DNA of 64,000 nucleotides from Gammaproteobacteria bacterium. Its GTDB lineage: Bacteria; Pseudomonadota; Gammaproteobacteria; SZUA-229. Numbering within the stretch: position 1 is the first letter of the stretch; every line of letters begins with the position of its first letter. Position numbers and translations under genes: made by a program. The stretch is taken from positions 62,001 to 126,000 of the forward strand of contig JAOULX010000006.1 of NCBI GenBank assembly GCA_029881795.1, in the 5' to 3' direction. The notes under the pieces were generated by a model that was not told the DNA's origin, did not search any database, and saw only the letters and a list, made by a program, of their open reading frames with translations. Of this stretch, positions 1 through 64,000 are shown one piece after another.

Positions 1-999
1 TTCACCGGTACCCAGTATCACAATCTGCAGAGGCATCTTTAACAAGGCCGTTAGATTCTGCACAATAATGGGCAGACCTTTTTGTTCAACCAGCCGGCTA
101 ACCATGCCAAGCATAGGAATATTTTCATCCACCGGTAGTTCCAGTTGCTGTTGTAAAGCGGTTTTGTTCAGGCTTTTTTTAGCTAATGAGTGGCGGTTGT
201 ATTTGTGTGCAATCAGGTTGTCACTGCCTGGGTTCCAGTGTTTGTGATCGATTCCGTTAAGAATGCCGGACAGATCATCTTTTCTTTTATTAAGCAAGCC
301 ATCAAGACCGTAGCCGAAATTTTGCTGAAGAATTTCACGGGCATAATTAGGACTGACCGTATTGATTTTGTCGGCATAGACCAGGCCGCCTTTGATAAAC
401 GATAACTGATTATAAAATTCCAGCCCTTCCATTGACCAGAGTTGTTCCGGCAGTTTTAGGTCTGTAAAGGTTTGCTGATCAAACACGCCCTGGTATGCCA
501 GATTATGAATGGTAAAAATGCTGGCAGGTCTGACCGGTTGCAGACTTAATAAAGCCGGCACCAGACCTGTCTGCCAGTCATTGCAGTGGACGATGTCGGG
601 CTGCCAGTCTAGCGATAATTTATTTAATGCGATATCAACTGCGGCATGACAGAAAATTGAAAAGCGAAACGCATTGTCATGCCAGTCTTCGCCGTGATGA
701 TCGGTATAAGGCCCACCCGGACGATCAAAAACTGCCGGGCAATCGATCAGCCAGACAGTTAGTTTTGTTCCGGGCATCCGGGTTTCGATAATGTTGACCG
801 TTTGATTGTAATAACTGCATTGCCCGCGTATTTTACTTTGTTTAATATTTTTAATGACATCGGGATAAGCCGGTAATAACAGCCTGACATCCAGCCCGAG
901 TTTAAGCAGAGCGGGGGGCAGGCTGCCTGCAACATCGCCCAGGCCACCGGTTTTAATCAGTGGGAAGGCTTCACTGCTGATATAAAGAATTTTTTTCAT
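1..999 (-). CDS. glgA: Glycogen synthase, N-terminal part (cut by window edge)
   Basis: ADP-glucose-dependent glycogen (starch) synthase of the GT5 family, which extends alpha-1,4-glucan chains in the cytoplasm. Translating the minus strand from the ATG at 999 gives [20 protein letters not shown], with the KTGGL ADP-glucose-binding loop typical of bacterial GlgA. Further on come [36 protein letters not shown] and VSRLVEQKG, all in family order. 333 codons are visible and the frame is open to base 1, so roughly the last third of the usual ~480 residues lies outside the window. The start overlaps the glgB stop by 4 bp (ATGA), so the two are translationally coupled in one operon with glgB first. 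Because it lacks a stop in the window it is easily missed by ORF callers. Confidence 0.95.
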
Positions 1000-3200
1000 G
1001 ATTGTTTTTTTAGAACCAGCCCTGCCAGTGGCGGCAGGCTAAGTGATAATGAGGCCGGCTGATTCATCCATGGCATATCGTCGGCTCTTATCAGGGCTGA
1101 GCTGCCGGCATTGCTGCCTGAATAAAAGTCCGAATCGGAATTAAAAATAATCTCATAGCTGGCATTTTCAGGCACGCCGATCCGGTAGTTATCACGGATA
1201 ATTGGGGTAAAGTTCAGCACCATGATCATGCATTCGTGGTCACTTTTTCTGATATAAGATAACACCGATTGGTCGGTATCATTACAGTCTAGCCATTCGA
1301 AACCGTGGTGATCAAAATCGTACTGATGCAGTGCCGGTTGTTGCCGGTAGAGTTGGTTAAGATCGCTGACCAGTTTTTTAATGCCATTGTGCAGCGGATA
1401 TTGTAAAACATACCAGTCGAGGGTTTTGTCGTGATTCCATTCTGTACCCTGAGCAAATTCACAGCCCATAAACAGCAGTTTTTTACCGGGATAGGTAAAC
1501 ATATAGGTGTAAAGCAGGCGCAGATTAGCAAACTGCTGCCATTCATCACCGGGCATTTTATACAGCATCGAGCTTTTTCCATGTACCACTTCATCATGCG
1601 AAAAAGGCAGAATAAAATTTTCACTGAACAGGTATAACAGGCCAAAGGTAAGCTGATGGTGATGGTAGTGACGGTGAACCGGATCATTCGCCATATAATG
1701 CAGGCTGTCATGCATCCAGCCCATATTCCACTTCATACTGAAGCCGAGACCTCCGAGTTGGGTTGGTCGTGTCACCTGTGGCCAGGCGGTGGATTCTTCG
1801 GCCATAATAATAGTGCCGGGAAAGTTCGCATGAGTGACACTGTTGAGTTCACGCATCAGTTCTATGGCTTCAATATTTTCGTTGCCGCCATGTTGATTGG
1901 GTAGCCAGTCTCCATCTTCGCGTGAGTAATCAAGGTATAGCATCGAAGCCACTGCATCGACGCGTAAACCATCAATGTGATATTCCTGTAGCCAGAATAC
2001 AGCGCTGGATAATAAAAAGTTTTTGACTTCGTTACGGCCATAATTATAAATCAGTGTACCCCAGTCGCGGTGTTCTCCACGCCTCGGGTCTTCGTGTTCG
2101 TAAAGTGTGGTGCCGTCAAAACAAGCTAAACCGTGTGCGTCTTTTGGAAAATGAGCGGGTACCCAGTCCAGTAAAACACCAATGCCGTGCTGGTGACAGT
2201 AATCAACAAAAAAACGAAATTCATCGGCCTTGCCAAAGCGCCGGGTAGGTGCGAAGTAGCCGGTGGTCTGATAACCCCAGGATGCATCCAGCGGGTGTTC
2301 GGTAACAGGCAGCAGTTCGATGTGAGTAAAACCGGTTTCTTTAACGTAATCAACCAGCCGCTGTGCCAGCGTTCGATAATCCAGAAAATGACCGTTGTCA
2401 TCGCGCTGCCATGAACCGAGATGACATTCATAAATTGACAGAGGCTGGTGCAGCCAGTCAAACTCCGCTCGGTTTTTGATCCAGTCGCTGTCTTGCCAGT
2501 GATAGTCCGTCTCACTGCAGGTTACCGATGCGGTGGCCGGACGAAGTTCATATTGCCGGGCGTAGGGATCTGTCTTTGTTAAAATCTGCCCACTGTGCCG
2601 ATTTCGAATTTCAAATTTATACAGTGTTTCGCTATCCAGCCCGGCTATAAATAATTCCCAGACACCACTGTCACCACGTGAACGCATTGGCTGACGCCTG
2701 CCATCCCAGTTATTAAAATCACCGATCACACTGACTCTGGCAGCATTCGGTGCCCATACGGCAAACAAAAAACCGCTTATGTTATCGATGGTTCTAGGTT
2801 GCGCGCCAAGGCAGTTATACAGGTTTAAATGTTTGCCTTCTGCAAATAAATGCAAATCATAATCACTGAGCTGTGGCTCAAAGCAGTATGGGTCGTAATA
2901 GGATGTGATAGTGCCGGCAGAATCGGTTCGTGTTAATAAGTAGTGCTGCGTTGCCGGTTTCTTGCAGAGAAAAAAGTCACTGTCTTGATAGCGTGAAACC
3001 TCAAGCTGTTGCTCGGTAATCGTCAGCTGCTGTGTTTCAGGAGCATACAACACAATGAAGTCTTCACTAAAAGCGGTCTGGTTTCCTAATACAGTAAAAG
3101 GTGCGTAATGTTTGCCTTCTGCAATCTGCGTCAGTTCATTTTGTAAGCCCGCTGAGACATCCCATTTTTGTTTCTTTGTTGACGAAAATTGTATAGCCAT
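996..3200 (-). CDS. glgB: 1,4-alpha-glucan branching enzyme (GH13)
   Basis: Creates alpha-1,6 branches in glycogen. The 734-residue length matches E. coli GlgB. An N-terminal region (about 20-110), then a CBM48-type domain with [21 protein letters not shown] (about 140-165) precede the GH13 barrel. Catalytic motifs are readable: [15 protein letters not shown] with the nucleophile Asp (near residue 405-410), [11 protein letters not shown] with the acid/base Glu, and [14 protein letters not shown] with the transition-state Asp. The C-terminal domain ends [13 protein letters not shown]. It is the first gene of a glgB-glgA operon and is divergent from glgC across a 371-bp intergenic region that must hold the promoters for both directions. 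Confidence 0.97.
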
Positions 3201-3571
3201 AATGTGATCAGGTCCGTTTGGGTGACTGAGCTTTGCAGGAAAACGATCATGTTATTACTGTTAAGCAAGTTTTATGCACATCTATAAAATAATAAAATAC
3301 CGTAGCCTGATTAATCATATAGCTATTTCGTAAAACGGGGTATATATTTTAACCTGCAGTGAGCGCACTATATTGAAGCATTGCGCTGCCAGATTTTTTC
3401 AGATGGCACGCTTTAATGGCATGAAATGCGATTGTCTGGTCATAAATAGCAGAAACGTCATTATGTCACAGGGTTTGTTGTATGGCTTGGTTTTTGCATC
3501 GTCATGCTTAGAGTCAACCTGTTCATAATAATTCTTATCAGTATAAAGCTTTAATACATCCATTTTAGAGA
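3201..3571. other. Divergent intergenic region glgB / glgC
   Basis: 371 bp between the divergent starts of glgB and glgC. It is AT-rich around 3260-3350 and must carry both promoters, but I cannot pick a confident -35/-10 pair. A 69-codon minus-strand frame across 3399-3608 overlaps the glgC start and has no recognisable content. No repeat or RNA gene is seen. Confidence 0.5.
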
Positions 3572-4855
3572 GTGAGTACAACAAGGATGAAAACACAAAA
3601 GTCACCACGCTTCATCAGTAACCTGACCCGCAATACGCTGGCGCTGATTATGGCTGGCGGGCGTGGAGAACGCTTAAAAGATTTAACACAGTGGCGCGCT
3701 AAGCCCGCTGTACCATTTGGAGGAAAGTTCAGGATTGTTGATTTTCCGCTGTCAAACTGTATCAATTCGGGTATTCGTAGAATAGGTGTACTAACCCAAT
3801 ATAAATCGCATTCTCTGATGCTGCACATCCAGCGTAGCTGGGGACATTTACGCAGTGAGTTTGGTGAGTTTGTAGAGTTATTACCAGCTCAGCAGCGTAT
3901 TCAGTCAAGCTGGTATGCCGGCACTGCCGATTCAATATATCAAAACCTCGATATCATCCGCTCTCATACCCCGGACTATGTTTTGATACTGGCAGGCGAC
4001 CATATTTATAAAATGGATTATGGCAGCATGCTGGCGAAACACGTCGAGAACAATGCTGATGTTACAGTGGGTTGTATTGAGGTGCCCATTAAGAAAGCCA
4101 GTGCATTTGGTGTGATGGAAATTGATGAAAACTATCGCATTAAAAACTTTATTGAAAAACCATCAGTTCCTGAACCGATGCCTGATAATCCGGATGAAGC
4201 GCTGTGTTCAATGGGTATTTACGTGTTCAATACTGATTTGCTATTTGAGTTACTGATTCGCGATGCCGACTCTTTCAACTCAAGTCATGATTTTGGTAAG
4301 GACATTATTCCTTATGCGATTGAAAACTATTCGGTATATGGATATCGCTTCTCAAATGCCGAAACACATATTCAGTCATACTGGCGCGATGTCGGTACGG
4401 TCGATGCGTTTTGGGAAGCTAATCTTGAACTTATCGGTATCACACCGGAATTAAACCTTTATGATGACGAATGGCCGATCTGGACTCATCAGGAACAATT
4501 ACCACCGGCCAAGTTTATTTTTGATGATGGTGATCGTCGGGGTATGGCAGTCGATTCTATGGTCTCGGGTGGCTGCATTATTTCAGGCGCGATGGTCAGT
4601 CATTCACTGCTGTTCTCAAACGTAACGATTGATAATTACAGTAAGGTAGATTCATCGGTAATACTGCCTGATGTCACTATCGGAAAAAACTGTCGGATAT
4701 TTCATGCGGTGATTGATAAAGGTTGTGACATACCTGATGGCACAGAGATTGGTGTTAATAATGAGGAAGATAAAGAGCGTTATTATGTTTCTCCAAACGG
4801 GGTGGTTCTTGTAACTGCAGAGATGTTAGGAAAGGTTTTACATTATGTCCGATAA
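3572..4855 (+). CDS. glgC: Glucose-1-phosphate adenylyltransferase (ADP-glucose pyrophosphorylase)
   Basis: Makes ADP-glucose from ATP and glucose-1-phosphate, the committed step of bacterial glycogen synthesis. The 427 residues contain the nucleotide-binding [16 protein letters not shown] near residue 25, [47 protein letters not shown], and [11 protein letters not shown] with YWRDVGT; the C-terminal left-handed beta-helix has [11 protein letters not shown] and ends [16 protein letters not shown]. All match E. coli GlgC. The frame opens with GTG at 3572; an in-frame ATG at 3587 is the alternative, but the AAGG just before it lies too close to serve as its ribosome site. The gene overlaps the GH57 gene by 11 bp and heads a four-gene alpha-glucan operon. 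Confidence 0.97.
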
Positions 4856-6554
4856 AGGTAAAAGTATACCTTCGATAAATGTAGTGCTGTACTGGCATAT
4901 GCATCAGCCGGAATATCGCGACCTGCGTAATGGTGAATATCATTTGCCGTGGACCTATCTGCACACGATCAAAGACTATGTCGATATGGCAGCACATCTT
5001 GAGAATAGTCCTGATGCCAAAGCCGTTATTAATTTTGCACCGGTGCTACTTCAGCAAATAGATAATTACGCCAGTCAGCTGGATGGTTATTTACATCATG
5101 GTAAAGCTCTCAATGATCCGTTTTTAGCTGCACTGGTAGACCCGGTGCTGACACTCAATCATGAAAAAAGACTGGCTATTGTCAAAGGCTGCCTGCGTGC
5201 TAATAAAGAGCGCCTGATCGAACGCTTTGAAAGTTTCAATGCACTCTCCGCGATGGCAGAAGCTGCGCTTGAAACACCTGGCATGATCAGTTATTACGCC
5301 GAGCAATTCTTTTCTGATTTGTTGGTCTGGTATCATCTAGCTTGGATTGCAGAAACAGTCCGGCTGGCTGATTCACGAATTAAAAAATTAATGAAAAAAT
5401 CGAGGCACTTTTCAGTGCAAGACAGGCATCTGTTATTTGAGGTAATTTATGAGCTGATCAGTGGTGTTATTGGTCGTTACAAAAAACTTGCACTGGCAGG
5501 ACAGATTGAGCTGTCGATGACGCCTTATGCGCATCCTATTGTGCCTTTATTGCAGGACATTGAATCGGCCAGAGAAGCTATGCCAGATGCTTTATTACCG
5601 CTCGCTAAAAATTATCCTGGCGGACAGCAGCGAAGTCGCTGGCATATGCAAAAGGGGATTGAAGTTTTTAAACACTATTTTGGCTTTGAGCCACAGGGAT
5701 GCTGGCCATCAGAAGGCAGTATCAGCGCAGCGACCGTTGAACTGATAGCAGACAGTGGTATCAAATGGCTGGCCAGTGGCGGTACCGTGTTACACAATTC
5801 ATTACAGCGTTCAGGGGATGAGGCCGAGCCCTGTATTCATCAGGCTTATCAGTACCGTGAGACGGATACCGCCTGTTTTTTCAGAGACGATGGGTTATCA
5901 GATCTTATCGGGTTTAAATACTCAGACTGGCATGCTGATGATGCGGTTGCTAATCTGCAACATCACCTTGAAACCATCGCCCGTGACTGTGCCGACAAAC
6001 CAGATGCAATCGTATCTATTATTCTCGATGGTGAAAATGCCTGGGAGTATTACCCGAATAATGGTTATCATTTTATCAGCGCGCTTTATCAAGTGTTGTC
6101 TCAACATGAAGCTATTCACCTGACCACTTATAGTGATTACCTTAAAAAACATGCCGAAAGAAAAACAATCAGCGAGATAGTTGCTGGTAGCTGGGTCTAT
6201 GGTACTTTTTCGACATGGATTGGCGAAAAAGATAAGAACCGTGCCTGGGATATGCTGGTTGAAGCAAAAAATGTTTATGATCGGGTTATAGAGCAGGGTG
6301 CAATGTCTGACGAGGACATGAAAGCGGCGGAGATGCAGCTGGCTACCTGTGAAAGCTCAGACTGGTTCTGGTGGTTTGGAGAATATAATTCAGCAGAATC
6401 GGTAGCAGCATTTGATGAGCAGTTTCGTTTACACCTGAGTAATCTTTATCAGTTGCTGGGTGCAGAAGTACCGGACTATTTAACCACGGCGTTTTCATTT
6501 GGTTCCGGTGATCCGGCAATGGGAGGTGCCATGTTGCCGGGGCAGCAACAATAA
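4845..6554 (+). CDS. Glycoside hydrolase family 57 alpha-glucan enzyme
   Basis: 569-residue cytoplasmic GH57 protein, probably an alpha-amylase, glucanotransferase or related alpha-glucan enzyme. The first conserved region appears as [13 protein letters not shown] (HQP motif, residues about 14-26). [10 protein letters not shown] (around residue 289) fits the region holding the nucleophile Glu, and [12 protein letters not shown] (around 395) fits the region holding the acid/base Asp. [13 protein letters not shown] near the C-terminus is also usual in larger GH57 proteins. The gene overlaps glgC by 11 bp and abuts malQ, so it belongs to glycogen or maltodextrin turnover. The exact reaction (hydrolysis, 4-alpha-transfer or branching) cannot be told from motifs. 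A GH13 branching enzyme is already encoded next door, which argues against simple redundancy. Confidence 0.88.
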
Positions 6555-8048
6555 ATGAAAAAAAACCGACAATATGATTCGCTCGACAGACAACGCAGAG
6601 CGGGTGTCCTGTTACATCCAACATCGTTACCCGGCCCTGGCATTAACGGTGATATTGGGCATCAGGCATATCGTTTTATAGAGTTTCTTAAAAGCAGCGG
6701 TTTTAAAGTATGGCAAATGTTACCGTTAGGCCCGACACACGATGATAATTCACCGTATCAATGTTTGTCTGCGCATGCTGGTAATCCGCTTTTAATCAGT
6801 CTGGAGTGGCTCGAAGATAAACAGTGGCTTGACAGAACAAAAATTAAACTGGCAGAAACAGATAAGCAATACAGACTGCAGTGTTTAAAACTGGCAGCTG
6901 CAAACTTTTACAGTGCTGATGATACCGAAAGTATGCAACAACTCAGTGCTTTTAAAGCCGAGCATAAAGACTGGCTGGATGACTTTGCGCTTTTTATGGC
7001 TTTGAAAATAAAGTTCAGTAATCAGCCTTGGTATCAGTGGCCTGTCGCTGAAAGGCACCGCGATACTGCAGCACTGAACGAAGCCCGGACTGCACTAAAG
7101 GCGCTGATACAGGAGTTCGAGTTTCAGCAATTTATTTTCTTTCGGCAATGGCATGAAATTCGCGACTATGGCAAACAGCATGATGTTGAACTGTTTGGGG
7201 ATATGCCAATATTTGTTGCCAGAGACAGCGCTGATGTTTGGGCCTGCCGGCAAAACTTTTTAATGGATGCGGACGGCAATATGAGCTTGGTTGCCGGAGT
7301 GCCGCCGGATGCCTTTTCAGACAGCGGTCAGCGCTGGGGTAATCCATTGTTTGACTGGGAATACATGCAATCGGACGGTTTTAGCTGGTGGAAACATCGC
7401 TTTAAAACACAGCTGGAGTTGTTTGACTTGGTACGACTCGATCATTTTCGCGGGCTTGAATCCTGCTGGCAAATTCCTGCCAGTGAAGATACGGCGATTA
7501 ATGGTCGCTGGGTCAAATCACCGGGACGTGAATTGCTGACAGAGTTATTTGCACACTTTCATCGTCTGCCGCTGATTGCAGAAGACCTCGGTGTTATTAC
7601 TGATGAAGTAATTGCACTTAAAAAATCATTTCAGCTGGCAGGAATGAAGGTGCTGCAGTTTGCATTTGATGGCAATACCAGTAACCCGCATTTGCCGCAT
7701 CGGCATGATCCTGGCGATGTGGTTTATACCGGTACCCATGATAATGATACGTCACTGGGCTGGATCAGAAACGCAACAAATTATCACCGCGATTACTTTA
7801 AGCAGTATCTCGATATTGCAGAACAATCAGAACAGGATGATTTGTGGGCACTGATACGACACGCACTGCTATCCGTTTCATTTTTGTCGGTATTACCAAT
7901 GCAGGATCTGCTAATGCTAGATTCATCGCAGCGTATGAATACACCGGGAACAGTCGGTGATAACTGGAGCTGGCGCTTCAACTGGGATCAGTTAAAGCCG
8001 GAAACAGTTGAACGAATCTCGAAATTAATTGTGTGCTATCAGAGGTAA
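6555..8048 (+). CDS. malQ: 4-alpha-glucanotransferase (amylomaltase, GH77)
   Basis: Transfers alpha-1,4-glucan segments between maltodextrins and supplies substrates of suitable length for glycogen phosphorylase. The 497 residues show NSPYQCLSAHAGNPLLISLE in the N-terminal third, VRLDHFRGLESCWQIPA with the nucleophile Asp (around 296), IAEDLGVIT with the acid/base Glu (around 342) and THDNDTSLGW. These are standard for bacterial and plant GH77 enzymes; the shorter length is typical of forms without the extra N-terminal domain of E. coli MalQ. The ATG directly follows the stop of the GH57 gene, so the two are probably translationally coupled. Confidence 0.96.
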   Translation: MKKNRQYDSLDRQRRAGVLLHPTSLPGPGINGDIGHQAYRFIEFLKSSGFKVWQMLPLGPTHDDNSPYQCLSAHAGNPLLISLEWLEDKQWLDRTKIKLAETDKQYRLQCLKLAAANFYSADDTESMQQLSAFKAEHKDWLDDFALFMALKIKFSNQPWYQWPVAERHRDTAALNEARTALKALIQEFEFQQFIFFRQWHEIRDYGKQHDVELFGDMPIFVARDSADVWACRQNFLMDADGNMSLVAGVPPDAFSDSGQRWGNPLFDWEYMQSDGFSWWKHRFKTQLELFDLVRLDHFRGLESCWQIPASEDTAINGRWVKSPGRELLTELFAHFHRLPLIAEDLGVITDEVIALKKSFQLAGMKVLQFAFDGNTSNPHLPHRHDPGDVVYTGTHDNDTSLGWIRNATNYHRDYFKQYLDIAEQSEQDDLWALIRHALLSVSFLSVLPMQDLLMLDSSQRMNTPGTVGDNWSWRFNWDQLKPETVERISKLIVCYQR

Positions 8049-8052
8049 ATCT

Positions 8053-10527
8053 ATGTCTAAAAATATTTCACAGCGTACTGTAAGCGAGACGGCGATGAAA
8101 CCATTGTCGTCAGACAGTGACTCACTTGCAATTGATTTTGAAAGATATCTGACGCGCCATCTGGGCCGCTTTATTGGCTGCGTACCTTATTATCTTTACG
8201 AGGCATTATCTTTAACACTGCGCGACCACATAATGACGGATTGGCGTAACACATGGAAAACATACGAAGCTAAAGACGTAAAAAAAACCTATTACATGTC
8301 ACTGGAGTTTTTAATCGGACGTTCACTGGGTAATCATATTCTTAATATGGATCTTGATCCGCAACTAAAACAGGCGATGAATAAATTTGCACTCAGCTTA
8401 GAAGATATCATCACTGAAGAACACGATGCCGGATTGGGTAATGGCGGTCTAGGACGACTGGCGGCCTGTTTCATGGACAGTTGTGCCAGTTTGAAGTTGC
8501 CTGTCATCGGCTATGGCATTCGATATGAATATGGCATGTTCAGACAAAAAATAAAGGATGGATATCAGGTAGAAGAAGCGGATCACTGGTTACGAGACGG
8601 CAATCCCTGGGAAATTGAACGGCCAGAATACGCACAGCTTATTCGCTTTGGTGGCCGAGTGGAGACAGTTAAAAATCATAATCGTAAACCACATGTGGTC
8701 TGGCTTGATACCTCAGATATTATGGCAATTCCTTATGATGTGCCAATATCAGGTTATCAAAACAATACGGTCAATACACTGCGGCTATGGAGTGCCAGCG
8801 CAACCAATGTCTTCAGTCTCGAAGATTTTAATGCAGGCAGTTATTCGGAAGCTGTGGAAGCAAAAAATAATGCTGAAAATATCAGTATGGTGCTGTACCC
8901 GAATGATGCCAGTGAAAACGGTAAAGAGCTGCGTCTGAAACAACAGTATTTTCTGGCCTCTGCAAGTTTGCAGGATGTAATCAGAATGTGGAAACTTAAC
9001 CAAGGCAATGACTTTACAAAGTTTGCCGAACAAAATGTTTTCCAGATGAATGACACGCACCCAACGATTGCGGTTGCCGAGTTGATGAGGCTGCTAATAG
9101 ATGAAAACTATCTGTCCTGGGATCAGGCTTGGACTATAACCAGCCAGACGATGGCCTATACCAATCACACATTGTTACCTGAAGCGCTTGAGAAATGGTC
9201 TGTCGCCTTGTTTGAAAAGCTGCTGCCACGGTTATTACAAATTATTTACGAAATTAACGCCCGCTTTCTTAAGCAGGTGGCCAGTAAATGGCCGGGAGAT
9301 CAGGGCCGACAAATACGAATGTCAGTCATCGAAGAGGGCGAAACTAAATCTGTTCGCATGGCTTATCTTGCCATTATTGGCAGTTTTTCAGTTAACGGTG
9401 TGGCGGCCTTGCATTCAAAACTGTTAACAGAAGGGCTATTCCGTGATTTTTATGAACTGTGGCCGGAAAAATTTAATAACAAAACAAATGGTGTGACGCC
9501 ACGGCGATGGATAGCACATGCCAATCCTTTAATGACAGAATTGATCAGCCAAAAAATTGGTAATGAATGGGTACGCGATCTGCAGCAGATCGATCAGTTA
9601 AAACGCTATGCAGATGATGAAGTCTTTCATTCAAGCTGGCAAGCTGTAAAGTCACTGAATAAGAAACGACTGGCCGAGCTGGTGAGTTCGCAATGCGATG
9701 TGGAATTCAATATTGATTCATTGTTTGATGTGCAGGTAAAAAGAATTCATGAGTATAAGCGGCAGTTGCTTAATGTGTTGCACGTTATCCACTTATATGT
9801 GCGGATTAAAAATGCTGACACAAAAAACTGGACTAACCGCTGTGTGCTTATCGGCGGAAAAGCTGCACCGGGGTATTATATTGCGAAAAGTATTATTAAA
9901 CTGATAAATAATGTAGCCGATGTCGTAAACAATGATGCTGAAGTGGGTGATAAATTAAAACTGGCATTTATTCCAAATTATGGCGTGTCGAAAATGGAAA
10001 TAATCTGTCCGGGCACAGACTTATCAGAACAGATCTCAACCGCAGGGAAGGAAGCCTCTGGTACCGGCAATATGAAGTTTATGATGAATGGTGCGATTAC
10101 CATCGGCACCTATGATGGTGCCAATATAGAAATAATGGATGCGGTTGGTAGTGATAACTTCTACCTGTTTGGACTTAAAGCTGATGAAGTCGAAGCACTG
10201 CGCGGTCATTACAATCCTCAGCACTATATTGATAGCGATGAAGATCTGAAAAAGGTCATGCAGTTGTTAACCAGTGGTCACTTTAATACCTGTGAAAACA
10301 AGATATTCGACAGTGTGATAGCAACCTTGCTCGACCCTGATGATCCCTGGCTAACATTGGCGGATTTCAGAAGTTATATCGATGCACAGGAAATGGTTTC
10401 TCTTGCCTATCGCGACAAGGCAAAGTGGACAACAATGAGTATTCTCAACACCGCATCCAGTGGTCATTTTTCTACTGACCGGACCATGCAGGAATATAAC
10501 CGCGATATCTGGAAACTCCGGGATTAA
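8053..10527 (+). CDS. glgP: Glycogen/maltodextrin phosphorylase
   Basis: Pyridoxal-phosphate enzyme (GT35) that releases glucose-1-phosphate from alpha-glucan ends. The reading frame is open from a possible start at 8029 inside malQ, but the ATG at 8053 has AGAGGT six bases upstream and gives MSKNISQ, so I chose it (824 residues, a normal length). The frame shows YYMSLEFLIGRSLGNH, DAGLGNGGLGRLAACFMDS, NDTHPTIAVAELMR, VKRIHEYKRQLLN and the PLP-lysine segment EASGTGNMKFMMNG (Lys around 674), followed by GTYDGANIEI. It is the last gene of the glgC operon, 4 bp after malQ, and its stop overlaps the convergent chelatase-like gene by 4 bp. Confidence 0.97.
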   Translation: MSKNISQRTVSETAMKPLSSDSDSLAIDFERYLTRHLGRFIGCVPYYLYEALSLTLRDHIMTDWRNTWKTYEAKDVKKTYYMSLEFLIGRSLGNHILNMDLDPQLKQAMNKFALSLEDIITEEHDAGLGNGGLGRLAACFMDSCASLKLPVIGYGIRYEYGMFRQKIKDGYQVEEADHWLRDGNPWEIERPEYAQLIRFGGRVETVKNHNRKPHVVWLDTSDIMAIPYDVPISGYQNNTVNTLRLWSASATNVFSLEDFNAGSYSEAVEAKNNAENISMVLYPNDASENGKELRLKQQYFLASASLQDVIRMWKLNQGNDFTKFAEQNVFQMNDTHPTIAVAELMRLLIDENYLSWDQAWTITSQTMAYTNHTLLPEALEKWSVALFEKLLPRLLQIIYEINARFLKQVASKWPGDQGRQIRMSVIEEGETKSVRMAYLAIIGSFSVNGVAALHSKLLTEGLFRDFYELWPEKFNNKTNGVTPRRWIAHANPLMTELISQKIGNEWVRDLQQIDQLKRYADDEVFHSSWQAVKSLNKKRLAELVSSQCDVEFNIDSLFDVQVKRIHEYKRQLLNVLHVIHLYVRIKNADTKNWTNRCVLIGGKAAPGYYIAKSIIKLINNVADVVNNDAEVGDKLKLAFIPNYGVSKMEIICPGTDLSEQISTAGKEASGTGNMKFMMNGAITIGTYDGANIEIMDAVGSDNFYLFGLKADEVEALRGHYNPQHYIDSDEDLKKVMQLLTSGHFNTCENKIFDSVIATLLDPDDPWLTLADFRSYIDAQEMVSLAYRDKAKWTTMSILNTASSGHFSTDRTMQEYNRDIWKLRD

Positions 10528-11345
10528 TGCGTTATCGACTGCAGCCGTGCTTGCAGTATCGAAAGTAACAGCGGGTGTTGTGAAATCAACGGACTGATTG
10601 CAATGTTAAAATCAGGAAATTGAGACATTATGCGCTGGCAGATTTCCGTTATGTCGCCGCCAACACCGGCATGTCGGCCGGGCAAAAAAAACAACAGACA
10701 GACAATGGCGCTCTGTTCACCGGATTGGGCTTTTTTAGTCAGCCAGTGTTCAAGAAGCTCGCCGTTAAAATCGTATTCACGACCTTTACGGCGCTCCATT
10801 ACGGCCTGGTTAAGCACTGTACTATTCCCCAGTTTTTGTTGAACCTGACTTGCCAGATGCTGGCGTACCGCCGTCACGGCAGCAACAGGTGAGCCGTGAT
10901 CTACCAGCACGATATTGTGTAACGCTAACTTGTTATCGATGGCAGTATCAGTGATATGCTGATAAATAATCTTAGCCAGATTAGCTTCACCCTCAGGTAA
11001 GGGGTAAATCACAGCGCTCGTTGTCAATTCAAAATCTCCAAACTCCTGTTGTAACAGGCTGACCTGTTTAGGAATAAATGACGTTAGTGCTTTGCTGTTG
11101 GCAAAAAAAAGCGGCAAAATGATAAAACGTCTCTGACCAAGTATTAACTGCTGGCGCATAAAGTCATAAAAAATATCTGCCGGTTTATTATCAAGCTCGG
11201 CAGGATCAATAGTGTTTGCGTGCTGTAATGAAACCGGGTGAATACACAGTGCTGTCTTCGCGCTTAAATTAGCAGCCACTTTTCTCAGTTGCAGGGTAGC
11301 GGCGGCTCTTACAGAGCCATTATCTACCAGTAAAATAACAGCCAT
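10524..11345 (-). CDS. CbiX/SirB-type chelatase-like protein, two-domain
   Basis: 273-residue protein that resembles the sirohydrochlorin cobalto/ferro-chelatase family (CbiX, SirB). It reads as two repeated alpha/beta halves. The N-terminal half begins AVILLVDNGSVRAAATLQLR and carries RRFIILPLFFANSKALT. The C-terminal half has IVLVDHGSPVAAVTAVR and a matching CLLFFLPGRHAGVGGDI. In true chelatases the first motif is usually GHGS with a metal-binding His. Here the first half has Asn (VDNGS) and only the second keeps HGS. This may be a conserved subfamily with another role. Neighbouring genes give no tetrapyrrole context. Confidence 0.75.
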   Translation of the reverse strand: MAVILLVDNGSVRAAATLQLRKVAANLSAKTALCIHPVSLQHANTIDPAELDNKPADIFYDFMRQQLILGQRRFIILPLFFANSKALTSFIPKQVSLLQQEFGDFELTTSAVIYPLPEGEANLAKIIYQHITDTAIDNKLALHNIVLVDHGSPVAAVTAVRQHLASQVQQKLGNSTVLNQAVMERRKGREYDFNGELLEHWLTKKAQSGEQSAIVCLLFFLPGRHAGVGGDITEICQRIMSQFPDFNIAISPLISQHPLLLSILQARLQSITH

Positions 11346-11636
11346 CAGCGCTACTCCTGTCTGTAAAAATATGTGGCAAACAATAACCCATTGTTGAAAA
11401 ATCAGGTGGTTTGGCTGTTGATGATAAAACAGTTATCAAAATAAGTATATTAGCTGTTAAATTCTGCACGTTTTTTATATGATATTGATCAGTGATGTTC
11501 TATTAGACAAAGCTCCGGGTATCTACAGGGTTTGTGTTAATCGAAGATACCAGTCTAGAAGACTCAGTTTCTGAGTTAATTTGTATTCTCAGAAAATACT
11601 GATAGCAGGTTGTCTGTAATTCATTCTCTTGTTTAT

Positions 11637-13067
11637 CTATTTTGTTTTGCTACGGCTTAAAATATCTTCGCTGACCAGCTGATCAGTTAGTCGCAACCAT
11701 TCGATCAGCAGTTTGTTTAATTTTACGGTATGGTCAGTATGCCTGAAACGATTTTCATCGACGCTGTTAACGGCGCTGATGTAATCATTGAGTGATACTT
11801 TTCCATAAGAATAATTTTCCGCTTCATCTTTGAGTATGTCTGTCGCCAGTCGTATTTTCTGATCCGAAACGGCAATCAGCTGTTGTTCACGTTGAATTTG
11901 TAAATAGAGGTTTCTCAGGGTGATATTCAGCTGTTGATTTTTGTTGGTATTTGAAAGTAGAGTTCTTTTGTGATCAATTGCAGCCAGCTGCTTTTTTGCC
12001 TTATTTGCAGTTTGTCCGAACGGCCAGCGAACAGAAATGCCTGCGAATAAATTATCGTTTTGATCTGTTAGTCCCCAGTCCAGTCCGTTTATTTGATAGC
12101 CTAACAGCAGATTGGTGGATGGCATCAGTTCATCGCTGGTTTGGTCGACTTGCAAATTGCTCTGCTGTGCCAGCATATTAAGTATCATGTATGTTCGACT
12201 GTTGGTAATAAATATATCGTAATCCTTTTCGAATGCGATCTTTGTCGTCGCAGGCTTGGGTTTAAGCGGAATATAAGCGGCGTTATCAGGCTGGTTTATT
12301 GCTTTGTAAATCAAGTTGGCATAGGTTTTATATACTTCTTCCTGAATAATGATATTTTCTTTTTTCCCGATAAGCAGTAATTTCATTTTGTTAACATCTA
12401 TTGGCAGGGCAATTTTTTGCCGCTGTCGGTCCAGAATGTTTTCCATCAATACTTTGCTTGATTGGTAAGAAGACTGACTGACACGAAGGTTTTCGTAGGC
12501 TGAATACCAGTTATAATAAGCAGCTGTGAGGCTGGCCAGATAATCTTCATACGCCTCTACTATCTGATAGCGACTGATGCTGTTTTCAATACCAATTATT
12601 TTCTCATGTAATTTTGTGCTTTTGCCGAAAGCATTTTTTGCAATTGGTTGAGAAATTAATAACTCAAGACTGGATTCATCGGTGCCGCTTAAAGCGGATG
12701 AATTTTTTCCATAAGACAGTGACAACTCTGTGCCGTTATAAGGGAATAGCTTGCTAAGGGATATACTTGCCTCGGGATTGTCAGTATCTTGCTGCAGATA
12801 AAAGTTATGCTGATATTTTACATCCATAATGACATCACTGGCGGGCAGCAGGATGTCACGACGGTACTGAAGTGGGAGCTGTTCCAGAAGAATCGACTCG
12901 AAAGCCAGGTCTTTTGCAGTTGCTTGTCTGATAAACGATTGCAGGCTAAGTGTTGCTTGTTTGAGATCAGATGCAGATGCAGGTGTCATAATGAGATTGC
13001 AACATACAGTAGTGATCAATATTAATTGCAGCACTGTGTTCAGACTGTTTTGTGTCATCTTTATCAT
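11637..13067 (-). CDS. TolC-family outer-membrane efflux protein
   Basis: 476 residues with a hydrophobic signal region (about 13-33, ending ASAS). The rest reads as an outer-membrane factor: two repeated long helical stretches with heptad character, and short beta segments such as SISLSKLFPYNGTELSLSYG and GISVRWPFG. It would form the periplasmic tunnel and outer-membrane channel of a tripartite pump. The start overlaps the stop of the RND gene by 4 bp (ATGA), so the two are co-translated. A second ATG at 13058 is an equally plausible start. The sequence is divergent from E. coli TolC, and the family call rests on overall pattern and on its partner gene. Confidence 0.85.
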   Translation of the reverse strand: MIKMTQNSLNTVLQLILITTVCCNLIMTPASASDLKQATLSLQSFIRQATAKDLAFESILLEQLPLQYRRDILLPASDVIMDVKYQHNFYLQQDTDNPEASISLSKLFPYNGTELSLSYGKNSSALSGTDESSLELLISQPIAKNAFGKSTKLHEKIIGIENSISRYQIVEAYEDYLASLTAAYYNWYSAYENLRVSQSSYQSSKVLMENILDRQRQKIALPIDVNKMKLLLIGKKENIIIQEEVYKTYANLIYKAINQPDNAAYIPLKPKPATTKIAFEKDYDIFITNSRTYMILNMLAQQSNLQVDQTSDELMPSTNLLLGYQINGLDWGLTDQNDNLFAGISVRWPFGQTANKAKKQLAAIDHKRTLLSNTNKNQQLNITLRNLYLQIQREQQLIAVSDQKIRLATDILKDEAENYSYGKVSLNDYISAVNSVDENRFRHTDHTVKLNKLLIEWLRLTDQLVSEDILSRSKTK

Positions 13068-16000
13068 GGCTTAGCTGGCTGGATTGAAAATCGTTGCTGG
13101 ATGTCCTGAAGCAGACTGTAGAGACAGGGTATAAGGATAAGCGTGATAACTGAGCCAAACAATAAGCCCCACGCAAGTGCCATCATCATCTCGGCCAGCA
13201 TGGCATCATAACCAGCAATACCATAGGCTGTTGGTAAAACGCCGGCGACTGTAGTCAGTGTGGTCAGAATCACCGCTTTAAGACGAGTCTGTGCAATGCG
13301 CGCAATTCTCTCATTAATATGTAATGTATTGTGCTGATCATATTCCTGTTCAAGTTTGGTCAGCATTATGATCGCGTCATTGATGACGACACCTGCCATG
13401 CCGAGTGAACCGATGGCCGCAAAAAAACCAAACAGATGCTGGCCGTGTAACCAGAAGGCATAGATAACACCAACCATGCCAAACGGAATAGCCAGTAAAA
13501 TAATGAGCGGCCGGGAGACAGAATTAAACAATATTACAAGAATGCCAAAGATTAATGTAATGGCCAGAATAACAGCATTTCTCAGATCGTTTTTGGATTC
13601 TCTGGTGTCAGCAACTTCACCATCGAAATTAAGACTGGTTGTAGGTTGTTGGCTGATGATTGTTTTAAAAATATTTTTTTCAAGGTCTTTAGCAATTTCT
13701 AATGGTGTTGTTGCCGTGTTCTGTTTTAAATCAGCATAAACTGTGGTTGCGCGACGACTATCTCTTCGGCTAATTGATGTGGGGGTCATGGTTTTATTGA
13801 TTGTAACCAGATCGCCTAAAGGAGCCAGATAATTCGAGCGGTTTTCAACTGGAATTTCCAAAATACTACGAATATCTTTTTTGGCGCTATCGATGACGGA
13901 GAGACGAACATCAATATGCTCGCTGCCATTGGGTAATTCATAGAGAATTTCACCTTCAAGCGAAGCGCGAAATGTTGTGGCTATATCTAGTGGGCTGATT
14001 GCCAGTCGTTTAACTTTATCCCGTTGGATATCAATTTTATATTCCGGCAAAGTCAGTGGTTCATCAATTTCTGCATTGCTTAGTCCTGGGTGGTTTTTCA
14101 TTGCTTGCAGAATGGATTTGGCAGCCTTGTTACGTAGTTCGTTATCGTTTTCTAACACCAGCACTTCAACGGCGCTGCCTGATGACTGTCCCCAACGACT
14201 TTTATTGATAATGAGTTTTTTCAGGCCTTTAATATTGTTTGTCTGTGGCTTCCAGATATTTATAAGCTCGTCTGCTGACAGTGTGCGTTTTTCTTTTGGT
14301 ACGATCTCAATGATCATACGAAATCGATTTTCTTTAGCGACGCTACCATGACGACTACGGGCAATTTCAGTACGAAATCCCACGACTTCTTTGCCCAGAT
14401 AAGGTTCTATCAGGTTTTCTATTTCTTTACTGATCATGGCTGTTTCATAACGGTCCGCTTTTTTATCAGCGGTACCTATCAGTATGATTTCACGAGTTTC
14501 TTCATGAGGGAACAAAACAAACTGCATTGTGCTACTTGCAATCATCAGCGAGCTGACAAACAACGCTGTAAAGATGATAAAAATAAAGTATTTATATTTT
14601 ATTAAGTGAATTAACAGATTTCCATAGCGTTCTTCAATATGATCAAACCAGTGTGGATCTTCTGCTGTTTGATTTTTTTTTCCTTTCATTAAACGAGGTA
14701 TTTGAATATGTAAGTGGCCAGGTAGAATCACCAGTGACTCCATCAGGCTGGCGAATAACATAAGAAATACAATGCCCGGGATGAAACTGACAAATGCCCC
14801 AAAGTGACCGGAGAAATAGAATAGCGGGATGAATGCAACACAGGTGGTAATAACGCTGGCTAGCACTGGCATAAACACCTGGCTGGTGCCCTGAATAGCG
14901 GCTTGTTCTGAACTAAAACCCCGTGCATGAAAACGGCCGACGTTTTCAGCCACAACAATGGCATCATCGACAACGATACCCATTACAATGATGACGGCAG
15001 CTAGCGTAATATTGTTTATCGTGTAATCCATCATCAATGCACAGATTAGTGTCAGACAAACTGTAAAGGGGATGCCCATAGCAACCCAAATGCCGGCACG
15101 TTTATTTAGAAACAAAAACAGCGTGAGCAGAATAAGGCAAAAACCAATACCGCCATTAATTGCGATAATGCTCAGGCGATTGCGTACTTCATAGGACTCA
15201 TCATCGAGCACAACCAGTTCTATATCTGAATTGTGTAGATTGTTTTCATTAAATGCATTGACTGCATTTTGTACTGCTTCTATCGCTTCAAGTATTCCAT
15301 AAGAGCCGTTTTTTACTGCGTTGAACATAATCGATTCACGGCCATTGACTTTGATGATTTGTTTTTCGCGTCGGTAGTCGTTTCTCACTTCAGCTATTGA
15401 ACCCAGTTCTATGGCTTTTCCCTTAAAGCCTGCCTGTATGTATAGCGGCTTTAGTTTGTCTACAGAATCAAGCTGAGCATTAATCGTAACGCTGGGTTCA
15501 TCCTTAACCTGAATGTTACCGGCTGGTTGTCGGATATGATTTCTGCTGACTTCGTTAATGACCTGGCTGAGCGGGATCTGATAGCGAACCAGTTTTTCCG
15601 GATCTACATTGATCTGCAGCTCTTGCTGCAAATAGCCAGAACGATTAATGCTGTTGATTTGTGGCAGGTTGGTCAGTTGCAGTTCCAGTGTTGTTGCGTA
15701 GCGCTGCAGTTCTTGCCGCTGTTCATTGGTTAATAAGTGGCTTTTTTTATGAATCAGCGCGATGTCGATGATGGCTTTTTTGGAGCTCTTGAAGACGCGT
15801 ATACTGGGTTTTTCACGCACTTCTGCTGGCAGTTTTGTACCCAGTGCGGCGTTGCGGATTTCAGTTATCGCCTCGTTTTTATTGGCGTAGTCTTTTTCAA
15901 GTTCAACGGTAACGGTGGTGACTCCACGACCGACACGGCTATGGAGTCGATAAACACCATCTACCGTTTTTAGTTCGTCTTCCAGTTCACGGGTAACAAA

Positions 16001-16207
16001 ATGTTCAACTTCTTCGGCGGTGGCACCGGGATAGACGGCGGTGATCAGCACCATGTCATAAGTGATGTCTGGGCGTTCTTCTTTTTTTATCTCTTGCCAG
16101 GAAAACAAACCGCCAAGAATAACGGATATGAACACCATGTTGGTTAAGAGGTGGCGATTGACAAAAAATTCAATAAGTTTTGCTATCATGATTGCATAGT
16201 ACAACAT
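13064..16207 (-). CDS. RND-family efflux pump inner-membrane subunit
   Basis: 1047-residue proton-driven transporter of the AcrB/HAE1 superfamily. The N-terminus (IAKLIEFFVNRHLLTNMVF) is the first transmembrane helix. The next section has YPGATAEEVEHFVTRELEDE, as in the porter domain. TM4 has GIVVDDAIVVAENVGRF with the paired Asp residues used for proton relay. The second half repeats the layout with GSLGMAGVVINDAIIMLTKL in the TM10 region. The start could be the ATG at 16207 or the one at 16189; the latter gives the more usual MIAKLIEFF. The gene overlaps the TolC-type gene, but no membrane-fusion (HlyD/AcrA-type) gene is found on either side, so an adaptor must be encoded elsewhere or be unnecessary. 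Substrate unknown. Confidence 0.93.
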   Translation of the reverse strand: MLYYAIMIAKLIEFFVNRHLLTNMVFISVILGGLFSWQEIKKEERPDITYDMVLITAVYPGATAEEVEHFVTRELEDELKTVDGVYRLHSRVGRGVTTVTVELEKDYANKNEAITEIRNAALGTKLPAEVREKPSIRVFKSSKKAIIDIALIHKKSHLLTNEQRQELQRYATTLELQLTNLPQINSINRSGYLQQELQINVDPEKLVRYQIPLSQVINEVSRNHIRQPAGNIQVKDEPSVTINAQLDSVDKLKPLYIQAGFKGKAIELGSIAEVRNDYRREKQIIKVNGRESIMFNAVKNGSYGILEAIEAVQNAVNAFNENNLHNSDIELVVLDDESYEVRNRLSIIAINGGIGFCLILLTLFLFLNKRAGIWVAMGIPFTVCLTLICALMMDYTINNITLAAVIIVMGIVVDDAIVVAENVGRFHARGFSSEQAAIQGTSQVFMPVLASVITTCVAFIPLFYFSGHFGAFVSFIPGIVFLMLFASLMESLVILPGHLHIQIPRLMKGKKNQTAEDPHWFDHIEERYGNLLIHLIKYKYFIFIIFTALFVSSLMIASSTMQFVLFPHEETREIILIGTADKKADRYETAMISKEIENLIEPYLGKEVVGFRTEIARSRHGSVAKENRFRMIIEIVPKEKRTLSADELINIWKPQTNNIKGLKKLIINKSRWGQSSGSAVEVLVLENDNELRNKAAKSILQAMKNHPGLSNAEIDEPLTLPEYKIDIQRDKVKRLAISPLDIATTFRASLEGEILYELPNGSEHIDVRLSVIDSAKKDIRSILEIPVENRSNYLAPLGDLVTINKTMTPTSISRRDSRRATTVYADLKQNTATTPLEIAKDLEKNIFKTIISQQPTTSLNFDGEVADTRESKNDLRNAVILAITLIFGILVILFNSVSRPLIILLAIPFGMVGVIYAFWLHGQHLFGFFAAIGSLGMAGVVINDAIIMLTKLEQEYDQHNTLHINERIARIAQTRLKAVILTTLTTVAGVLPTAYGIAGYDAMLAEMMMALAWGLLFGSVITLILIPCLYSLLQDIQQRFSIQPAKP

Positions 16208-16382
16208 CTGTATGACAGCATAATCTGGTTATTGCTATCTGGTGACTAATCGGTCGGAATTAGCCTGTATAGTATGCATTTTGTAACGGCGAGACAACAT
16301 AATTTCTCGCTATTGAGGAGCTAAATATTTAGATAATAATACAGTGTCTGACAAGACTATCGATTTGGCTGGTCGGATGCTT

Positions 16383-16715
16383 TTATGTTTGTTGTTGCCA
16401 CATGCTATAGGGGCGTTCGATGGCCTGTTCCAGTTGTTTTATGCTGAATGAACGCGCCATTTCAGCCACTTTCATTCCGTCAATATAGGCCTTGACAACA
16501 GGTAGTGTAAAGACGCTGTGTTGTGCGCACAGATAGGCGGATTTTTCACACTCGACATAGACGCCAATCATCTCTGGGAATCGTTGCTCGATCATGGCAG
16601 ATAGCTGAGGTTTTAAAGTTTGGCAGACACCACAATGCTGCCCGCCAAAAAGTATGAATACCGCATGCTTGGCAGTTAAGCGCTCAAGTGTCTCGCAGTC
16701 AGTTATGGTTTGCAT
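16383..16715 (-). CDS. Thioredoxin-fold protein with CGVC motif
   Basis: 110 residues without a signal peptide, so cytoplasmic. The thioredoxin fold is indicated by FILFGGQHCGVCQTLKPQL with a CxxC redox pair (CGVC) at about residues 28-31 and by FTLPVVKAYIDG with the cis-proline. Two further cysteines lie in YVECEKSAYLCAQH. It most resembles small thioredoxin-like proteins that keep metals or peroxidases reduced. It lies 175 bp upstream of the RND gene on the same strand and could be its first operon member, although the gap is large enough for a separate promoter. It is divergent from ycaO. Confidence 0.85.
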   Translation of the reverse strand: MQTITDCETLERLTAKHAVFILFGGQHCGVCQTLKPQLSAMIEQRFPEMIGVYVECEKSAYLCAQHSVFTLPVVKAYIDGMKVAEMARSFSIKQLEQAIERPYSMWQQQT

Positions 16716-16977
16716 GTACTTTAATTGCTATCAATGCTTACGATTCCCGTTGTGCTATAGATCAAATATCAAGCAGGCAAATATTGCCCCAGCCTTCTTA
16801 CCATTGTCGATGTACCCTCAGAATGGGCTAACAGCGGGATCAATTCTGTTCATATTGAATTATCAATCTATATAGCATATGACCGCTATTATAGCGATCT
16901 TTAGATGCGACCTTCAGCTGGCTTTACTATATAATAGAGGCTTTAATTTTCTGCCAATGACAGCACTTATTACGCTT

Positions 16978-18744
16978 ATGAGCAACACAACTACTACTGT
17001 GTCTGAGAAAACCTTCATTAAGGGTAAAGACCGCGATCTTGAGTCCACCATTGAGACCATGCACGCCAAGCTAAACGATCTGGGTATCGAGATTGAAGAA
17101 GCGTCGTGGTTAAACCCTGTACCCAATGTTTATTCCGTACATATTCGTGATAAAGACTGTGAACTGATGTTTACCAATGGCAAGGGCGCAACTGAGAAGT
17201 CCTGTCTGGCCAGTGCGCTGGGTGAGTATTTTGAACGCCTGAGCTGTAATTACTTTTTTGCTGATTTTTATCTGGGTGAAGAGTTTGCGAAAGCTGAGTT
17301 TGTGCATTACCCGGATGAACGCTGGTTTGATGTGGTCGATGAAAACATACCGGATGGCTTGCTGGATGAAGATTTATGGCGCTATTACGACCCGGAACAG
17401 CAGCTAGGATCGAGCCAGTTGTTTGACATCAACTCGGGAGCTGGGGAGCGCGGTATTTGTGCCTTGCCATATACCCGACTGCGAGATGCTGAGCGCGTAT
17501 GGTTTCCGGTGAATATTATAGGCAATATTTACGTGAGTAATGGCATGTCGGCGGGTAACACAAAAAACGAAGCCCGTGTACAGAGCTTGTCTGAAATTTT
17601 TGAACGCTATGTTAAAAATAAAATTATAGCGGAAGGCATCTGTTTGCCGGAGGTGCCAAATGATGTGTTAAACCGTTTTCCAGCTATTGTCGAAGCAATT
17701 AACAAACTGGAAAGCCACGATTATCACATCCGCGTTGCCGATGCGTCACTGGGTGGTAAATATCCTGTAATGAGTGTGACCTTGATGAATGATCGCGACG
17801 CAACTGTTTTTGCTTCGTTTGGTGCGCACCCGAGTTTTGAAGTGGCACTGGAACGTACCGTAACAGAGTTATTGCAGGGTCGTGATTTGCACGAGCTGGA
17901 TGGTTTCTCAATGCCCAGCATGGATCTGGATGAAGTAGCAGATCATCACAATCTGGAAACGCATTTCATCGACTCCAGTGGTCTGCTGGCTTACGACTTT
18001 TTTAAGGACAAACCCGATTATGAATTTTACGACTGGGATCACGACGCTAATACTGATGATGAGTTTGACTATTTAAGCCGCATCATTCATGACATGGGAC
18101 ATGATATTTACATATCGGATTACGAACACCTCAATGTCTACAGTTGTCGTATTATCGTGCCAGGCATGTCGGATATTTATCCGGTGGATGATCTGATTTG
18201 GAGTAACAGTAACGAGGGCGCTTTATTTCGTGAAGAGATATTGTCGCTAAAACATTTAGACAAACCTCAATGGCAAGATATTTTTGAACGTCTTGAAGAG
18301 GGTGGTTATAACGATATGCAACGTGTAGCCGAATTTATCGGTATTGCACCCGACCGTGGTTCAGTCTGGGCAGGACTGCGAATTGGTGAACTTAAAGCGA
18401 TGCTTAATCTGGCTATTGGTGATATCGAGATGGCCGCCAACTGGGTTGACTGGTGTCTGGGTATGGATCAACTCACGGTTTGCCGTTTACATTTATATAA
18501 CTGCCTGAAGGTGCTGATTGATTTAACTCTCGATGAAAGCCGTGACTACAATGATTTTATTGATGGCTTAAATAAACTGTATGGTAAAGAGTATGTGTCG
18601 ATCAGCACTAAAGTACTCAATGGTAGTGAAAAGTTTCATGGCTTACACAGCCCAGGTTTATCACTCGATGGTTTTTATCTGCACAAAGAGTTATTAACAG
18701 GCTACGCCAAGTTGCACAAGTTCAAACGGATAAACTGGCGCTAA
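16978..18744 (+). CDS. ycaO: YcaO-type RimO accessory factor (S12 methylthiotransferase accessory)
   Basis: ATP-dependent YcaO-domain protein; the E. coli orthologue strengthens RimO-dependent methylthiolation of ribosomal protein S12. Similarity is evident along the whole length: EEASWLNPVPNVYSVHIRDK, LFTNGKGAT-type FTNGKGATEKS, ALGEYFERLSCNYFFADF, GNIYVSNGMSAGNTKNEARV, LSEIFERYVKNKIIAEGI, ASFGAHPSFEVALERTVTE and LNVYSCRIIVPGMSDIYP. The frame is open from 16879, but the ATG at 16978 gives MSNTTTTVSEKTFIKGKD, which lines up with the E. coli N-terminus, so I used it (588 residues). No strong ribosome site is visible; an ATG at 16957 is the alternative. rimO itself is not in the window. Confidence 0.95.
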   Translation: MSNTTTTVSEKTFIKGKDRDLESTIETMHAKLNDLGIEIEEASWLNPVPNVYSVHIRDKDCELMFTNGKGATEKSCLASALGEYFERLSCNYFFADFYLGEEFAKAEFVHYPDERWFDVVDENIPDGLLDEDLWRYYDPEQQLGSSQLFDINSGAGERGICALPYTRLRDAERVWFPVNIIGNIYVSNGMSAGNTKNEARVQSLSEIFERYVKNKIIAEGICLPEVPNDVLNRFPAIVEAINKLESHDYHIRVADASLGGKYPVMSVTLMNDRDATVFASFGAHPSFEVALERTVTELLQGRDLHELDGFSMPSMDLDEVADHHNLETHFIDSSGLLAYDFFKDKPDYEFYDWDHDANTDDEFDYLSRIIHDMGHDIYISDYEHLNVYSCRIIVPGMSDIYPVDDLIWSNSNEGALFREEILSLKHLDKPQWQDIFERLEEGGYNDMQRVAEFIGIAPDRGSVWAGLRIGELKAMLNLAIGDIEMAANWVDWCLGMDQLTVCRLHLYNCLKVLIDLTLDESRDYNDFIDGLNKLYGKEYVSISTKVLNGSEKFHGLHSPGLSLDGFYLHKELLTGYAKLHKFKRINWR

Positions 18745-18761
18745 GCGGTTTTTTCAAATTG

Positions 18762-18810
18762 CGTCAGCTGCTGAAAAACAGCTGATAATATTCAGGCAGT
18801 TGACGTTTTT
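18762..18810 (+). terminator. Rho-independent terminator after ycaO
   Basis: Left arm 18762-18775 (CGTCAGCTGCTGAA) pairs with right arm 18791-18805 (TTCAGGCAGTTGACG), with one bulge and one G-T pair, directly followed by five T at 18806-18810. A shorter internal stem (TCAGCTG at 18764 with CAGCTGA at 18779) is an alternative fold. It lies 18 bp after the ycaO stop and would separate it from the diguanylate cyclase gene. Confidence 0.75.
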
Positions 18811-18931
18811 AATACCGTTAAATTACTGTGATTGACTAAATGGCCGTTATTAACAGAACTTGATTTTTATCATTCATTGGCCGCGAACAATTATTATAAT
18901 GTTTAAGGAACTAACTGGGTAAATTGAGTAA

Positions 18932-20656
18932 ATGAAACATATTGTTTTAGCATTATCAGCTTTGATTAATCTTTTGTTGGTTGTCGATGTTTTTGCCCAG
19001 CCGATTGATCTTGAACTTGCTCAAACCGCAGTTAATGGAGAGTATGTGCAGGTAATGCAGGAGCAGGATCAGAGGTTGTTATTGAGCGAGGCTTTAACAG
19101 CCTATCAGCAAGGACGTTTTTCTGCTGTTGAAAATTCAGTTTTAAATTTCGGCATAGCTGCTAGGCCAGTCTGGTTATTTTTTACTGTAAAAAACTCATC
19201 TGCGACATCACAAACAAGACGCTTGATTGTTAAGACGCCGTGGCTTGATAAAATATCGCTTTATTTTCTTCATAACGATCAATTACAGGCCGAGTATCAG
19301 GCGGGAGATACGCTGCCTTATGATCAGCGAGCTATCAAAAGCCGGTACTTTGAGTTTGACCATGCTTATATGCCGTCCTTGACGACTGTTATGATTAGGG
19401 TTGAAACACCGGATCCGATGGTACTGCCTATTTATCTGAACAACACTGACTCTGTTGTTGCAGACAATACTGCAGAGACCTATCTTTATGGTTTTGTTTA
19501 CGGCGTGTTGTTTGCCTTGTCGGTTTACAATTTGATTTTGTTTTTCAGTTTGAAATCGTCGCGCTATCTTTACTATACGCTTTACCTGACTGCATTCTTG
19601 ATCATGAATATTACCTATAGCGGTCATGGTTATCAGTGGCTCTGGCCGAGTTCTCCTCGGTTGCAAACCTGGTTTAATCCACTTTTTATGGTGCTGTATT
19701 CATTTGTCGGACTGGTCTTTACCTCGGTTTTTTTGCAAACCAAACATTTTTTACCGAAACTACACGGGGTGCTTGTCAAACTCTGCCTGTTTATTGCTAT
19801 TGCATTTATTGTTTCGGTTTTACTCGGCAGTCAAGTCGGGGCACTGCTGATTGCTTTTATGTTTGCTCTGAGCTTCCCGCTGGTTATGGTTTTGCTCGGT
19901 GGATTGTCACTTTTTTACGGTAATCAGGCCGCCAAGTACTTTTTAGTCGCTTCTGTTACTCACAGCATTATGGTAATTATTACGGCTATGACGGTATGGG
20001 GGCTGATACCCTATACTTCGATTGGTTTTCATTCGCTTGAGCTGGGCATGACGATTGATGCAATCCTTTTATCAATTGCGTTAGCGGATCAGTTGCGTCT
20101 GATAAACGAAAAAAAGTTATACGCCGAACAGCTGGCAATGACAGATCATCTTACTGGCTTATATAATCGCCGTGCTTTTTATCAGCTGGTCAACCCAATG
20201 TGGAATACCGGAATGCGAAAGTCGCATGATATCTGTGTTTTGTTGCTGGATGTAGATCAGTTTAAAGATATTAATGACCGTTATGGTCATGCTCAGGGAG
20301 ATGAGATACTGGTTAAGCTGTCTATTGCTTTGCGTGAAAGCGCGCGTGCAGGCGATGTTGTTGCCAGATGGGGCGGCGAGGAATTCATTATTTTTCTGCC
20401 AGAAACAAATCACAATGAAGCATACAGTATTGCTGAGCGCATGAGAAAAAACATATCTGGCATCGAGTTAAAAAACAATAGCGATAAAATTAAAATATCA
20501 GTCAGTATCGGTCTGGCGCATAATGACCGTGAAACTGTCTCTGTTGATCAGTTAATTGAGGTGTCTGATAAATATCTGTATGCGGCCAAAGCGGCAGGGC
20601 GAAACCGGGTTTGTGCACCGTTTAATTGCGAGCTGAATAATATCGGCGAATCCTAG
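18932..20656 (+). CDS. Membrane diguanylate cyclase with 7TMR-DISM sensor
   Basis: Makes cyclic di-GMP in response to a periplasmic ligand. The 574 residues start with a signal peptide (about 1-22, ending VFA-QP), then a 7TMR-DISM extracellular domain (about 25-165), with ARPVWLFFTVKNSS and LIVKTPWLDKISLYF typical of that domain. About seven hydrophobic helices follow (180-385). The GGDEF domain (about 405-565) has AMTDHLTGLYNRRAFY, LLLDVDQFKDINDRYGHAQGD, and an intact ARWGGEEFIIF active site. RAGD lies five residues upstream of GGEEF, matching the RxxD product-inhibition site. It seems monocistronic, with the ycaO terminator upstream. Confidence 0.93.
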   Translation: MKHIVLALSALINLLLVVDVFAQPIDLELAQTAVNGEYVQVMQEQDQRLLLSEALTAYQQGRFSAVENSVLNFGIAARPVWLFFTVKNSSATSQTRRLIVKTPWLDKISLYFLHNDQLQAEYQAGDTLPYDQRAIKSRYFEFDHAYMPSLTTVMIRVETPDPMVLPIYLNNTDSVVADNTAETYLYGFVYGVLFALSVYNLILFFSLKSSRYLYYTLYLTAFLIMNITYSGHGYQWLWPSSPRLQTWFNPLFMVLYSFVGLVFTSVFLQTKHFLPKLHGVLVKLCLFIAIAFIVSVLLGSQVGALLIAFMFALSFPLVMVLLGGLSLFYGNQAAKYFLVASVTHSIMVIITAMTVWGLIPYTSIGFHSLELGMTIDAILLSIALADQLRLINEKKLYAEQLAMTDHLTGLYNRRAFYQLVNPMWNTGMRKSHDICVLLLDVDQFKDINDRYGHAQGDEILVKLSIALRESARAGDVVARWGGEEFIIFLPETNHNEAYSIAERMRKNISGIELKNNSDKIKISVSIGLAHNDRETVSVDQLIEVSDKYLYAAKAAGRNRVCAPFNCELNNIGES

Positions 20657-21121
20657 TTTATTATTCAAGGCGACAATTAAATGTTCAAAGTATCAAGCTC
20701 GCATCTATTCTGTCATCTTAGGACTATTTTAAAAAACATATAATAAATAGCGGAATTTTCAGATTATTCTTTCATCAAAATATGGCGCATGCTATCCATT
20801 GCCATTATAAATGACGCGCCAAACGAGTTTCTAAATAGTCTGACTAGATAGCAATATATAATTTCTCATCATGATTTTATTCGACGGCAACTTACTAATT
20901 AATATTACCGTGTAACCCTCAAATCAGGCATGTCGTCAGTACGAGCTGGCGTCAATCAATAAAATTCTTTTAAAGTGTGATGCAGTTATTATAAATTTGT
21001 TTTTACAGCTGGTTATTTTCAGATAAAAACATTATAGTCGGCTGGAAGAACAAATGACTGTTCTCACTTCTCAATTAAAAGCAACGGAGCAGAACCGGAT
21101 TTGTTCAATGATGAATAATGG
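20657..21121. other. Intergenic, convergent, nothing recognised
   Basis: 465 bp of AT-rich sequence between the ends of the convergent cyclase gene and HAMP-GAF gene. I see no coding frame with gene-like content, no tRNA and no clear hairpin with a T-run. Its length is unusual for a convergent gap in this otherwise dense stretch, so an undetected small RNA or decayed gene is possible. Confidence 0.4.
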
Positions 21122-22399
21122 TTAGATTTTTTCTGCCTGTGAAAAACCATTGGCAATAAAAGGTGCTAGGTTAGTCATCAGTTCAACCTGTTCATCAGAA
21201 TAGGCGTATTCATCACCGGCTACGAAGACCAGCAGACCCTGCCAGTTATCGTCTGATTTTAGCGGCACTATTAAAACGGATTTTAGCAGGCCCATTTTTA
21301 AAATCGCATTCATTAATCTGGCTTGCGTTAGTTTAGCGGCCTGATCCTGCAAATTATCGTATTTAATGGTCTGCTGTGATTTTATAATGTCCAACAGATG
21401 CAGATCCTTTGTCGTCATTGTTGACAGTGACTCTAGTGCTGTATGACTAGCTGTTCGCTCCGAGCGCATACTCATCATGCTCAGGTTCTCGTCTGCTTCA
21501 TTAAGGTGCCACAGGCCAAGCCATTCTATCGGCAAATAGCCGGTGGCTTCTTTGTACAAGGAATCCACTTTGTTCTCAGCACTGCCATGGCGGTGCATCT
21601 TGCTTAACATGGTCACAACAAAACGAGTGCGTGCAGACAGTGTATTAAAAGCATCAGACAGCGCAGCTAGCTCATCGTTACCGCGTACCTTTAACTGATA
21701 ACCGAAGTCACCTTGAGCGACACGCTGGCAGCCCTTAATGGTCTGAGTTATGCGTCGTATTACACTGACATAGAACCAGATAATTCCTAATAACAGAGAG
21801 ATACCAGCACCAATAAAAGCTCTGTTTGTCAGCTCTTTGTTAGCGTGTAATTGTTTTTCAATCGAATCGTCAATAGTCTTAATCAAATAACCGGTTATTT
21901 GATTAATGAGTTGCTGATTTTCCTGTACATAATCTGCACCCCATTCGAGTCTGGGTTCTTTAAGGTTGTCACCCAGTTTTTTCATAAGACCACGCCTGAA
22001 GCTAAGCCAGTTGTCTTTTAATGTCGTAATGCTATTCATCAACGAATTGTCAACACTGTGGAATGTCTTTATCGGTAGGGCAGAGGCTGTTTTTTCGATT
22101 TGCTGAATCTGGCTCTCGAAAGCATCCAGATCATTCATAAAATCAGGGTAAAAAATCACAAGGTCCCGAAAGTAGGGCGCGTAGTCACGTGGAGCATTAC
22201 TGGCATAAGTTGCCCCTCGACGTTTAATAGCCTGTCCTTGTGTTTCAAGTTGCTTTACCTGACTGAGCAATTGCTGGCTGGCATGATTTTCTTCTGCTAA
22301 TAAGTTGATATAAATAATAATGACTGCAGCACCAATAATTAAAACACCAAGCCCAGCAAAAACTTTTATTTGAAGCCAGTTAATAACGCTTTTTTTCAT
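21122..22399 (-). CDS. Membrane HAMP-GAF sensor protein without output domain
   Basis: 425 residues. One transmembrane helix near the N-terminus (about 11-32) and a second (about 195-215) frame a helical periplasmic domain of about 160 residues, similar in layout to type IV pili/chemotaxis-type sensors. A HAMP linker follows (RRITQTIKGCQRVAQGDFGYQLKVRGNDELAALSDAFN region, about 215-265). The C-terminal part (about 270-420) reads as a GAF domain: SVLIVPLKSDDNWQGLLVFV and EQVELMTNLAPFIANGF. No kinase, GGDEF, EAL or methyl-accepting module follows, and the stop comes just after the GAF domain. It could signal by protein contact or be a truncated derivative of a kinase. Confidence 0.8.
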   Translation of the reverse strand: MKKSVINWLQIKVFAGLGVLIIGAAVIIIYINLLAEENHASQQLLSQVKQLETQGQAIKRRGATYASNAPRDYAPYFRDLVIFYPDFMNDLDAFESQIQQIEKTASALPIKTFHSVDNSLMNSITTLKDNWLSFRRGLMKKLGDNLKEPRLEWGADYVQENQQLINQITGYLIKTIDDSIEKQLHANKELTNRAFIGAGISLLLGIIWFYVSVIRRITQTIKGCQRVAQGDFGYQLKVRGNDELAALSDAFNTLSARTRFVVTMLSKMHRHGSAENKVDSLYKEATGYLPIEWLGLWHLNEADENLSMMSMRSERTASHTALESLSTMTTKDLHLLDIIKSQQTIKYDNLQDQAAKLTQARLMNAILKMGLLKSVLIVPLKSDDNWQGLLVFVAGDEYAYSDEQVELMTNLAPFIANGFSQAEKI

Positions 22400-22530
22400 T
22401 TGTATTACCTGATAATTATTTTAGTTATTTTGTGAGTGAAAAGCAGCAAATGGCTTTTATCATCTCGTAATATATGAATGATATGATTGAAATTAAATTA
22501 TATAGTTCAAGTTTTTATGAAAATATTCTG

Positions 22531-22772
22531 GGTAAAGAAGGTGTAATCATTCACCACATCAGCTGTACAGACCATCAGTAGAACAGCACAGCAGCGTCAA
22601 TAGGCTGTTCAAAGCACATACAGATAAAATCAATTAATTGATATAAGAGCGTCCTGATCAACAGGGGCGCCTTGAGGAAATGACTGTCTCAAAAACAAGC
22701 TAGAAGCTAGCTTAAAATGTAAAGTTGGTCAGGCGAGTCGATGCCGCTCAAAACAGCTCCGACCCATATAAT
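22531..22772 (+). pseudogene. Decayed 3' part of a Y1-type transposase gene
   Basis: The 240 bases from GGTAAAGAAGG at 22531 to CTCCGACCC near 22763 align by eye with 23850-24101, the 3' end of the transposase further right. Shared stretches include AGCTGTACAGAC, CTGTTCAAAGCACA, AGGAAATGACT and AAAATGTAA. It contains several stops and indels and no start. Bases 22400-22530, left of it, look like the upstream region of the HAMP-GAF gene and do not resemble transposase. So only the 3' tail of an older copy remains here, and this fills most of the gap between the HAMP-GAF and cupin genes. Confidence 0.8.
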
Positions 22773-22818
22773 ACTTATCAAGTTTTTTAGTCTGATTTTG
22801 TAAAAAAAATTTTTGTCA

Positions 22819-23220
22819 TTAGTTTTCGACAGTAAATCCGAACGCCTTGTCATGCACATAAACCAGTTTGCACTCATCTATATATTTTGCATCGTGGATT
22901 CTTCCTGCCTTAATATAACCGGTCTCACCTTTATTCAGAATTACTTTTTCACCGTCGTGGATAAGTCCATCCGCAGACTGGATGTAAAATTGGATCGACA
23001 TTTTTCCTTCTACAACAATCGTCATGTCATCACCGGGATGTGAATGAGGTGGTTCTTCTGTTCCTGCTTCCCAGCGTTCCAGCATGACCTCTGCTCCATC
23101 AGGGTTTGTAGGGTAACTTGTTCTTACAGTAAAACCCGCCGGGGTATCAGCAGTTGATACGTGATTGTCCCAGACTGCACTGGTTTCGCTTGTTACTTCT
23201 TTGTTTATATCTTTAGTCAT
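22819..23220 (-). CDS. Single-domain cupin protein
   Basis: 133 residues with a double-stranded beta-helix signature. Motif 1 is PPHSHPGDDMTIVVEGKMSI (about 57-76, with His-x-His and a later acidic residue) and motif 2 is GETGYIKAGRIHDAKYI (about 98-114, with the third metal-type His). No signal peptide. Small cupins of this kind bind a metal ion and act as sugar or small-molecule isomerases, dioxygenases or sensors; which one cannot be told here. The gene is isolated, lying between a decayed transposase tail and a damaged transposase gene, so it may have moved with them. Confidence 0.8.
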   Translation of the reverse strand: MTKDINKEVTSETSAVWDNHVSTADTPAGFTVRTSYPTNPDGAEVMLERWEAGTEEPPHSHPGDDMTIVVEGKMSIQFYIQSADGLIHDGEKVILNKGETGYIKAGRIHDAKYIDECKLVYVHDKAFGFTVEN

Positions 23221-23334
23221 TATCTCGGCCGTATACTAATGTAGTGTTCATGTATTGTACTATCAAGTTTCGAGGTCATTAACTTACTATTTACACAGGA
23301 TTTCAACTCAGGACATTTGGGGTCTAGTAAACTA

Positions 23335-23355
23335 AAGGGGTCGGAGCCCTTTGTG
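23335..23355 (+). repeat. Left inverted repeat of transposase element
   Basis: 21 bases that begin AAGGGGTCGGAG and end CCCTTTGTG. The reverse complement of 24083-24103 matches at 20 of 21 positions (G/A difference near the middle). The pair brackets the transposase frame, starting 54 bp before its start codon. Such GGGGTC-type ends are familiar next to REP-associated or IS200-like Y1 transposases. Confidence 0.8.
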
Positions 23356-23408
23356 TTTAACGTCAATGGTGATACTCTAATTTTTCACTGAGTCTGTAGG
23401 AGAATAGT

Positions 23409-24107
23409 GTGCCAAGGAAGCCACGGTTTTACCTGCCAGGGATACCTGTTCACATCGTTCAAAGAGGTCATAGTCGACAGCCTGTATTCTTTGAAAATGA
23501 TGATTATCACACCTATCTCCATTGGTTGTCCGAAGCTGCAGAGCGTTATGGATGCGCTATACATGCCTATGTGTTAATGACGAATCATATCCATCTTCTC
23601 GTTACACCAGAGGGTAAACAAAGCGTCAGCTTGATGATGCAATATATAGATAGGCGATATGTGCCTTATATAAATCAATCCTATGGCACCACTGGTAGTA
23701 TCTGGGAAGGGCGTTATAAAGCCGGTATGACTCATGACGAAGAATACCTGCTAACCTGTATGCGTTATATTGAACTCAACCCAGTAAGAGCCAATATGGT
23801 TAAAAACCCATTTGCGTATCGTTGGTCAAGCTAGAAATGCAATGCTCAAGGTAAAGAAGACACAATCATTACCCCGCATGAGCTGTACAGACAATTAGGT
23901 AGAACAAAGCAACAGCGTCAACAGGCGTATAAAGCGCTGTTCAAAGCACACATAGATAAAGAACAATTAAGCGATATAAGGGCATCCTGGCAAACAGGAA
24001 CGCCTTTAGGAAATGACTATTTCAAAACAAAGATAGAAGCTAAATTAAAATGTAAGATTGGGCAGCCGAGGCGAGGAAGGCCCACAAAGGGCTCTGACCC
24101 CTTATAA
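23409..24107 (+). pseudogene. Y1-type (Transposase_17/RAYT-like) transposase interrupted by one stop codon
   Basis: Starts at GTG 23409 with PRKPRFYLPGIPVHIVQRGH. The HUH-type motif appears as MTNHIHLLVTPEG, and the C-terminal YIELNPVRANMV is typical of the REP-associated tyrosine transposase group. An in-frame TAG at 23832-23834 follows YRWSS, where relatives normally continue with Tyr. Downstream, the same frame stays open for another 90 codons (GKEDTIITPHELYRQLGRT, later GTPLGNDYFKTKIEAKLKC, then RRGRPTKGS) to TAA at 24105. So one nonsense change, with no frameshift, divides the gene. The N-terminal 141 residues keep the catalytic HxH, but I would expect impaired activity. It overlaps the right inverted repeat at its 3' end. 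Confidence 0.88.
24083..24103 (-). repeat. Right inverted repeat of transposase element
   Basis: Partner of 23335-23355 (20 of 21 bases in reverse complement). It lies inside the last codons of the transposase frame, which ends 4 bases later. The sequence reads CACAAAGGGCTCTGACCCC on the plus strand before the last two T. Confidence 0.8.
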
Positions 24108-24129
24108 TTTCGCTGACCCCTTATAATTT
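24094..24129 (+). repeat. Tandem 17-bp repeat at element right end
   Basis: CTGACCCCTTATAATTT occurs at 24094-24110 and again, identical, at 24113-24129, separated by CG. The first copy overlaps the right inverted repeat and the transposase stop codon. This may reflect a partial duplication of the element end or a hot spot for repeated insertion. Confidence 0.8.
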
Positions 24130-24319
24130 AAGAGGCCGAATATATGTCAGCACGATCCTTTTCTCTGGTGACGGTTGTGTGAAATGCTAATAAATTAAAA
24201 CATTGTGCATAAACGGTACAGTGTAAGGGAATGTTTTGTTGACATAACTGGGGCGTCCATATATGTCTTGTTTAGTTTGTTCTTGGAGTTCTGTCAATAG
24301 CTGTACATATCAAGTTATA

Positions 24320-24350
24320 AAACTGTAAAATAAGACCAATAAACTGTAAA
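24320..24350 (+). promoter_or_regulatory. Paired direct repeats upstream of HTH gene (possible operator)
   Basis: AAACTGTAAA at 24320-24329 is repeated exactly at 24341-24350, with starts 21 bp apart, two helical turns, so both would face the same side of the DNA. The second copy ends 17 bp before the ATG of the HTH gene at 24368. A possible -35 (TTGACA, 24239-24244) lies about 75 bp further upstream, with only a poor -10. The position suits autoregulation by the HTH protein, but that is inference. Confidence 0.5.
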
Positions 24351-24367
24351 TAATCACATCAAACATA

Positions 24368-24556
24368 ATGTCTAAATTATATACAACAGATGAGGCTGCT
24401 ACTTTCCTTGGAGTCAGTGCGTCCCGGGTAAGGCAGCTTATTTTAGAAAAAAGGCTTAAATCACAAAAAATTGGACGAGATCATATCATTACTGAAATCG
24501 ACCTACTTGAATTTAAAGATATTGGTCCTCTGAAACGTGGACGTCCCAAAATATAA
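24368..24556 (+). CDS. Small helix-turn-helix protein (HTH_17/excisionase-like)
   Basis: 62 residues: LYTTDEAATFLGVSASRVRQ and then LILEKRLKSQKIGRDHIIT read as the MerR/excisionase-type winged helix-turn-helix that binds DNA (helix, turn, recognition helix with SRVRQ, then wing). The C-terminus is basic (LKRGRPKI). It lies 60 bp upstream of the DNA methyltransferase on the same strand, so it may regulate the restriction-modification genes. Usual controller (C) proteins of such systems are of the different HTH_3/Xre type, so this would be an atypical one. No clear ribosome site is seen before the ATG. Confidence 0.8.
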   Translation: MSKLYTTDEAATFLGVSASRVRQLILEKRLKSQKIGRDHIITEIDLLEFKDIGPLKRGRPKI

Positions 24557-24616
24557 CTTGCGCATGCGTTAGGAATTAATTACTATAGTCTTGGTTTTAC
24601 TTCAATAAGTAATGTG

Positions 24617-25450
24617 ATGAATTATTCTAAAATTAAACCCACAAAGAAAAATCCTATTAGCGTTGTTAATGGAGATACTCGAGACCTCATAAAGAGTTTG
24701 CCCGATAACTCCGTGCAATGTGTAATTACATCACCTCCTTACTGGGGAGTTAGAGACTATGGAGTTGAAAATCAAATAGGCGCAGAGCCAGATATTAAAG
24801 ATTATATTAAAGATTTGGTTGAGGTGTTTTCAGAAGTGCGGCGTGTTCTTAAAGATGATGGTACATTTTGGTTAAATATAGCTAATACTTATACCTCCGG
24901 AGGGCGAAAATGGCGTCAGAAGGACTCAAAAAATAAAAATCGTGGCATGTCATATAGACCACCGACACCTGAAGGCCTCAAAAAGAAAGATTTAATTGGG
25001 GTTGCATGGATGCTTGCAATGGAATGTCAAAAAGAAGGCTGGTATTTAAGAAATGATATTATTTGGCATAAACCTAACTGCCAGCCTGAGAGTGTACGTG
25101 ATAGACTCACAGTATCTCATGAATATGTATTTATGTTCACTAAATCTGAAAAATATTTATTTAATCAGCAGGCTATAAAAGAGCCTACGGCTGATGGAAA
25201 ATCTACAAGAAATAAGAGAACTGTTTGGTCGGTAAACACAGAACCCTTTCCTGATGCTCATTTTGCAGTATTCCCTCCATCATTAATTGAACCCTGTATG
25301 CTTTCAGGAACCAATGAGGGTGATACTGTCTTAGATCCATTTTTTGGTGCAGGAACTGTTGGGCTAGTAGCTAAGTCACTAAATAGAAAGTGTATTGGTT
25401 TAGAACTTAACCCAGATTATATTGACATTATAAATAAACGAATAAGTTAA
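24617..25450 (+). CDS. Type II DNA methyltransferase, SPPY (N4-cytosine type), beta class
   Basis: 277 residues. The catalytic motif VITSPPYWGV (residues about 37-46) is near the N-terminus and the AdoMet-binding motif DPFFGAGTVGL (about 240-250) near the C-terminus, so the order IV then I marks the beta class. SPPY rather than DPPY favours N4-cytosine methylation. The frame opens with GTG at 24614 immediately followed by ATG at 24617; I chose the ATG. The 3' end overlaps that of the convergent endonuclease gene by 4 bp, the usual tight pairing of a restriction-modification system. It should protect the endonuclease target, which I infer to be CCCGGG-like from the similarity of the partner to SmaI. 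Confidence 0.93.
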   Translation: MNYSKIKPTKKNPISVVNGDTRDLIKSLPDNSVQCVITSPPYWGVRDYGVENQIGAEPDIKDYIKDLVEVFSEVRRVLKDDGTFWLNIANTYTSGGRKWRQKDSKNKNRGMSYRPPTPEGLKKKDLIGVAWMLAMECQKEGWYLRNDIIWHKPNCQPESVRDRLTVSHEYVFMFTKSEKYLFNQQAIKEPTADGKSTRNKRTVWSVNTEPFPDAHFAVFPPSLIEPCMLSGTNEGDTVLDPFFGAGTVGLVAKSLNRKCIGLELNPDYIDIINKRIS

Positions 25451-26214
25451 CTTTTAACTTTAAAAGACCAAGTAGCATGAACAACGCAGTATTCTTTTAA
25501 TAGATTTTTTATTTGTAGCTTGCGTTCACCTCCACCGTCGAAATATAAGCTATATTTAAGTTTTTTATCCACATCTCTAATATAGCAATAACCAGGCTTT
25601 GGGTATTGTTTACTTTCAAGCCTCATTTCAAGCTCGCCTTTACTGGCCTCAAGCAAGAGGTCTTTAGGTATTTCAACTAACTCATATCTCCACGTGCTTG
25701 GGCCTTTTTCAAGAGCTCTTAAAGTAAATATTTTTTCATAGTTATTTAGATGACTAAGATATAAAACCATTAAATTTTTAAGATCTGATGGATTATCACC
25801 CCATTCGCCTTTACCTAATTCCATAAATTTACTGACCCAGATTTTTTCTTCCTTTATATTTTTGTCAGCTTGTGTTTTTAATGAAATTCTAACCGATTTT
25901 ACTTCAATATCATGGCCGGGGTTTCCCTTAGGTGCTAGCCTTGAATTTTGATTATCAGATTTGAATGCTTGATCTAACGCATATTCAAATTTATCTTTTG
26001 TAAAAGGTTCTGCAGAAAAGGTATGGTGAATTCTTAGAGAGTCACCAATATTTTGAATTATTGTCTCGTTAACAAAGTCCTTATTTAAAAGCTTGTGTGA
26101 ATACGATGATTCAAATGATGTAATTATTTTTGATATCCAGAATAACTGGCCTTGAGTAAGAGAGTTTAGTTTTGTAATTAGCTGTGATATTAGTTTACTT
26201 TTAGATAGTTTCAT
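25447..26214 (-). CDS. SmaI-like type II restriction endonuclease
   Basis: 255 residues, close to the length I remember for R.SmaI (about 247). From memory, these stretches are near-identical to SmaI: GNPGHDI (97-103), SLKTQADKNI (111-120; ALKTEAAKNI in SmaI), VSKFMELGKGEW (127-138), the YEKIFTLR segment, VEIPKDLLLEA (180-190), KPGYCYI and SLYFDGGGERKLQIK (222-236). PGHD followed by SLK about nine residues later fits a PD-(D/E)xK-type core with an altered acidic position. It should cut unmethylated CCCGGG or a related site. It is the last gene of a minus-strand operon, 2 bp after the HEPN gene, and is convergent with the methyltransferase. The alignment is recalled, not computed. Confidence 0.88.
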   Translation of the reverse strand: MKLSKSKLISQLITKLNSLTQGQLFWISKIITSFESSYSHKLLNKDFVNETIIQNIGDSLRIHHTFSAEPFTKDKFEYALDQAFKSDNQNSRLAPKGNPGHDIEVKSVRISLKTQADKNIKEEKIWVSKFMELGKGEWGDNPSDLKNLMVLYLSHLNNYEKIFTLRALEKGPSTWRYELVEIPKDLLLEASKGELEMRLESKQYPKPGYCYIRDVDKKLKYSLYFDGGGERKLQIKNLLKEYCVVHATWSFKVKS

Positions 26215-26216
26215 TT

Positions 26217-26918
26217 TTATGATGGCCAGTACATGCTACCGCTATTTTTTGTAACATGTTTATGTAATACCTTATCAATAAATTGTACAAAATCTATAAT
26301 ATTTCTTAGATTTACATTTACATCTTGGTATGTAAGGTTGATGTTGACAACTTCATGAGCGATGGATGTCCGAGTGTCTGAGAATGATTTTAGAATAAAC
26401 TTAAAATCCCTTTTTCCTACTCGATTCACTTCATTGAATATATGGTTAATCCCAAAGCGTCTAAATGCCTTAAGTAAATTATCCTCGGAAGGATATTTTT
26501 TGTCAGCAATATATTCACTTTGATGTATGACCTTTTTTATTTTAGTACTATTGTCATGCAAAAGTTTACTTTGGCTATTTCTCATTACTTTTTTCATTAG
26601 TGAGTATTCATCACCATTGACAATAAAAGACTTATAGGCGTTTATGTTTTTATTAATTATCGCCATGTTTATGAGTTCACTTGGGAGTAGGTTTAAATTG
26701 CAATTATTCTTATGCAGCATGGTTAACCAATCTTCAAAAATTGCTTTAATATAATCTTCAAGAGCAGCAGAAGATTGAAAAAACGCTGATTTAAAAACAC
26801 ATTGCATTATGTCATATGGAATTTTATTCTTCTTCAAAGATGCAGTCTTTGATTGTGAAATAAAGTGTTTTATTGCTTTCTCACAGTCGCAGCGAGCAGA
26901 GCTTTTTCTGTAGGGCAT
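26217..26918 (-). CDS. HEPN-domain protein (putative RNase), restriction-island
   Basis: 233 residues, basic and helical with no signal peptide. Near the C-terminus SFSDTRTSIAHEVVNINLTY contains R183-x4-H188 (RTSIAH), the Rx4-6H active-site motif of HEPN ribonucleases, on a helix with the usual preceding Asp. The N-terminal half (FFQSSAALEDYIKAIFEDW) also looks like the opening helix pair of RiboL-PSP-HEPN or MAE_28990-type proteins. It is the middle gene of a three-gene operon: 1 bp after the DUF262 gene and 2 bp before the endonuclease. A HEPN protein beside DUF262 is a known pairing in defence islands; HEPN proteins usually cut RNA. Base composition is clearly more AT-rich than the flanking chromosome. 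Confidence 0.75.
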   Translation of the reverse strand: MPYRKSSARCDCEKAIKHFISQSKTASLKKNKIPYDIMQCVFKSAFFQSSAALEDYIKAIFEDWLTMLHKNNCNLNLLPSELINMAIINKNINAYKSFIVNGDEYSLMKKVMRNSQSKLLHDNSTKIKKVIHQSEYIADKKYPSEDNLLKAFRRFGINHIFNEVNRVGKRDFKFILKSFSDTRTSIAHEVVNINLTYQDVNVNLRNIIDFVQFIDKVLHKHVTKNSGSMYWPS

Positions 26919-26919
26919 C

Positions 26920-28038
26920 TTAGTTTATATGTTTTTTTATTAGTTTTTTTACTTGGTTAATTCTATGTTTTACATTAGCGGTCGCACTCGTCCCTACAGA
27001 TATTGCAGTACTAAATTTTTCATCATTCAATAGTTGATGATATTCAATTAAAAAATTATTTTTATTAAATTTTGAGATATTTCTTTTTGTTAGACTCGTA
27101 CTGCTAAAGCCAATCATAACGGCATCAAATAAAGCAGAGTTAATGCTCTTATTGTAGGTGTTCTTGTTTTTGTCATAAGTTCTAAATGCTGCGTGATCAA
27201 AAACATCATGAACTAATTCAATAGTTGATAAGAATAATGTCTTCCATTTTAGGCTTTCTTCTGGAGTCAGGTTTGAATGTTTTTCACAAAACGTATCTAG
27301 GAAGGTTTTCAATGGTTTTTTATAAGATCTAAGCTCTACTAAGAGAGAGAAATATCTTAATATTAATTCGCTTCCTTTCATACGGTTGTCATTCTTATAG
27401 CCAGTAATTTTTTTCCATATCTTTTCTTCTGCAAGCTGATCGATTAGATTTATCAGTTCGCCATGATAGACACCATGCCGAATTTCCTGGTGATTAAGCT
27501 GAACTGCCCCAGTATTTAGCCTCTCAAATACATCCATTTTGATTTGTGGGTGTGTCTCTTTTAATATTGTGATACAGCGCAATGTTCTATTAAGGATATG
27601 ACGTTTTATTCTTGGGTCTAAATTGCTACACAGACTTCCATTTAATTCAGGATATGTTGTTAGTCCTTGCAGTTCAAAGTCATCATTAAGGAATAGGTTT
27701 ATTGATGTCAGACGTTGATTGCCATCAATTACAGCAAGGGTTTCATTCTTTTCTTGATTCAAGTAAATTACTGGGATAGGGCATTGAATAATCAAAGATT
27801 CTATCAACTTTGATGCTTGTGTTCTGTTCCAAACATAACTCCTTTGAAATTTAGGTACAAAAATAGTTTGATTATTTAAATAATCATTTAATGTTCCTAT
27901 AGAAAAATCATAACTTTCAGTATGTAATCGACGTTTCTCTGGTGATATGTTTAAAACTTCTAAGTCTGCAGGTTTATCTTCAATTGGGAATAAGATGTCA
28001 GCTAGTGATTTAGATTTGGTTTCTTTTTTTCTTGCCAT
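26920..28038 (-). CDS. DUF262 (ParB/Srx-like, GmrS-type N-terminal) protein
   Basis: 372 residues. DUF262 hallmarks are KFQRSYVWNR (63-72), VIDGNQRLTSI (103-113; the DGQQR nucleotide-binding motif with Asn for the first Gln) and FERLNTGAVQLNHQEIR (171-187). In GmrSD/BrxU-type modification-dependent restriction enzymes DUF262 binds NTP and is joined to an HNH DUF1524 domain; this protein ends after a helical region with no HNH motif, so any nuclease activity would have to come from the neighbouring HEPN protein or endonuclease. It is the first gene of the operon; the ATG at 28038 follows a 364-bp AT-rich region that must hold the promoter. Low GC suggests horizontal transfer. Confidence 0.87.
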   Translation of the reverse strand: MARKKETKSKSLADILFPIEDKPADLEVLNISPEKRRLHTESYDFSIGTLNDYLNNQTIFVPKFQRSYVWNRTQASKLIESLIIQCPIPVIYLNQEKNETLAVIDGNQRLTSINLFLNDDFELQGLTTYPELNGSLCSNLDPRIKRHILNRTLRCITILKETHPQIKMDVFERLNTGAVQLNHQEIRHGVYHGELINLIDQLAEEKIWKKITGYKNDNRMKGSELILRYFSLLVELRSYKKPLKTFLDTFCEKHSNLTPEESLKWKTLFLSTIELVHDVFDHAAFRTYDKNKNTYNKSINSALFDAVMIGFSSTSLTKRNISKFNKNNFLIEYHQLLNDEKFSTAISVGTSATANVKHRINQVKKLIKKHIN

Positions 28039-28402
28039 GATTTTTTGTGATTCTCTAGTAACAATTTATATTACTTTATCATGATTTATGTGATTTTTTT
28101 AAATAGATTAGGATGCTGTTTAATGAGTCGTTATAGACGAGCGCTCAACGTCTACACGTGCAAGTGTATAGAAATTTCTTAACGGGCTGGTCATTCATTG
28201 ATAAGTCATTGATTTTAAAGAAAACAGGGTCAAACTCGATATAAAGCAAGTCTATTCAATTGTAGTTGTTACTAAGTTTGGAAAATGATTAATTACAAAC
28301 TAGGTTTTCTTCGTTTAAGGGAGGAGGCTGGCTGGGAGGTTTTAAAGATAATCAGAATCCCTACGGGATAATCTATTTTCGTGTCCTCTTCACACGAAAG
28401 AA
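28039..28402. other. Intergenic between DUF262 gene and tRNA-Leu
   Basis: 364 bp, AT-rich next to the DUF262 start and more mixed near the tRNA. Small inverted repeats are present: TAGACG/CGTCTA (28134-28139 with 28149-28154), TACAC/GTGTA (28153 with 28164) and TTTCGTGT/ACACGAAA (28377-28384 with 28392-28399) just downstream of the tRNA-Leu 3' end. None has a T-run good enough for a terminator call. No integrase, and I did not spot a second copy of the tRNA 3' end as an attachment site. Confidence 0.5.
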
Positions 28403-28489
28403 TGGTGCCCAGGGCCGGAATCGAACCGGCACGGTGTTTCCACCGAGGGATTTTAAGTCCCTTGCGTCTACCAATTTCGCCACCTGGGC
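28403..28489 (-). tRNA. tRNA-Leu(UAA)
   Basis: 87 nt including the encoded CCA. Acceptor arms GCCCAGG and CCTGGGC pair, the anticodon loop reads GACTTAAAAT with TAA, there is a long variable arm (class II), and the T-loop is GGTTCGATTCC. It corresponds in position to E. coli leuZ, the third tRNA after pgsA. Genes for leucine tRNA in this position are frequent targets of island integrases; here the restriction island starts just downstream of its 3' end. Confidence 0.97.
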
Positions 28490-28534
28490 AGTGGTCTTAC
28501 TTTTTTAGCCTGGCGATTGCCATTGGCTGAAAAA

Positions 28535-28608
28535 TGGAGGCGGAACCCGGAGTCGAACCGAGGTAGATGGATTTGCAATCCACTGCATAGCCACTTTGCT
28601 ATTCCGCC
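28535..28608 (-). tRNA. tRNA-Cys(GCA)
   Basis: 74 nt including encoded CCA. Acceptor GGCGGAA pairs with TTCCGCC, the anticodon loop reads GATTGCAAATC with GCA, and the T-arm has GGTTCGACTCC. It is the equivalent of cysT in the pgsA-glyW-cysT-leuZ order. A strong hairpin with a T-run lies only 15 bp upstream of its 5' end. Confidence 0.97.
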
Positions 28609-28622
28609 TAATATGCAAATCT

Positions 28623-28658
28623 AAAAAAAACCCCGGTTGTTTACCGACCGGGGTTTTT
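28623..28658 (-). terminator. Hairpin with T-run between tRNA-Gly and tRNA-Cys
   Basis: CCCCGGT (28631-28637) pairs with ACCGGGG (28647-28653) around a 9-nt loop, and flanking A and T tracts extend the stem. On the minus strand eight T follow the hairpin, a textbook Rho-independent terminator; on the plus strand only five T follow. It lies inside what should be one pgsA-tRNA transcript, so it either attenuates expression of the last two tRNAs or helps processing. Confidence 0.85.
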
Positions 28659-28664
28659 AGAATA

Positions 28665-28739
28665 TGGAGCGGGAAAAGAGGTTCGAACTCTCGACCCCAA
28701 CCTTGGCAAGGTTGTGCTCTACCACTGAGCTATTCCCGC
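28665..28739 (-). tRNA. tRNA-Gly(GCC)
   Basis: 75 nt including encoded CCA. Acceptor GCGGGAA pairs with TTCCCGC, the anticodon loop CTTGCCAAG carries GCC, and the T-arm has GAGTTCGAACCTC. It lies 60 bp after the pgsA stop on the same strand, as glyW does in E. coli. Confidence 0.97.
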
Positions 28740-28799
28740 AATAGAGGGCGCTATTATATAGAGCCGCTGGTTTCTGTCAACACCTGATTTGATGTTTTT

Positions 28800-29414
28800 T
28801 TAAGTATTTTTTATTACCTTCCAGGCGGCCTTTAAATAGATAAACATGGAGATAATGGTAAGCACCGCAGCGACGATTAGCAGGGCTTCTCCGGTGCTGA
28901 ATACTGGCAGGCTGAAAAGGTCGTGCTGATACAGCAGCAGTAAGATGGCGCTCATTTGTGCGAATGTTTTGACTTTTCCAATCATTGATACGGCAACATT
29001 GGCGCTTTGTCCCAGTTCTGCCATCCATTCGCGCAGTGCTGATATGGTGATTTCACGGCCGATAATGATGATGGAGGAGATGACGATGAGTAAGTTATCG
29101 GCATGGGCGTAAACCAGCAGTATTAATGCGGTTGATACCATCAGTTTGTCGGCGACTGGGTCCAGGAAGGCTCCAAAGGGTGATGACTGGCCGAGTTTGC
29201 GAGCCAGATAGCCATCAAACCAGTCGGTGATAGCAGCAAGACAAAAAAGCGCCGCACAGGCTAGATTAGACCAGCTCTCGTTATATAGAAATACCAGTAC
29301 AAGTATTGGTATCATCAGTATTCTGCTGAAGGTTAAGCTATTGGGTATGTTCCACATTAATCTGTCTGCCTGTTGTATCGGCTCATTATACTGATGTTTG
29401 CTGAGATTCGTCAT
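28800..29414 (-). CDS. pgsA: CDP-diacylglycerol--glycerol-3-phosphate 3-phosphatidyltransferase
   Basis: Inner-membrane enzyme of phosphatidylglycerol synthesis. The CDP-alcohol phosphotransferase signature DGx2ARx8Gx3Dx3D is exact in DWFDGYLARKLG and then GAFLDPVADK (residues about 64-90). WNIPNSLTFSRILMIP matches the usual PgsA N-terminus, and four to five further hydrophobic helices follow. The ATG at 29414 has AAGG six bases upstream and gives 204 residues, with about 19 extra N-terminal residues; the ATG at 29357 (MWNIPN) is the alternative that matches E. coli PgsA better. The tRNA-Gly, -Cys and -Leu genes follow in the same direction. Confidence 0.96.
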   Translation of the reverse strand: MTNLSKHQYNEPIQQADRLMWNIPNSLTFSRILMIPILVLVFLYNESWSNLACAALFCLAAITDWFDGYLARKLGQSSPFGAFLDPVADKLMVSTALILLVYAHADNLLIVISSIIIIGREITISALREWMAELGQSANVAVSMIGKVKTFAQMSAILLLLYQHDLFSLPVFSTGEALLIVAAVLTIISMFIYLKAAWKVIKNT

Positions 29415-29502
29415 TAAATGCCTTGATTGGGTTATACATTAGCCGTGTGGCGCTGCTTTCTTCTATGTTAATATTTAACTTTTAGGGCTTTGAGCTGAGT
29501 AA

Positions 29503-29859
29503 ATGGCAATTTTATTACAACTGGTTGATCGGGTAGTGACGTCCAAGCTGGATCTGGACCAAGATATTTTAACGGTGGGCAGGGACCGGGTTAATGATCT
29601 TGTGATTGAAGATATTGCTGTCAGCGGTTTGCATGCGCAGCTAGAACGGGAAGAGGACTCTTATTATGAGGATCATTTCCGTTATTTTTTACACGATATG
29701 GGCAGTACAAACGGCTCTTTTATTAATGGTGAAAGAATTCTCGGTCGGCAGGAGTTAAAGAACAACGACACGGTAAAAATAGGCTGGAATGAATTCAAGT
29801 TTATTGGTGATGATTATGACAAGCATGAGGCCACAGCGCATATTTTAACCGGGCAATAA
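29503..29859 (+). CDS. FHA-domain phosphothreonine-binding protein
   Basis: 118 residues made almost entirely of one forkhead-associated domain: LTVGRDRVNDLVIEDIAVSG (residues about 24-43, with the phosphate-binding Arg and Ser), LHAQL, and LHDMGSTNGSFINGERI (about 63-79). FHA domains bind phosphothreonine peptides. Divergent from pgsA, it sits 134 bp upstream of a phosphorylation-dependent partner-switching operon on the same strand, which gives a plausible signalling context. No kinase of the Hanks type is visible in the window. Confidence 0.92.
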   Translation: MAILLQLVDRVVTSKLDLDQDILTVGRDRVNDLVIEDIAVSGLHAQLEREEDSYYEDHFRYFLHDMGSTNGSFINGERILGRQELKNNDTVKIGWNEFKFIGDDYDKHEATAHILTGQ

Positions 29860-29993
29860 TCTTTTTTTGATGTGTTAACGGCTGTTTTGATAAATTTGCG
29901 TATTTTTCATGATTTTTTATAGCTTTGGAGCTAAATATATCGCTTATTTGAGCTATAAAGTAAACATGATTTTTCAGGATGAGACAGGGTAGT

Positions 29994-30887
29994 ATGGCAA
30001 AAGGCAGTGTTTTAATTGTAGATGATGAAGAAATTAATCGGATGTTGTTAAAGGAGTATCTGATTACTGCTGAGATTGATCATGCTGAAGCGTCAAACGG
30101 CACTGAGGCGCTTGAAATTTTAAACCGCGAACCGCAGCGTTTTTCAGCTGTTTTGTTAGACCGCATGATGCCGGATATGGATGGGCTGAGTGTACTCAAG
30201 CAAATCAAAAGCACGGAATCTTTAAAAAATATCCCCGTTATAATGCAAACAGCTAAGGCCATGAAGGAAGAGGTCCGTGAGGGGCTGGAGTGTGGCTCAT
30301 ATTATTATCTGACTAAACCGTTTGATAAAAAAACCTTGCTGACGGTATTAAAAGCGGCGATTGATCAGTTTTTCACCCATGGCTCGTTAATTGCCGAGCT
30401 CCAGGAGACATCTGATTCGTTATCACTGTTGCAGGAAGGCCGCTTTGAACTGGCAACACTTGAGGAGGCGCGAAATTTATCTAAGTTGCTGGCGTTAAGT
30501 TGTCCGCAGCCGGCTAAGATGGTAACCGGTATCTCTGAGTTGTTAATCAATGCTATTGAGCACGGCAATATGGCAATTGGCTTTGAGGAAAAAACCGATT
30601 TGCTTAAATCAGAGCAGCTATATGAAGAAATAAACAGGCGTCTGACACTTGACGAATATAAGGACAAACGGGTGACTGTTGAATACAAACGATCTGATCA
30701 CGAAATTCAGTTCATTATTAGTGACTGTGGTGATGGGTTTGATTATGAAAAGTATTTAAATATCGATTTAAGTGAAGTGTTGGGCTCACACGGTCGCGGT
30801 ATTGCAATGGCCAGAATACTGAGCTTTTCAGATATTATATATTCGGCAGGCGGTAGACAGGTTACTGCAATATTAAAACTTCAGTGA
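29994..30887 (+). CDS. Response regulator with C-terminal anti-sigma-type HATPase
   Basis: 297 residues. A receiver domain (about 1-125) has SVLIVDDEEINR, the phospho-acceptor in VLLDRMMPDMDG and TKPF with the conserved Lys. The C-terminal half (about 145-297) reads as a HATPase_c_2 domain of the RsbW/RsbT type: GISELLINAIEHGN is the N-box, FIISDCGDGFD is the G1 box and GSHGRGIAMARIL is the G2 box. So phosphorylation of the receiver probably controls a serine kinase or anti-anti-sigma switch. The frame opens at 29979, but ATG 29994 has AGGG upstream and gives MAKGSVLI, so I used it. First gene of the partner-switch/MCE operon. Confidence 0.88.
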   Translation: MAKGSVLIVDDEEINRMLLKEYLITAEIDHAEASNGTEALEILNREPQRFSAVLLDRMMPDMDGLSVLKQIKSTESLKNIPVIMQTAKAMKEEVREGLECGSYYYLTKPFDKKTLLTVLKAAIDQFFTHGSLIAELQETSDSLSLLQEGRFELATLEEARNLSKLLALSCPQPAKMVTGISELLINAIEHGNMAIGFEEKTDLLKSEQLYEEINRRLTLDEYKDKRVTVEYKRSDHEIQFIISDCGDGFDYEKYLNIDLSEVLGSHGRGIAMARILSFSDIIYSAGGRQVTAILKLQ

Positions 30888-30926
30888 TACTTGTTACAAA
30901 AGGGCTTCAGTTAAATAGGATGTGCA

Positions 30927-32579
30927 ATGATTGAGTCCATTAAACCCACAGATCTACCTTCTCCTCCACAGACTGCTATTAATGTTATTAAGGCCTGTTC
31001 AGACGATTCCGTCGATTTTTCTATCATCAGTTCGATTGTTACTAATGATCCGCAGTTAACCGCCGAAGTTTTACGCATGGTTAATTCGGCATTTTATGCC
31101 CGCAGCGATGCTATCAGTTCATTAAATCGGGCAATTTCTGTTATCGGCGTTAAAAGTTTACGGAATCTGTGTCTTTGTTTATCGGTAAAAGAGGTGTTTA
31201 CAGCCAGTGATTTTGACAGTGGCTTTCTGAATGACTTTTGGACCGATAGTGTGTTTCGGGCTGTGTCTGCCAAGCATCTGGCGGAGTTAACGGGTAAAGA
31301 TGCTGATGAGTGTTTTACGGCAGGACTGTTACAAGATTTTGGTCTGCTAATTCTGGTTTATCTCTATCCCGATAAAATCAGTAGCTGGTATTCCTTACGC
31401 CAGCTAACACCGGATTTCCGCCTGAGTAAAGAGCCCGCTGTATTCAAATACTCGCATGTCGATATTTTTAAAATGATCGGTCAGCAATGGTCATTACCAG
31501 CCTCGATAGTGGATCCGATTTCTGCACACCACCAGTGTCAGCCGGGTGAGTTTTCAGATGTCTGTCAGATTTTAAATGCCGCGGACTGGTTCGCCTATGT
31601 GATCAGTTCTGAAAATGTTGAGGAGGCCGCCGCCGCGACTAAAAAACAGCTGGCGCAGTCGATCTCTTTTAGCGAAGAAAAAGTGGATAACTGTCTGGCT
31701 AAAATCACAGCTTCTGTCAGCCAGGCTGCTGATGCGCTGGGTATTGATATCAATCAGGTCACTGATTATGAAGACTTATTGAAGCAGAGTAATATTCGTC
31801 TGGCTGAAGATAACCTGGATATTCAGGAATTAAACTGGCAGCTGCAGCAAACAATGGCTGAAAGGGACAAGCTGGCGCAGGCATTAAATCAGGAAATTGA
31901 GCTGGCTACCGAAATTCAGGAAAGTCTGTTACCCGATGACGAGCGTCTGCCAGTTTATGGTTTTAATCTGCCGGCTCGGCAATTATCCGGCGACTTTTAT
32001 GATTACCAGCAACTTAAAGATGGCAGCATTTTATTTTGTCTTGCCGATGTTTCAGGTAAAGGGGTGAATGCCTCTTTGCTAATGGTTAAGGTCAGCAGCC
32101 TGTTCCATTGTCTTGGTAAATATATCCCTGATATTGAAAAACTGATCAGGATGATCAATATTGAGCTGGCCGAAACCTCGATCAGGGGTATGTTTGTGAC
32201 ATTCGTTTGCGGCAAGTATAATCCTGCCAATGGCAAACTGGATGTCATCAATGCCGGCCATCTTCCTGCTCTGATTGTCAGTGAAGATAACAGCTTGCGG
32301 ATTGAAGCGGGTTCCATGCCGCTAGGTATAGAAACGGAAACTGTTTTTAAAGCCGAATCGTATCTGTTAAAGCAGTCGAGTTTATATTTGTTCAGCGACG
32401 GCATTACCGAGTCGCATATCGATGGTAAAGAACTTGGTCTGCAAGGCCTCATCGATATATTAAAACAAATGAAAGCATTACCGGGCACTGAAAAAATTAA
32501 GCAATTAGAAGAAATGTTTAAATCAGCTGCAACTAGTGCGCACGATGATATGACGCTGCTGATCGTGGAAGGAAACTAG
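30927..32579 (+). CDS. HDOD-domain PP2C (SpoIIE-type) serine phosphatase
   Basis: 550 residues. N-terminal HDOD domain (about 8-240): LPSPPQTAINVI, SIVTNDPQLTAEVLRMVNSAFYA (read as two parts), RAISVIGVKSLRN and GLLQDFGLLIL. A coiled-coil linker (about 270-330) with AEDNLDIQELNWQLQQ leads to a PP2C-like SpoIIE domain (about 340-550): LSGDFYDYQQLKDG, CLADVSGKGVNASLLM, INAGHLPAL, LFSDGITES and HDDMTLLIVEG, with the metal-binding Asp residues in place. By analogy with RsbU/SpoIIE it should dephosphorylate the STAS protein encoded two genes downstream. It ends 4 bp before the kinase gene. Confidence 0.93.
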   Translation: MIESIKPTDLPSPPQTAINVIKACSDDSVDFSIISSIVTNDPQLTAEVLRMVNSAFYARSDAISSLNRAISVIGVKSLRNLCLCLSVKEVFTASDFDSGFLNDFWTDSVFRAVSAKHLAELTGKDADECFTAGLLQDFGLLILVYLYPDKISSWYSLRQLTPDFRLSKEPAVFKYSHVDIFKMIGQQWSLPASIVDPISAHHQCQPGEFSDVCQILNAADWFAYVISSENVEEAAAATKKQLAQSISFSEEKVDNCLAKITASVSQAADALGIDINQVTDYEDLLKQSNIRLAEDNLDIQELNWQLQQTMAERDKLAQALNQEIELATEIQESLLPDDERLPVYGFNLPARQLSGDFYDYQQLKDGSILFCLADVSGKGVNASLLMVKVSSLFHCLGKYIPDIEKLIRMINIELAETSIRGMFVTFVCGKYNPANGKLDVINAGHLPALIVSEDNSLRIEAGSMPLGIETETVFKAESYLLKQSSLYLFSDGITESHIDGKELGLQGLIDILKQMKALPGTEKIKQLEEMFKSAATSAHDDMTLLIVEGN

Positions 32580-32583
32580 GCTC

Positions 32584-33006
32584 TTGAGTGCTGTTCATTT
32601 TCAGTATAAAGCAGACAGTGCCTCGCTCAGTGATATCAGAGAGGATCTACGCAATGAGTTATCTCTAAATGGTATTGATAAAGAGCAGCAGGACAAAATT
32701 ATTGTGGCGGTTAATGAGGTTTGTATGAATATTATATGCCACGCCAGTAATGGTCATTACAGTGGTAACATCGATATTAATATAAGCTTCGAAGCAGATA
32801 AATTATTGATTGAAGTTGATGATGATGCAGAGCCAGCTAATCTTGACAGGCTCAAGTTGATAAAAAAAGATAAACTCAGTCCTGGTGGCCTGGGTTTGTT
32901 TTTTATAGATGAAATTATGGACGACGTGGTGTACTCACATAGAGAGTCATCCACTGGTAACAGCGTACGGATGATAAAGGTATTAAATAAACAGCATGAA
33001 ATATGA
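32584..33006 (+). CDS. RsbW-like anti-sigma serine kinase (HATPase_c_2)
   Basis: 140 residues with one GHKL ATPase domain. AVNEVCMNIICHAS is the N-box (Glu and Asn in place), LLIEVDDDAEPAN fits the G1 region, and SPGGLGLFFI is the G2 lid. In partner-switching systems this kind of kinase phosphorylates a Ser on a STAS antagonist. The only in-frame start is TTG at 32584, 4 bp after the phosphatase stop, with TAGG upstream. The gene overlaps the STAS gene by 11 bp, so kinase and substrate are co-translated. No sigma factor gene is nearby, which suggests that the partner is something else. Confidence 0.9.
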   Translation: MSAVHFQYKADSASLSDIREDLRNELSLNGIDKEQQDKIIVAVNEVCMNIICHASNGHYSGNIDINISFEADKLLIEVDDDAEPANLDRLKLIKKDKLSPGGLGLFFIDEIMDDVVYSHRESSTGNSVRMIKVLNKQHEI

Positions 33007-33295
33007 AATTACGAAGAACACTAGTCATACACTACTGAGTTTGTCCGGTGATATCGATTTGCATTCATCCTCTGAACTCAGAAAACAGATCATAAGCATC
33101 TGTAAAACTAAAGCGCCATTGCAGATTGATCTTGAGAAAGTCACTTATTTAGACAGTTCCGGTGTTGCCTGTTTTGTAGAGGCTTATCAACTGACTAAGA
33201 AAAACGACAGTGAATTCTGGCTAATTAATATCAGTAACCCGGTCATGCAAGTGATAAAACTGGCCAGACTCGATAGCGTTTTTCCTATCCGATAG
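32996..33295 (+). CDS. STAS-domain protein (anti-sigma antagonist or MlaB-like)
   Basis: 99 residues forming one STAS domain. VTYLDSSGVACFVEAYQL (residues 49-66) holds the phospho-acceptor region; by comparison with SpoIIAA, where the second Ser of DSSG is the phosphorylated one, Ser55 is the candidate. ISNPVMQVIKLARLDSVFPI is the usual C-terminal helix and strand. E. coli MlaB is also a STAS protein and binds the ATPase MlaF; this gene sits immediately upstream of MlaE- and MlaF-like genes (7 bp). It could therefore serve two partners, the RsbW-like kinase and the transporter ATPase. Confidence 0.92.
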   Translation: MKYEITKNTSHTLLSLSGDIDLHSSSELRKQIISICKTKAPLQIDLEKVTYLDSSGVACFVEAYQLTKKNDSEFWLINISNPVMQVIKLARLDSVFPIR

Positions 33296-33302
33296 GTTTA
33301 AA

Positions 33303-34097
33303 ATGACGGCTAAAGCATTTTCTGCATTTATCGGTACAAAAACAGTCGCCTTTGTTGCTGAAGCAGGCTACTTTTTTCTGCTGCTATATGAAAGCCTGTA
33401 CTGGATAGTCGTCGGGCGGTTTAAAAAGCAGCCTGTTCGGCTGCATCTGGTCGCATCTGAAGGTTTAAAAGTCGGTATTCAGGCGATTCCGATTGTCACC
33501 GTGCTTTGTTTTTCAGTCGGTGTGATGCTGGCTATACAGGGTATTGAAACACTTAAGTTGTTTGGTGCTGAGTCGCAGGTAATATTCGGTATTACCTTCT
33601 CAATGACACGGGAATTCTCACCGTTAATCGTTGGTATTCTGATTGCGGGGCGTTCTGGTTCTGCCATCACTGCAAAAATTGGTACCATGCTGGGCGCGCA
33701 GGAAATCGATGCACTCAGTGTTATCGGCATCAATCCGGTCAGGTATCTGGTATCACCGGTGTTACTGGCTATGTTAATTATGCTGCCGGCACTGACTTTT
33801 TTAGGTGATATAGCCGGTTTGTTAGGCGGTGCTTTGTATTCTACGATACGGCTTGATATGACGTTTGATAATTATCTGGTGAGAACCTTTGATGTATTGA
33901 GTATTATGGATCTGATGCAAGGTTTGATTAAAAGTGTGATGTTTTCTTTGCTGATAACCATTATAGCGGCCAGTAATGGCTTTCAGGTTAAAGGCGGTGC
34001 AGAAGGTGTCGGTGTTGCAACCACACGCTCTGTGGTTCTGGCTATTAGCAGTATTGTAATGGCAGATATGATTTTTACTTATTTCATTAGTCGATAA
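33303..34097 (+). CDS. MlaE-family ABC transporter permease
   Basis: 264 residues, integral inner membrane protein with about five to six hydrophobic helices. MlaE hallmarks are FSVGVMLAIQG, GITFSMTREFSPLIVGILIAGRSGSAITA (read as consecutive segments), GTMLGAQEIDALSVIGINP and the RYLVSPVLLAM stretch. The family moves phospholipids or other hydrophobic compounds between the inner membrane and an MCE protein. An AGGT seven bases upstream supports the ATG at 33303. The transporter genes are packed with 4-bp gaps or overlaps. Similar permeases are LinK in Sphingobium and Ttg2B/MlaE in Pseudomonas and E. coli. Confidence 0.94.
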   Translation: MTAKAFSAFIGTKTVAFVAEAGYFFLLLYESLYWIVVGRFKKQPVRLHLVASEGLKVGIQAIPIVTVLCFSVGVMLAIQGIETLKLFGAESQVIFGITFSMTREFSPLIVGILIAGRSGSAITAKIGTMLGAQEIDALSVIGINPVRYLVSPVLLAMLIMLPALTFLGDIAGLLGGALYSTIRLDMTFDNYLVRTFDVLSIMDLMQGLIKSVMFSLLITIIAASNGFQVKGGAEGVGVATTRSVVLAISSIVMADMIFTYFISR

Positions 34098-34101
34098 AAT
34101 A

Positions 34102-34890
34102 ATGGACGAGATAATAAAAGTATCGGCTTTGACAACGCATTACGGCACTAGCAAAGTACTCAATTCAATAGATTTATCCATTCGCCGTGGTGAGATTATG
34201 GTCATAATGGGTGGCAGTGGGTCGGGTAAGAGTACCTTGCTGCGTCATATTTTGTCACTCAATCACCCGAGCTCTGGCAGCATCGAAATTCTGGGTAAAG
34301 ATATCTGGAAAATTGATACTGAAGAGCTCAATGAATTACGCAAGAAAATAGGCGTGGCATTTCAGGGCGGTGCGCTATTTGGCTCAATGACTGTGGAAGA
34401 CAATATTGCCTTTCCGTTAAGGGAACTGACCAATCTTGATGAGGAAACGATAAAAATAATGACCCGGATAAAACTGGAAATTGTTAATCTTTCCGGCTTT
34501 GGTCATTATATGCCGTCGCAATTATCGGGTGGCATGTTAAAACGTGCAGCTGTCGCCAGAGCTATTATTATGGACCCGCAGATACTTTTTTTTGATGAGC
34601 CTTCTGCCGGGCTTGACCCTGTGGTTGCCGCAGAACTGGATGATCTTATACTGAACTTGCGTGATGCAATGAATATAACCATTGTCGTGGTGACCCATGA
34701 ACTCGACAGTGCTTATAAAATTGCTGACAGAATTACAGTGATTAATAAAGGTGATTTACTGTTAGTAGGCACGGTTGATGAAATCAAGTCGTCTGATAAT
34801 CAGAAAGTTCAGGACTTGATAAACAGAACACCAAGAAAGCAGTCAATTAATGCAGAAGAATACCTGTCAAGGCTTACAGATAATATATGA
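34102..34890 (+). CDS. MlaF-like ABC transporter ATPase
   Basis: 262-residue nucleotide-binding subunit. Walker A is GGSGSGKST (about 36-44), the Q-loop is VAFQGGALFGSMTV, the signature is QLSGGMLKRAAVARAI and Walker B is ILFFDEPSAGLDPV, followed by VVTHELDSA with the switch His. This pattern matches MlaF, where signature LSGGM replaces LSGGQ. It powers the MCE transporter. In E. coli MlaF the STAS protein MlaB binds the ATPase and is needed for activity, so the upstream STAS gene is the natural partner here. Its stop overlaps the MCE gene start by 4 bp. Confidence 0.96.
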   Translation: MDEIIKVSALTTHYGTSKVLNSIDLSIRRGEIMVIMGGSGSGKSTLLRHILSLNHPSSGSIEILGKDIWKIDTEELNELRKKIGVAFQGGALFGSMTVEDNIAFPLRELTNLDEETIKIMTRIKLEIVNLSGFGHYMPSQLSGGMLKRAAVARAIIMDPQILFFDEPSAGLDPVVAAELDDLILNLRDAMNITIVVVTHELDSAYKIADRITVINKGDLLLVGTVDEIKSSDNQKVQDLINRTPRKQSINAEEYLSRLTDNI

Positions 34891-35786
34891 AACAAGATAC
34901 GATTAATTACACCCTGGTTGGCAGCTTTGTCGTCTCAATAAGTATTGTATTGCTTGTTGTGCTGTATCTGTTAACCGGACGGGTGGCCAATTCCGACAAC
35001 TACTATACCGTGCTTGATAATGTTGAAGGTATTAACAATGGTTCTGCAGTAACTTATAACGGTTATAAAATTGGTCAGCTCACCGATATAACACCGGCCT
35101 TTGAAAACAACAGAACACGTTTTAAACTCACTCTGTCAATTAAGGCCGGTTGGAGAGTTACCGCAGACAGTACAATAATGGTAACCAAATCTGGTTTATT
35201 ATCGGATGCCAAGCTAAACATCACAGAGGGACAATCGACAGAGTTATTAACGGCAAACAGCACGATTAAAGGTCTGCCGGGTAATGATGTGATGGCTTCG
35301 GTAAAAAATATTGCGGATAAGATAAATAACCTGTCAGCCGAAGTGATTACACCGATGGTTGATCAGTTGGCAATAAATATGGATGCGTTCAGTAAAAGTA
35401 TCTCATCTGATATCCCTAAACTCACAGAAAATATTAATTTGCTGGTTATAAAACTGCAAAAGAATTCAGAAGTTATCGATGCGTTTTTTAATGAAACTAA
35501 TCAGAAAAACATTGCCAGTGTGATCGGCAGGGCAGATTCAATGATCCGTAATCTTGAAGCGGTATCCGTTGATATCAATCAGCTGGTGTCGCTTAACAAA
35601 CAACAGGTCGGCGAATCTATTCAGGGCGTAAATGCGACGGCTGCACTATTAAATGAAAAACTTGAAATCATACTGAATCAGATTGAATCCAGCAGTCAGA
35701 ACATTAATGATTTTAGTAATCAGATTAAAAATAATCCGGGTGTTATTATCAGAAGTAATCCATTAACCGATCCGGCGCTCAGGTAG
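34887..35786 (+). CDS. MCE-domain substrate-binding protein (MlaD-like)
   Basis: 299 residues. One N-terminal transmembrane anchor (about 9-30, GSFVVSISIVLLVVLYLLTG) is followed by a single MCE domain (about 38-120) with YYTVLDNVEGINNGSAVTY, GYKIGQLTDI and DSTIMVTKSGLLSDAKLNI, and then a long helical region (about 135-299). That tail is longer than in E. coli MlaD (about 180 residues), closer to LinM or Ttg2C-like proteins. It should form a hexameric ring in the periplasm that receives lipids from the permease. It starts inside the ATPase gene and ends 4 bp before the lipoprotein gene. Confidence 0.94.
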   Translation: MKQDTINYTLVGSFVVSISIVLLVVLYLLTGRVANSDNYYTVLDNVEGINNGSAVTYNGYKIGQLTDITPAFENNRTRFKLTLSIKAGWRVTADSTIMVTKSGLLSDAKLNITEGQSTELLTANSTIKGLPGNDVMASVKNIADKINNLSAEVITPMVDQLAINMDAFSKSISSDIPKLTENINLLVIKLQKNSEVIDAFFNETNQKNIASVIGRADSMIRNLEAVSVDINQLVSLNKQQVGESIQGVNATAALLNEKLEIILNQIESSSQNINDFSNQIKNNPGVIIRSNPLTDPALR

Positions 35787-35790
35787 AAAT

Positions 35791-36369
35791 ATGAAGTTTA
35801 TCCTCTTAATGTCAGTATTGTTTTTAGCCGGCTGTGGTTCGGTGGCAACTCCGGACAGCCATTATTATCGGCTGGAAGAGTTAATAAATCCGCAATCGCA
35901 ATCAACGCTTCTTCAATCTGATGTGTCAGTTTCGTTGTTTAAACTCAGTGGCATGTTAAATAACCGTAACTTGTTGTTCACTACAGAGGACAGGCCGAAC
36001 GAAGTGGTACCGCTTCATTATCACCTCTGGCATGATGCACTGGGAAATATACTGACGCGTCAGTTTATCGATTATTTAAAACTATCGGCCGGTAAACATC
36101 AGGTCTCAGCTTATCGTTATACATCGGTTGATGGATTGCATGTGGTGGTCACGCTAGAGCGTATGGAAATTCGTTATGCTGACGATAGCCGGTTGCATGT
36201 AAAACTCAATGCCAGAATCATAAACAGTAAAGGCAGTGTCTTGCTGGATAAAGATTATGAGAATTCTGAAGTCTCTGAAAGCAGTGATATCTATCAGTTA
36301 GTCAGTCGTTATAACGCGGTGCTGAGAAAAACATATCATCAGCTGCTGGAAGATTTAGTCACGTTATAA
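35791..36369 (+). CDS. ABC-type transport auxiliary lipoprotein (PqiC/LinN-like)
   Basis: 192 residues. A lipoprotein signal (MKFILLMSVLFLAGCGS) has the lipobox LAGC with Cys15. After that come DSHYYRLEE and the DUF330-type (ABC_trans_aux) pattern: WHDALGNILTRQFIDYL in the middle and a GLHVVVTLERMEI strand. Relatives are PqiC (YmbA) of E. coli and LinN of the gamma-HCH uptake system LinKLMN. The protein would be anchored in the outer membrane and take up cargo from the MCE ring, in place of MlaC or MlaA, neither of which is present. Last gene of the operon; its 3' end overlaps the convergent DsrE-like gene by 6 bp. Confidence 0.88.
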   Translation: MKFILLMSVLFLAGCGSVATPDSHYYRLEELINPQSQSTLLQSDVSVSLFKLSGMLNNRNLLFTTEDRPNEVVPLHYHLWHDALGNILTRQFIDYLKLSAGKHQVSAYRYTSVDGLHVVVTLERMEIRYADDSRLHVKLNARIINSKGSVLLDKDYENSEVSESSDIYQLVSRYNAVLRKTYHQLLEDLVTL

Positions 36370-36819
36370 TTCGATATGCACATAGCCAAGTTCAATATAA
36401 TCATCAACCTGTAAAGGTCCGGCCGGGCTTACATTAATATAGTCCGGGAACTCATCTGCACTGACATTAAACCAGCTGGCATAAGTGCCACAAACATGAA
36501 CATTGGTGTTATTGTCTGACAGTGACTTGATAGCTGCGTGCAGCTTTGGCTGAGCCTGACTGTTCTTTGTGGTTAGTAGCAGAGACTCTCTGGCATGTGA
36601 GACGATAGCAACAGGCAGGTCTTTGTGTTTCTTTTTGATGGCCTCAATATCGTTCTTTAATTCAGCAATGATTTTTGCAAGATACAGCCTGTCGCCACTG
36701 GTGATTTCAATCACGATACCGGCAGGTGTTTTGTCTTTTTTTGCGATGTTTTGTAATACATCATAACTATAGCTATTGCTTGAAAAAAGCAGTAATAATA
36801 TCGCTGAGAGGTATTTCAT
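36364..36819 (-). CDS. Exported DsrE-like protein
   Basis: 151 residues with a signal peptide (about 1-18, ending NSYS-YD). The mature part resembles DsrE/DsrF-like sulfur-relay folds: GIVIEITSGD, DLPVAIVSHARESLLL, NNTNVHVCGTYASWF and YINVSPAGPLQVDDYIELGY. One Cys (in HVCG) is in the position where DsrE-type proteins keep a redox- or sulfur-carrying cysteine. Exported DsrE-like proteins of this sort are common in gammaproteobacteria but have no firm role. Convergent with the MCE operon and 3 bp downstream of the NUDIX gene, so probably cotranscribed with it. Confidence 0.75.
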   Translation of the reverse strand: MKYLSAILLLLFSSNSYSYDVLQNIAKKDKTPAGIVIEITSGDRLYLAKIIAELKNDIEAIKKKHKDLPVAIVSHARESLLLTTKNSQAQPKLHAAIKSLSDNNTNVHVCGTYASWFNVSADEFPDYINVSPAGPLQVDDYIELGYVHIEL

Positions 36820-36822
36820 GGG

Positions 36823-37398
36823 TCAGATGCCTTCTGGTTTATGTCTTAATAAATCTTTCATTTCCGGTGTTATTACACCGGTGTGTAACGGGTAATGGCC
36901 TGCATCTTTGTCATTGAAGTATGTGATAAGCGTCTCACGGATGACTGAGAAGGCCAGTTCTTGCCAGGGGATTTCCTCTCTGCCAAATAACCGTACATCT
37001 ATTGATTCAACACCGGGCGAAAAGTTCAGTGAATCGAGTTTTGCCTTGTAAATCATATAAACCTGACTGATATGCGGTATATCATAAACCGAATACAACT
37101 CGGGCTGTTGCAGTTCGGCATTGGCTTCTTCACGGGTTTCACGAATGGCACCTTGAAGACAGGTTTCATTGTTTTCCATGAAACCGGCCGGCAAGGTCCA
37201 CTTGCCGTATTGTGGCTCAATCGCCCGCTGGCATAGCAGGATTTTATCATCATGTTCAATCAGGCTGCCGGTGATGATCTTAGGGTTAATATAATGCACG
37301 GTCTCACAGTGGCTGCATACGTGTCGTAATTTCTGGTCACCATTGGGGATTAGTTGTCTGGTTGTGGCGCCACAGTGGCTGCAATATTTTATTGGCAT
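36823..37398 (-). CDS. NUDIX hydrolase with zinc-ribbon N-terminus
   Basis: 191 residues. The N-terminal zinc ribbon has CSHCGATT and later CSHCETVHYINPK (four Cys). The NUDIX box is in GFMENNETCLQGAIRETREE, with the Gly, Glu and REx2EE pattern and Asn in place of the second conserved Gly. The layout is that of the small NADH-pyrophosphatase-like group found in many proteobacteria, and substrates may be NAD-type or ADP-ribose-type dinucleotides. It is 13 bp after recQ on the same strand, so probably in its transcript. Substrate unclear. Confidence 0.88.
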   Translation of the reverse strand: MPIKYCSHCGATTRQLIPNGDQKLRHVCSHCETVHYINPKIITGSLIEHDDKILLCQRAIEPQYGKWTLPAGFMENNETCLQGAIRETREEANAELQQPELYSVYDIPHISQVYMIYKAKLDSLNFSPGVESIDVRLFGREEIPWQELAFSVIRETLITYFNDKDAGHYPLHTGVITPEMKDLLRHKPEGI

Positions 37399-37410
37399 AC
37401 TGTCCGCCTG

Positions 37411-39531
37411 TTATGTGTGTGTGCCCAGACTGGAGCGGACACAGTGAATAATGCCGTATTCTATTTCGCTGTTGAGAAACTCGAATACCGCTTTTGCTCC
37501 GTCATCACCACCTTCGCCGCATAGGTCTATCGCATGTCTGATCTGTCTGATATCGGCATCGTTGATTTCTACAATTTCATCAAGCTGAATAGTCTCATTT
37601 TTTATTGCACTGGACAGGTGTGCGTATATAGTCGATACGGTCAGTTGCCGTTGTTCGGCAACAGCCTGAGTGTCTTTGAGCTTAAGATAAAGTTCAAGGG
37701 TGGTGTTGATGGTGTCGCTCAACTCGTTCTGTAACCATGGATGTATTTTATGCTGATTAATGATGGTTAAAAATTGTTCACCGAATTTGTCTTTTTTCTT
37801 GTCGCCAACGCCACTGATTTGTCCCAGCTGGTCGAGTGTGGACGGACGCTTGCGGGTCATTTCAACAAGCGTTTTATCATTAAAAATAACATAAGGCGGC
37901 ACGGATTCTTTTTGGGCTAGTGAGTAACGATATTGGCGTAATGCTTCAAATAACTCTTCATCAATATCACGCAATGTGGATTTGGCTTTTGATTCAGATT
38001 TCTTAGCGGCTTTCTTAGTTTGTTTTCGCAGTTTTAGTTCAATTTCACCGCGTAATAACGGACGGGCTTTTTCGCTGAGTGTTAATGCGCCGTATTGTTC
38101 AAAGTTGATGTCGATATAGCCTTTGGCAATCAGCTGGCGGTAGATACTCTTCCATTCATTCACCGATATATCCTTACCGATGCCATAAGTCGTCACTTTA
38201 TCATGGCCGTTCTGAATGATGCGCTCATTGCTCTTAGCAGTTAGCACGTCGGTCAGGTAACCCACGCCGAAACGCTGACCTGTGCGGTAAATACAACTGA
38301 GTGCTTTACGGCAAGCGTCGGTGGCATCCCAAGTTTCAGGAGGTGAGTTACAAATATCACAGTTTCCACAGCTGCTACTGGTTTCTTCATCAAAGTAGTT
38401 GAGTAAATGTTCACGCCGGCAGCTGGTGGTTTCACACAATGCCATCAGGGAATCGAGCTTTGAATGGGAAATGCGTTGCTGCATTTCGTTATCACTGTCC
38501 TGGATCATTTGTTTAAGCAGCATCAGATCTTTTAAGCCATAAGCCATCCATGCATCGGCAGCTAAGCCATCGCGGCCGGCACGGCCAGTTTCCTGATAAT
38601 AGGCTTCGATACTTTTTGGCAGGTTTAAATGAGCAACAAAGCGAACATCCGGCTTGTCGATACCCATTCCAAACGCGATAGTAGCGACAATAATAATACT
38701 GTCTTCACGCAAAAAACGTTTCTGATTCGTTTCGCGTAGCTGCTGGCTTAAACCGGCATGATAGGGCAGTGCCTGCAGTCCCTGTTGATTAAGCCAGTCA
38801 GCTGTTTCCTCGACTTTTTTTCGTGACAGGCAGTAAATAATACCGGCATCGTGTTTATGATGGTTCTGTATGAACGTTAAAAGTCCGGCTTTGGTGTTCT
38901 GTTCACTGATCTGATAATGAATATTAGGGCGATCAAAACTGTTGAGATAAGTTTTTGACTGATGCAGATCGAGTTGTTCGATGATTTCCTGACGCGTGCG
39001 TTTATCGGCGGTAGCGGTCAGAGCGATGCGCGGGATACCAGGAAACTGCTGATGCAGGATATTCAGCTGCTGATATTCTTTTCTGAAGTCGTGGCCCCAC
39101 TGCGAAACACAGTGGGCTTCATCAATCGCAAACAGTGCAATTTCTGCTCGCCTGAGCAACGAAAGCATTCTGTTAGTCAATAAACGCTCAGGTGTCACGT
39201 AAAGCAAATCGATTTCATTATTGATAAGCTGTTGCTCAATCTGCTGCTGCTCATCATTGCTTTGATTGGAGTTGAGATAACCGGCCGATACGCCTGATTG
39301 ATTGAGGGCATCAACCTGATCCTGCATCAGTGCAATCAGCGGTGACACGACAATGCCGACTCCCGGGCGGATAATCGCGGGTATCTGGTAACACAGTGAT
39401 TTACCGCCACCGGTAGGCATCAGTACCATGGCGTCTTGGTTGTTCAGTAATGCCTCGATAATATCCGCCTGCTGGTGGCGAAATTCCTGATAACCAAAGA
39501 CTTTATGTAAGACCTGATAGGCGTTTTTCAT
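37411..39531 (-). CDS. recQ: ATP-dependent DNA helicase RecQ
   Basis: 706-residue 3'-5' helicase for recombination and fork repair. Helicase motifs: [29 protein letters not shown] (Walker A), [18 protein letters not shown] (DEAH box and aromatic-rich loop), [17 protein letters not shown] and [10 protein letters not shown]. The zinc-binding RQC region has [10 protein letters not shown] and CGNCDIC. The HRDC domain spans about 530-600 ([14 protein letters not shown]). A further C-terminal helix-turn-helix segment (about 610-700, [14 protein letters not shown]) resembles the HTH_40 extension of many RecQ proteins. No strong ribosome site precedes the ATG. Confidence 0.97.
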
Positions 39532-39735
39532 GTTTAATTAGCTTTAAGTGACGTTAATGGACTATGCAGTTTATCGCGCTGTTGAAGCGATGCTGCTCAG
39601 AAAACGTACACAGATGAAGGACATTTACCGGTTAATAGAACGTTTCGATGATTTTACCAGAAATTATTAGATTTAATGTGTCTTTATGCCATACTCTTAT
39701 AACAAATGGACTAACTAATAGATCAAATATATTTT

Positions 39736-40947
39736 ATGCCTAATATATATATTGCACGTCAGCCAATCTACGATAGCAATCTTGAAATCAAAGCCTTCGA
39801 ACTGTTATATCGTGACAGTGAGGTCAATTCTGCATCATTTAGCGATGCCAGTCAGGCTTCAAGCGAAACTATCGTCAATGCATTCATTCATATTGGAATC
39901 GATAATCTGGTGGGTACAGCACTCGCCTTTGTGAATTTCCCTTCGGAATTTATTCTTAATAATGATCTGATTACCATGTTTCAGGAGCAGTCTGTTCTTG
40001 AAGTGCTTGAAGATGTAGAGCCCAGTGTCAAAGTGATCGAGGGCATAAAGAACCTTAAAGCCAAAGGCTATAAAGTTGCTCTGGATGATTTTGTTTATTC
40101 AGAAAAAATGAAACCAATGCTGGCGCTGGCTGACTTTGTTAAAATCGATGTGATCGATTATGATGCAGACAAGCTATCTGCACTTATAGCGCTGTTAAAG
40201 CAGGACTACAGCTTTAAACTGATTGCGGAAAAAGTCGAAACTCAGGATATGTTTCAGCAGTGCCAACAGCTCGGTTTTGATTATTTTCAGGGGTATTTTT
40301 TCTGTCGTCCGCAGTTAGTTTCGCAAAAGAATGCGTCTTCAAATAAAGCCGTGGCATTAAACCTGTTGAGTCAGTTACAAAATCCTGATACCCATATTGA
40401 TGAACTTGAAATCATCCTTGCTCAGGATGTTACCCTGACCTATAAATTACTGCGCTATATCAACAGTGCGGCTTTCTCATTACGCAGAGAGATTGAGTCA
40501 GTTAAACAAGCGATTGTATTATTAGGGCTGGATGCAGTCAAAAACTGGATCAGTCTTATTCTAATGAGCCGGATCGTGGATGATAAACCGGATCAGTTAA
40601 TTGTGACAGCGCTGGTAAGAGCCAAAATGTCACAGTTAATAGCAAAGAAAGTGAATCCCAATATCGAGAAACAGATATTTATTTGTGGTTTGTTTTCTGT
40701 GCTTGATGCCTTGATGGATAAATCGATGGTTGATTTGTTGGATTCGGTTATTCTTTCAACACCGATTAAACTTGCGTTACTGGACTATGATGGTGAACTC
40801 GGTGAGCTGTTGTTTAACTGTATATTATATGAACGTGCAGAATTTGAAGAACTGGAAAAAAGAAAAATAAATACCGAATATTATTATGACGCGTACATAG
40901 CGGCGATTAAATGGGCCGATGAATCGATGAGGCAGATTAAGAATTAA
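39736..40947 (+). CDS. EAL-HDOD (YuxH/CdgJ-type) signalling protein
   Basis: 403 residues. N-terminal EAL-like domain (about 1-205): IYIARQPIYDSNLEIKAFEL, LLYRD (in place of EALLRW), FVNFPSEFI, VALDDFVYSEKM, IAEKVET and DYFQGYFFCRP. Several catalytic acids are present, but the usual DDFGTG loop is changed to DDFVYS, so phosphodiesterase activity is doubtful. C-terminal HDOD domain (about 210-400): DVTLTYKLLRYINSAAFSL and QAIVLLGLDAVKNWISLILM. The family often acts by protein-protein contact in motility or biofilm control. It overlaps the HIT gene by 1 bp (TAATG), so the two are co-translated. Confidence 0.92.
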   Translation: MPNIYIARQPIYDSNLEIKAFELLYRDSEVNSASFSDASQASSETIVNAFIHIGIDNLVGTALAFVNFPSEFILNNDLITMFQEQSVLEVLEDVEPSVKVIEGIKNLKAKGYKVALDDFVYSEKMKPMLALADFVKIDVIDYDADKLSALIALLKQDYSFKLIAEKVETQDMFQQCQQLGFDYFQGYFFCRPQLVSQKNASSNKAVALNLLSQLQNPDTHIDELEIILAQDVTLTYKLLRYINSAAFSLRREIESVKQAIVLLGLDAVKNWISLILMSRIVDDKPDQLIVTALVRAKMSQLIAKKVNPNIEKQIFICGLFSVLDALMDKSMVDLLDSVILSTPIKLALLDYDGELGELLFNCILYERAEFEELEKRKINTEYYYDAYIAAIKWADESMRQIKN

Positions 40948-41372
40948 TGTTTAAGTTACACGCGCAATTAGAAAAAGACTGTATTGTACTGGGCCAGTTT
41001 GAATTATGTAGTTTGTTATTGATGAACGACTCCAGTTATCCGTGGTTTATTTTGGTGCCGGAACGGGCTGATAAAACTGAGATTTACCAGCTTGAAGATG
41101 AAGACCAGTTGCTTCTTCTGAAGGAGTCAAACTATCTGGCGCAGATTCTTTCACATTATTTTCATGCCGATAAAATCAATATTGCGGCGCTCGGCAATGT
41201 GGTTCCACAGCTGCATATTCATCATATCGCACGTTATAAAGAAGACAGATCATGGCCGGCACCGGTCTGGGGTCAGCATAAAGCTGTGGCTTATAGTGAA
41301 GACGAATTAGATAAAATATTTGATGTGATTAACAAAGCCATGTCGAATGGTAATGAACTCAGTAAGACTTAG
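40947..41372 (+). CDS. HIT-family nucleotide hydrolase/transferase
   Basis: 141 residues. The histidine triad is QLHIHHIARY (about 90-99, His-x-His-x-His pattern in LHIHHI), and the N-terminal half has LLMNDSSYPWFILVPER, typical of the diadenosine tetraphosphate-like HIT group. Cytoplasmic, with no signal peptide. It is translationally coupled to the EAL-HDOD gene and convergent with tatD-like gene, leaving 6 bp between the stops. Likely role: hydrolysis of dinucleoside polyphosphates or adenylyl conjugates; substrate cannot be fixed from sequence. Confidence 0.9.
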   Translation: MFKLHAQLEKDCIVLGQFELCSLLLMNDSSYPWFILVPERADKTEIYQLEDEDQLLLLKESNYLAQILSHYFHADKINIAALGNVVPQLHIHHIARYKEDRSWPAPVWGQHKAVAYSEDELDKIFDVINKAMSNGNELSKT

Positions 41373-41378
41373 CTGTCG

Positions 41379-42140
41379 TTATAAACGGAATAATTCACAG
41401 GCATTCTGTGTTGTTTGTGCGGCGATTGTTTCGACCGGTAATTTTTTTAACGTTGCCAGGGCATTGAGCGCATCGATAATAAAATCCGGCTGGTTGCGTT
41501 TTCCCCTATGGCCGTAAGCACTCATATCCGGTGCGTCGGTTTCAAGCAGTATGGCATCCAGCGGCAGAGTCGTTGCCAGGTGATGAATTTTTCTGGCTCC
41601 GGGATATGTCATGGTGCCGCCGAAACCCAGTTTGAAACCCAGGTCAATATAACGCTTTGCCTGCTCAATGCTGCCATTAAATGCGTGGCATGATCCGGTG
41701 CGAACATTACTGGCTTTTATTAGCGTTAGCACTTCATCATGAGCTTTTCTCACGTGTAAAATAACCGGCAGGTTGTGTTTTTCAGCAACTGATAATTGCA
41801 TTTCAAAGAAATCTATTTGCTTGTCTTTGTCGGTGTTTTCAATGTAAAAATCCAGACCGATTTCGCCAACCGCGCAGACCTTGTGATCACAAAGATACTG
41901 ATCAAGCAGATCGATATCAGAGCGCTTGTGTTTTTTTATAAAGACTGGGTGTAAACCCAGAGCAGGCTCTAAAGCAGTATTGTAATAGCAATAGTTTAGT
42001 AGTTTGTGCCAGCTTTCCGATTCAATCGCAGGCACAATAATATTTGAGATTCCAAGCGTACGACAACTCGTCAGTATCTGTTCTCTGTCTTTATCAAATG
42101 CCGGTAAATCCAGATGGCAGTGTGTGTCGATAATATTCAT
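41379..42140 (-). CDS. TatD-family metal-dependent DNase
   Basis: Metal-dependent hydrolase (YcfH/TatD fold). Motifs: IIDTHCHLDL (first metal-binding His pair), ALGLHPVF, AVGEIGLDFYIE (metal-binding Glu), VILHVRKAHDE, HAFNGSIEQA, GFGGTMTY and LLETDAPDMSAYG with the final metal Asp. The frame is open from a TTG at 42176, but the ATG at 42140 gives MNIIDTHCHLD, the normal family start, so I chose it (253 residues). Which paralogue (YcfH, YjjV or TatD) it corresponds to is uncertain. Confidence 0.93.
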   Translation of the reverse strand: MNIIDTHCHLDLPAFDKDREQILTSCRTLGISNIIVPAIESESWHKLLNYCYYNTALEPALGLHPVFIKKHKRSDIDLLDQYLCDHKVCAVGEIGLDFYIENTDKDKQIDFFEMQLSVAEKHNLPVILHVRKAHDEVLTLIKASNVRTGSCHAFNGSIEQAKRYIDLGFKLGFGGTMTYPGARKIHHLATTLPLDAILLETDAPDMSAYGHRGKRNQPDFIIDALNALATLKKLPVETIAAQTTQNACELFRL

Positions 42141-42233
42141 AATAATATTGTTACATTTTATCCCGACCACAGGCAATCACTATCTTAACGAGGTTTTTTA
42201 ATTGATATAGCCATGAAATGTATCTAGACGCAG

Positions 42234-42929
42234 TTACGAACTGTTTCTTACCAGTAACTTAGGGACTTTCCAGCGGGAATGTCTGAACAGGTTTTTAACG
42301 CGAATAATCAGGGTTTTACGGTTTACCTTTATCACTGTTCCGCTGTGCGTTTTGTTTTTATAATCAAAACATACCGTGTCATTGACAGAAAAAAATACTT
42401 CAATTTGTGTTTTCTTGGTTACTATTGCCGGCTGTATATTCGCGATAAGTTCTAAATTCTGCGCTTCACATTCTCTGACAATATCATTTTTTATTGTTTC
42501 TGCAAGGCCGCTTTTATGCAGCTGATCAAGAATCTGGTAATAGCCGCTGTTATGAATGCTGCCTCTTTTATGCCAACCGGAAAGCTGCTGAATTAAATGT
42601 GCAAATTCATGGCATACCGTATGTGCCAGCAGGCAGGGCAGTGATGTGTCGCCAGTAAAATAGTTACGCCTGATAATTTCACGATAGCTGAGCCAGTGCA
42701 CAACTTCATCAGGACTAAATTTACTTTTAATCATTTTTTTACCGTAGGTAATAGTAAAAGTCTTCGCTTTAATATCATGTTTACAGTAGGTTGCCTTACC
42801 GCTTCCTATACGGCTTTTAAGACGGGTGTTATTTACCTGGATATTTTTAAAATAAGTCCAGTCCTGTTGGATTAACTGATTGGTTATATTGCACAGGATT
42901 TGTGCTATTTGTTGATACTTATCGGACAT
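42234..42929 (-). CDS. SprT-like zinc metallopeptidase-type protein
   Basis: 231 residues. The zinc-binding HExxH appears as LAHTVCHEFAHLIQQLSGW (about 110-125), with a later His in RGSIHNSGYY that could be the third ligand. The fold looks SprT-like, a family related to Spartan. The C-terminal third is basic (VIKVNRKTLIIRVKNLFRHSRWK). The frame starts further upstream at 42959, but ATG 42929 gives MSDKYQQIAQ and overlaps the upstream PfkB gene by only 11 bp, so I prefer it. Substrate and role are unknown; some relatives act on DNA-bound proteins. Confidence 0.75.
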   Translation of the reverse strand: MSDKYQQIAQILCNITNQLIQQDWTYFKNIQVNNTRLKSRIGSGKATYCKHDIKAKTFTITYGKKMIKSKFSPDEVVHWLSYREIIRRNYFTGDTSLPCLLAHTVCHEFAHLIQQLSGWHKRGSIHNSGYYQILDQLHKSGLAETIKNDIVRECEAQNLELIANIQPAIVTKKTQIEVFFSVNDTVCFDYKNKTHSGTVIKVNRKTLIIRVKNLFRHSRWKVPKLLVRNSS

Positions 42930-43794
42930 AGTCTGACAGATCAAAGCCACTGATCGCAATCTTACAGGCAGCCAGACGGTTAGCCTTGCTCAGCGTTTTC
43001 TGCAGGCTGCAGCCATCAAGAATTGAGTCAATCACTGCGGCGTTAAAGGTATCACCGGCGCCCAGTGTGTCGGTAATGTTTGTCGGGCGTTGTGCTGCCT
43101 CGTGATGAACAACGGATCCATCTGTGCAGCCGTATGAACCTTGATCAGCCCAGGCCAGAATAAGGGTTTTATCAGTGAGTGTCTGGCGCAGTGTGTTAAG
43201 AAACCTTAGCGGGTCAGTTTGATGATTGCTGAGACTGTAATTTTTTGAAAAAATAAGCACATCAGCTAGCTCGTATAATTGTTCAATACCATCACGCTGT
43301 TTTTCAAATTCAACCGAGCATTGAATATCTGGATGAAATTGTTTTAGGTGCTGTAGCATTTTTAGGGTCTGATCAATATTGCGGGCTTCAAAGTGAATCC
43401 AGTCAAAATCTGTCAGGCTAATGGATTTAAAATGATCAAAATCGAGTTCAGGCAGATCACGGTGATGAACGATCGAACGTGATCCGTTCTGCATATTAAG
43501 TAATATATAAGAAGTGGGTACTTTCCCATTGGCGAAAGTTTTAACAAGGTCACAGTTAACCTGATATTTATTAAGATCATCGAGAATGATGCTGGCATCA
43601 TTCTCATTGGCCAGCGTACCGCACCAGCTGGTCTGGTGATTGAGCTGACTTAAAACACAGAGGCTGTTGGTGACATTGCCGCCACGCGTTATGATTTGCT
43701 TTACCGCCCTAACTTCGCTGTTTTCTTCTGGAAAGCTATCAACATAATTGATGATATCCAGCGTTGCGATACCTATACCGAGGATTTTAGACAT
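42919..43794 (-). CDS. PfkB-family sugar kinase
   Basis: 291 residues of ribokinase fold. KILGIGIATLDIINYVDSFP starts the protein, GGNVTNSLCVLSQL is the N-terminal PfkB signature, and TDTLGAGDTFNAAVIDSILD (about 244-263) is the C-terminal signature with the catalytic Asp (in GAGD). The relatively short form with an early VDSFP resembles ketohexokinase-like members. The phospho-acceptor could be fructose or another ketose; sequence alone does not decide. It overlaps the SprT-like gene and is divergent from the MAPEG gene. Confidence 0.9.
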   Translation of the reverse strand: MSKILGIGIATLDIINYVDSFPEENSEVRAVKQIITRGGNVTNSLCVLSQLNHQTSWCGTLANENDASIILDDLNKYQVNCDLVKTFANGKVPTSYILLNMQNGSRSIVHHRDLPELDFDHFKSISLTDFDWIHFEARNIDQTLKMLQHLKQFHPDIQCSVEFEKQRDGIEQLYELADVLIFSKNYSLSNHQTDPLRFLNTLRQTLTDKTLILAWADQGSYGCTDGSVVHHEAAQRPTNITDTLGAGDTFNAAVIDSILDGCSLQKTLSKANRLAACKIAISGFDLSDYVR

Positions 43795-43918
43795 TTGAAG
43801 ACAGCTACCGGACGTTATGATCAGGCACTATTATATCAATGCTATTGTGCTTTAACATCTGTTTGTTTAAAGTGCTAGCCTCAGTATCTTTCTTATTAAT
43901 CATTTTCAAGGACAGCAA

Positions 43919-44314
43919 ATGATGACTCAATTACCGCTTACTTCCATTTTTTCGTTTTGTTTTGCCGTGCTTATATTTTATCTGGTGTTACAGGTAGTGC
44001 GTTGTCGCAGAAAATTCAGGGTGGGTTATGGCGATGGCGGACATGATGAGTTAAGGCATGCAATCAGTGCGCATTCAAATGCTATTGAGACTATTCCGCT
44101 TGCGTTAATAATATTGCTGATATCCGAACTTAATGCGGTTAATAGTGTGCTGTTAATCAGTGCTTCTGTTTTATTTTTACTGGCACGTATCATTCATGTT
44201 ATTGGACTGATGAGCTCACTTGGTACTTCTTTTGGTCGCACTTACGGCACACTGGCAAGCTGGCTGTTTATTATTTTTTTGGCTCTGGTGAATCTGTTTT
44301 ATGCCTTTCAGTAG
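43919..44314 (+). CDS. MAPEG-family membrane protein
   Basis: 131 residues with four hydrophobic helices (about 9-28, 60-78, 85-105, 112-130). The MAPEG signature region is present: RRKFRVGYGDGGHDELRHAI then SAHSNAIETIPLAL, typical of bacterial MAPEG proteins (glutathione S-transferase-like or inner membrane protein YecN-type). An AAGGA seven bases upstream supports the start at 43919 (ATGATG). Function in bacteria is mostly uncharacterised. It is convergent with trmH, 2 bp apart. Confidence 0.92.
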   Translation: MMTQLPLTSIFSFCFAVLIFYLVLQVVRCRRKFRVGYGDGGHDELRHAISAHSNAIETIPLALIILLISELNAVNSVLLISASVLFLLARIIHVIGLMSSLGTSFGRTYGTLASWLFIIFLALVNLFYAFQ

Positions 44315-44316
44315 GT

Positions 44317-44985
44317 TTATTTTTTTAAATTAAAAAGTTCAGTGCTGATGTTTCCATGCCGATCCAGCTCCGGGTAGGGCAGTTTGTGTTGTTTGCAATA
44401 CTGGCTGACTTTAGGGTGCAGACCTTCAAACAGTTTATTTTGATAGCTTTGCGGGTCTAAGCGCTGTTGCTGATACATTCCGGCCAGCTGACGTTGCTGC
44501 ATCGCTTCGTATAATATGATCGAGATGGCAACCGATACATTCAGTGATTGAGCCATACCCAACATCGGGATTGATATGCAATGGTCAGCATGTTCGATCG
44601 CGTAGTCACTGACTCCTTCGACTTCTGATCCGGCTATGATAGCGCTTGGGCGGGTATAATCTATTTCTCTGAAATCTTTTGTATCGTCTGACAGGTGGGT
44701 GACGATAAGTTGCATATTTTCTGCTTTTAGCTGATCAAAAGCGTCGGCTGTGGTTTTGTGTTTGCTTAGCCCGACCCATTTTCGGATGCCACCTGCTGCC
44801 ATTTGTGAGAGCCTGAGTGAGCGCGTGGCCGAGACCGCATGGATATGTGAGATACCGACAGCATCACAGGTTCGGGCAATGGCGGCGAGGTTATGAGGTT
44901 TATCAACAGCTTCGATTAACACAGTCAGGTCTGGCTGACGTTGTGATAAGACACTTATTAATTTATTAAAGCGTTGTTCGGACAT
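44317..44985 (-). CDS. trmH: tRNA (guanosine(18)-2'-O)-methyltransferase
   Basis: 222-residue SPOUT methyltransferase that methylates the ribose of G18 in the tRNA D-loop. Close along its length to E. coli TrmH: RQPDLTVLIEAVDKPHN, LAAIARTCDAVGI, VTHLSDDTKDFREIDYTRP, SVEVEGVSD-type GSEVEGVSD, CISIPMLGMAQSLNVSVA (the knot region with the catalytic and AdoMet-binding residues) and LYEAMQQRQLAGMY. The ATG shares one base with the stop of the upstream radical SAM gene (TAATG arrangement). Confidence 0.96.
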   Translation of the reverse strand: MSEQRFNKLISVLSQRQPDLTVLIEAVDKPHNLAAIARTCDAVGISHIHAVSATRSLRLSQMAAGGIRKWVGLSKHKTTADAFDQLKAENMQLIVTHLSDDTKDFREIDYTRPSAIIAGSEVEGVSDYAIEHADHCISIPMLGMAQSLNVSVAISIILYEAMQQRQLAGMYQQQRLDPQSYQNKLFEGLHPKVSQYCKQHKLPYPELDRHGNISTELFNLKK

Positions 44986-46487
44986 TACTGATGACGGCTT
45001 TGTCGTTTACTATGTGACTGAGATACTGTGTTGTTGCGCTCAGCCTGCAGCAGACTGAAGTCTGGCTTGCCTTTTAGGCCTGAGCGTCTGAAGTCCTCAG
45101 TTAAAACCTGAACCACCTGTTGTTGTGGGATGTTAAGACAATCTGTCATGGCCTCAAATAACAGACTGAACAAACGGTTAAGTGAGATTTTGTGAGTCTG
45201 GTCTGTGGTTTTAAATAACCAGTCACTTAACTGCATAAAACAATGATACGGCGTACTGCCCAGTAAAATCGGCAGACTGTTTTTAAAGCGGCCTGAGTTG
45301 GCAATCAGGTCCCAGTATCTGGCAAAGCGGTTCATTCGCTGCATATTTTCAAAGCTGATATCTTTATTGCTAAGAATATTATAAGGCGCGACAGGGTTGT
45401 AGCGCATCTGATATTCGGCGGTGTGTCGGATGATTGGTGTGCCACGAAGTCGCTTCAGAATACCTACCTGTATTTCATGTGGCTTAAGGCTTACCAGTTG
45501 ATCAAAGCCGTGGCCAAAAGTTTGCAGGTTTTCTCCGGGCAGGCCGACAATTAAATCGGTATGCAGGTGTGCCTTGGTTTGATTGACCAGCCAGCTGATA
45601 TTTTCTGCAGATTTGCTGTTATTTTGTTTGCGGCTAATGGTTGCCTGAGTCAGCGGATCAAAACTCTGGATGCCTATTTCAAATTGTAGGCGTCCTTCAG
45701 GGAATTTTTTTATGATCTCCTTGAGTTTTTCCGGCAGATGATCGGGAATCAGTTCAAAGTGAAGAAATAAATCCTGATCCATTTTGTCCAGGAAAAAGTT
45801 AAGAATCCGGATACTGTTTTCAATTTTAAGATTAAAGGTTCTGTCAACAAACTTGAACTGCCTGACGCCTCTTTGATAAAGCGTATTCAGCTCACTGAGA
45901 AAAAGATCGAGGTCAAAAGGTATGGCTGTTTTATCAAGTGAAGACAGACAAAACTCGCATTTAAATGGACAGCCTCGTGAGGCTTCCACATAAATAATGC
46001 GGTTGTCTATATCTTCCTGTGTCAGCAGCTGGTAGGGCAGTTTGATCTGATCAAGTTGCGGTGTTTCTGCTGCTATGATCTTAACAGCTGGATTTTCAGC
46101 ATTGAGAATCTGCCGGCATAATTGTGCAAAAGCAAGGTCTGCCTGGCCGGTAATAACATAATCTGCATAATCGATGATTTTTTGTTCGCCGGTTTCATAA
46201 CTGATTTCAGGCCCGCCCAGGATCACCACAGTTTGCGGTGAAATAGTTTTTATCAGTGCTGCTAACTCAGTGCTTTGTGGCAGGTTCCAGATGTAAACAC
46301 CTAGCCCGATTATTTTAGGCTTTGATGACAGCAACTTTTCTGCGATATCGATAGCTCGGGAATTAATAATAAATTCCTTAATTTCGGTAATGGCTTGTAG
46401 CTCGTCCATGTTGGCATAAAGATACCGTGCGCCCAGTGAGGCGTGTATATAGCGGGCATTCAGAGTGGATATGATGATTTCAGACAT
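44985..46487 (-). CDS. B12-binding radical SAM protein (DUF4080 type)
   Basis: 500 residues. N-terminal B12-binding-like domain (about 1-135): ISTLNARYIHASLGARYLYA, PKIIGLGVYIWNL and VVILGGPEISYE. Radical SAM domain (about 165-390): YVEASRGCPFKCEFCLSSLD with the CxxxCxxC iron-sulfur motif, FKFVDRTFNLK and IGIQSFDPLT. C-terminal DUF4080-like domain. Family members are frequent in proteobacteria but have no assigned reaction; a role in methylation or lipid or RNA modification is possible. Co-translated with trmH, which may only be a local coincidence. Confidence 0.9.
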   Translation of the reverse strand: MSEIIISTLNARYIHASLGARYLYANMDELQAITEIKEFIINSRAIDIAEKLLSSKPKIIGLGVYIWNLPQSTELAALIKTISPQTVVILGGPEISYETGEQKIIDYADYVITGQADLAFAQLCRQILNAENPAVKIIAAETPQLDQIKLPYQLLTQEDIDNRIIYVEASRGCPFKCEFCLSSLDKTAIPFDLDLFLSELNTLYQRGVRQFKFVDRTFNLKIENSIRILNFFLDKMDQDLFLHFELIPDHLPEKLKEIIKKFPEGRLQFEIGIQSFDPLTQATISRKQNNSKSAENISWLVNQTKAHLHTDLIVGLPGENLQTFGHGFDQLVSLKPHEIQVGILKRLRGTPIIRHTAEYQMRYNPVAPYNILSNKDISFENMQRMNRFARYWDLIANSGRFKNSLPILLGSTPYHCFMQLSDWLFKTTDQTHKISLNRLFSLLFEAMTDCLNIPQQQVVQVLTEDFRRSGLKGKPDFSLLQAERNNTVSQSHSKRQSRHQ

Positions 46488-46571
46488 CGGATAATGATAC
46501 CAAGTTCAGCATAGGTTTTCGCTATCAAATCAGTTAATATATATTTTCTGATGTCTTGTAGCAGTCTGTCT

Positions 46572-46814
46572 ATGCGTGGATTTGTTCCCCCTGATCCTGA
46601 AACCCGAGTTTCGATTGAGCGCTATGCGGTGGTTTATGTGCCGCGACGCAGTCGAAAACGCTTTTCTATCGGATGTGTTGAGGTCGTGGACTCTGAAGAA
46701 CTGGCCAGATCTTCTGCAGATGAAGCCAGTAACCGGTTTCCGGCCAAGGTCATTGGCCCGTCAAAATCATCTGAGGGCCAGTATATTTATTATCTGGTCG
46801 AATGGTTATCTTAA
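46572..46814 (+). CDS. Conserved-looking small protein, function unknown
   Basis: 80 residues from the ATG at 46572 (an earlier ATG at 46551 adds 7 residues). It reads MRGFVPPDPETRVSIERYAV and later RSRKRFSIGCVEVV, SDEL-type EELARSSADEA and SSEGQYIYYLVEWLS. The regular alternation of charged and hydrophobic residues suggests a real folded protein, and I think I have seen similar short proteins in gammaproteobacteria, but I cannot name a family. An overlapping frame (46576-46845) looks far less protein-like. Confidence 0.6.
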   Translation: MRGFVPPDPETRVSIERYAVVYVPRRSRKRFSIGCVEVVDSEELARSSADEASNRFPAKVIGPSKSSEGQYIYYLVEWLS

Positions 46815-46828
46815 AAGACGCCTGACGA

Positions 46829-47146
46829 TTAATTATGCCCGCTAATTTTTGCGTGCAAAGGTTTGGTGGCCTCAAAGGTTTTAAGCTGTTCATCTGTGGC
46901 TTTGCTCTGATGGTTTTGCTTCCATTGATCCATGCTCATGCCATAGACCGCCTGAACCGCATCCGCATAATCGATTTCCTGGTTAAGCTCCTTCGCGGCA
47001 GACAGATACCATTTCGACAGGCAGTTTCGGCAAAAACCAGCCAGATTCATCAGGTCAATATTTTGCACATCGCTGCGATTTTGCAAGTGCTCGATCAGGC
47101 CACGAAATGCAGCGGCTTCAATTTCAGTTTTGGTTTTTAAATCCAT
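46829..47146 (-). CDS. DUF1244 family protein
   Basis: 105 residues from the ATG at 47146, which has GGAG seven bases upstream; the frame extends to 47275 but the extension looks non-coding. The sequence has AAAFRGLIEHLQNRSDVQNI and AGFCRNCLSKWYLSAAKELN, the typical DUF1244 core with two Cys spaced FCRNC, then YADAVQAVYGMSMDQWK. Function unknown. It is convergent with the small gene to its left, about 14 bp apart, and divergent from the DUF2288 gene. Confidence 0.85.
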   Translation of the reverse strand: MDLKTKTEIEAAAFRGLIEHLQNRSDVQNIDLMNLAGFCRNCLSKWYLSAAKELNQEIDYADAVQAVYGMSMDQWKQNHQSKATDEQLKTFEATKPLHAKISGHN

Positions 47147-47322
47147 AGCGACTCCAGTGTTTTTTTTGATGGTTCTAAGCGGCTGATAGTTTACCTTAAT
47201 TGCTGAGGATATTAAGACTGATGTACCGTTATTCGTCAGTGATGACTTTCTGACGGCATTCGGTTTTAACGCCATGCATAAACCGCTACAATAGCCGAAT
47301 TGATTTTGGGTGGCTTAGTAAG

Positions 47323-47637
47323 ATGTCTGAAGATGAAAACGAACTGATCAGTCAGTTACACGGTGAAACCGCTAAATTGCCATGGCATGAGCTGGAACGT
47401 CATTTTGCGCGAGGTTCGGTGATTAAGGTAGAGGTGGGAATGGACCTGCTTAAAGTTGCTGTGATTTTAACCAAGGATGATAAATCCAGCCTTGAAAAAC
47501 TTTTAGCCGACGGCTCTGTTGCCAATGCCTCAGTCGAAGATGCAAGCTTATGGCATGAATGTTCAACCGAGTTCTGGACAGTTGTCGTAGCACCCTGGGT
47601 TCTGGTTCAACCCATAGGTAACAAACTGGATTCATAA
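47323..47637 (+). CDS. DUF2288 family protein
   Basis: 104 residues. LISQLHGETAKLPWHELERH, FARGSVIKV and LWHECSTEFWTVVVAPWVL fit the DUF2288 family of small cytoplasmic proteins common in gammaproteobacteria and cyanobacteria. No function is assigned. It ends before a bidirectional hairpin shared with ygiQ. Confidence 0.85.
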   Translation: MSEDENELISQLHGETAKLPWHELERHFARGSVIKVEVGMDLLKVAVILTKDDKSSLEKLLADGSVANASVEDASLWHECSTEFWTVVVAPWVLVQPIGNKLDS

Positions 47638-47673
47638 ATCTCCATAAGCTGCTGATTTATAATGCAATTAGCA

Positions 47674-47708
47674 CCTTAAAAAAGGCTCTTAAAGAGGCTT
47701 TTTTAAGG
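47674..47708. terminator. Bidirectional terminator between DUF2288 gene and ygiQ
   Basis: A 35-bp near-perfect inverted repeat: CCTTAAAAAAG at 47674-47684 pairs with CTTTTTTAAGG at 47698-47708, and the inner CTCTT/AAGAG extends the stem, with one G-G mismatch. T-rich arms on both strands would end transcription from both convergent genes. Confidence 0.8.
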
Positions 47709-47736
47709 TCCGAAACAGAATCGCTTTGAGTGCTGT

Positions 47737-49902
47737 TTAAGGGCGCTTTTTATGAGCTTTTTGCGTCGTTGCAGGCCGCTTATTAGCTTCTCGCTTGGCA
47801 GCAGGAACAGCGGTTTTATGATTGGCAAAATAACTCGTTTTGTTTTTTTTGTGAGCACTCTTTGCAGTGGCAGATGTCTCACTGGCGGGTTGCCAGTTAG
47901 GCACCAGATGACGTTTGCCATTGCCGATTAAATCAGCACGGCCCATCTTTTTAAGGGCTTCCCGAAGTAGTGGCCAGTTCTCTGCTGCATGGTAACGTAA
48001 AAAGGCTTTGTGCAGACGACGCTGTTTGGCACCACTGACGGTGTTTACATTTTCCGATGTTCTGCTGATGCTTTTCAATGGGTTTTTACCGCTGTGGTAC
48101 ATCGCAGAAGCAATTGCCAGTGGTGTCGGTAAAAAAGCCTGTACCTGATCCGGCCTGAAATTATTCTTTTTCAGCCAGAGCGCCAGATTCAACATGTCTT
48201 CATCAGTGGTGCCGGGGTGAGCAGAGATAAAGTAAGGAATTAAATATTGTTCTTTACCGGCTTGCTCGGAGTATTTTTCAAACATTTCTTTAAAGCGATC
48301 ATAGCTGCCGATACCCGGCTTCATCATTTTGCTGAGCGGGCCTTGTTCGGTGTGTTCGGGCGCGATTTTAAGGTAGCCGCCGACATGGTGTGTGACCAGT
48401 TCCTTGACGTACTCTGGTGATTCAACGGCCAGGTCATAGCGCAAGCCTGACGCGATGAAAATTTTCTTGATACCGGCAAGGGAGCGTGCCCGTCGATACA
48501 GACTGATCAGTGGCTTATGATCAGTATTGAGGTTTTCACAAATCCCTGGATAAACACAGGATAAACGCCGGCATGAGCTTTCTATTTTCTTACTCTTGCA
48601 GCTGAGCCGGTACATATTCGCTGTTGGGCCGCCAAGATCGGAAATATGGCCGGTAAAGCCAGGCACCTGATCGCGTATATTTTCAATTTCCTGGATCACG
48701 GAATCTTCAGATCGGCTTTGAATGACACGGCCTTCGTGTTCAGTAATCGAACAGAAAGTGCAGCCACCGAAGCAGCCGCGCATGATATTGATGGAAAAAC
48801 GAATCATTTCATAGGCTGGCATTTTTGCCTGACCGTAGCTCGGGTGCGGCTGACGTGTATAAGGAAATTCAAAAAGCCGGTCAAATTCTTCGGTGCTCAG
48901 TGGCTGCGGTGGCGGGTTCAGCCAAACCAGCCGTTTACCGTGCTGCTGGATTAAAGCACGGGCATTACCGGGGTTGGTTTCAAGGTGAAAGACGCGTGAC
49001 GCATGCGCGTAGGTTACGCTGTCACTGAGTACCTGATCATAGCTAGGCAGGCGAATCACGGTATTGTGGCGATCCAGTTTAGAACGGCGCTTTTCAAAAT
49101 GAACCACGTTATCGGATTCGATAGCGGGCTGATCTTTACAGTCTGGCGTGGCCAGATACGGATCGCCGTGGGCTTCAACACGACCGGGCTGATCAACATC
49201 AGTTGAATTGATAACGGTGATATTGTCCGGGATGGTCTGCGTCATAAACGCGCTACCACGGATATCGGTAATCTCATTAATGGCTTCGCCCTGTGCCAGC
49301 CGGTGCGCCAGTTCAACAATCGCACGCTCAGCATTGCCAAACAGTAACATGTCGGCTTTTGAGTCAGGTAACACCGAACGACGGACTTTTTCTGACCAGT
49401 AGTCATAATGCGCAATACGTCTGAGACTGGCTTCGATGCCACCGATAATAACGGGGACGCCTTTAAAAGCCTCGCGAGCGCGCTGAGCATAAACGATCAC
49501 CGAACGGTCTGGTCGTTTACCGGCTTCTCCGCCTGCTGTATAGGCATCATTACTGCGAATTTTTTTATCCGATGTATAGCGATTAACCATCGAGTCCATA
49601 TTGCCCGCGGTAATGCCAAAAAACAGATTCGGTTTACCCAGTCTGCTAAAGGCATCTTTAGAATGCCAGTCTGGCTGCGAGATAATACCGACCCTGAAGC
49701 CCTGAGATTCGAGTAATCGGCCAATTAAAGCCATACCAAAACTGGGGTGGTCAACGTAGGCGTCGCCTGTCACCAGAATAATATCGCAGGAATCCCAGCC
49801 CAAGTCGTCCATTTCGTCACGGCTCATTGGTAACACAGGGGCTGTACCGAAACGTTTAGCCCAGTATTGGCGGTAGGAAAATAGTGAGGAAGTAGATGAC
49901 AT
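47737..49902 (-). CDS. ygiQ: YgiQ-family radical SAM protein
   Basis: 721 residues. N-terminal domain has [56 protein letters not shown] and [17 protein letters not shown]. The radical SAM core has [18 protein letters not shown] with the CxxxCxxC motif, then [11 protein letters not shown] and [11 protein letters not shown]. The C-terminal part has [15 protein letters not shown] and [16 protein letters not shown], followed by a lysine- and alanine-rich tail. It is full length for the family, whose reaction is unknown. Nothing in the context suggests a substrate. Confidence 0.94.
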
Positions 49903-50099
49903 AATGATAAATGAGCGCTAAAAGTGTTATTCTAGCATTGTTGTATCAATAAATAAGCTGATAAAAAGCATGTTTTAGCTTAAAATCAGTGCATAACTAA
50001 GCTAATATTATTCGATGATAACAATAATAAAATGCTATCTGTCTGTAACTACTTTTTTGCTCCACTACAGCTAAATGCGTAAATCAGGATGAAAGTTAT

Positions 50100-51008
50100 A
50101 TGCTGTTTAAACTAAAGCCCGTTGTCTTTCTTGCAGTACTTTTTTTACTGGCTTGCACATCAGATCACGATCAGAATAATTATCAGCCTTCATTTGCTTC
50201 AGCGAACAACGCCAAGACTACTACCCAATATATATTTGGTGTTCATCCATTACATAATCCGCAACGTTTGCATGAGGTTTTTTCTCCATTAATGACGTAT
50301 TTAAGTCAGCATGTTGATAATGCCACGTTTAAACTCGAAGCCTCTCGAAACTACGCCTCGTATAATAAAAAACTGTACGCCGGAAAATTTGATTTTGCAT
50401 TGCCTAACCCGTATCAAACCGTTAATGCAATTAAAAAAGGCTATAAGGTTTTTGGTAAAATGGCCGATGACCATAAGTTCAGAGGGATTATTCTGGTTCG
50501 AAAAGACAGCCAGATTCAGTCAATTTCAGATTTAAAAGGCAAGGTGGTCAGTTATCCTGCGCCTACCGCACTGGCAGCCACCATGATGCCACAATATTAT
50601 ATCCAGACTCACGGGCTTAATGTCATGAAGGACATAGATAATCGCTATGTCGGCTCGCAAGAATCTTCGATTATGAATGTGTTTTTTAATCATTCTGCCG
50701 CTGCAGCAACCTGGCCGTTTCCATGGATATCATTGTCTCGTGAAAGACCCGAGCTTGCACAGCAGCTTGAAGTCAAGTGGCAGACTGAGACGCTGCCTAA
50801 TAACGGCTTGATTGTAAAGCCAGATGTTGATCAGGCTGTTGTAGACAAGGTCGGTTTTCTATTATTCAGATTACATCAAAATACCGAAGGCAAAGAAATT
50901 CTGTCACGAATGGAATTATCGGCTTTTGAGGTGGCTAACCAGGATACTTATCTACCTGTCAGCCAGTTTCTGGAAAAGTTTTCCAGAGAAGTCAGGCCGT
51001 TAAACTGA
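50100..51008 (+). CDS. PhnD-like periplasmic binding lipoprotein
   Basis: 302 residues. Lipoprotein signal with lipobox LLAC (Cys about 19). The mature part resembles phosphate/phosphonate/phosphite binding proteins (PhnD type): YIFGVHPLHNPQRLHEVFSP, KFDFALPNPYQTVNAIKKGY, DLKGKVVSYPAPTALAATMM and SIMNVFFNHSAAAATWPFP. No permease or ATPase gene is adjacent; instead it is followed after 6 bp by a hybrid sensor kinase. It probably acts as the ligand-binding sensor partner of that kinase rather than as a transporter part. The ligand is unknown. Confidence 0.87.
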   Translation: MLFKLKPVVFLAVLFLLACTSDHDQNNYQPSFASANNAKTTTQYIFGVHPLHNPQRLHEVFSPLMTYLSQHVDNATFKLEASRNYASYNKKLYAGKFDFALPNPYQTVNAIKKGYKVFGKMADDHKFRGIILVRKDSQIQSISDLKGKVVSYPAPTALAATMMPQYYIQTHGLNVMKDIDNRYVGSQESSIMNVFFNHSAAAATWPFPWISLSRERPELAQQLEVKWQTETLPNNGLIVKPDVDQAVVDKVGFLLFRLHQNTEGKEILSRMELSAFEVANQDTYLPVSQFLEKFSREVRPLN

Positions 51009-51014
51009 TACCTT

Positions 51015-53684
51015 ATGCCAGCATTTTTATCTAAACTTGTTTTTTCTTCTTTGGCGCGCCAGCTGATACTGGGTATTGCAGCTGTACATGCTGTCTTAAT
51101 GACTATCTTTGTGTTTGATCTTGTCGAAAGACAACGTGAATTTATGCTTAGCCAAAGTCATCAGCATGCTATCGGTCTGGTGGCTACGCTGGCAACTAAT
51201 GGCACCTCATGGGTGCTGGCAAACGACCTTGCCGGTATTGATGAAATTATCCATTCACAAAGTAATTACCCTGATCTGGAATATGCCATGTTCATCGATC
51301 GACAGGGCAAAGTGCTTGGCTATACCGACAGAAGTAAAGTGGGTATGTATCTGAGTGATAATGTCAGTAAAAAAATATTTGATAATGTTAATGAAATTAA
51401 AACCGTTGTGCAGTCAGATTCTTTGATTGATGTGGCCGCACCAGTTGTGGTTAACAGAGAAATCATCGGCTGGGCACGAGTCGGTATCAGTCGTAGTTCG
51501 ATGAGCAATAATCTGGCGCTGGTTACAAAGAATGGGCTTATTTATACCACCATAGCCATTATTGTCGGCATACTGTTTGCCTGGGGAATGGCACGTGGTC
51601 TAACCAAAGGAATACGGCAGTTAAAGAGTGCTATCGATCAGATATCGAATGGCTCCAGAGATGTGGTCTGTGAACTGAATCGTCAGGATGAGCTGGAAGA
51701 TCTGGGGAATGACTTCAATAAGATGCTGATTACACTTAAAGATCATGAGAACCGGATAGTTGAATCGCATGAGGCTTTAAGCCTGAGTGAACGAAAAATC
51801 AGCCAGCTGATTGATAATTTACGAACCGAATATGTTTTTTATTCACATGATGTCAACGGTATATTTACTTATTTAAGCCCATCAATTACCGATGTTCTGG
51901 GTTATAGCAATGAAGAATATCTTAAAAAATATGATACTTTCTTTACCGATAATCCACTAAATGAGCTGGCTGTTGATATTACCAATAAAGTTCTTCAGGG
52001 ACAGCGAATACCTCCTTATGAAGTTGAAATATTTCATAAAGATGGCAGCAAACGTATCATGGAAGTAACCGAATCGCCTGTCACCAACACCAAGGGAAAG
52101 GTAATTGCTGTTGAAGGACTGGCACGGGATATTACGGTTTTTAAAGAAGTTGCCAATACTCTTAAAGCAGAAAAAGATAAATTTCAGCGCGAGCAGGTTT
52201 TAATCGAATCGATAATTAATGCAATTCCTGATCATATTTATTACAAAGACACTCAGGGTGTTTATATTGGTTCAAATAAAGCTTTTAATGATTACGTAGG
52301 CCTTTCAAAGCATCAGATGCTGGATAAAACAGATGCTGATTTACTGACACCACAACAGGCACTGGCAAACCGAACGATAGAAAAGGAAATACTTGTTAGT
52401 GGACTGAGTAAACACAGCGAAGATATTATCGCTGATAAAGACGGTAATGAAAAAATATTTGACACACTTCATACTGCTTTTAGAAAAGATGACGGAGAGG
52501 CTCTTGGTTTTATTCAGATCAGTCGTGATATTACCGAGATTAGAAATAAAGAAATTCAGCTCAGACGATCACAAAGAATGGATGCTCTGGGTAAGCTGAC
52601 TGGAGGCATTGCACATGATTATAATAATTTACTCGGTGTTATTATCGGCTACTCTGAACTGCTTTCATTATCGGTTAAAGATGAAAAGTTAAAACTGTTT
52701 TCTGATGAAATCATGAAAGCAGGTGAGCGTGGTTCGAGACTGACTAAAAAACTATTATCTTTTACTAAGAACCAGAACATCTCTGCATCAGCGATCAATA
52801 TCAATCAAATACTTCAAGCTGATTTAAGTATGATCCAGAAAACCCTGACAGCGCGGATTGAGATTGATCTCGATCTTGATAAATCATTATGGCAAACCTG
52901 GCTGGATATCGGTGACTTTCAGGATGCGGTACTGAATATGTGCATTAATTCGATGCATGCTATGCCTGACGGCGGTCAGTTACATATCAAAACCAAGAAC
53001 CTCTCACTTTCTCAGACAGAAGCAGACACAAAGCATATTGTCCCCGGTGACTATGTTTTACTGAGTATATCTGATACCGGTTGTGGGATGGATGAGGTAA
53101 CAAAAGAACGTTTGTTTGATCCTTTTTTTACAACTAAAGGCGAGCAGGGTTCAGGTCTTGGTTTGAGTCAGGTATTTGGTTTTGTTAATCGCTCAAAAGG
53201 TTTTATTAATATTTATTCGGAGCTGGGAAGAGGCAGTACTTTTAATCTTTACTTTAATAGACTGTTCAATAAAGGTGAGCGTTCAAAAAATGAAGATGCT
53301 GACGTAATAACTCCAAAATCCAGTGGTGAAACTATTCTGGTTGTTGATGATGAGCCGGCATTAAAAGCCCTTGCAGCACAGATATTGCAAAATAATGGTT
53401 ATACTGTTTTTCAGGCCGCTGATGCTCACGCTGCACTTGACTGGCTTGAAAAAGAACACGTTGATCTTGTGGTTAGTGACATTATCATGCCTGAAATAGA
53501 TGGATACGAACTGGCATCAGCTATTAATCATAAGTACCCTGCTGTAAAAATAATACTGGCCAGTGGTTTTGCAAAACATGAGTCAAGCAATCCAGAGCAC
53601 ATTCAGCTAACTAAAGATTTATTACATAAGCCTTATTCTTCTGCTGAGCTGCTTACTGCGGTGCATCAGAGCTTGACGAAGTAA
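51015..53684 (+). CDS. Hybrid sensor histidine kinase (PAS-PAS-HisKA-HATPase-REC)
   Basis: 889 residues. Two transmembrane helices (about 18-38 and 172-192) frame a periplasmic sensor of about 130 residues; a HAMP linker (about 195-245), two PAS domains (about 265-375 and 395-510), HisKA with GKLTGGIAHDYNNLLGVIIG (phospho-His), an ATPase domain with NMCINSMHAMPDG, SISDTGCGMDE and GSGLGLSQVFG, and a C-terminal receiver (about 770-885; ILVVDDEPALKAL, phospho-Asp in VVSDIIMPEIDG). No DNA-binding output domain, so it must pass phosphate to another protein. It is co-transcribed with the PhnD-like lipoprotein gene. Confidence 0.95.
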   Translation: MPAFLSKLVFSSLARQLILGIAAVHAVLMTIFVFDLVERQREFMLSQSHQHAIGLVATLATNGTSWVLANDLAGIDEIIHSQSNYPDLEYAMFIDRQGKVLGYTDRSKVGMYLSDNVSKKIFDNVNEIKTVVQSDSLIDVAAPVVVNREIIGWARVGISRSSMSNNLALVTKNGLIYTTIAIIVGILFAWGMARGLTKGIRQLKSAIDQISNGSRDVVCELNRQDELEDLGNDFNKMLITLKDHENRIVESHEALSLSERKISQLIDNLRTEYVFYSHDVNGIFTYLSPSITDVLGYSNEEYLKKYDTFFTDNPLNELAVDITNKVLQGQRIPPYEVEIFHKDGSKRIMEVTESPVTNTKGKVIAVEGLARDITVFKEVANTLKAEKDKFQREQVLIESIINAIPDHIYYKDTQGVYIGSNKAFNDYVGLSKHQMLDKTDADLLTPQQALANRTIEKEILVSGLSKHSEDIIADKDGNEKIFDTLHTAFRKDDGEALGFIQISRDITEIRNKEIQLRRSQRMDALGKLTGGIAHDYNNLLGVIIGYSELLSLSVKDEKLKLFSDEIMKAGERGSRLTKKLLSFTKNQNISASAININQILQADLSMIQKTLTARIEIDLDLDKSLWQTWLDIGDFQDAVLNMCINSMHAMPDGGQLHIKTKNLSLSQTEADTKHIVPGDYVLLSISDTGCGMDEVTKERLFDPFFTTKGEQGSGLGLSQVFGFVNRSKGFINIYSELGRGSTFNLYFNRLFNKGERSKNEDADVITPKSSGETILVVDDEPALKALAAQILQNNGYTVFQAADAHAALDWLEKEHVDLVVSDIIMPEIDGYELASAINHKYPAVKIILASGFAKHESSNPEHIQLTKDLLHKPYSSAELLTAVHQSLTK

Positions 53685-53694
53685 GGTTGGGTAT

Positions 53695-53726
53695 ATCAGG
53701 CTGTCTGTGACTGTAGACAGCCTGAT
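53695..53726 (+). terminator. Long perfect hairpin after hybrid kinase gene
   Basis: ATCAGGCTGTCT (53695-53706) pairs perfectly with AGACAGCCTGAT (53715-53726) around an 8-nt loop, 11 bp after the kinase stop. No good T-run follows on either strand (only GAGTGAATATTTT on the plus strand), so it may act as an mRNA 3'-end stabiliser or a weak terminator. Confidence 0.6.
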
Positions 53727-53836
53727 GAGTGAATATTTTATTGGCGGTCGTTCGCTGCTTTCGCAGCATAGCAAAACTCATTATCCCTGGCGCTAATGCT
53801 AACGGCCATAGCAAACTAGCCAGGCCGTGCACAGCT

Positions 53837-56248
53837 TTATTTCTTAATAGCGACTTCTGACGATCTCTGATTAAACTTAATAGCCTGATCAGCCATCTGT
53901 ATTAAACGTAATTTTACCAGCTCATTAATGCTGCCGACTTCAAACACACCCTTGTTATCGGCTTGCCCGGTAATTTTTCCGGTTAATATTTCAAGTGCTT
54001 CATCAACGTGATTAATGGCGTAAATTTTAAAAAGACCTGCTTCTATCGCATCCAGAACACGGTCGTTAAGGATCAGGTTTTTCTGGTTAATAGCCGGTAT
54101 AATACAGCCTTGTTCTCCGGTTAATCCTCTGAGTTTACAGATTTCAAAAAAACCTTCTATTTTTTCATTTACGCCGCCGATGGCCTGGATTTTTCCCTGT
54201 TGATTTAAAGAACCTGTGACGGCAAAACCCTGATTGATCGGTACATCTATCAGCGCTGAAATCAGTGCGCAGTATTCAGCTACTGATGCACTGTCGCCAT
54301 CTATGCGTCCGTATGACTGCTCAAAAGCTATACTGGCGGAAAATGAAAGCGGGATGTTTTTGCCGTAGCGATTGGCAAGCAGGGCAGATAATATTAAAAC
54401 ACCTTTGTCATGTATTGAGCCACTGAGATCAACCTCGCGTTCAATATTTATAATCTGACCATTGCCTAAATGAACTGTGGCGGTAATACACGAAGGCTGA
54501 CCAAAACCATATTTTCCAATATCGAAAACTGACAGTCCGTTTACCTGACCAATTTGTGCACCGCTGGTATCGATCAATATGGTTCCCTGACTGATATCTT
54601 CCTGTATCAGTGACTGAATTCTTGAAATACGCAGGGTTTGTGACTCGATAGCTGCCGACACATCGGCAGTTGTCATTAATTCATTCCCGGATTTAGTGGC
54701 CCAGTAATCAGTTTCAATCAGTAAATCGGTAATTGTTCTTAGTCTGGTTGATAATTTGTCCCGGTCACCGGATAGCCGTGAGCTGTATTGTAAAATTTTG
54801 CTGACAGCATCTTTTTCAATTTCGTGTAACTTTAACTTCCGGCAGCGGCTGGCAAGCAGACGTGCATATAACAGATTGTTTTCTTCTGTGTGATTAATTT
54901 CTTCATCAAAATCGGCTTCGACTTTAAACAGCTCAGCAAAGTCTGGGTCCATCTGGTGCAGTTCATAGTACAGCTGTCGATCGCCAATAAGCACTATTTT
55001 TAAATGAATTGGTATTGGATCAGGTTCCAGACTTTTTGTAGAATCGGTGCTGAGCATTTGCTCCATCGATTCAATTCGGACCACATGCGCATACAAGGCA
55101 CGCTTTAATGCTTCCCAGGCGAAAGGCTGAACAAGTAGTTTTTCGGCGTCAATGATCAGATAGCCGCCATTTGCCTGTTGTAATGCACCTGGCTTTATTA
55201 GCGTAAAATCCGTGATCATCGAGCCCATATAACTGTCATATTCTATTCTGCCAACCAGGTTATGATAGGTCGGGTTATCAAGGTAAATAACAGGTGCGCC
55301 TTTTAGTTTACTGTTGTCTACCAGCAGATTAATTTTATAGCGCTCTAAGGGTGTGTTTTTGGCAGGCGGCAGTTCAGTGCTGATTGCATCCTCTTCATTG
55401 TTGGTAAAATCTTCTAAATGATCTAGTACATCTTCCTGGATACTTTCTAAATAACGTACAACGCTGCTAATGTCGCCGTAGCGTCCCTTAAGGTCTTTTA
55501 TGAGGTGGCCTGTTGCAAATAGAGCAACATCTCTGTTCATCGATTTTATCTTTTCATTCGAGTCACGACTGATCTGATTAAGTTGCGGGATTATAAATTC
55601 CAGCTCTTCCTGTAGCTTGTTTGTTTTTTCATTAAACTGATCCTGTAAGTCAGGCGAAAGCAAGCTAAATTCTTCCAGTGATAAGGCTTTATCATCAACA
55701 ATCGGGCTTAAGCTAAAACCTGATACGGTTTCCTCTAATAAAATGGATTCTTGGCGTGCCATGGTCTTGTGTTTTTTTATTAGTTCTGACTGTTGTGAAG
55801 AGGCATCTCGTTCTATTGACTGGATTCTTTCTCTGTACTCATTGGTTTCAAATGCTGCCGGTATGGCTTTGCCAAGTTCGGTGATTAGACTGTTCATATT
55901 CTGCCGAAACTTTTGACCACGACCAGCAGGCAGCTCGAGCATTCTAGGCTTGTGATCCTGATTAAAGTTATAGGTGTAGCACCAGTCAGAAGGAGTTACG
56001 CGATCTATTGCGAGCTTTTGCAGGACATCGGTGATTATGGCGTGTTTACTCAGTCCTGGAGGTCCCATAACAAACAGATTATAGCCCTGATGATCAACAT
56101 CAGTGGCAAAATCGAGTGCCTTTAAAGCCCTTTCTTGTCCCAGTACGTCATTTAAGGTTTCAAGCTCTGCGGTGCTTTTAAAATCAATCGAATAATTGCG
56201 ACTAATGACGTCAAGTTGTTTTCTGTCTAATGGCTTCATAGTTTTCAT
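53837..56248 (-). CDS. Lon-related ATP-dependent protease (LonB/YcbZ-like)
   Basis: 803 residues. N-terminal region with QERALKALDFATDVDHQGYN and FVMGPPGLSKHAIITDVLQK (P-loop variant). A long helical insertion with coiled-coil character spans about 150-290, then a second nucleotide-binding part with GALQQANGGYLIIDAEKLL. The C-terminal Lon protease domain (about 580-780) has RIDGDSASVAEYCALISALI with the catalytic Ser and GGVNEKIEGFFEIC with the catalytic Lys. This is the architecture of the LonC/YcbZ-type ATP-dependent proteases, different from classical Lon and lacking its N-terminal domain. No neighbouring gene suggests a specific target. Confidence 0.92.
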   Translation of the reverse strand: MKTMKPLDRKQLDVISRNYSIDFKSTAELETLNDVLGQERALKALDFATDVDHQGYNLFVMGPPGLSKHAIITDVLQKLAIDRVTPSDWCYTYNFNQDHKPRMLELPAGRGQKFRQNMNSLITELGKAIPAAFETNEYRERIQSIERDASSQQSELIKKHKTMARQESILLEETVSGFSLSPIVDDKALSLEEFSLLSPDLQDQFNEKTNKLQEELEFIIPQLNQISRDSNEKIKSMNRDVALFATGHLIKDLKGRYGDISSVVRYLESIQEDVLDHLEDFTNNEEDAISTELPPAKNTPLERYKINLLVDNSKLKGAPVIYLDNPTYHNLVGRIEYDSYMGSMITDFTLIKPGALQQANGGYLIIDAEKLLVQPFAWEALKRALYAHVVRIESMEQMLSTDSTKSLEPDPIPIHLKIVLIGDRQLYYELHQMDPDFAELFKVEADFDEEINHTEENNLLYARLLASRCRKLKLHEIEKDAVSKILQYSSRLSGDRDKLSTRLRTITDLLIETDYWATKSGNELMTTADVSAAIESQTLRISRIQSLIQEDISQGTILIDTSGAQIGQVNGLSVFDIGKYGFGQPSCITATVHLGNGQIINIEREVDLSGSIHDKGVLILSALLANRYGKNIPLSFSASIAFEQSYGRIDGDSASVAEYCALISALIDVPINQGFAVTGSLNQQGKIQAIGGVNEKIEGFFEICKLRGLTGEQGCIIPAINQKNLILNDRVLDAIEAGLFKIYAINHVDEALEILTGKITGQADNKGVFEVGSINELVKLRLIQMADQAIKFNQRSSEVAIKK

Positions 56249-56364
56249 TTATATTTATTACCAACAGTTTAACAATATACTTCAGCTGGACAGTTTTAGA
56301 AATCATCATTTTATACGTCTAAATGCACAACTGTTATAATATAGCATCTCATGAAAGGTGCCAT

Positions 56365-57138
56365 ATGTCTGAAGATACAAATTTTGACCAACACAGTAAG
56401 CGTTTTAAAAATAATATATATGATACCGATAAAGGTAAAATCAGGTTAAAGCAGCTGCTGCACGATTTACAGCATAATATGCCAGTGTTACAGCAAAATA
56501 AAAAACTATCTATACTGGATGCGGGCTGTGGCATGGGCCAGGTAGCTGTCCACCTGGCTAAACAAGGGCATCGACTGACACTATGCGATATTTCATCAGA
56601 TATGTTGGATATTGCCAGACAAACCTTTGTTGATGAGGATTGCTCAGCCAGCTTTATACGGTCTTCAGCGCAGACATTAGGTAGCGAACACGATAAATCT
56701 TATGATTTGATCCTATTTCATGCGGTACTTGAATGGCTTGATCAGCCTGAAACGATTATTTCATCTTTAAAGCAGCGGCTCAAACCCGGCGGCAGTTTGT
56801 CGCTGATGTTTTACAATAAAAATTCTATTATTTTTTATAACCTGCTAAAAGGTAATTTCAAGAAAGTATTAAAGCAGGACTTTAAAGGTCATCCCGGAGG
56901 ACTTACACCGGTTAACCCAATTGACCCGGATGATGTCAGTATATGGCTTCAATCGAATCAGTTTACAACCCTTAAGAAAACCGGTATCAGGGTTTTATAT
57001 GATTATCTGAATAAAGATTTAAAGCAGGGCAGAAGCATCGAAGATATTATGCAGATGGAATCCATTTATGCGGATAAGTCGCCATTTAATCAGCTGGCTC
57101 GCTATCTTCATTATATCTGTGAACTGAGCGATAAGTAA
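56365..57138 (+). CDS. cmoM: tRNA 5-carboxymethoxyuridine methyltransferase
   Basis: 257-residue class I AdoMet methyltransferase resembling E. coli CmoM (old name SmtA), which methylates the carboxyl of 5-carboxymethoxyuridine at position 34 of some tRNAs. Shared features: FKNNIYDTDKGKIR near the N-terminus, LSILDAGCGMGQVAVHLAKQG (AdoMet motif I), LCDISSDMLDIA, YDLILFHAVLEWL, LKPGGSLSLMFYN and KTGIRVLYDYLN. The ATG at 56365 has AAAGG seven bases upstream and is preferred over an earlier ATG at 56323. Confidence 0.94.
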   Translation: MSEDTNFDQHSKRFKNNIYDTDKGKIRLKQLLHDLQHNMPVLQQNKKLSILDAGCGMGQVAVHLAKQGHRLTLCDISSDMLDIARQTFVDEDCSASFIRSSAQTLGSEHDKSYDLILFHAVLEWLDQPETIISSLKQRLKPGGSLSLMFYNKNSIIFYNLLKGNFKKVLKQDFKGHPGGLTPVNPIDPDDVSIWLQSNQFTTLKKTGIRVLYDYLNKDLKQGRSIEDIMQMESIYADKSPFNQLARYLHYICELSDK

Positions 57139-57230
57139 AAGTAAGCATAAATAGACATAGTATTATCTATTCTGAGCAAACTTATGCTATAACGTAGCAG
57201 TCATTTTGTAGATAATTATAATAATAAATT

Positions 57231-59768
57231 TTGTTTCGAAAAACATCACATTATTTTCATAGCCTGCAATCCCGGATAACAGCCTTTATTATTATGCTGG
57301 CTATTCTGTTGTCCATCAATTCCTATTATGTCTATATAAAACAGCACAGTATTAAACAAACCATAGAAACAAACTTAGCACTGCGAGAGTTTGTTATCGA
57401 TAAAAAGAATACTGTTCAGTCAGATTTGCTTGAGAGTTATAAATTACTGGACACCTTTCTGCTTGACCCGAGTAATAAAATGGTTCAAGAGTGGATGTTA
57501 TCAACATTACAGCATTCCATTAAAAATACGGATGATATTATTAATTCTGACTGGGTCAGGATAAGAAATAAAACAAAGCTATTTGAATCATTGCTGACAA
57601 AACTTTCTCTTTTAAAGAAAGAAATGATTAACCTGACAGAAATCAGGGCCGATTCTGAAAGACAATATCCGTCACTAAAAGTGGCAACCAAAGAAATGCG
57701 ACCAAACAGAATTCGCTTTGTTAATGCGATTAATATAGCGCTACATGAAACACGTTTTTCTGGCAGTATTGTTGATTCTGAACTCTATCAAATGCTTGTT
57801 GATTTACGCTACTCATGGAGTCAGCTGCTATCGAATTTCAGAATTTACCTTGCCAATCAATTTGGTACTTTTGATTTGGAAATTCTGCCTCAACAAGAGC
57901 AGACAATCAGAATGCAATACGATTCACTGATACTTCAAATGCTGGCGTTAAAACAACGGGATAAGAAGGATGATATAGGCTTTGAAACAAGTAATGCTAT
58001 AACAGACATGTCTGAAGCACTCGATAAATGGTATAGCGCATTTGAAAATGTTAAAGAGATCCATCATTCTGATGGATGGCGATATGATTTAAAGATACTG
58101 AATTTAAAAATTCAGCCGCTTTTAGATCAAATAATGTATCTGCTTATATTGTTCGATGAAGAGGCTCGTTTGTCTGAGCATCAGGATAAACAGCTGATTG
58201 AGAAAATAATTAATGATCAGTCTGCATTTATTTACACAGTCTATATTATCATTATCCTAATACTGACCCTGTTATTGTCAGCTTTAAAAATTCTTGTGTT
58301 TAAACCTATTAATCAGGTGACACAGGCAATCAAGGATGAGGCCAGCGGTGGAGAAGTGCAGAATTTGCCCCGTGTCAATTCTTCTGAAGCCAGTAATCTT
58401 ATTAATTCTTTTACTGAAATGAGAGCACAAATTCATCTGCGACAGCAGGAGCTTTCATTTCAGGCTAATCATGATTCATTAACAGGACTTCCAAACAGAA
58501 AATATTTTCTCGAAAAAATGGATACCTTTCTGCATGAAGGTTATTCCAAAGTCTCTAAATCTGCTGTAATGTTGATTGATTTAAATGGCTTCAAAGATAT
58601 CAATGATACTCTGGGGCATCACATCGGTGACCAGTTGCTGGTTAAAGTAGGTCATCGATTATGGAGTATTCTTTCTGACAATGCTGTTATAGCCAGACTC
58701 GGTGGAGATGAGTTTGCTATTTTAGTCCCTGAGGCAGATAGGTCGGTGGCATTAAAAGTACTTGATGATATTCAGAAAATAATAGAAGAAAAGTTCATTG
58801 TAGACTCTGTGAATACCTATATTGGAATGAGTGTCGGTATTGCGCTATATCCTGATCATGGAAACGATAATAATACATTGTTACGTCATGCCGATGTTGC
58901 AATGTATATTTCAAAGAAAATGAAAACACCTTATGTGTTCTATAAATCAAGTGATGATAATTATACCCTTGACAGGCTGTCGCTGATTCATGATATCAAG
59001 AATTCAATTAATCACGATGGCCTGGTTTTATATTTTCAGCCTAAGCTCACCCTCAATGATTTTAAATTAGAAAGTGTTGAGGCTCTGATAAGGTGGAATC
59101 ATCCTGACTTTGGCATTGTTATGCCAAAAGAATTTATTCCTATTGCAGAACAAACCGGGTTTATTAATGAAATCACCTACTGGGTAATCGAAGAATCACT
59201 AATCCATGCGCTCCACTGGAAGGAGAGTGGACAGAGTATAAATGTTTCCGTTAATCTTTCAGTTTATAACCTGTACGATGTCGATTTTATCAACACGGTG
59301 AAAACATTATTAAATAAATATCATGATGCTGCTGAGCAATTAATCTTTGAAATTACCGAAAGCGCTATGATGTCCAATCCTAAATTGGCTGTAAGCAACC
59401 TTAATAAGCTACAGGCACTTGGAATCAGGCTTTCTATTGACGATTATGGTACTGGGTTCTCGTCGCTAAGCTACCTGAGTCAGTTGTCAGTTAATGAACT
59501 AAAGATAGATAAATCTTTTATTCTTAACATGCTGGATGATGAAAGAAATTCAATTATTGTAAAATCTACAATTGAAATGGCCCATCATCTGGGACTAACG
59601 GTTGTTGCTGAGGGTGTAGAAAATAGTGAAGTGCTTGGACTGTTACAATCTTATGGCTGTGACACAATTCAGGGATTTCTGGTTTCAAAGCCTCTGCCAG
59701 AAAATGACCTTGTGGTCTGGCTGGATTGTTATCAGGATAATCTTAGAGGATTAATAATGCATGAGTAG
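57231..59768 (+). CDS. Membrane GGDEF-EAL protein
   Basis: 845 residues. TM helix near the N-terminus (about 14-35), a long helical periplasmic sensor, and a second TM helix (about 337-358) with a short HAMP-like linker. GGDEF domain (about 410-565): HDSLTGLPNRKYF, LIDLNGFKDINDTLGHHIGD, ARLGGDEFAIL; an RxxD inhibition site is not seen at the usual place. EAL domain (about 585-830): LESVEALIRWNHPDFG, PIAEQTGFINEI, VNLSVYNLYDVD, FEITESAM, SIDDYGTGFSSLSYL and VVAEGVEN. Both active sites look intact, so it may both make and break c-di-GMP. The only in-frame start is TTG at 57231, immediately after stop codons, and no ribosome site is obvious. Confidence 0.93.
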   Translation: MFRKTSHYFHSLQSRITAFIIMLAILLSINSYYVYIKQHSIKQTIETNLALREFVIDKKNTVQSDLLESYKLLDTFLLDPSNKMVQEWMLSTLQHSIKNTDDIINSDWVRIRNKTKLFESLLTKLSLLKKEMINLTEIRADSERQYPSLKVATKEMRPNRIRFVNAINIALHETRFSGSIVDSELYQMLVDLRYSWSQLLSNFRIYLANQFGTFDLEILPQQEQTIRMQYDSLILQMLALKQRDKKDDIGFETSNAITDMSEALDKWYSAFENVKEIHHSDGWRYDLKILNLKIQPLLDQIMYLLILFDEEARLSEHQDKQLIEKIINDQSAFIYTVYIIIILILTLLLSALKILVFKPINQVTQAIKDEASGGEVQNLPRVNSSEASNLINSFTEMRAQIHLRQQELSFQANHDSLTGLPNRKYFLEKMDTFLHEGYSKVSKSAVMLIDLNGFKDINDTLGHHIGDQLLVKVGHRLWSILSDNAVIARLGGDEFAILVPEADRSVALKVLDDIQKIIEEKFIVDSVNTYIGMSVGIALYPDHGNDNNTLLRHADVAMYISKKMKTPYVFYKSSDDNYTLDRLSLIHDIKNSINHDGLVLYFQPKLTLNDFKLESVEALIRWNHPDFGIVMPKEFIPIAEQTGFINEITYWVIEESLIHALHWKESGQSINVSVNLSVYNLYDVDFINTVKTLLNKYHDAAEQLIFEITESAMMSNPKLAVSNLNKLQALGIRLSIDDYGTGFSSLSYLSQLSVNELKIDKSFILNMLDDERNSIIVKSTIEMAHHLGLTVVAEGVENSEVLGLLQSYGCDTIQGFLVSKPLPENDLVVWLDCYQDNLRGLIMHE

Positions 59769-59894
59769 TAACAAAATCGGCTGATACTGACCTGAGAGAA
59801 GTTATACGTTGTATTTTTATTGTTAAGCCGGCCAGTTTTAAGACAATGTATCTTGCCTTAAACTGACTGGTATTATATCGCTTGAGTTATTGGC

Positions 59895-60380
59895 TCAATG
59901 GTTGTGTCCATCAGGGCCGTGAACATGTCCATGTGCTATCTCTTCTTCTGTTGCATCACGAATTTCTTTTACTTCGACACTGAAGTGCAGACGTTCACCG
60001 GCTAGCGGATGATTGCCATCAATCGTAATTTCATCGCCATTAACATCGGTAACGGTGATTACCAGCATTTCACCTTCTGGGCTTTGTGCATGAAATTGTA
60101 CACCAACTTCAATAGGGCTGTCGGCTTCAAACATATCACGGCCAACCACTTGTTTTTTAGCTTCATCCTTCGCTCCATAAGCATCATCTGCTTCGATGGT
60201 GACATCAAATTTGTCATTAAGCGTTTTATCATGCAGCGCTTTCTCTAGGCCTGGGATAATACTGTTTGTACCATGCAGATAGACAAACTGACCATTTTCT
60301 GATTTATCTAGCGTTTCACCGGCATCATTTGTCAGTGTGTAATCTAGTGATACGACTGTGTTTTGAGCTATTTTTGCCAT
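59895..60380 (-). CDS. slyD: FKBP-type peptidyl-prolyl isomerase, SlyD-like
   Basis: 161 residues. FKBP domain with insert-in-flap arrangement: MAKIAQNTVVSLDYTL, VYLHGTNSIIPGLEKAL, EADDAYGAKDE and a GNHPLAGERLHFSVEVKEI terminus. The C-terminal tail HGHVHGPDGHNH is rich in His, as in E. coli SlyD, where it binds nickel and serves hydrogenase and urease maturation. No nickel enzyme gene is in the window. Single gene, divergent from the double-thioredoxin gene and convergent with the GGDEF-EAL gene. Confidence 0.95.
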   Translation of the reverse strand: MAKIAQNTVVSLDYTLTNDAGETLDKSENGQFVYLHGTNSIIPGLEKALHDKTLNDKFDVTIEADDAYGAKDEAKKQVVGRDMFEADSPIEVGVQFHAQSPEGEMLVITVTDVNGDEITIDGNHPLAGERLHFSVEVKEIRDATEEEIAHGHVHGPDGHNH

Positions 60381-60563
60381 TTTAGTTACTGTCTCGTTGA
60401 GAAAAGCAGTATTTTAGCATAATCCCTAGATAATAAATTACACTCTTACCAGGCTCAGTACTGGCTACTCAAAGATGCTAGATTTGATGTATCATAATGT
60501 ATCCGTTTGCAAGTAACGATAAAGTATCCGCAATACATATTGACTTAGGGGCAGTTGGTATTT

Positions 60564-61577
60564 ATGACACGCATTTTTACTGCAGTTACGCTGTTTTTTC
60601 TTAGTTTATTTACGCTTGCCGCTTTTGCTGCAGAAGATATTTTTTCTGACCAGACACTGACAGAAAAAATTATCCTGCCAGACTGGTTTAAATTAAGTTT
60701 CCTGGATTTACAGGATGATCTGGATGAGGCCGCAGCAAACCAGAAAAAAGGCATAATTATCTATTTTGGCAGGAAAGACTGCCCCTACTGTAAAGCCTTA
60801 TTAGAAAACAATTGGGGTAGGGAAGATATTGTTCGCTACACCAATAATCATTTTGATGTCATAGCGATCGATACAAAGGGCACAAAAAATATCACCGATT
60901 TCGATGGTTATGTTTTCGATGAAAAACAGTTTTCACTAAAAATGAAAACAAATTTTACGCCATCATTATTGTTTTATAATCTCAGTGGAGCTCTTGTTCT
61001 CAGGTTATCGGGTTATCAGCAGCCTTATCGTTTTCTCGCCGCTCTTGAATACGTTGCCGGCAATCATTATGAAAAGCGCTCTTTTAAGTCCTATCTGTCA
61101 CTGGCTAGCAGCTCACACAGGATTAATGACAGTGAAGAATTAAACTTTGAGCCGTTTTTTGATTTGCCACCACATAATTTGAACAGAAAACTATTTGCCG
61201 CTGAAAGACCACTGGCCGTTTTTTTTGAAAATAAAAGCTGTCATGCCTGTGATATTTTACATTCAGTTCCGCTTGAGCAGGCCTCTATCAGAAAAAAACT
61301 GGGGGAGATGGACGTTATCCAACTTGATATAATGACTGATCAGCAAATTATCACTCCCGATGGCAGTAAAACAAGTTTAAAAAACTGGGCGCAAACACTC
61401 AATATTCATTACACACCAACAATTATATTTTTTGATGAAGCAGGTAATGAAATCATACGCATCGATTCGGTGGTATGGGTGAACAGGCTCGGGCGTGTGC
61501 TCGATTATGTGAGAACCAGAGCCTATAAAACCAGCCCGAGCTTTTTGCAGTGGCGCTCTATAGTAACGTCACCATAA
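60564..61577 (+). CDS. Exported protein with two thioredoxin-like domains
   Basis: 337 residues. Signal peptide of about 22 residues (hydrophobic TLFFLSLFTLAAFA, then AEDIF). First thioredoxin-like domain (about 45-165) with IIIYFGRKDCPYCKALLENN (CPYC) and NFTPSLLFYN (cis-Pro). Second domain (about 205-325) with LAVFFENKSCHACDILHSVP (CHAC) and HYTPTIIFFDEAG. Two similar modules in one periplasmic protein suggest a SoxW-like or disulfide-relay reductase. The ATG at 60564 is preferred over a TTG nine bases upstream; a GGGG stretch precedes it. It is 34 bp ahead of the DUF523 gene, possibly cotranscribed. Confidence 0.87.
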   Translation: MTRIFTAVTLFFLSLFTLAAFAAEDIFSDQTLTEKIILPDWFKLSFLDLQDDLDEAAANQKKGIIIYFGRKDCPYCKALLENNWGREDIVRYTNNHFDVIAIDTKGTKNITDFDGYVFDEKQFSLKMKTNFTPSLLFYNLSGALVLRLSGYQQPYRFLAALEYVAGNHYEKRSFKSYLSLASSSHRINDSEELNFEPFFDLPPHNLNRKLFAAERPLAVFFENKSCHACDILHSVPLEQASIRKKLGEMDVIQLDIMTDQQIITPDGSKTSLKNWAQTLNIHYTPTIIFFDEAGNEIIRIDSVVWVNRLGRVLDYVRTRAYKTSPSFLQWRSIVTSP

Positions 61578-61611
61578 TCGTTTTTTTAACCTTCGTTGCC
61601 TGACTGTTTTT

Positions 61612-62145
61612 ATGAATACAAAGAAGCTGCCAAAAGTCGCAATCAGTCAGTGTTTATTAGGTGATCAAGTCAGATATGACGGCACTGACAGTGCCAGTTC
61701 CGATATCATTCAGTATGCCGGCAGTCATTTTAATGTGATTCCATTTTGTCCGGAAGTCTCAGCTGGCATGGGCACTCCGCGCTTACCGATCAATCTTTCT
61801 GTTGTTAATGGTGAACACAGGGCCAGACGAGTTAATGACGCTACAGTTGATGTGACTCAGGCACTTAAAACTATTGCGCAGACGTTTATCCGGTCAAACA
61901 GTGATATTGTGGCTATCATCAATAAGAAATCCTCTCCAAGCTGTGGTCATTTAACGACTAAACTTTATGATGATAGTGTTCTAGTCAGCCACAGTGCATC
62001 CGGAATCTTTGTCACTGAAATACTCAAGTTAAAACCAGAAATACTCTTTATCGATGATGAGCAATTCATGCAAGCAGAGAAGCGGGCAGATTTTTTATCA
62101 GGCATAAAAAAAGCCCTGCAGGAGCAAGGCTTTTCTTGGAAATAA
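61612..62145 (+). CDS. DUF523 family protein
   Basis: 177 residues. DUF523 hallmarks: VAISQCLLGDQVRYDG at the N-terminus, FCPEVSAGMGTPRLPI, and IINKKSSPSCGHLTT with conserved Cys residues. In the family these three conserved Cys (CLLG, CPE, SCG) suggest a metal or iron-sulfur site. Function is not established. It follows the double-thioredoxin gene on the same strand. Confidence 0.92.
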   Translation: MNTKKLPKVAISQCLLGDQVRYDGTDSASSDIIQYAGSHFNVIPFCPEVSAGMGTPRLPINLSVVNGEHRARRVNDATVDVTQALKTIAQTFIRSNSDIVAIINKKSSPSCGHLTTKLYDDSVLVSHSASGIFVTEILKLKPEILFIDDEQFMQAEKRADFLSGIKKALQEQGFSWK

Positions 62146-62153
62146 CGATCAGC

Positions 62154-62348
62154 TTAGCGCAATATTGCTTGCTTTAACTGACGGGTGGCATCCCATGCTG
62201 AATGCACCTGATTGACGGCATTTACGACCATATTTTCAGTTACCGTAACCATTTCACCCTGTTCATTCATGATACCTGCACCATTAAAACCGGTTAAAGC
62301 AATGGCGTATGCATACTTAGCGCATGCATCAGACTCTGAATTACACAT
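62154..62348 (-). CDS. Small protein of unknown function
   Basis: 64 residues beginning MCNSESDACAKYAYAIALTG, then a mixed segment MVTVTENMVVNAVNQVHSAW. The ATG at 62348 is preceded by GAGG at a good distance (9 bases), a strong sign of a real gene. I recognise no family; two Cys near the N-terminus (positions 2 and 9) are the only notable feature. It is convergent with the DUF523 gene, 8 bp apart. Confidence 0.6.
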   Translation of the reverse strand: MCNSESDACAKYAYAIALTGFNGAGIMNEQGEMVTVTENMVVNAVNQVHSAWDATRQLKQAILR

Positions 62349-62673
62349 TTATTTATTTCCTCATAAATTAATTTAATATTAGTTGGCGCTATTATATATT
62401 AAATTAATAGTTCTATTAACTTAGAAAATAACAGGACGGATCAACTGCTGATATTGAACCTGATTTATAGCGGTCTAAAATAATGTTCTATCCACTATAT
62501 AGTTGATTTTAAACTATAAAATATTTTATTAAGTAGATGTTGGTAATATTAGTGTTTAATTAATATCTGACGAACGGCAGCTGGATGATGGCTTTACAAA
62601 CGGCTAAGTAGGGTTACAGAGAGCTAGATCTGCGTTATAAAGATATACCTTACCGCGCTAGCAGATCTCTACG
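62349..62673. other. Divergent intergenic region upstream of msrA
   Basis: 325 bp between the small minus-strand gene and msrA, AT-rich over 62349-62560. It should hold promoters in both directions. Imperfect inverted sequences GCTAGATCTGCG (62623-62634) and the GCTAGCAGATCTC stretch (62659-62671) flank a short AT-rich spacer just before the msrA start, but I cannot assign a role. Confidence 0.4.
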
Positions 62674-63282
62674 ATGACAAATAATCCGCTTCACAGAAAT
62701 CCTGAAATGCCAATATCAGGTGTACATTACGTCAATGGCTCTATCATGAAGCCGCCATTTGAGTCTGGCTTAAAGACAATTATATTGGGGATGGGGTGTT
62801 TCTGGGGCGCAGAGAAGTGCTTCTGGTCTTTGCCAGGCGTCTATACCACAGCAGTTGGCTATACCGGCGGATCTGAATCTGATCCGACATATGCACAAGT
62901 TTGTAGTGGCTTGACGGGACATAATGAAGTTGTTTTAGTCGTCTATGATGAAAACATAATTAGCCTGAAGCAATTGTTAGTCACATTCTGGCAGTCTCAT
63001 GATCCAACTCAGGGTATGCGTCAGGGCAATGACCGGGGTAGCCAATACCGTTCAGGCTTATACCTGCATGACAGCCAACAAATGCAGCTTGCTCTCAGCA
63101 CAAAAGATGTTTATCAGGACTGTCTGGATAAAAACGGACTACCTAAAATAACCACGGAGATTATGAGCGCAACAGAATTTTATTATGCAGAGGAATATCA
63201 CCAGCAATATTTAGCTAAAAACCCGGCAGGGTACTGTGGCCTGGGTGGCACTGGTATCAGTTATTCAGAGACAGAAATTTAG
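62674..63282 (+). CDS. msrA: Peptide methionine sulfoxide reductase MsrA
   Basis: 202 residues. The catalytic motif is [20 protein letters not shown] (Cys about residue 42), followed by [70 protein letters not shown] and a C-terminal [11 protein letters not shown] with a resolving Cys. It reduces methionine-S-sulfoxide in oxidised proteins, with thioredoxin as electron donor. Its stop overlaps the stop of the convergent kinase gene by 4 bp. Confidence 0.97.
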
Positions 63283-64000
63283 ATCCATTTTTGTATGCAA
63301 CTAATAAGATCGTTGAGTTCATAAGGTTTAGTTACATAGTCGTCCATACCGGCGTCATAACATAATTGCGCATCATCTTTCATGGCCAGAGCGGTTAAAG
63401 CAATGATCGGGGTATGGCTACCCGTTTCAACTTTACGTATTTGACGGGTCGCCTCATAACCATCCATAACCGGCATTTGGCAGTCCATAAAAACAAGCGT
63501 AAACGGTTGCTCCTGGTATAAATCAAGCGCCTCCTTTCCGTTATTAGCAATAACAACAGAGAAACCGATATTTTCAAGAAATGATCGGGCAATTAATTGA
63601 TTAACAATGATGTCTTCAACCAGTAATACATTCCCAGAAAATTTGACTTCGGTGGCTGTTTTTTTATTCTCGTTACTGTTGTTTACAGATTGATTTGTTT
63701 TTTGTGTTAATTCAAGTTCAATCCAGAATGTCGAGCCGATGTCTGGTGTACTCTCAACACCAATTGAGCCATGCATTAACTCAATAATATTTTTACTTAT
63801 GCTGAGCCCAAGGCCGGTACCGCCATACTTTCGGGTTGTTGATGAGTCGGCCTGTGTAAACTTTTCAAACAGTCTGCTTTGAACTTCTGGTGCTATACCA
63901 ATGCCGCTGTCTGATACTTCTATCCGGATTAGTGAGCTGTTAGCCTTTGATTCAATCAGCTGCGTGCTTACCTTTATTTCTCCGCTATCGGTAAATTTTA
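63279..64000 (-). CDS. Hybrid histidine kinase, C-terminal part (cut by window edge)
   Basis: The frame is open to the right edge (about 240 codons visible) and lacks its start. It first reads as the end of a HATPase domain: [20 protein letters not shown], then [20 protein letters not shown] and [21 protein letters not shown] linker leads to a receiver domain with [35 protein letters not shown] (phospho-Asp) and [14 protein letters not shown]. This is the BarA/ArcB-like hybrid kinase architecture. The upstream input domains lie outside the window. Confidence 0.93.

Follow-up and report, generated by a model that had tools for sequence, protein, structure and literature searches.

What does a serine-phosphorylation partner switch control when its genes run directly into those of an MCE lipid transporter? 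The question is raised by a locus in the window, the 64,000-nucleotide stretch of DNA that we analysed. Our answer, to which we assign a probability of about 0.7, is that a dedicated partner switch, acting through serine phosphorylation, controls the STAS subunit of an MCE transporter of Mla-Pqi (Mpc-like) type.

Genes of the locus and of the source genome

Genes were called from open reading frames combined with a Pfam domain search. Eight plus-strand genes form a tight run from 29979 to 36369, with gaps of 39, 4, -11, 7, 4, -4 and 4 bases. The run opens with a REC-HATPase_c_2 protein of 302 aa (29979-30887; Response_reg 5.7e-27, HATPase_c_2 4.3e-07), whose longest start lies at 29979 and whose second in-frame ATG, at 29994, had previously been taken as the start. 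Next come an HDOD-PP2C phosphatase of the SpoIIE/RsbU type (30927-32579, 550 aa; HDOD 3.2e-47, SpoIIE/PP2C 1.1e-35), an RsbW/SpoIIAB-like serine kinase (32584-33006, 140 aa; HATPase_c_2 1.7e-22) and a STAS protein of the RsbV/SpoIIAA type (32996-33295, 99 aa; STAS 1.2e-18). The transporter genes follow at once, encoding an MlaE-like permease (33303-34097, 264 aa; MlaE 4e-65), an MlaF-like ATPase (34102-34890, 262 aa; ABC_tran 2e-32), an MlaD-like MCE protein with the long C-terminal region of the Mpc type (34887-35786, 299 aa; MlaD 1.4e-12) and a PqiC-like lipoprotein (35791-36369, 192 aa; ABC_trans_aux 1.6e-8). A plus-strand gene for an FHA-domain protein (29503-29859, 118 aa; FHA 3.8e-19) ends 119 bases before the REC-HATPase gene and hence lies outside the tight run. 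The sequence-only reading had named these proteins correctly throughout; the nine-gene packing that it described holds for eight genes, with gaps of -11 to 39 bases, and not for the FHA gene. A scan for promoters and terminators returned no more sites than shuffled sequences did. The conservation of the arrangement across relatives, described below, shows that it exceeds chance.

Permease, ATPase and MCE-domain protein are thus all present by Pfam, together with a long MlaD and a PqiC-like lipoprotein; the operon has no MlaC or MlaA genes, and a canonical Mla system, recognized by mlaC and a short MlaD, is not what it encodes. Residues of the switch proteins proved invariant among homologues. 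This was the case for the STAS phosphosite D53-S54-S55-G56 (111/111 distinct proteins), for Glu45, Asn49 (N-box) and the adenine-binding Asp80 of the kinase (118/118), whose usual DxGxG box reads D-x-A, and for the metal-binding Asp356, Asp491, Asp540 and Asp541 of the PP2C domain (107/107). The C-terminal handshake of MlaF is kept as well, with Tyr254 in 102 of 103 proteins and Leu258 in all 103. When aligned with the E. coli proteins, Ser54 falls on MlaB Thr52, and Tyr254 and Leu258 fall on MlaF Tyr261 and Leu265. The best solved-structure matches were RsbW for the kinase (5.3e-8) and Pseudomonas aeruginosa MlaF for the ATPase (9.1e-55). Both by structure and by sequence, the kinase is nearest to SpoIIAB/RsbW, the ATPase to known MlaF proteins and the STAS protein to RsbV/TM1442/SpoIIAA; the last is also closer in sequence to RsbV/SpoIIAA than to MlaB. 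Judged by these comparisons, the operon's STAS is an RsbV-type protein standing in the place of MlaB.

Such kinship is also what would be expected of an ordinary anti-sigma switch, in which the kinase is an anti-sigma factor, the STAS protein is its antagonist and both are merely co-transcribed with the transporter. The surroundings do not favour this. We found no sigma factor gene on the whole 172-kb contig, which extends the earlier remark that none lies nearby; the eight matches in the source genome (2.93 Mb, 27 contigs) are all on other contigs, and the switch operon lacks the sigma gene that marks switches of the sigB and sigF type, so that it would act in their manner without being an anti-sigma operon. 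A sigma factor was judged unlikely as the target of the switch, since the contig carries no such gene. In addition, the transporter operon contains no other STAS gene, yet its MlaF keeps the motif that contacts MlaB.

The operon's kinase is the only dedicated RsbW-like kinase of the genome, and its phosphatase is one of four clear PP2C/SpoIIE proteins. Named from their neighbours, the other three are a REC-PP2C-HATPase beside its own STAS (HsbR/HsbA-like), a member of a SiaABCD-like cluster and a REC-PP2C protein. The presence of further STAS proteins bears on a second alternative, namely that the switch controls some other output, such as c-di-GMP or motility in the manner of SypA, HsbA or SiaC, and that the STAS protein separately acts as a constitutive MlaB, phosphorylation touching only the first of these roles. 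Known gammaproteobacterial STAS switches do have non-sigma targets (PMC8256260), and some of the switches lie near CHASE2, FHA and PPM-phosphatase genes. However, each of the remaining STAS proteins of this genome belongs to a cluster of its own, whether chemotaxis, HsbR-like, SiaABCD-like or canonical Mla. The last of these is a second, canonical mla operon with its own MlaB on another contig, so the transporter studied here is an additional one.

Linkage of switch and transporter across genomes

To follow the gene order, 84,980 GTDB species were scanned with the kinase, which yielded 268 relatives, and the best 80 loci of the 268 were classified. Mla genes come after PP2C, kinase and STAS at 66 of these 80 loci, the STAS gene being followed by mlaE in 61 and by mlaF in 5; at 12 loci no Mla gene comes after STAS, and 2 loci end there. 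The neighbourhood search that had been proposed from the sequence therefore returned the expected order. When only the best kinase homologues among the relatives were considered (E<1e-13), the order PP2C-RsbW-STAS and then Mla genes was present at 18 of 18. Mla genes directly after the switch at so many of the best loci also argue against an anti-sigma switch that is co-transcribed by accident.

Among the carriers are Thiotrichaceae, Ectothiorhodospiraceae, Thiodiazotropha, Methylococcaceae, one member of the Burkholderiales and a few metagenome-assembled genomes labelled Alphaproteobacteria or Rhodospirillaceae; Methylohalomonas lacus HMT 1 (locus L151) is a cultured carrier. Within the window's genus, one genome (G003) holds two copies of the whole set and two other genomes hold none. 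Phosphatase and kinase are fused into a single protein at 12 loci, and the switch also precedes transporter genes in the canonical order mlaF-E-D with a 150-aa MlaD. The input domain of the phosphatase varies among HDOD, GAF and REC, and it is through these domains that the signal would enter. As for the REC-HATPase gene and the FHA gene upstream of it, both occur at this place in the window's genus only, and we rejected them as core parts. From their distribution, the FHA protein is a lineage-specific addition and the REC-HATPase protein is a lineage-specific input or a second RsbW-like ATPase. The two-component signal suggested in the sequence-only reading is thus a peripheral matter; in other lineages the switch would be fed through the HDOD, GAF or REC domain of its phosphatase.

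Co-occurrence was counted in 369 sampled genomes of the class, with thresholds of E<1e-28 for the kinase and E<1e-100 for switch-type MlaF. The kinase was present in 55 genomes and switch-type MlaF in 56, both together in 53 (2 had the kinase alone and 3 the MlaF alone), in counts that ignore kinship. Most of this co-occurrence amounts to linkage, and common descent accounts for part of both. G119 and G280 have the transporter but lack the kinase; one more such case, G064, sits at a contig edge.

More telling are 12 genomes whose switch has no adjacent Mla genes. These orphan switches are nested within the tree of Mla-linked ones, and well-supported branches force at least five separate changes. 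The Mpc-type permease is absent from all 12 genomes, and nine of them contain elsewhere an mlaF-mlaE-mlaD operon that lacks a STAS gene and encodes a switch-type MlaF. The MlaF proteins of such STAS-less operons scored 392-432 bits against the switch-type model, compared with 211-237 bits for classic MlaF genes, several of which have their own MlaB. STAS-less mlaFED operons are almost confined to genomes with the switch. By this pattern of scores and gene content, the STAS protein of the switch would serve these transporters in trans. In three of the 12 genomes (G423, G430 and G432) no switch-type MlaF was found; either the switch persists there without such a target or the assemblies are incomplete. 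Since some genomes keep the switch without a matching MlaF, it may have further targets. These three genomes are what would be expected of an anti-sigma switch. Against this, the distribution of switch-type MlaF follows that of the kinase also where the two are unlinked, and together with the gene order and the missing sigma gene this leaves the anti-sigma explanation improbable.

A second linkage was found in another class. In family f205, genes for YhdP, MlaE, a degenerate MlaF, MlaD and a TPR lipoprotein are followed by RsbW, STAS and UbiD. The arrangement was seen at 16 loci and places RsbW-STAS after the MCE genes, the opposite order to that in the window. The degenerate ATP-binding protein matches ABC_tran at 0.0042, below the cut-off, and no PP2C gene lies beside this RsbW-STAS-MCE operon. 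Coupling in cis to both Mpc-type and canonical-type transporters, putative service of STAS-less mlaFED operons in trans and a separate joining in another class would amount to repeated evolution. We therefore lean, if only slightly, towards the view that serine partner switching is a general post-translational on/off control of MCE lipid transporters that has evolved repeatedly.

Predicted contacts and proposed mode of action

The contacts of the STAS protein with the kinase and with MlaF, whose structure prediction had been suggested beforehand, were modelled as single chains. AlphaFold2 was applied to natural read-through chains, in which two adjacent genes share a reading frame and the stop between them was read as Gln, and the folding alignments were checked row by row for register. 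The kinase-STAS chain (L171) reached a pLDDT of 93.7 and a pTM of 0.89, and the STAS-MlaF chain (L189) a pLDDT of 87.3 and a pTM of 0.83 despite 42 disordered linker residues. We estimate that random domain placement would give a pTM near the larger domain's share, that is, roughly 0.5 for kinase-STAS and 0.6 for STAS-MlaF. Because both values exceed this estimate, both predicted placements look confident. Structure searches with the read-through models matched single domains only. By homology to SpoIIAA-SpoIIAB and to MlaB-MlaF, Ser54 would lie within both interfaces.

It could still be argued that the STAS protein and MlaF never bind each other and that their genes lie side by side because envelope genes are regulated jointly. 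The MlaF-STAS contact is predicted here from models, and the mutual-information coevolution analysis was underpowered, with scattered top pairs from few effective sequences for STAS-MlaF and STAS-kinase (56 and 99). On the other hand, MlaF assemblies contain MlaB-like STAS subunits as an integral part, the STAS gene stands directly before mlaE or mlaF, the STAS-MlaF model is confident and STAS-less mlaFED operons occur almost only alongside the switch. A STAS protein without MlaF binding is thus very improbable, and quite likely this protein is the partner of MlaF.

Work in E. coli indicates what the contact may do. Without MlaB, MlaF is not retained in the complex, and in the structure MlaF Tyr261 and Leu265 insert between MlaF and MlaB, with Thr52 near the centre of the interface (PMC7367683). 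The T52E substitution in MlaB weakens MlaF binding (PMC7367683, PMC5016091). The T52A protein binds, but ATPase activity is lost (PMC5016091); for this reason Thr52 may have a role beyond any phosphate, which counts against the mechanism proposed here. If the switch had a different output, phosphosite and MlaF contact would still share one helical face, as Thr52 of E. coli MlaB indicates, and phosphorylation should disturb the contact; we consider that alternative unlikely.

Under dedicated control of the transporter, the unphosphorylated STAS protein would bind the helical subdomain and the C-terminal handshake of MlaF, and so allow MlaFED to assemble and hydrolyse ATP. The RsbW-like kinase would phosphorylate Ser54 in the middle of the interface and would also compete for the same face of the STAS protein. 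Phospho-STAS would then leave MlaF and transport would stop, until the HDOD-PP2C phosphatase, once its HDOD sensor (elsewhere GAF or REC) is engaged, removed the phosphate and restored transport. Of these steps, phosphorylation has strong support, and the kinase very probably phosphorylates the STAS protein at Ser54. That phosphorylation frees MlaF and halts transport, with PP2C reversing the effect, seems probable from the T52E result and the logic of partner switches. The gating of the transporter by STAS phosphorylation, already proposed in the sequence-only reading, is thus favoured by gene order, co-occurrence, invariant residues, STAS-less mlaFED operons, the second linkage and the models. 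Gene content, conserved linkage, co-occurrence and invariant residues were observed directly; whereas the kinase-STAS and STAS-MlaF contacts are predicted, we infer the phosphorylation, the direction of control and the effect on lipid traffic.

Relation to known systems

The individual parts are of known kinds, and their wiring, a kinase-phosphatase switch joined to an MCE transporter, is undescribed in the open-licence literature that we searched. No paper in that literature joined RsbW and MlaE, and wider terms gave only the E. coli MlaFB paper. To our knowledge, no ABC transporter has been described before as the target of a partner switch. In 2016 and again in 2020, structural and biochemical work on E. 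coli Mla led to the proposal that MlaB is phosphorylated at Thr52 (PMC5016091, PMC7367683), but no kinase for MlaB is known in E. coli, and the regulation of MlaB has been called an open question (PMC7367683). Because many bacteria, a cultured one among them, encode the kinase and the phosphatase alongside the substrate and the transporter, the question of MlaB phosphorylation becomes directly testable. If the mechanism is true, lipid traffic between the two membranes could respond to a signal quickly and at the post-translational level.

The switch shares with RsbU/RsbW/RsbV and SpoIIE/SpoIIAB/SpoIIAA of Bacillus a PP2C phosphatase, a HATPase_c_2 serine kinase and a small STAS protein with a DS(S/T)G phosphosite, but it differs from them in having MCE lipid transporter genes next to it and no sigma factor. 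SypE/SypA of Vibrio fischeri and SiaABC and HsbR/HsbA of Pseudomonas are likewise STAS switches from gammaproteobacteria that combine PP2C with RsbW-like domains and have outputs other than sigma factors; what they are known or suspected to control is biofilm, c-di-GMP and motility, in contrast to a transporter. On the transporter side, Mpc (chimeric Mla-Pqi) of Brucella abortus likewise combines MlaE/F-like ABC parts with a long MlaD and a PqiC-like lipoprotein and also lacks MlaC; its permease MpcE carries the STAS domain as a fusion, with no kinase or phosphatase described (PMC12436622), whereas STAS is a separate gene here. The E. coli MlaFEDB complex resembles the present system in combining MlaE, MlaF and MlaD with a STAS protein and in the matching positions of phosphosite and handshake. 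Unlike it, the operon in the window joins its long MlaD and PqiC-like lipoprotein, in place of MlaC and MlaA, to a dedicated kinase and phosphatase.

C-terminal end of the STAS protein

The STAS protein of the operon (32996-33295) comprises 99 aa, and its chain stops directly after the final strand. The same ending after the last strand is found in E. coli MlaB (97 aa). In contrast, SpoIIAA has an extra C-terminal helix, as do most relatives, which are ∼110 aa long.

Transporters without the kinase, and a rearranged operon

Two genomes, G119 (locus L293) and G280 (locus L294), carry transporters with the kind of MlaF that co-occurs with the switch kinase; no STAS gene was found near either transporter, and the kinase is absent from both genomes. 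In f205, a family of another class, the MCE operon (L312, L313, L315, L316 and other loci) encodes YhdP, a degenerate MlaF-like protein in which no P-loop region could be recognised, as well as a TPR lipoprotein; the genes for RsbW, STAS and UbiD come next, in this order.

Genomic surroundings and other partner switches

Upstream of the operon, the window contains a minus-strand set of three genes (25447-28038) encoding a SmaI-like restriction endonuclease (7e-73), a HEPN_RiboL-PSP protein and a GmrSD_N (DUF262) protein, which looks like a defence cassette. A PgsA-like CDP-alcohol phosphatidyltransferase gene (phospholipid synthesis; 28800-29414, minus strand) is divergent from the operon.

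Three GTDB contigs containing the switch cluster (L100, L122 and L123) are titled as Klebsiella pneumoniae MAG; their position in the tree is among environmental gammaproteobacteria, and these titles are probably wrong.

The window's own genome harbours two further partner switches, one an HsbR/HsbA-like pair and the other a SiaABCD-like cluster (G000:C10:156920-158800 and G000:C5:37063-39500). Genes for an FHA protein and a PPM-type phosphatase on the opposite strand adjoin the orphan switches, which have no adjacent Mla genes, at L098, L102, L110, L133, L148, L152 and L155; some of these loci also encode long CHASE2-like proteins.
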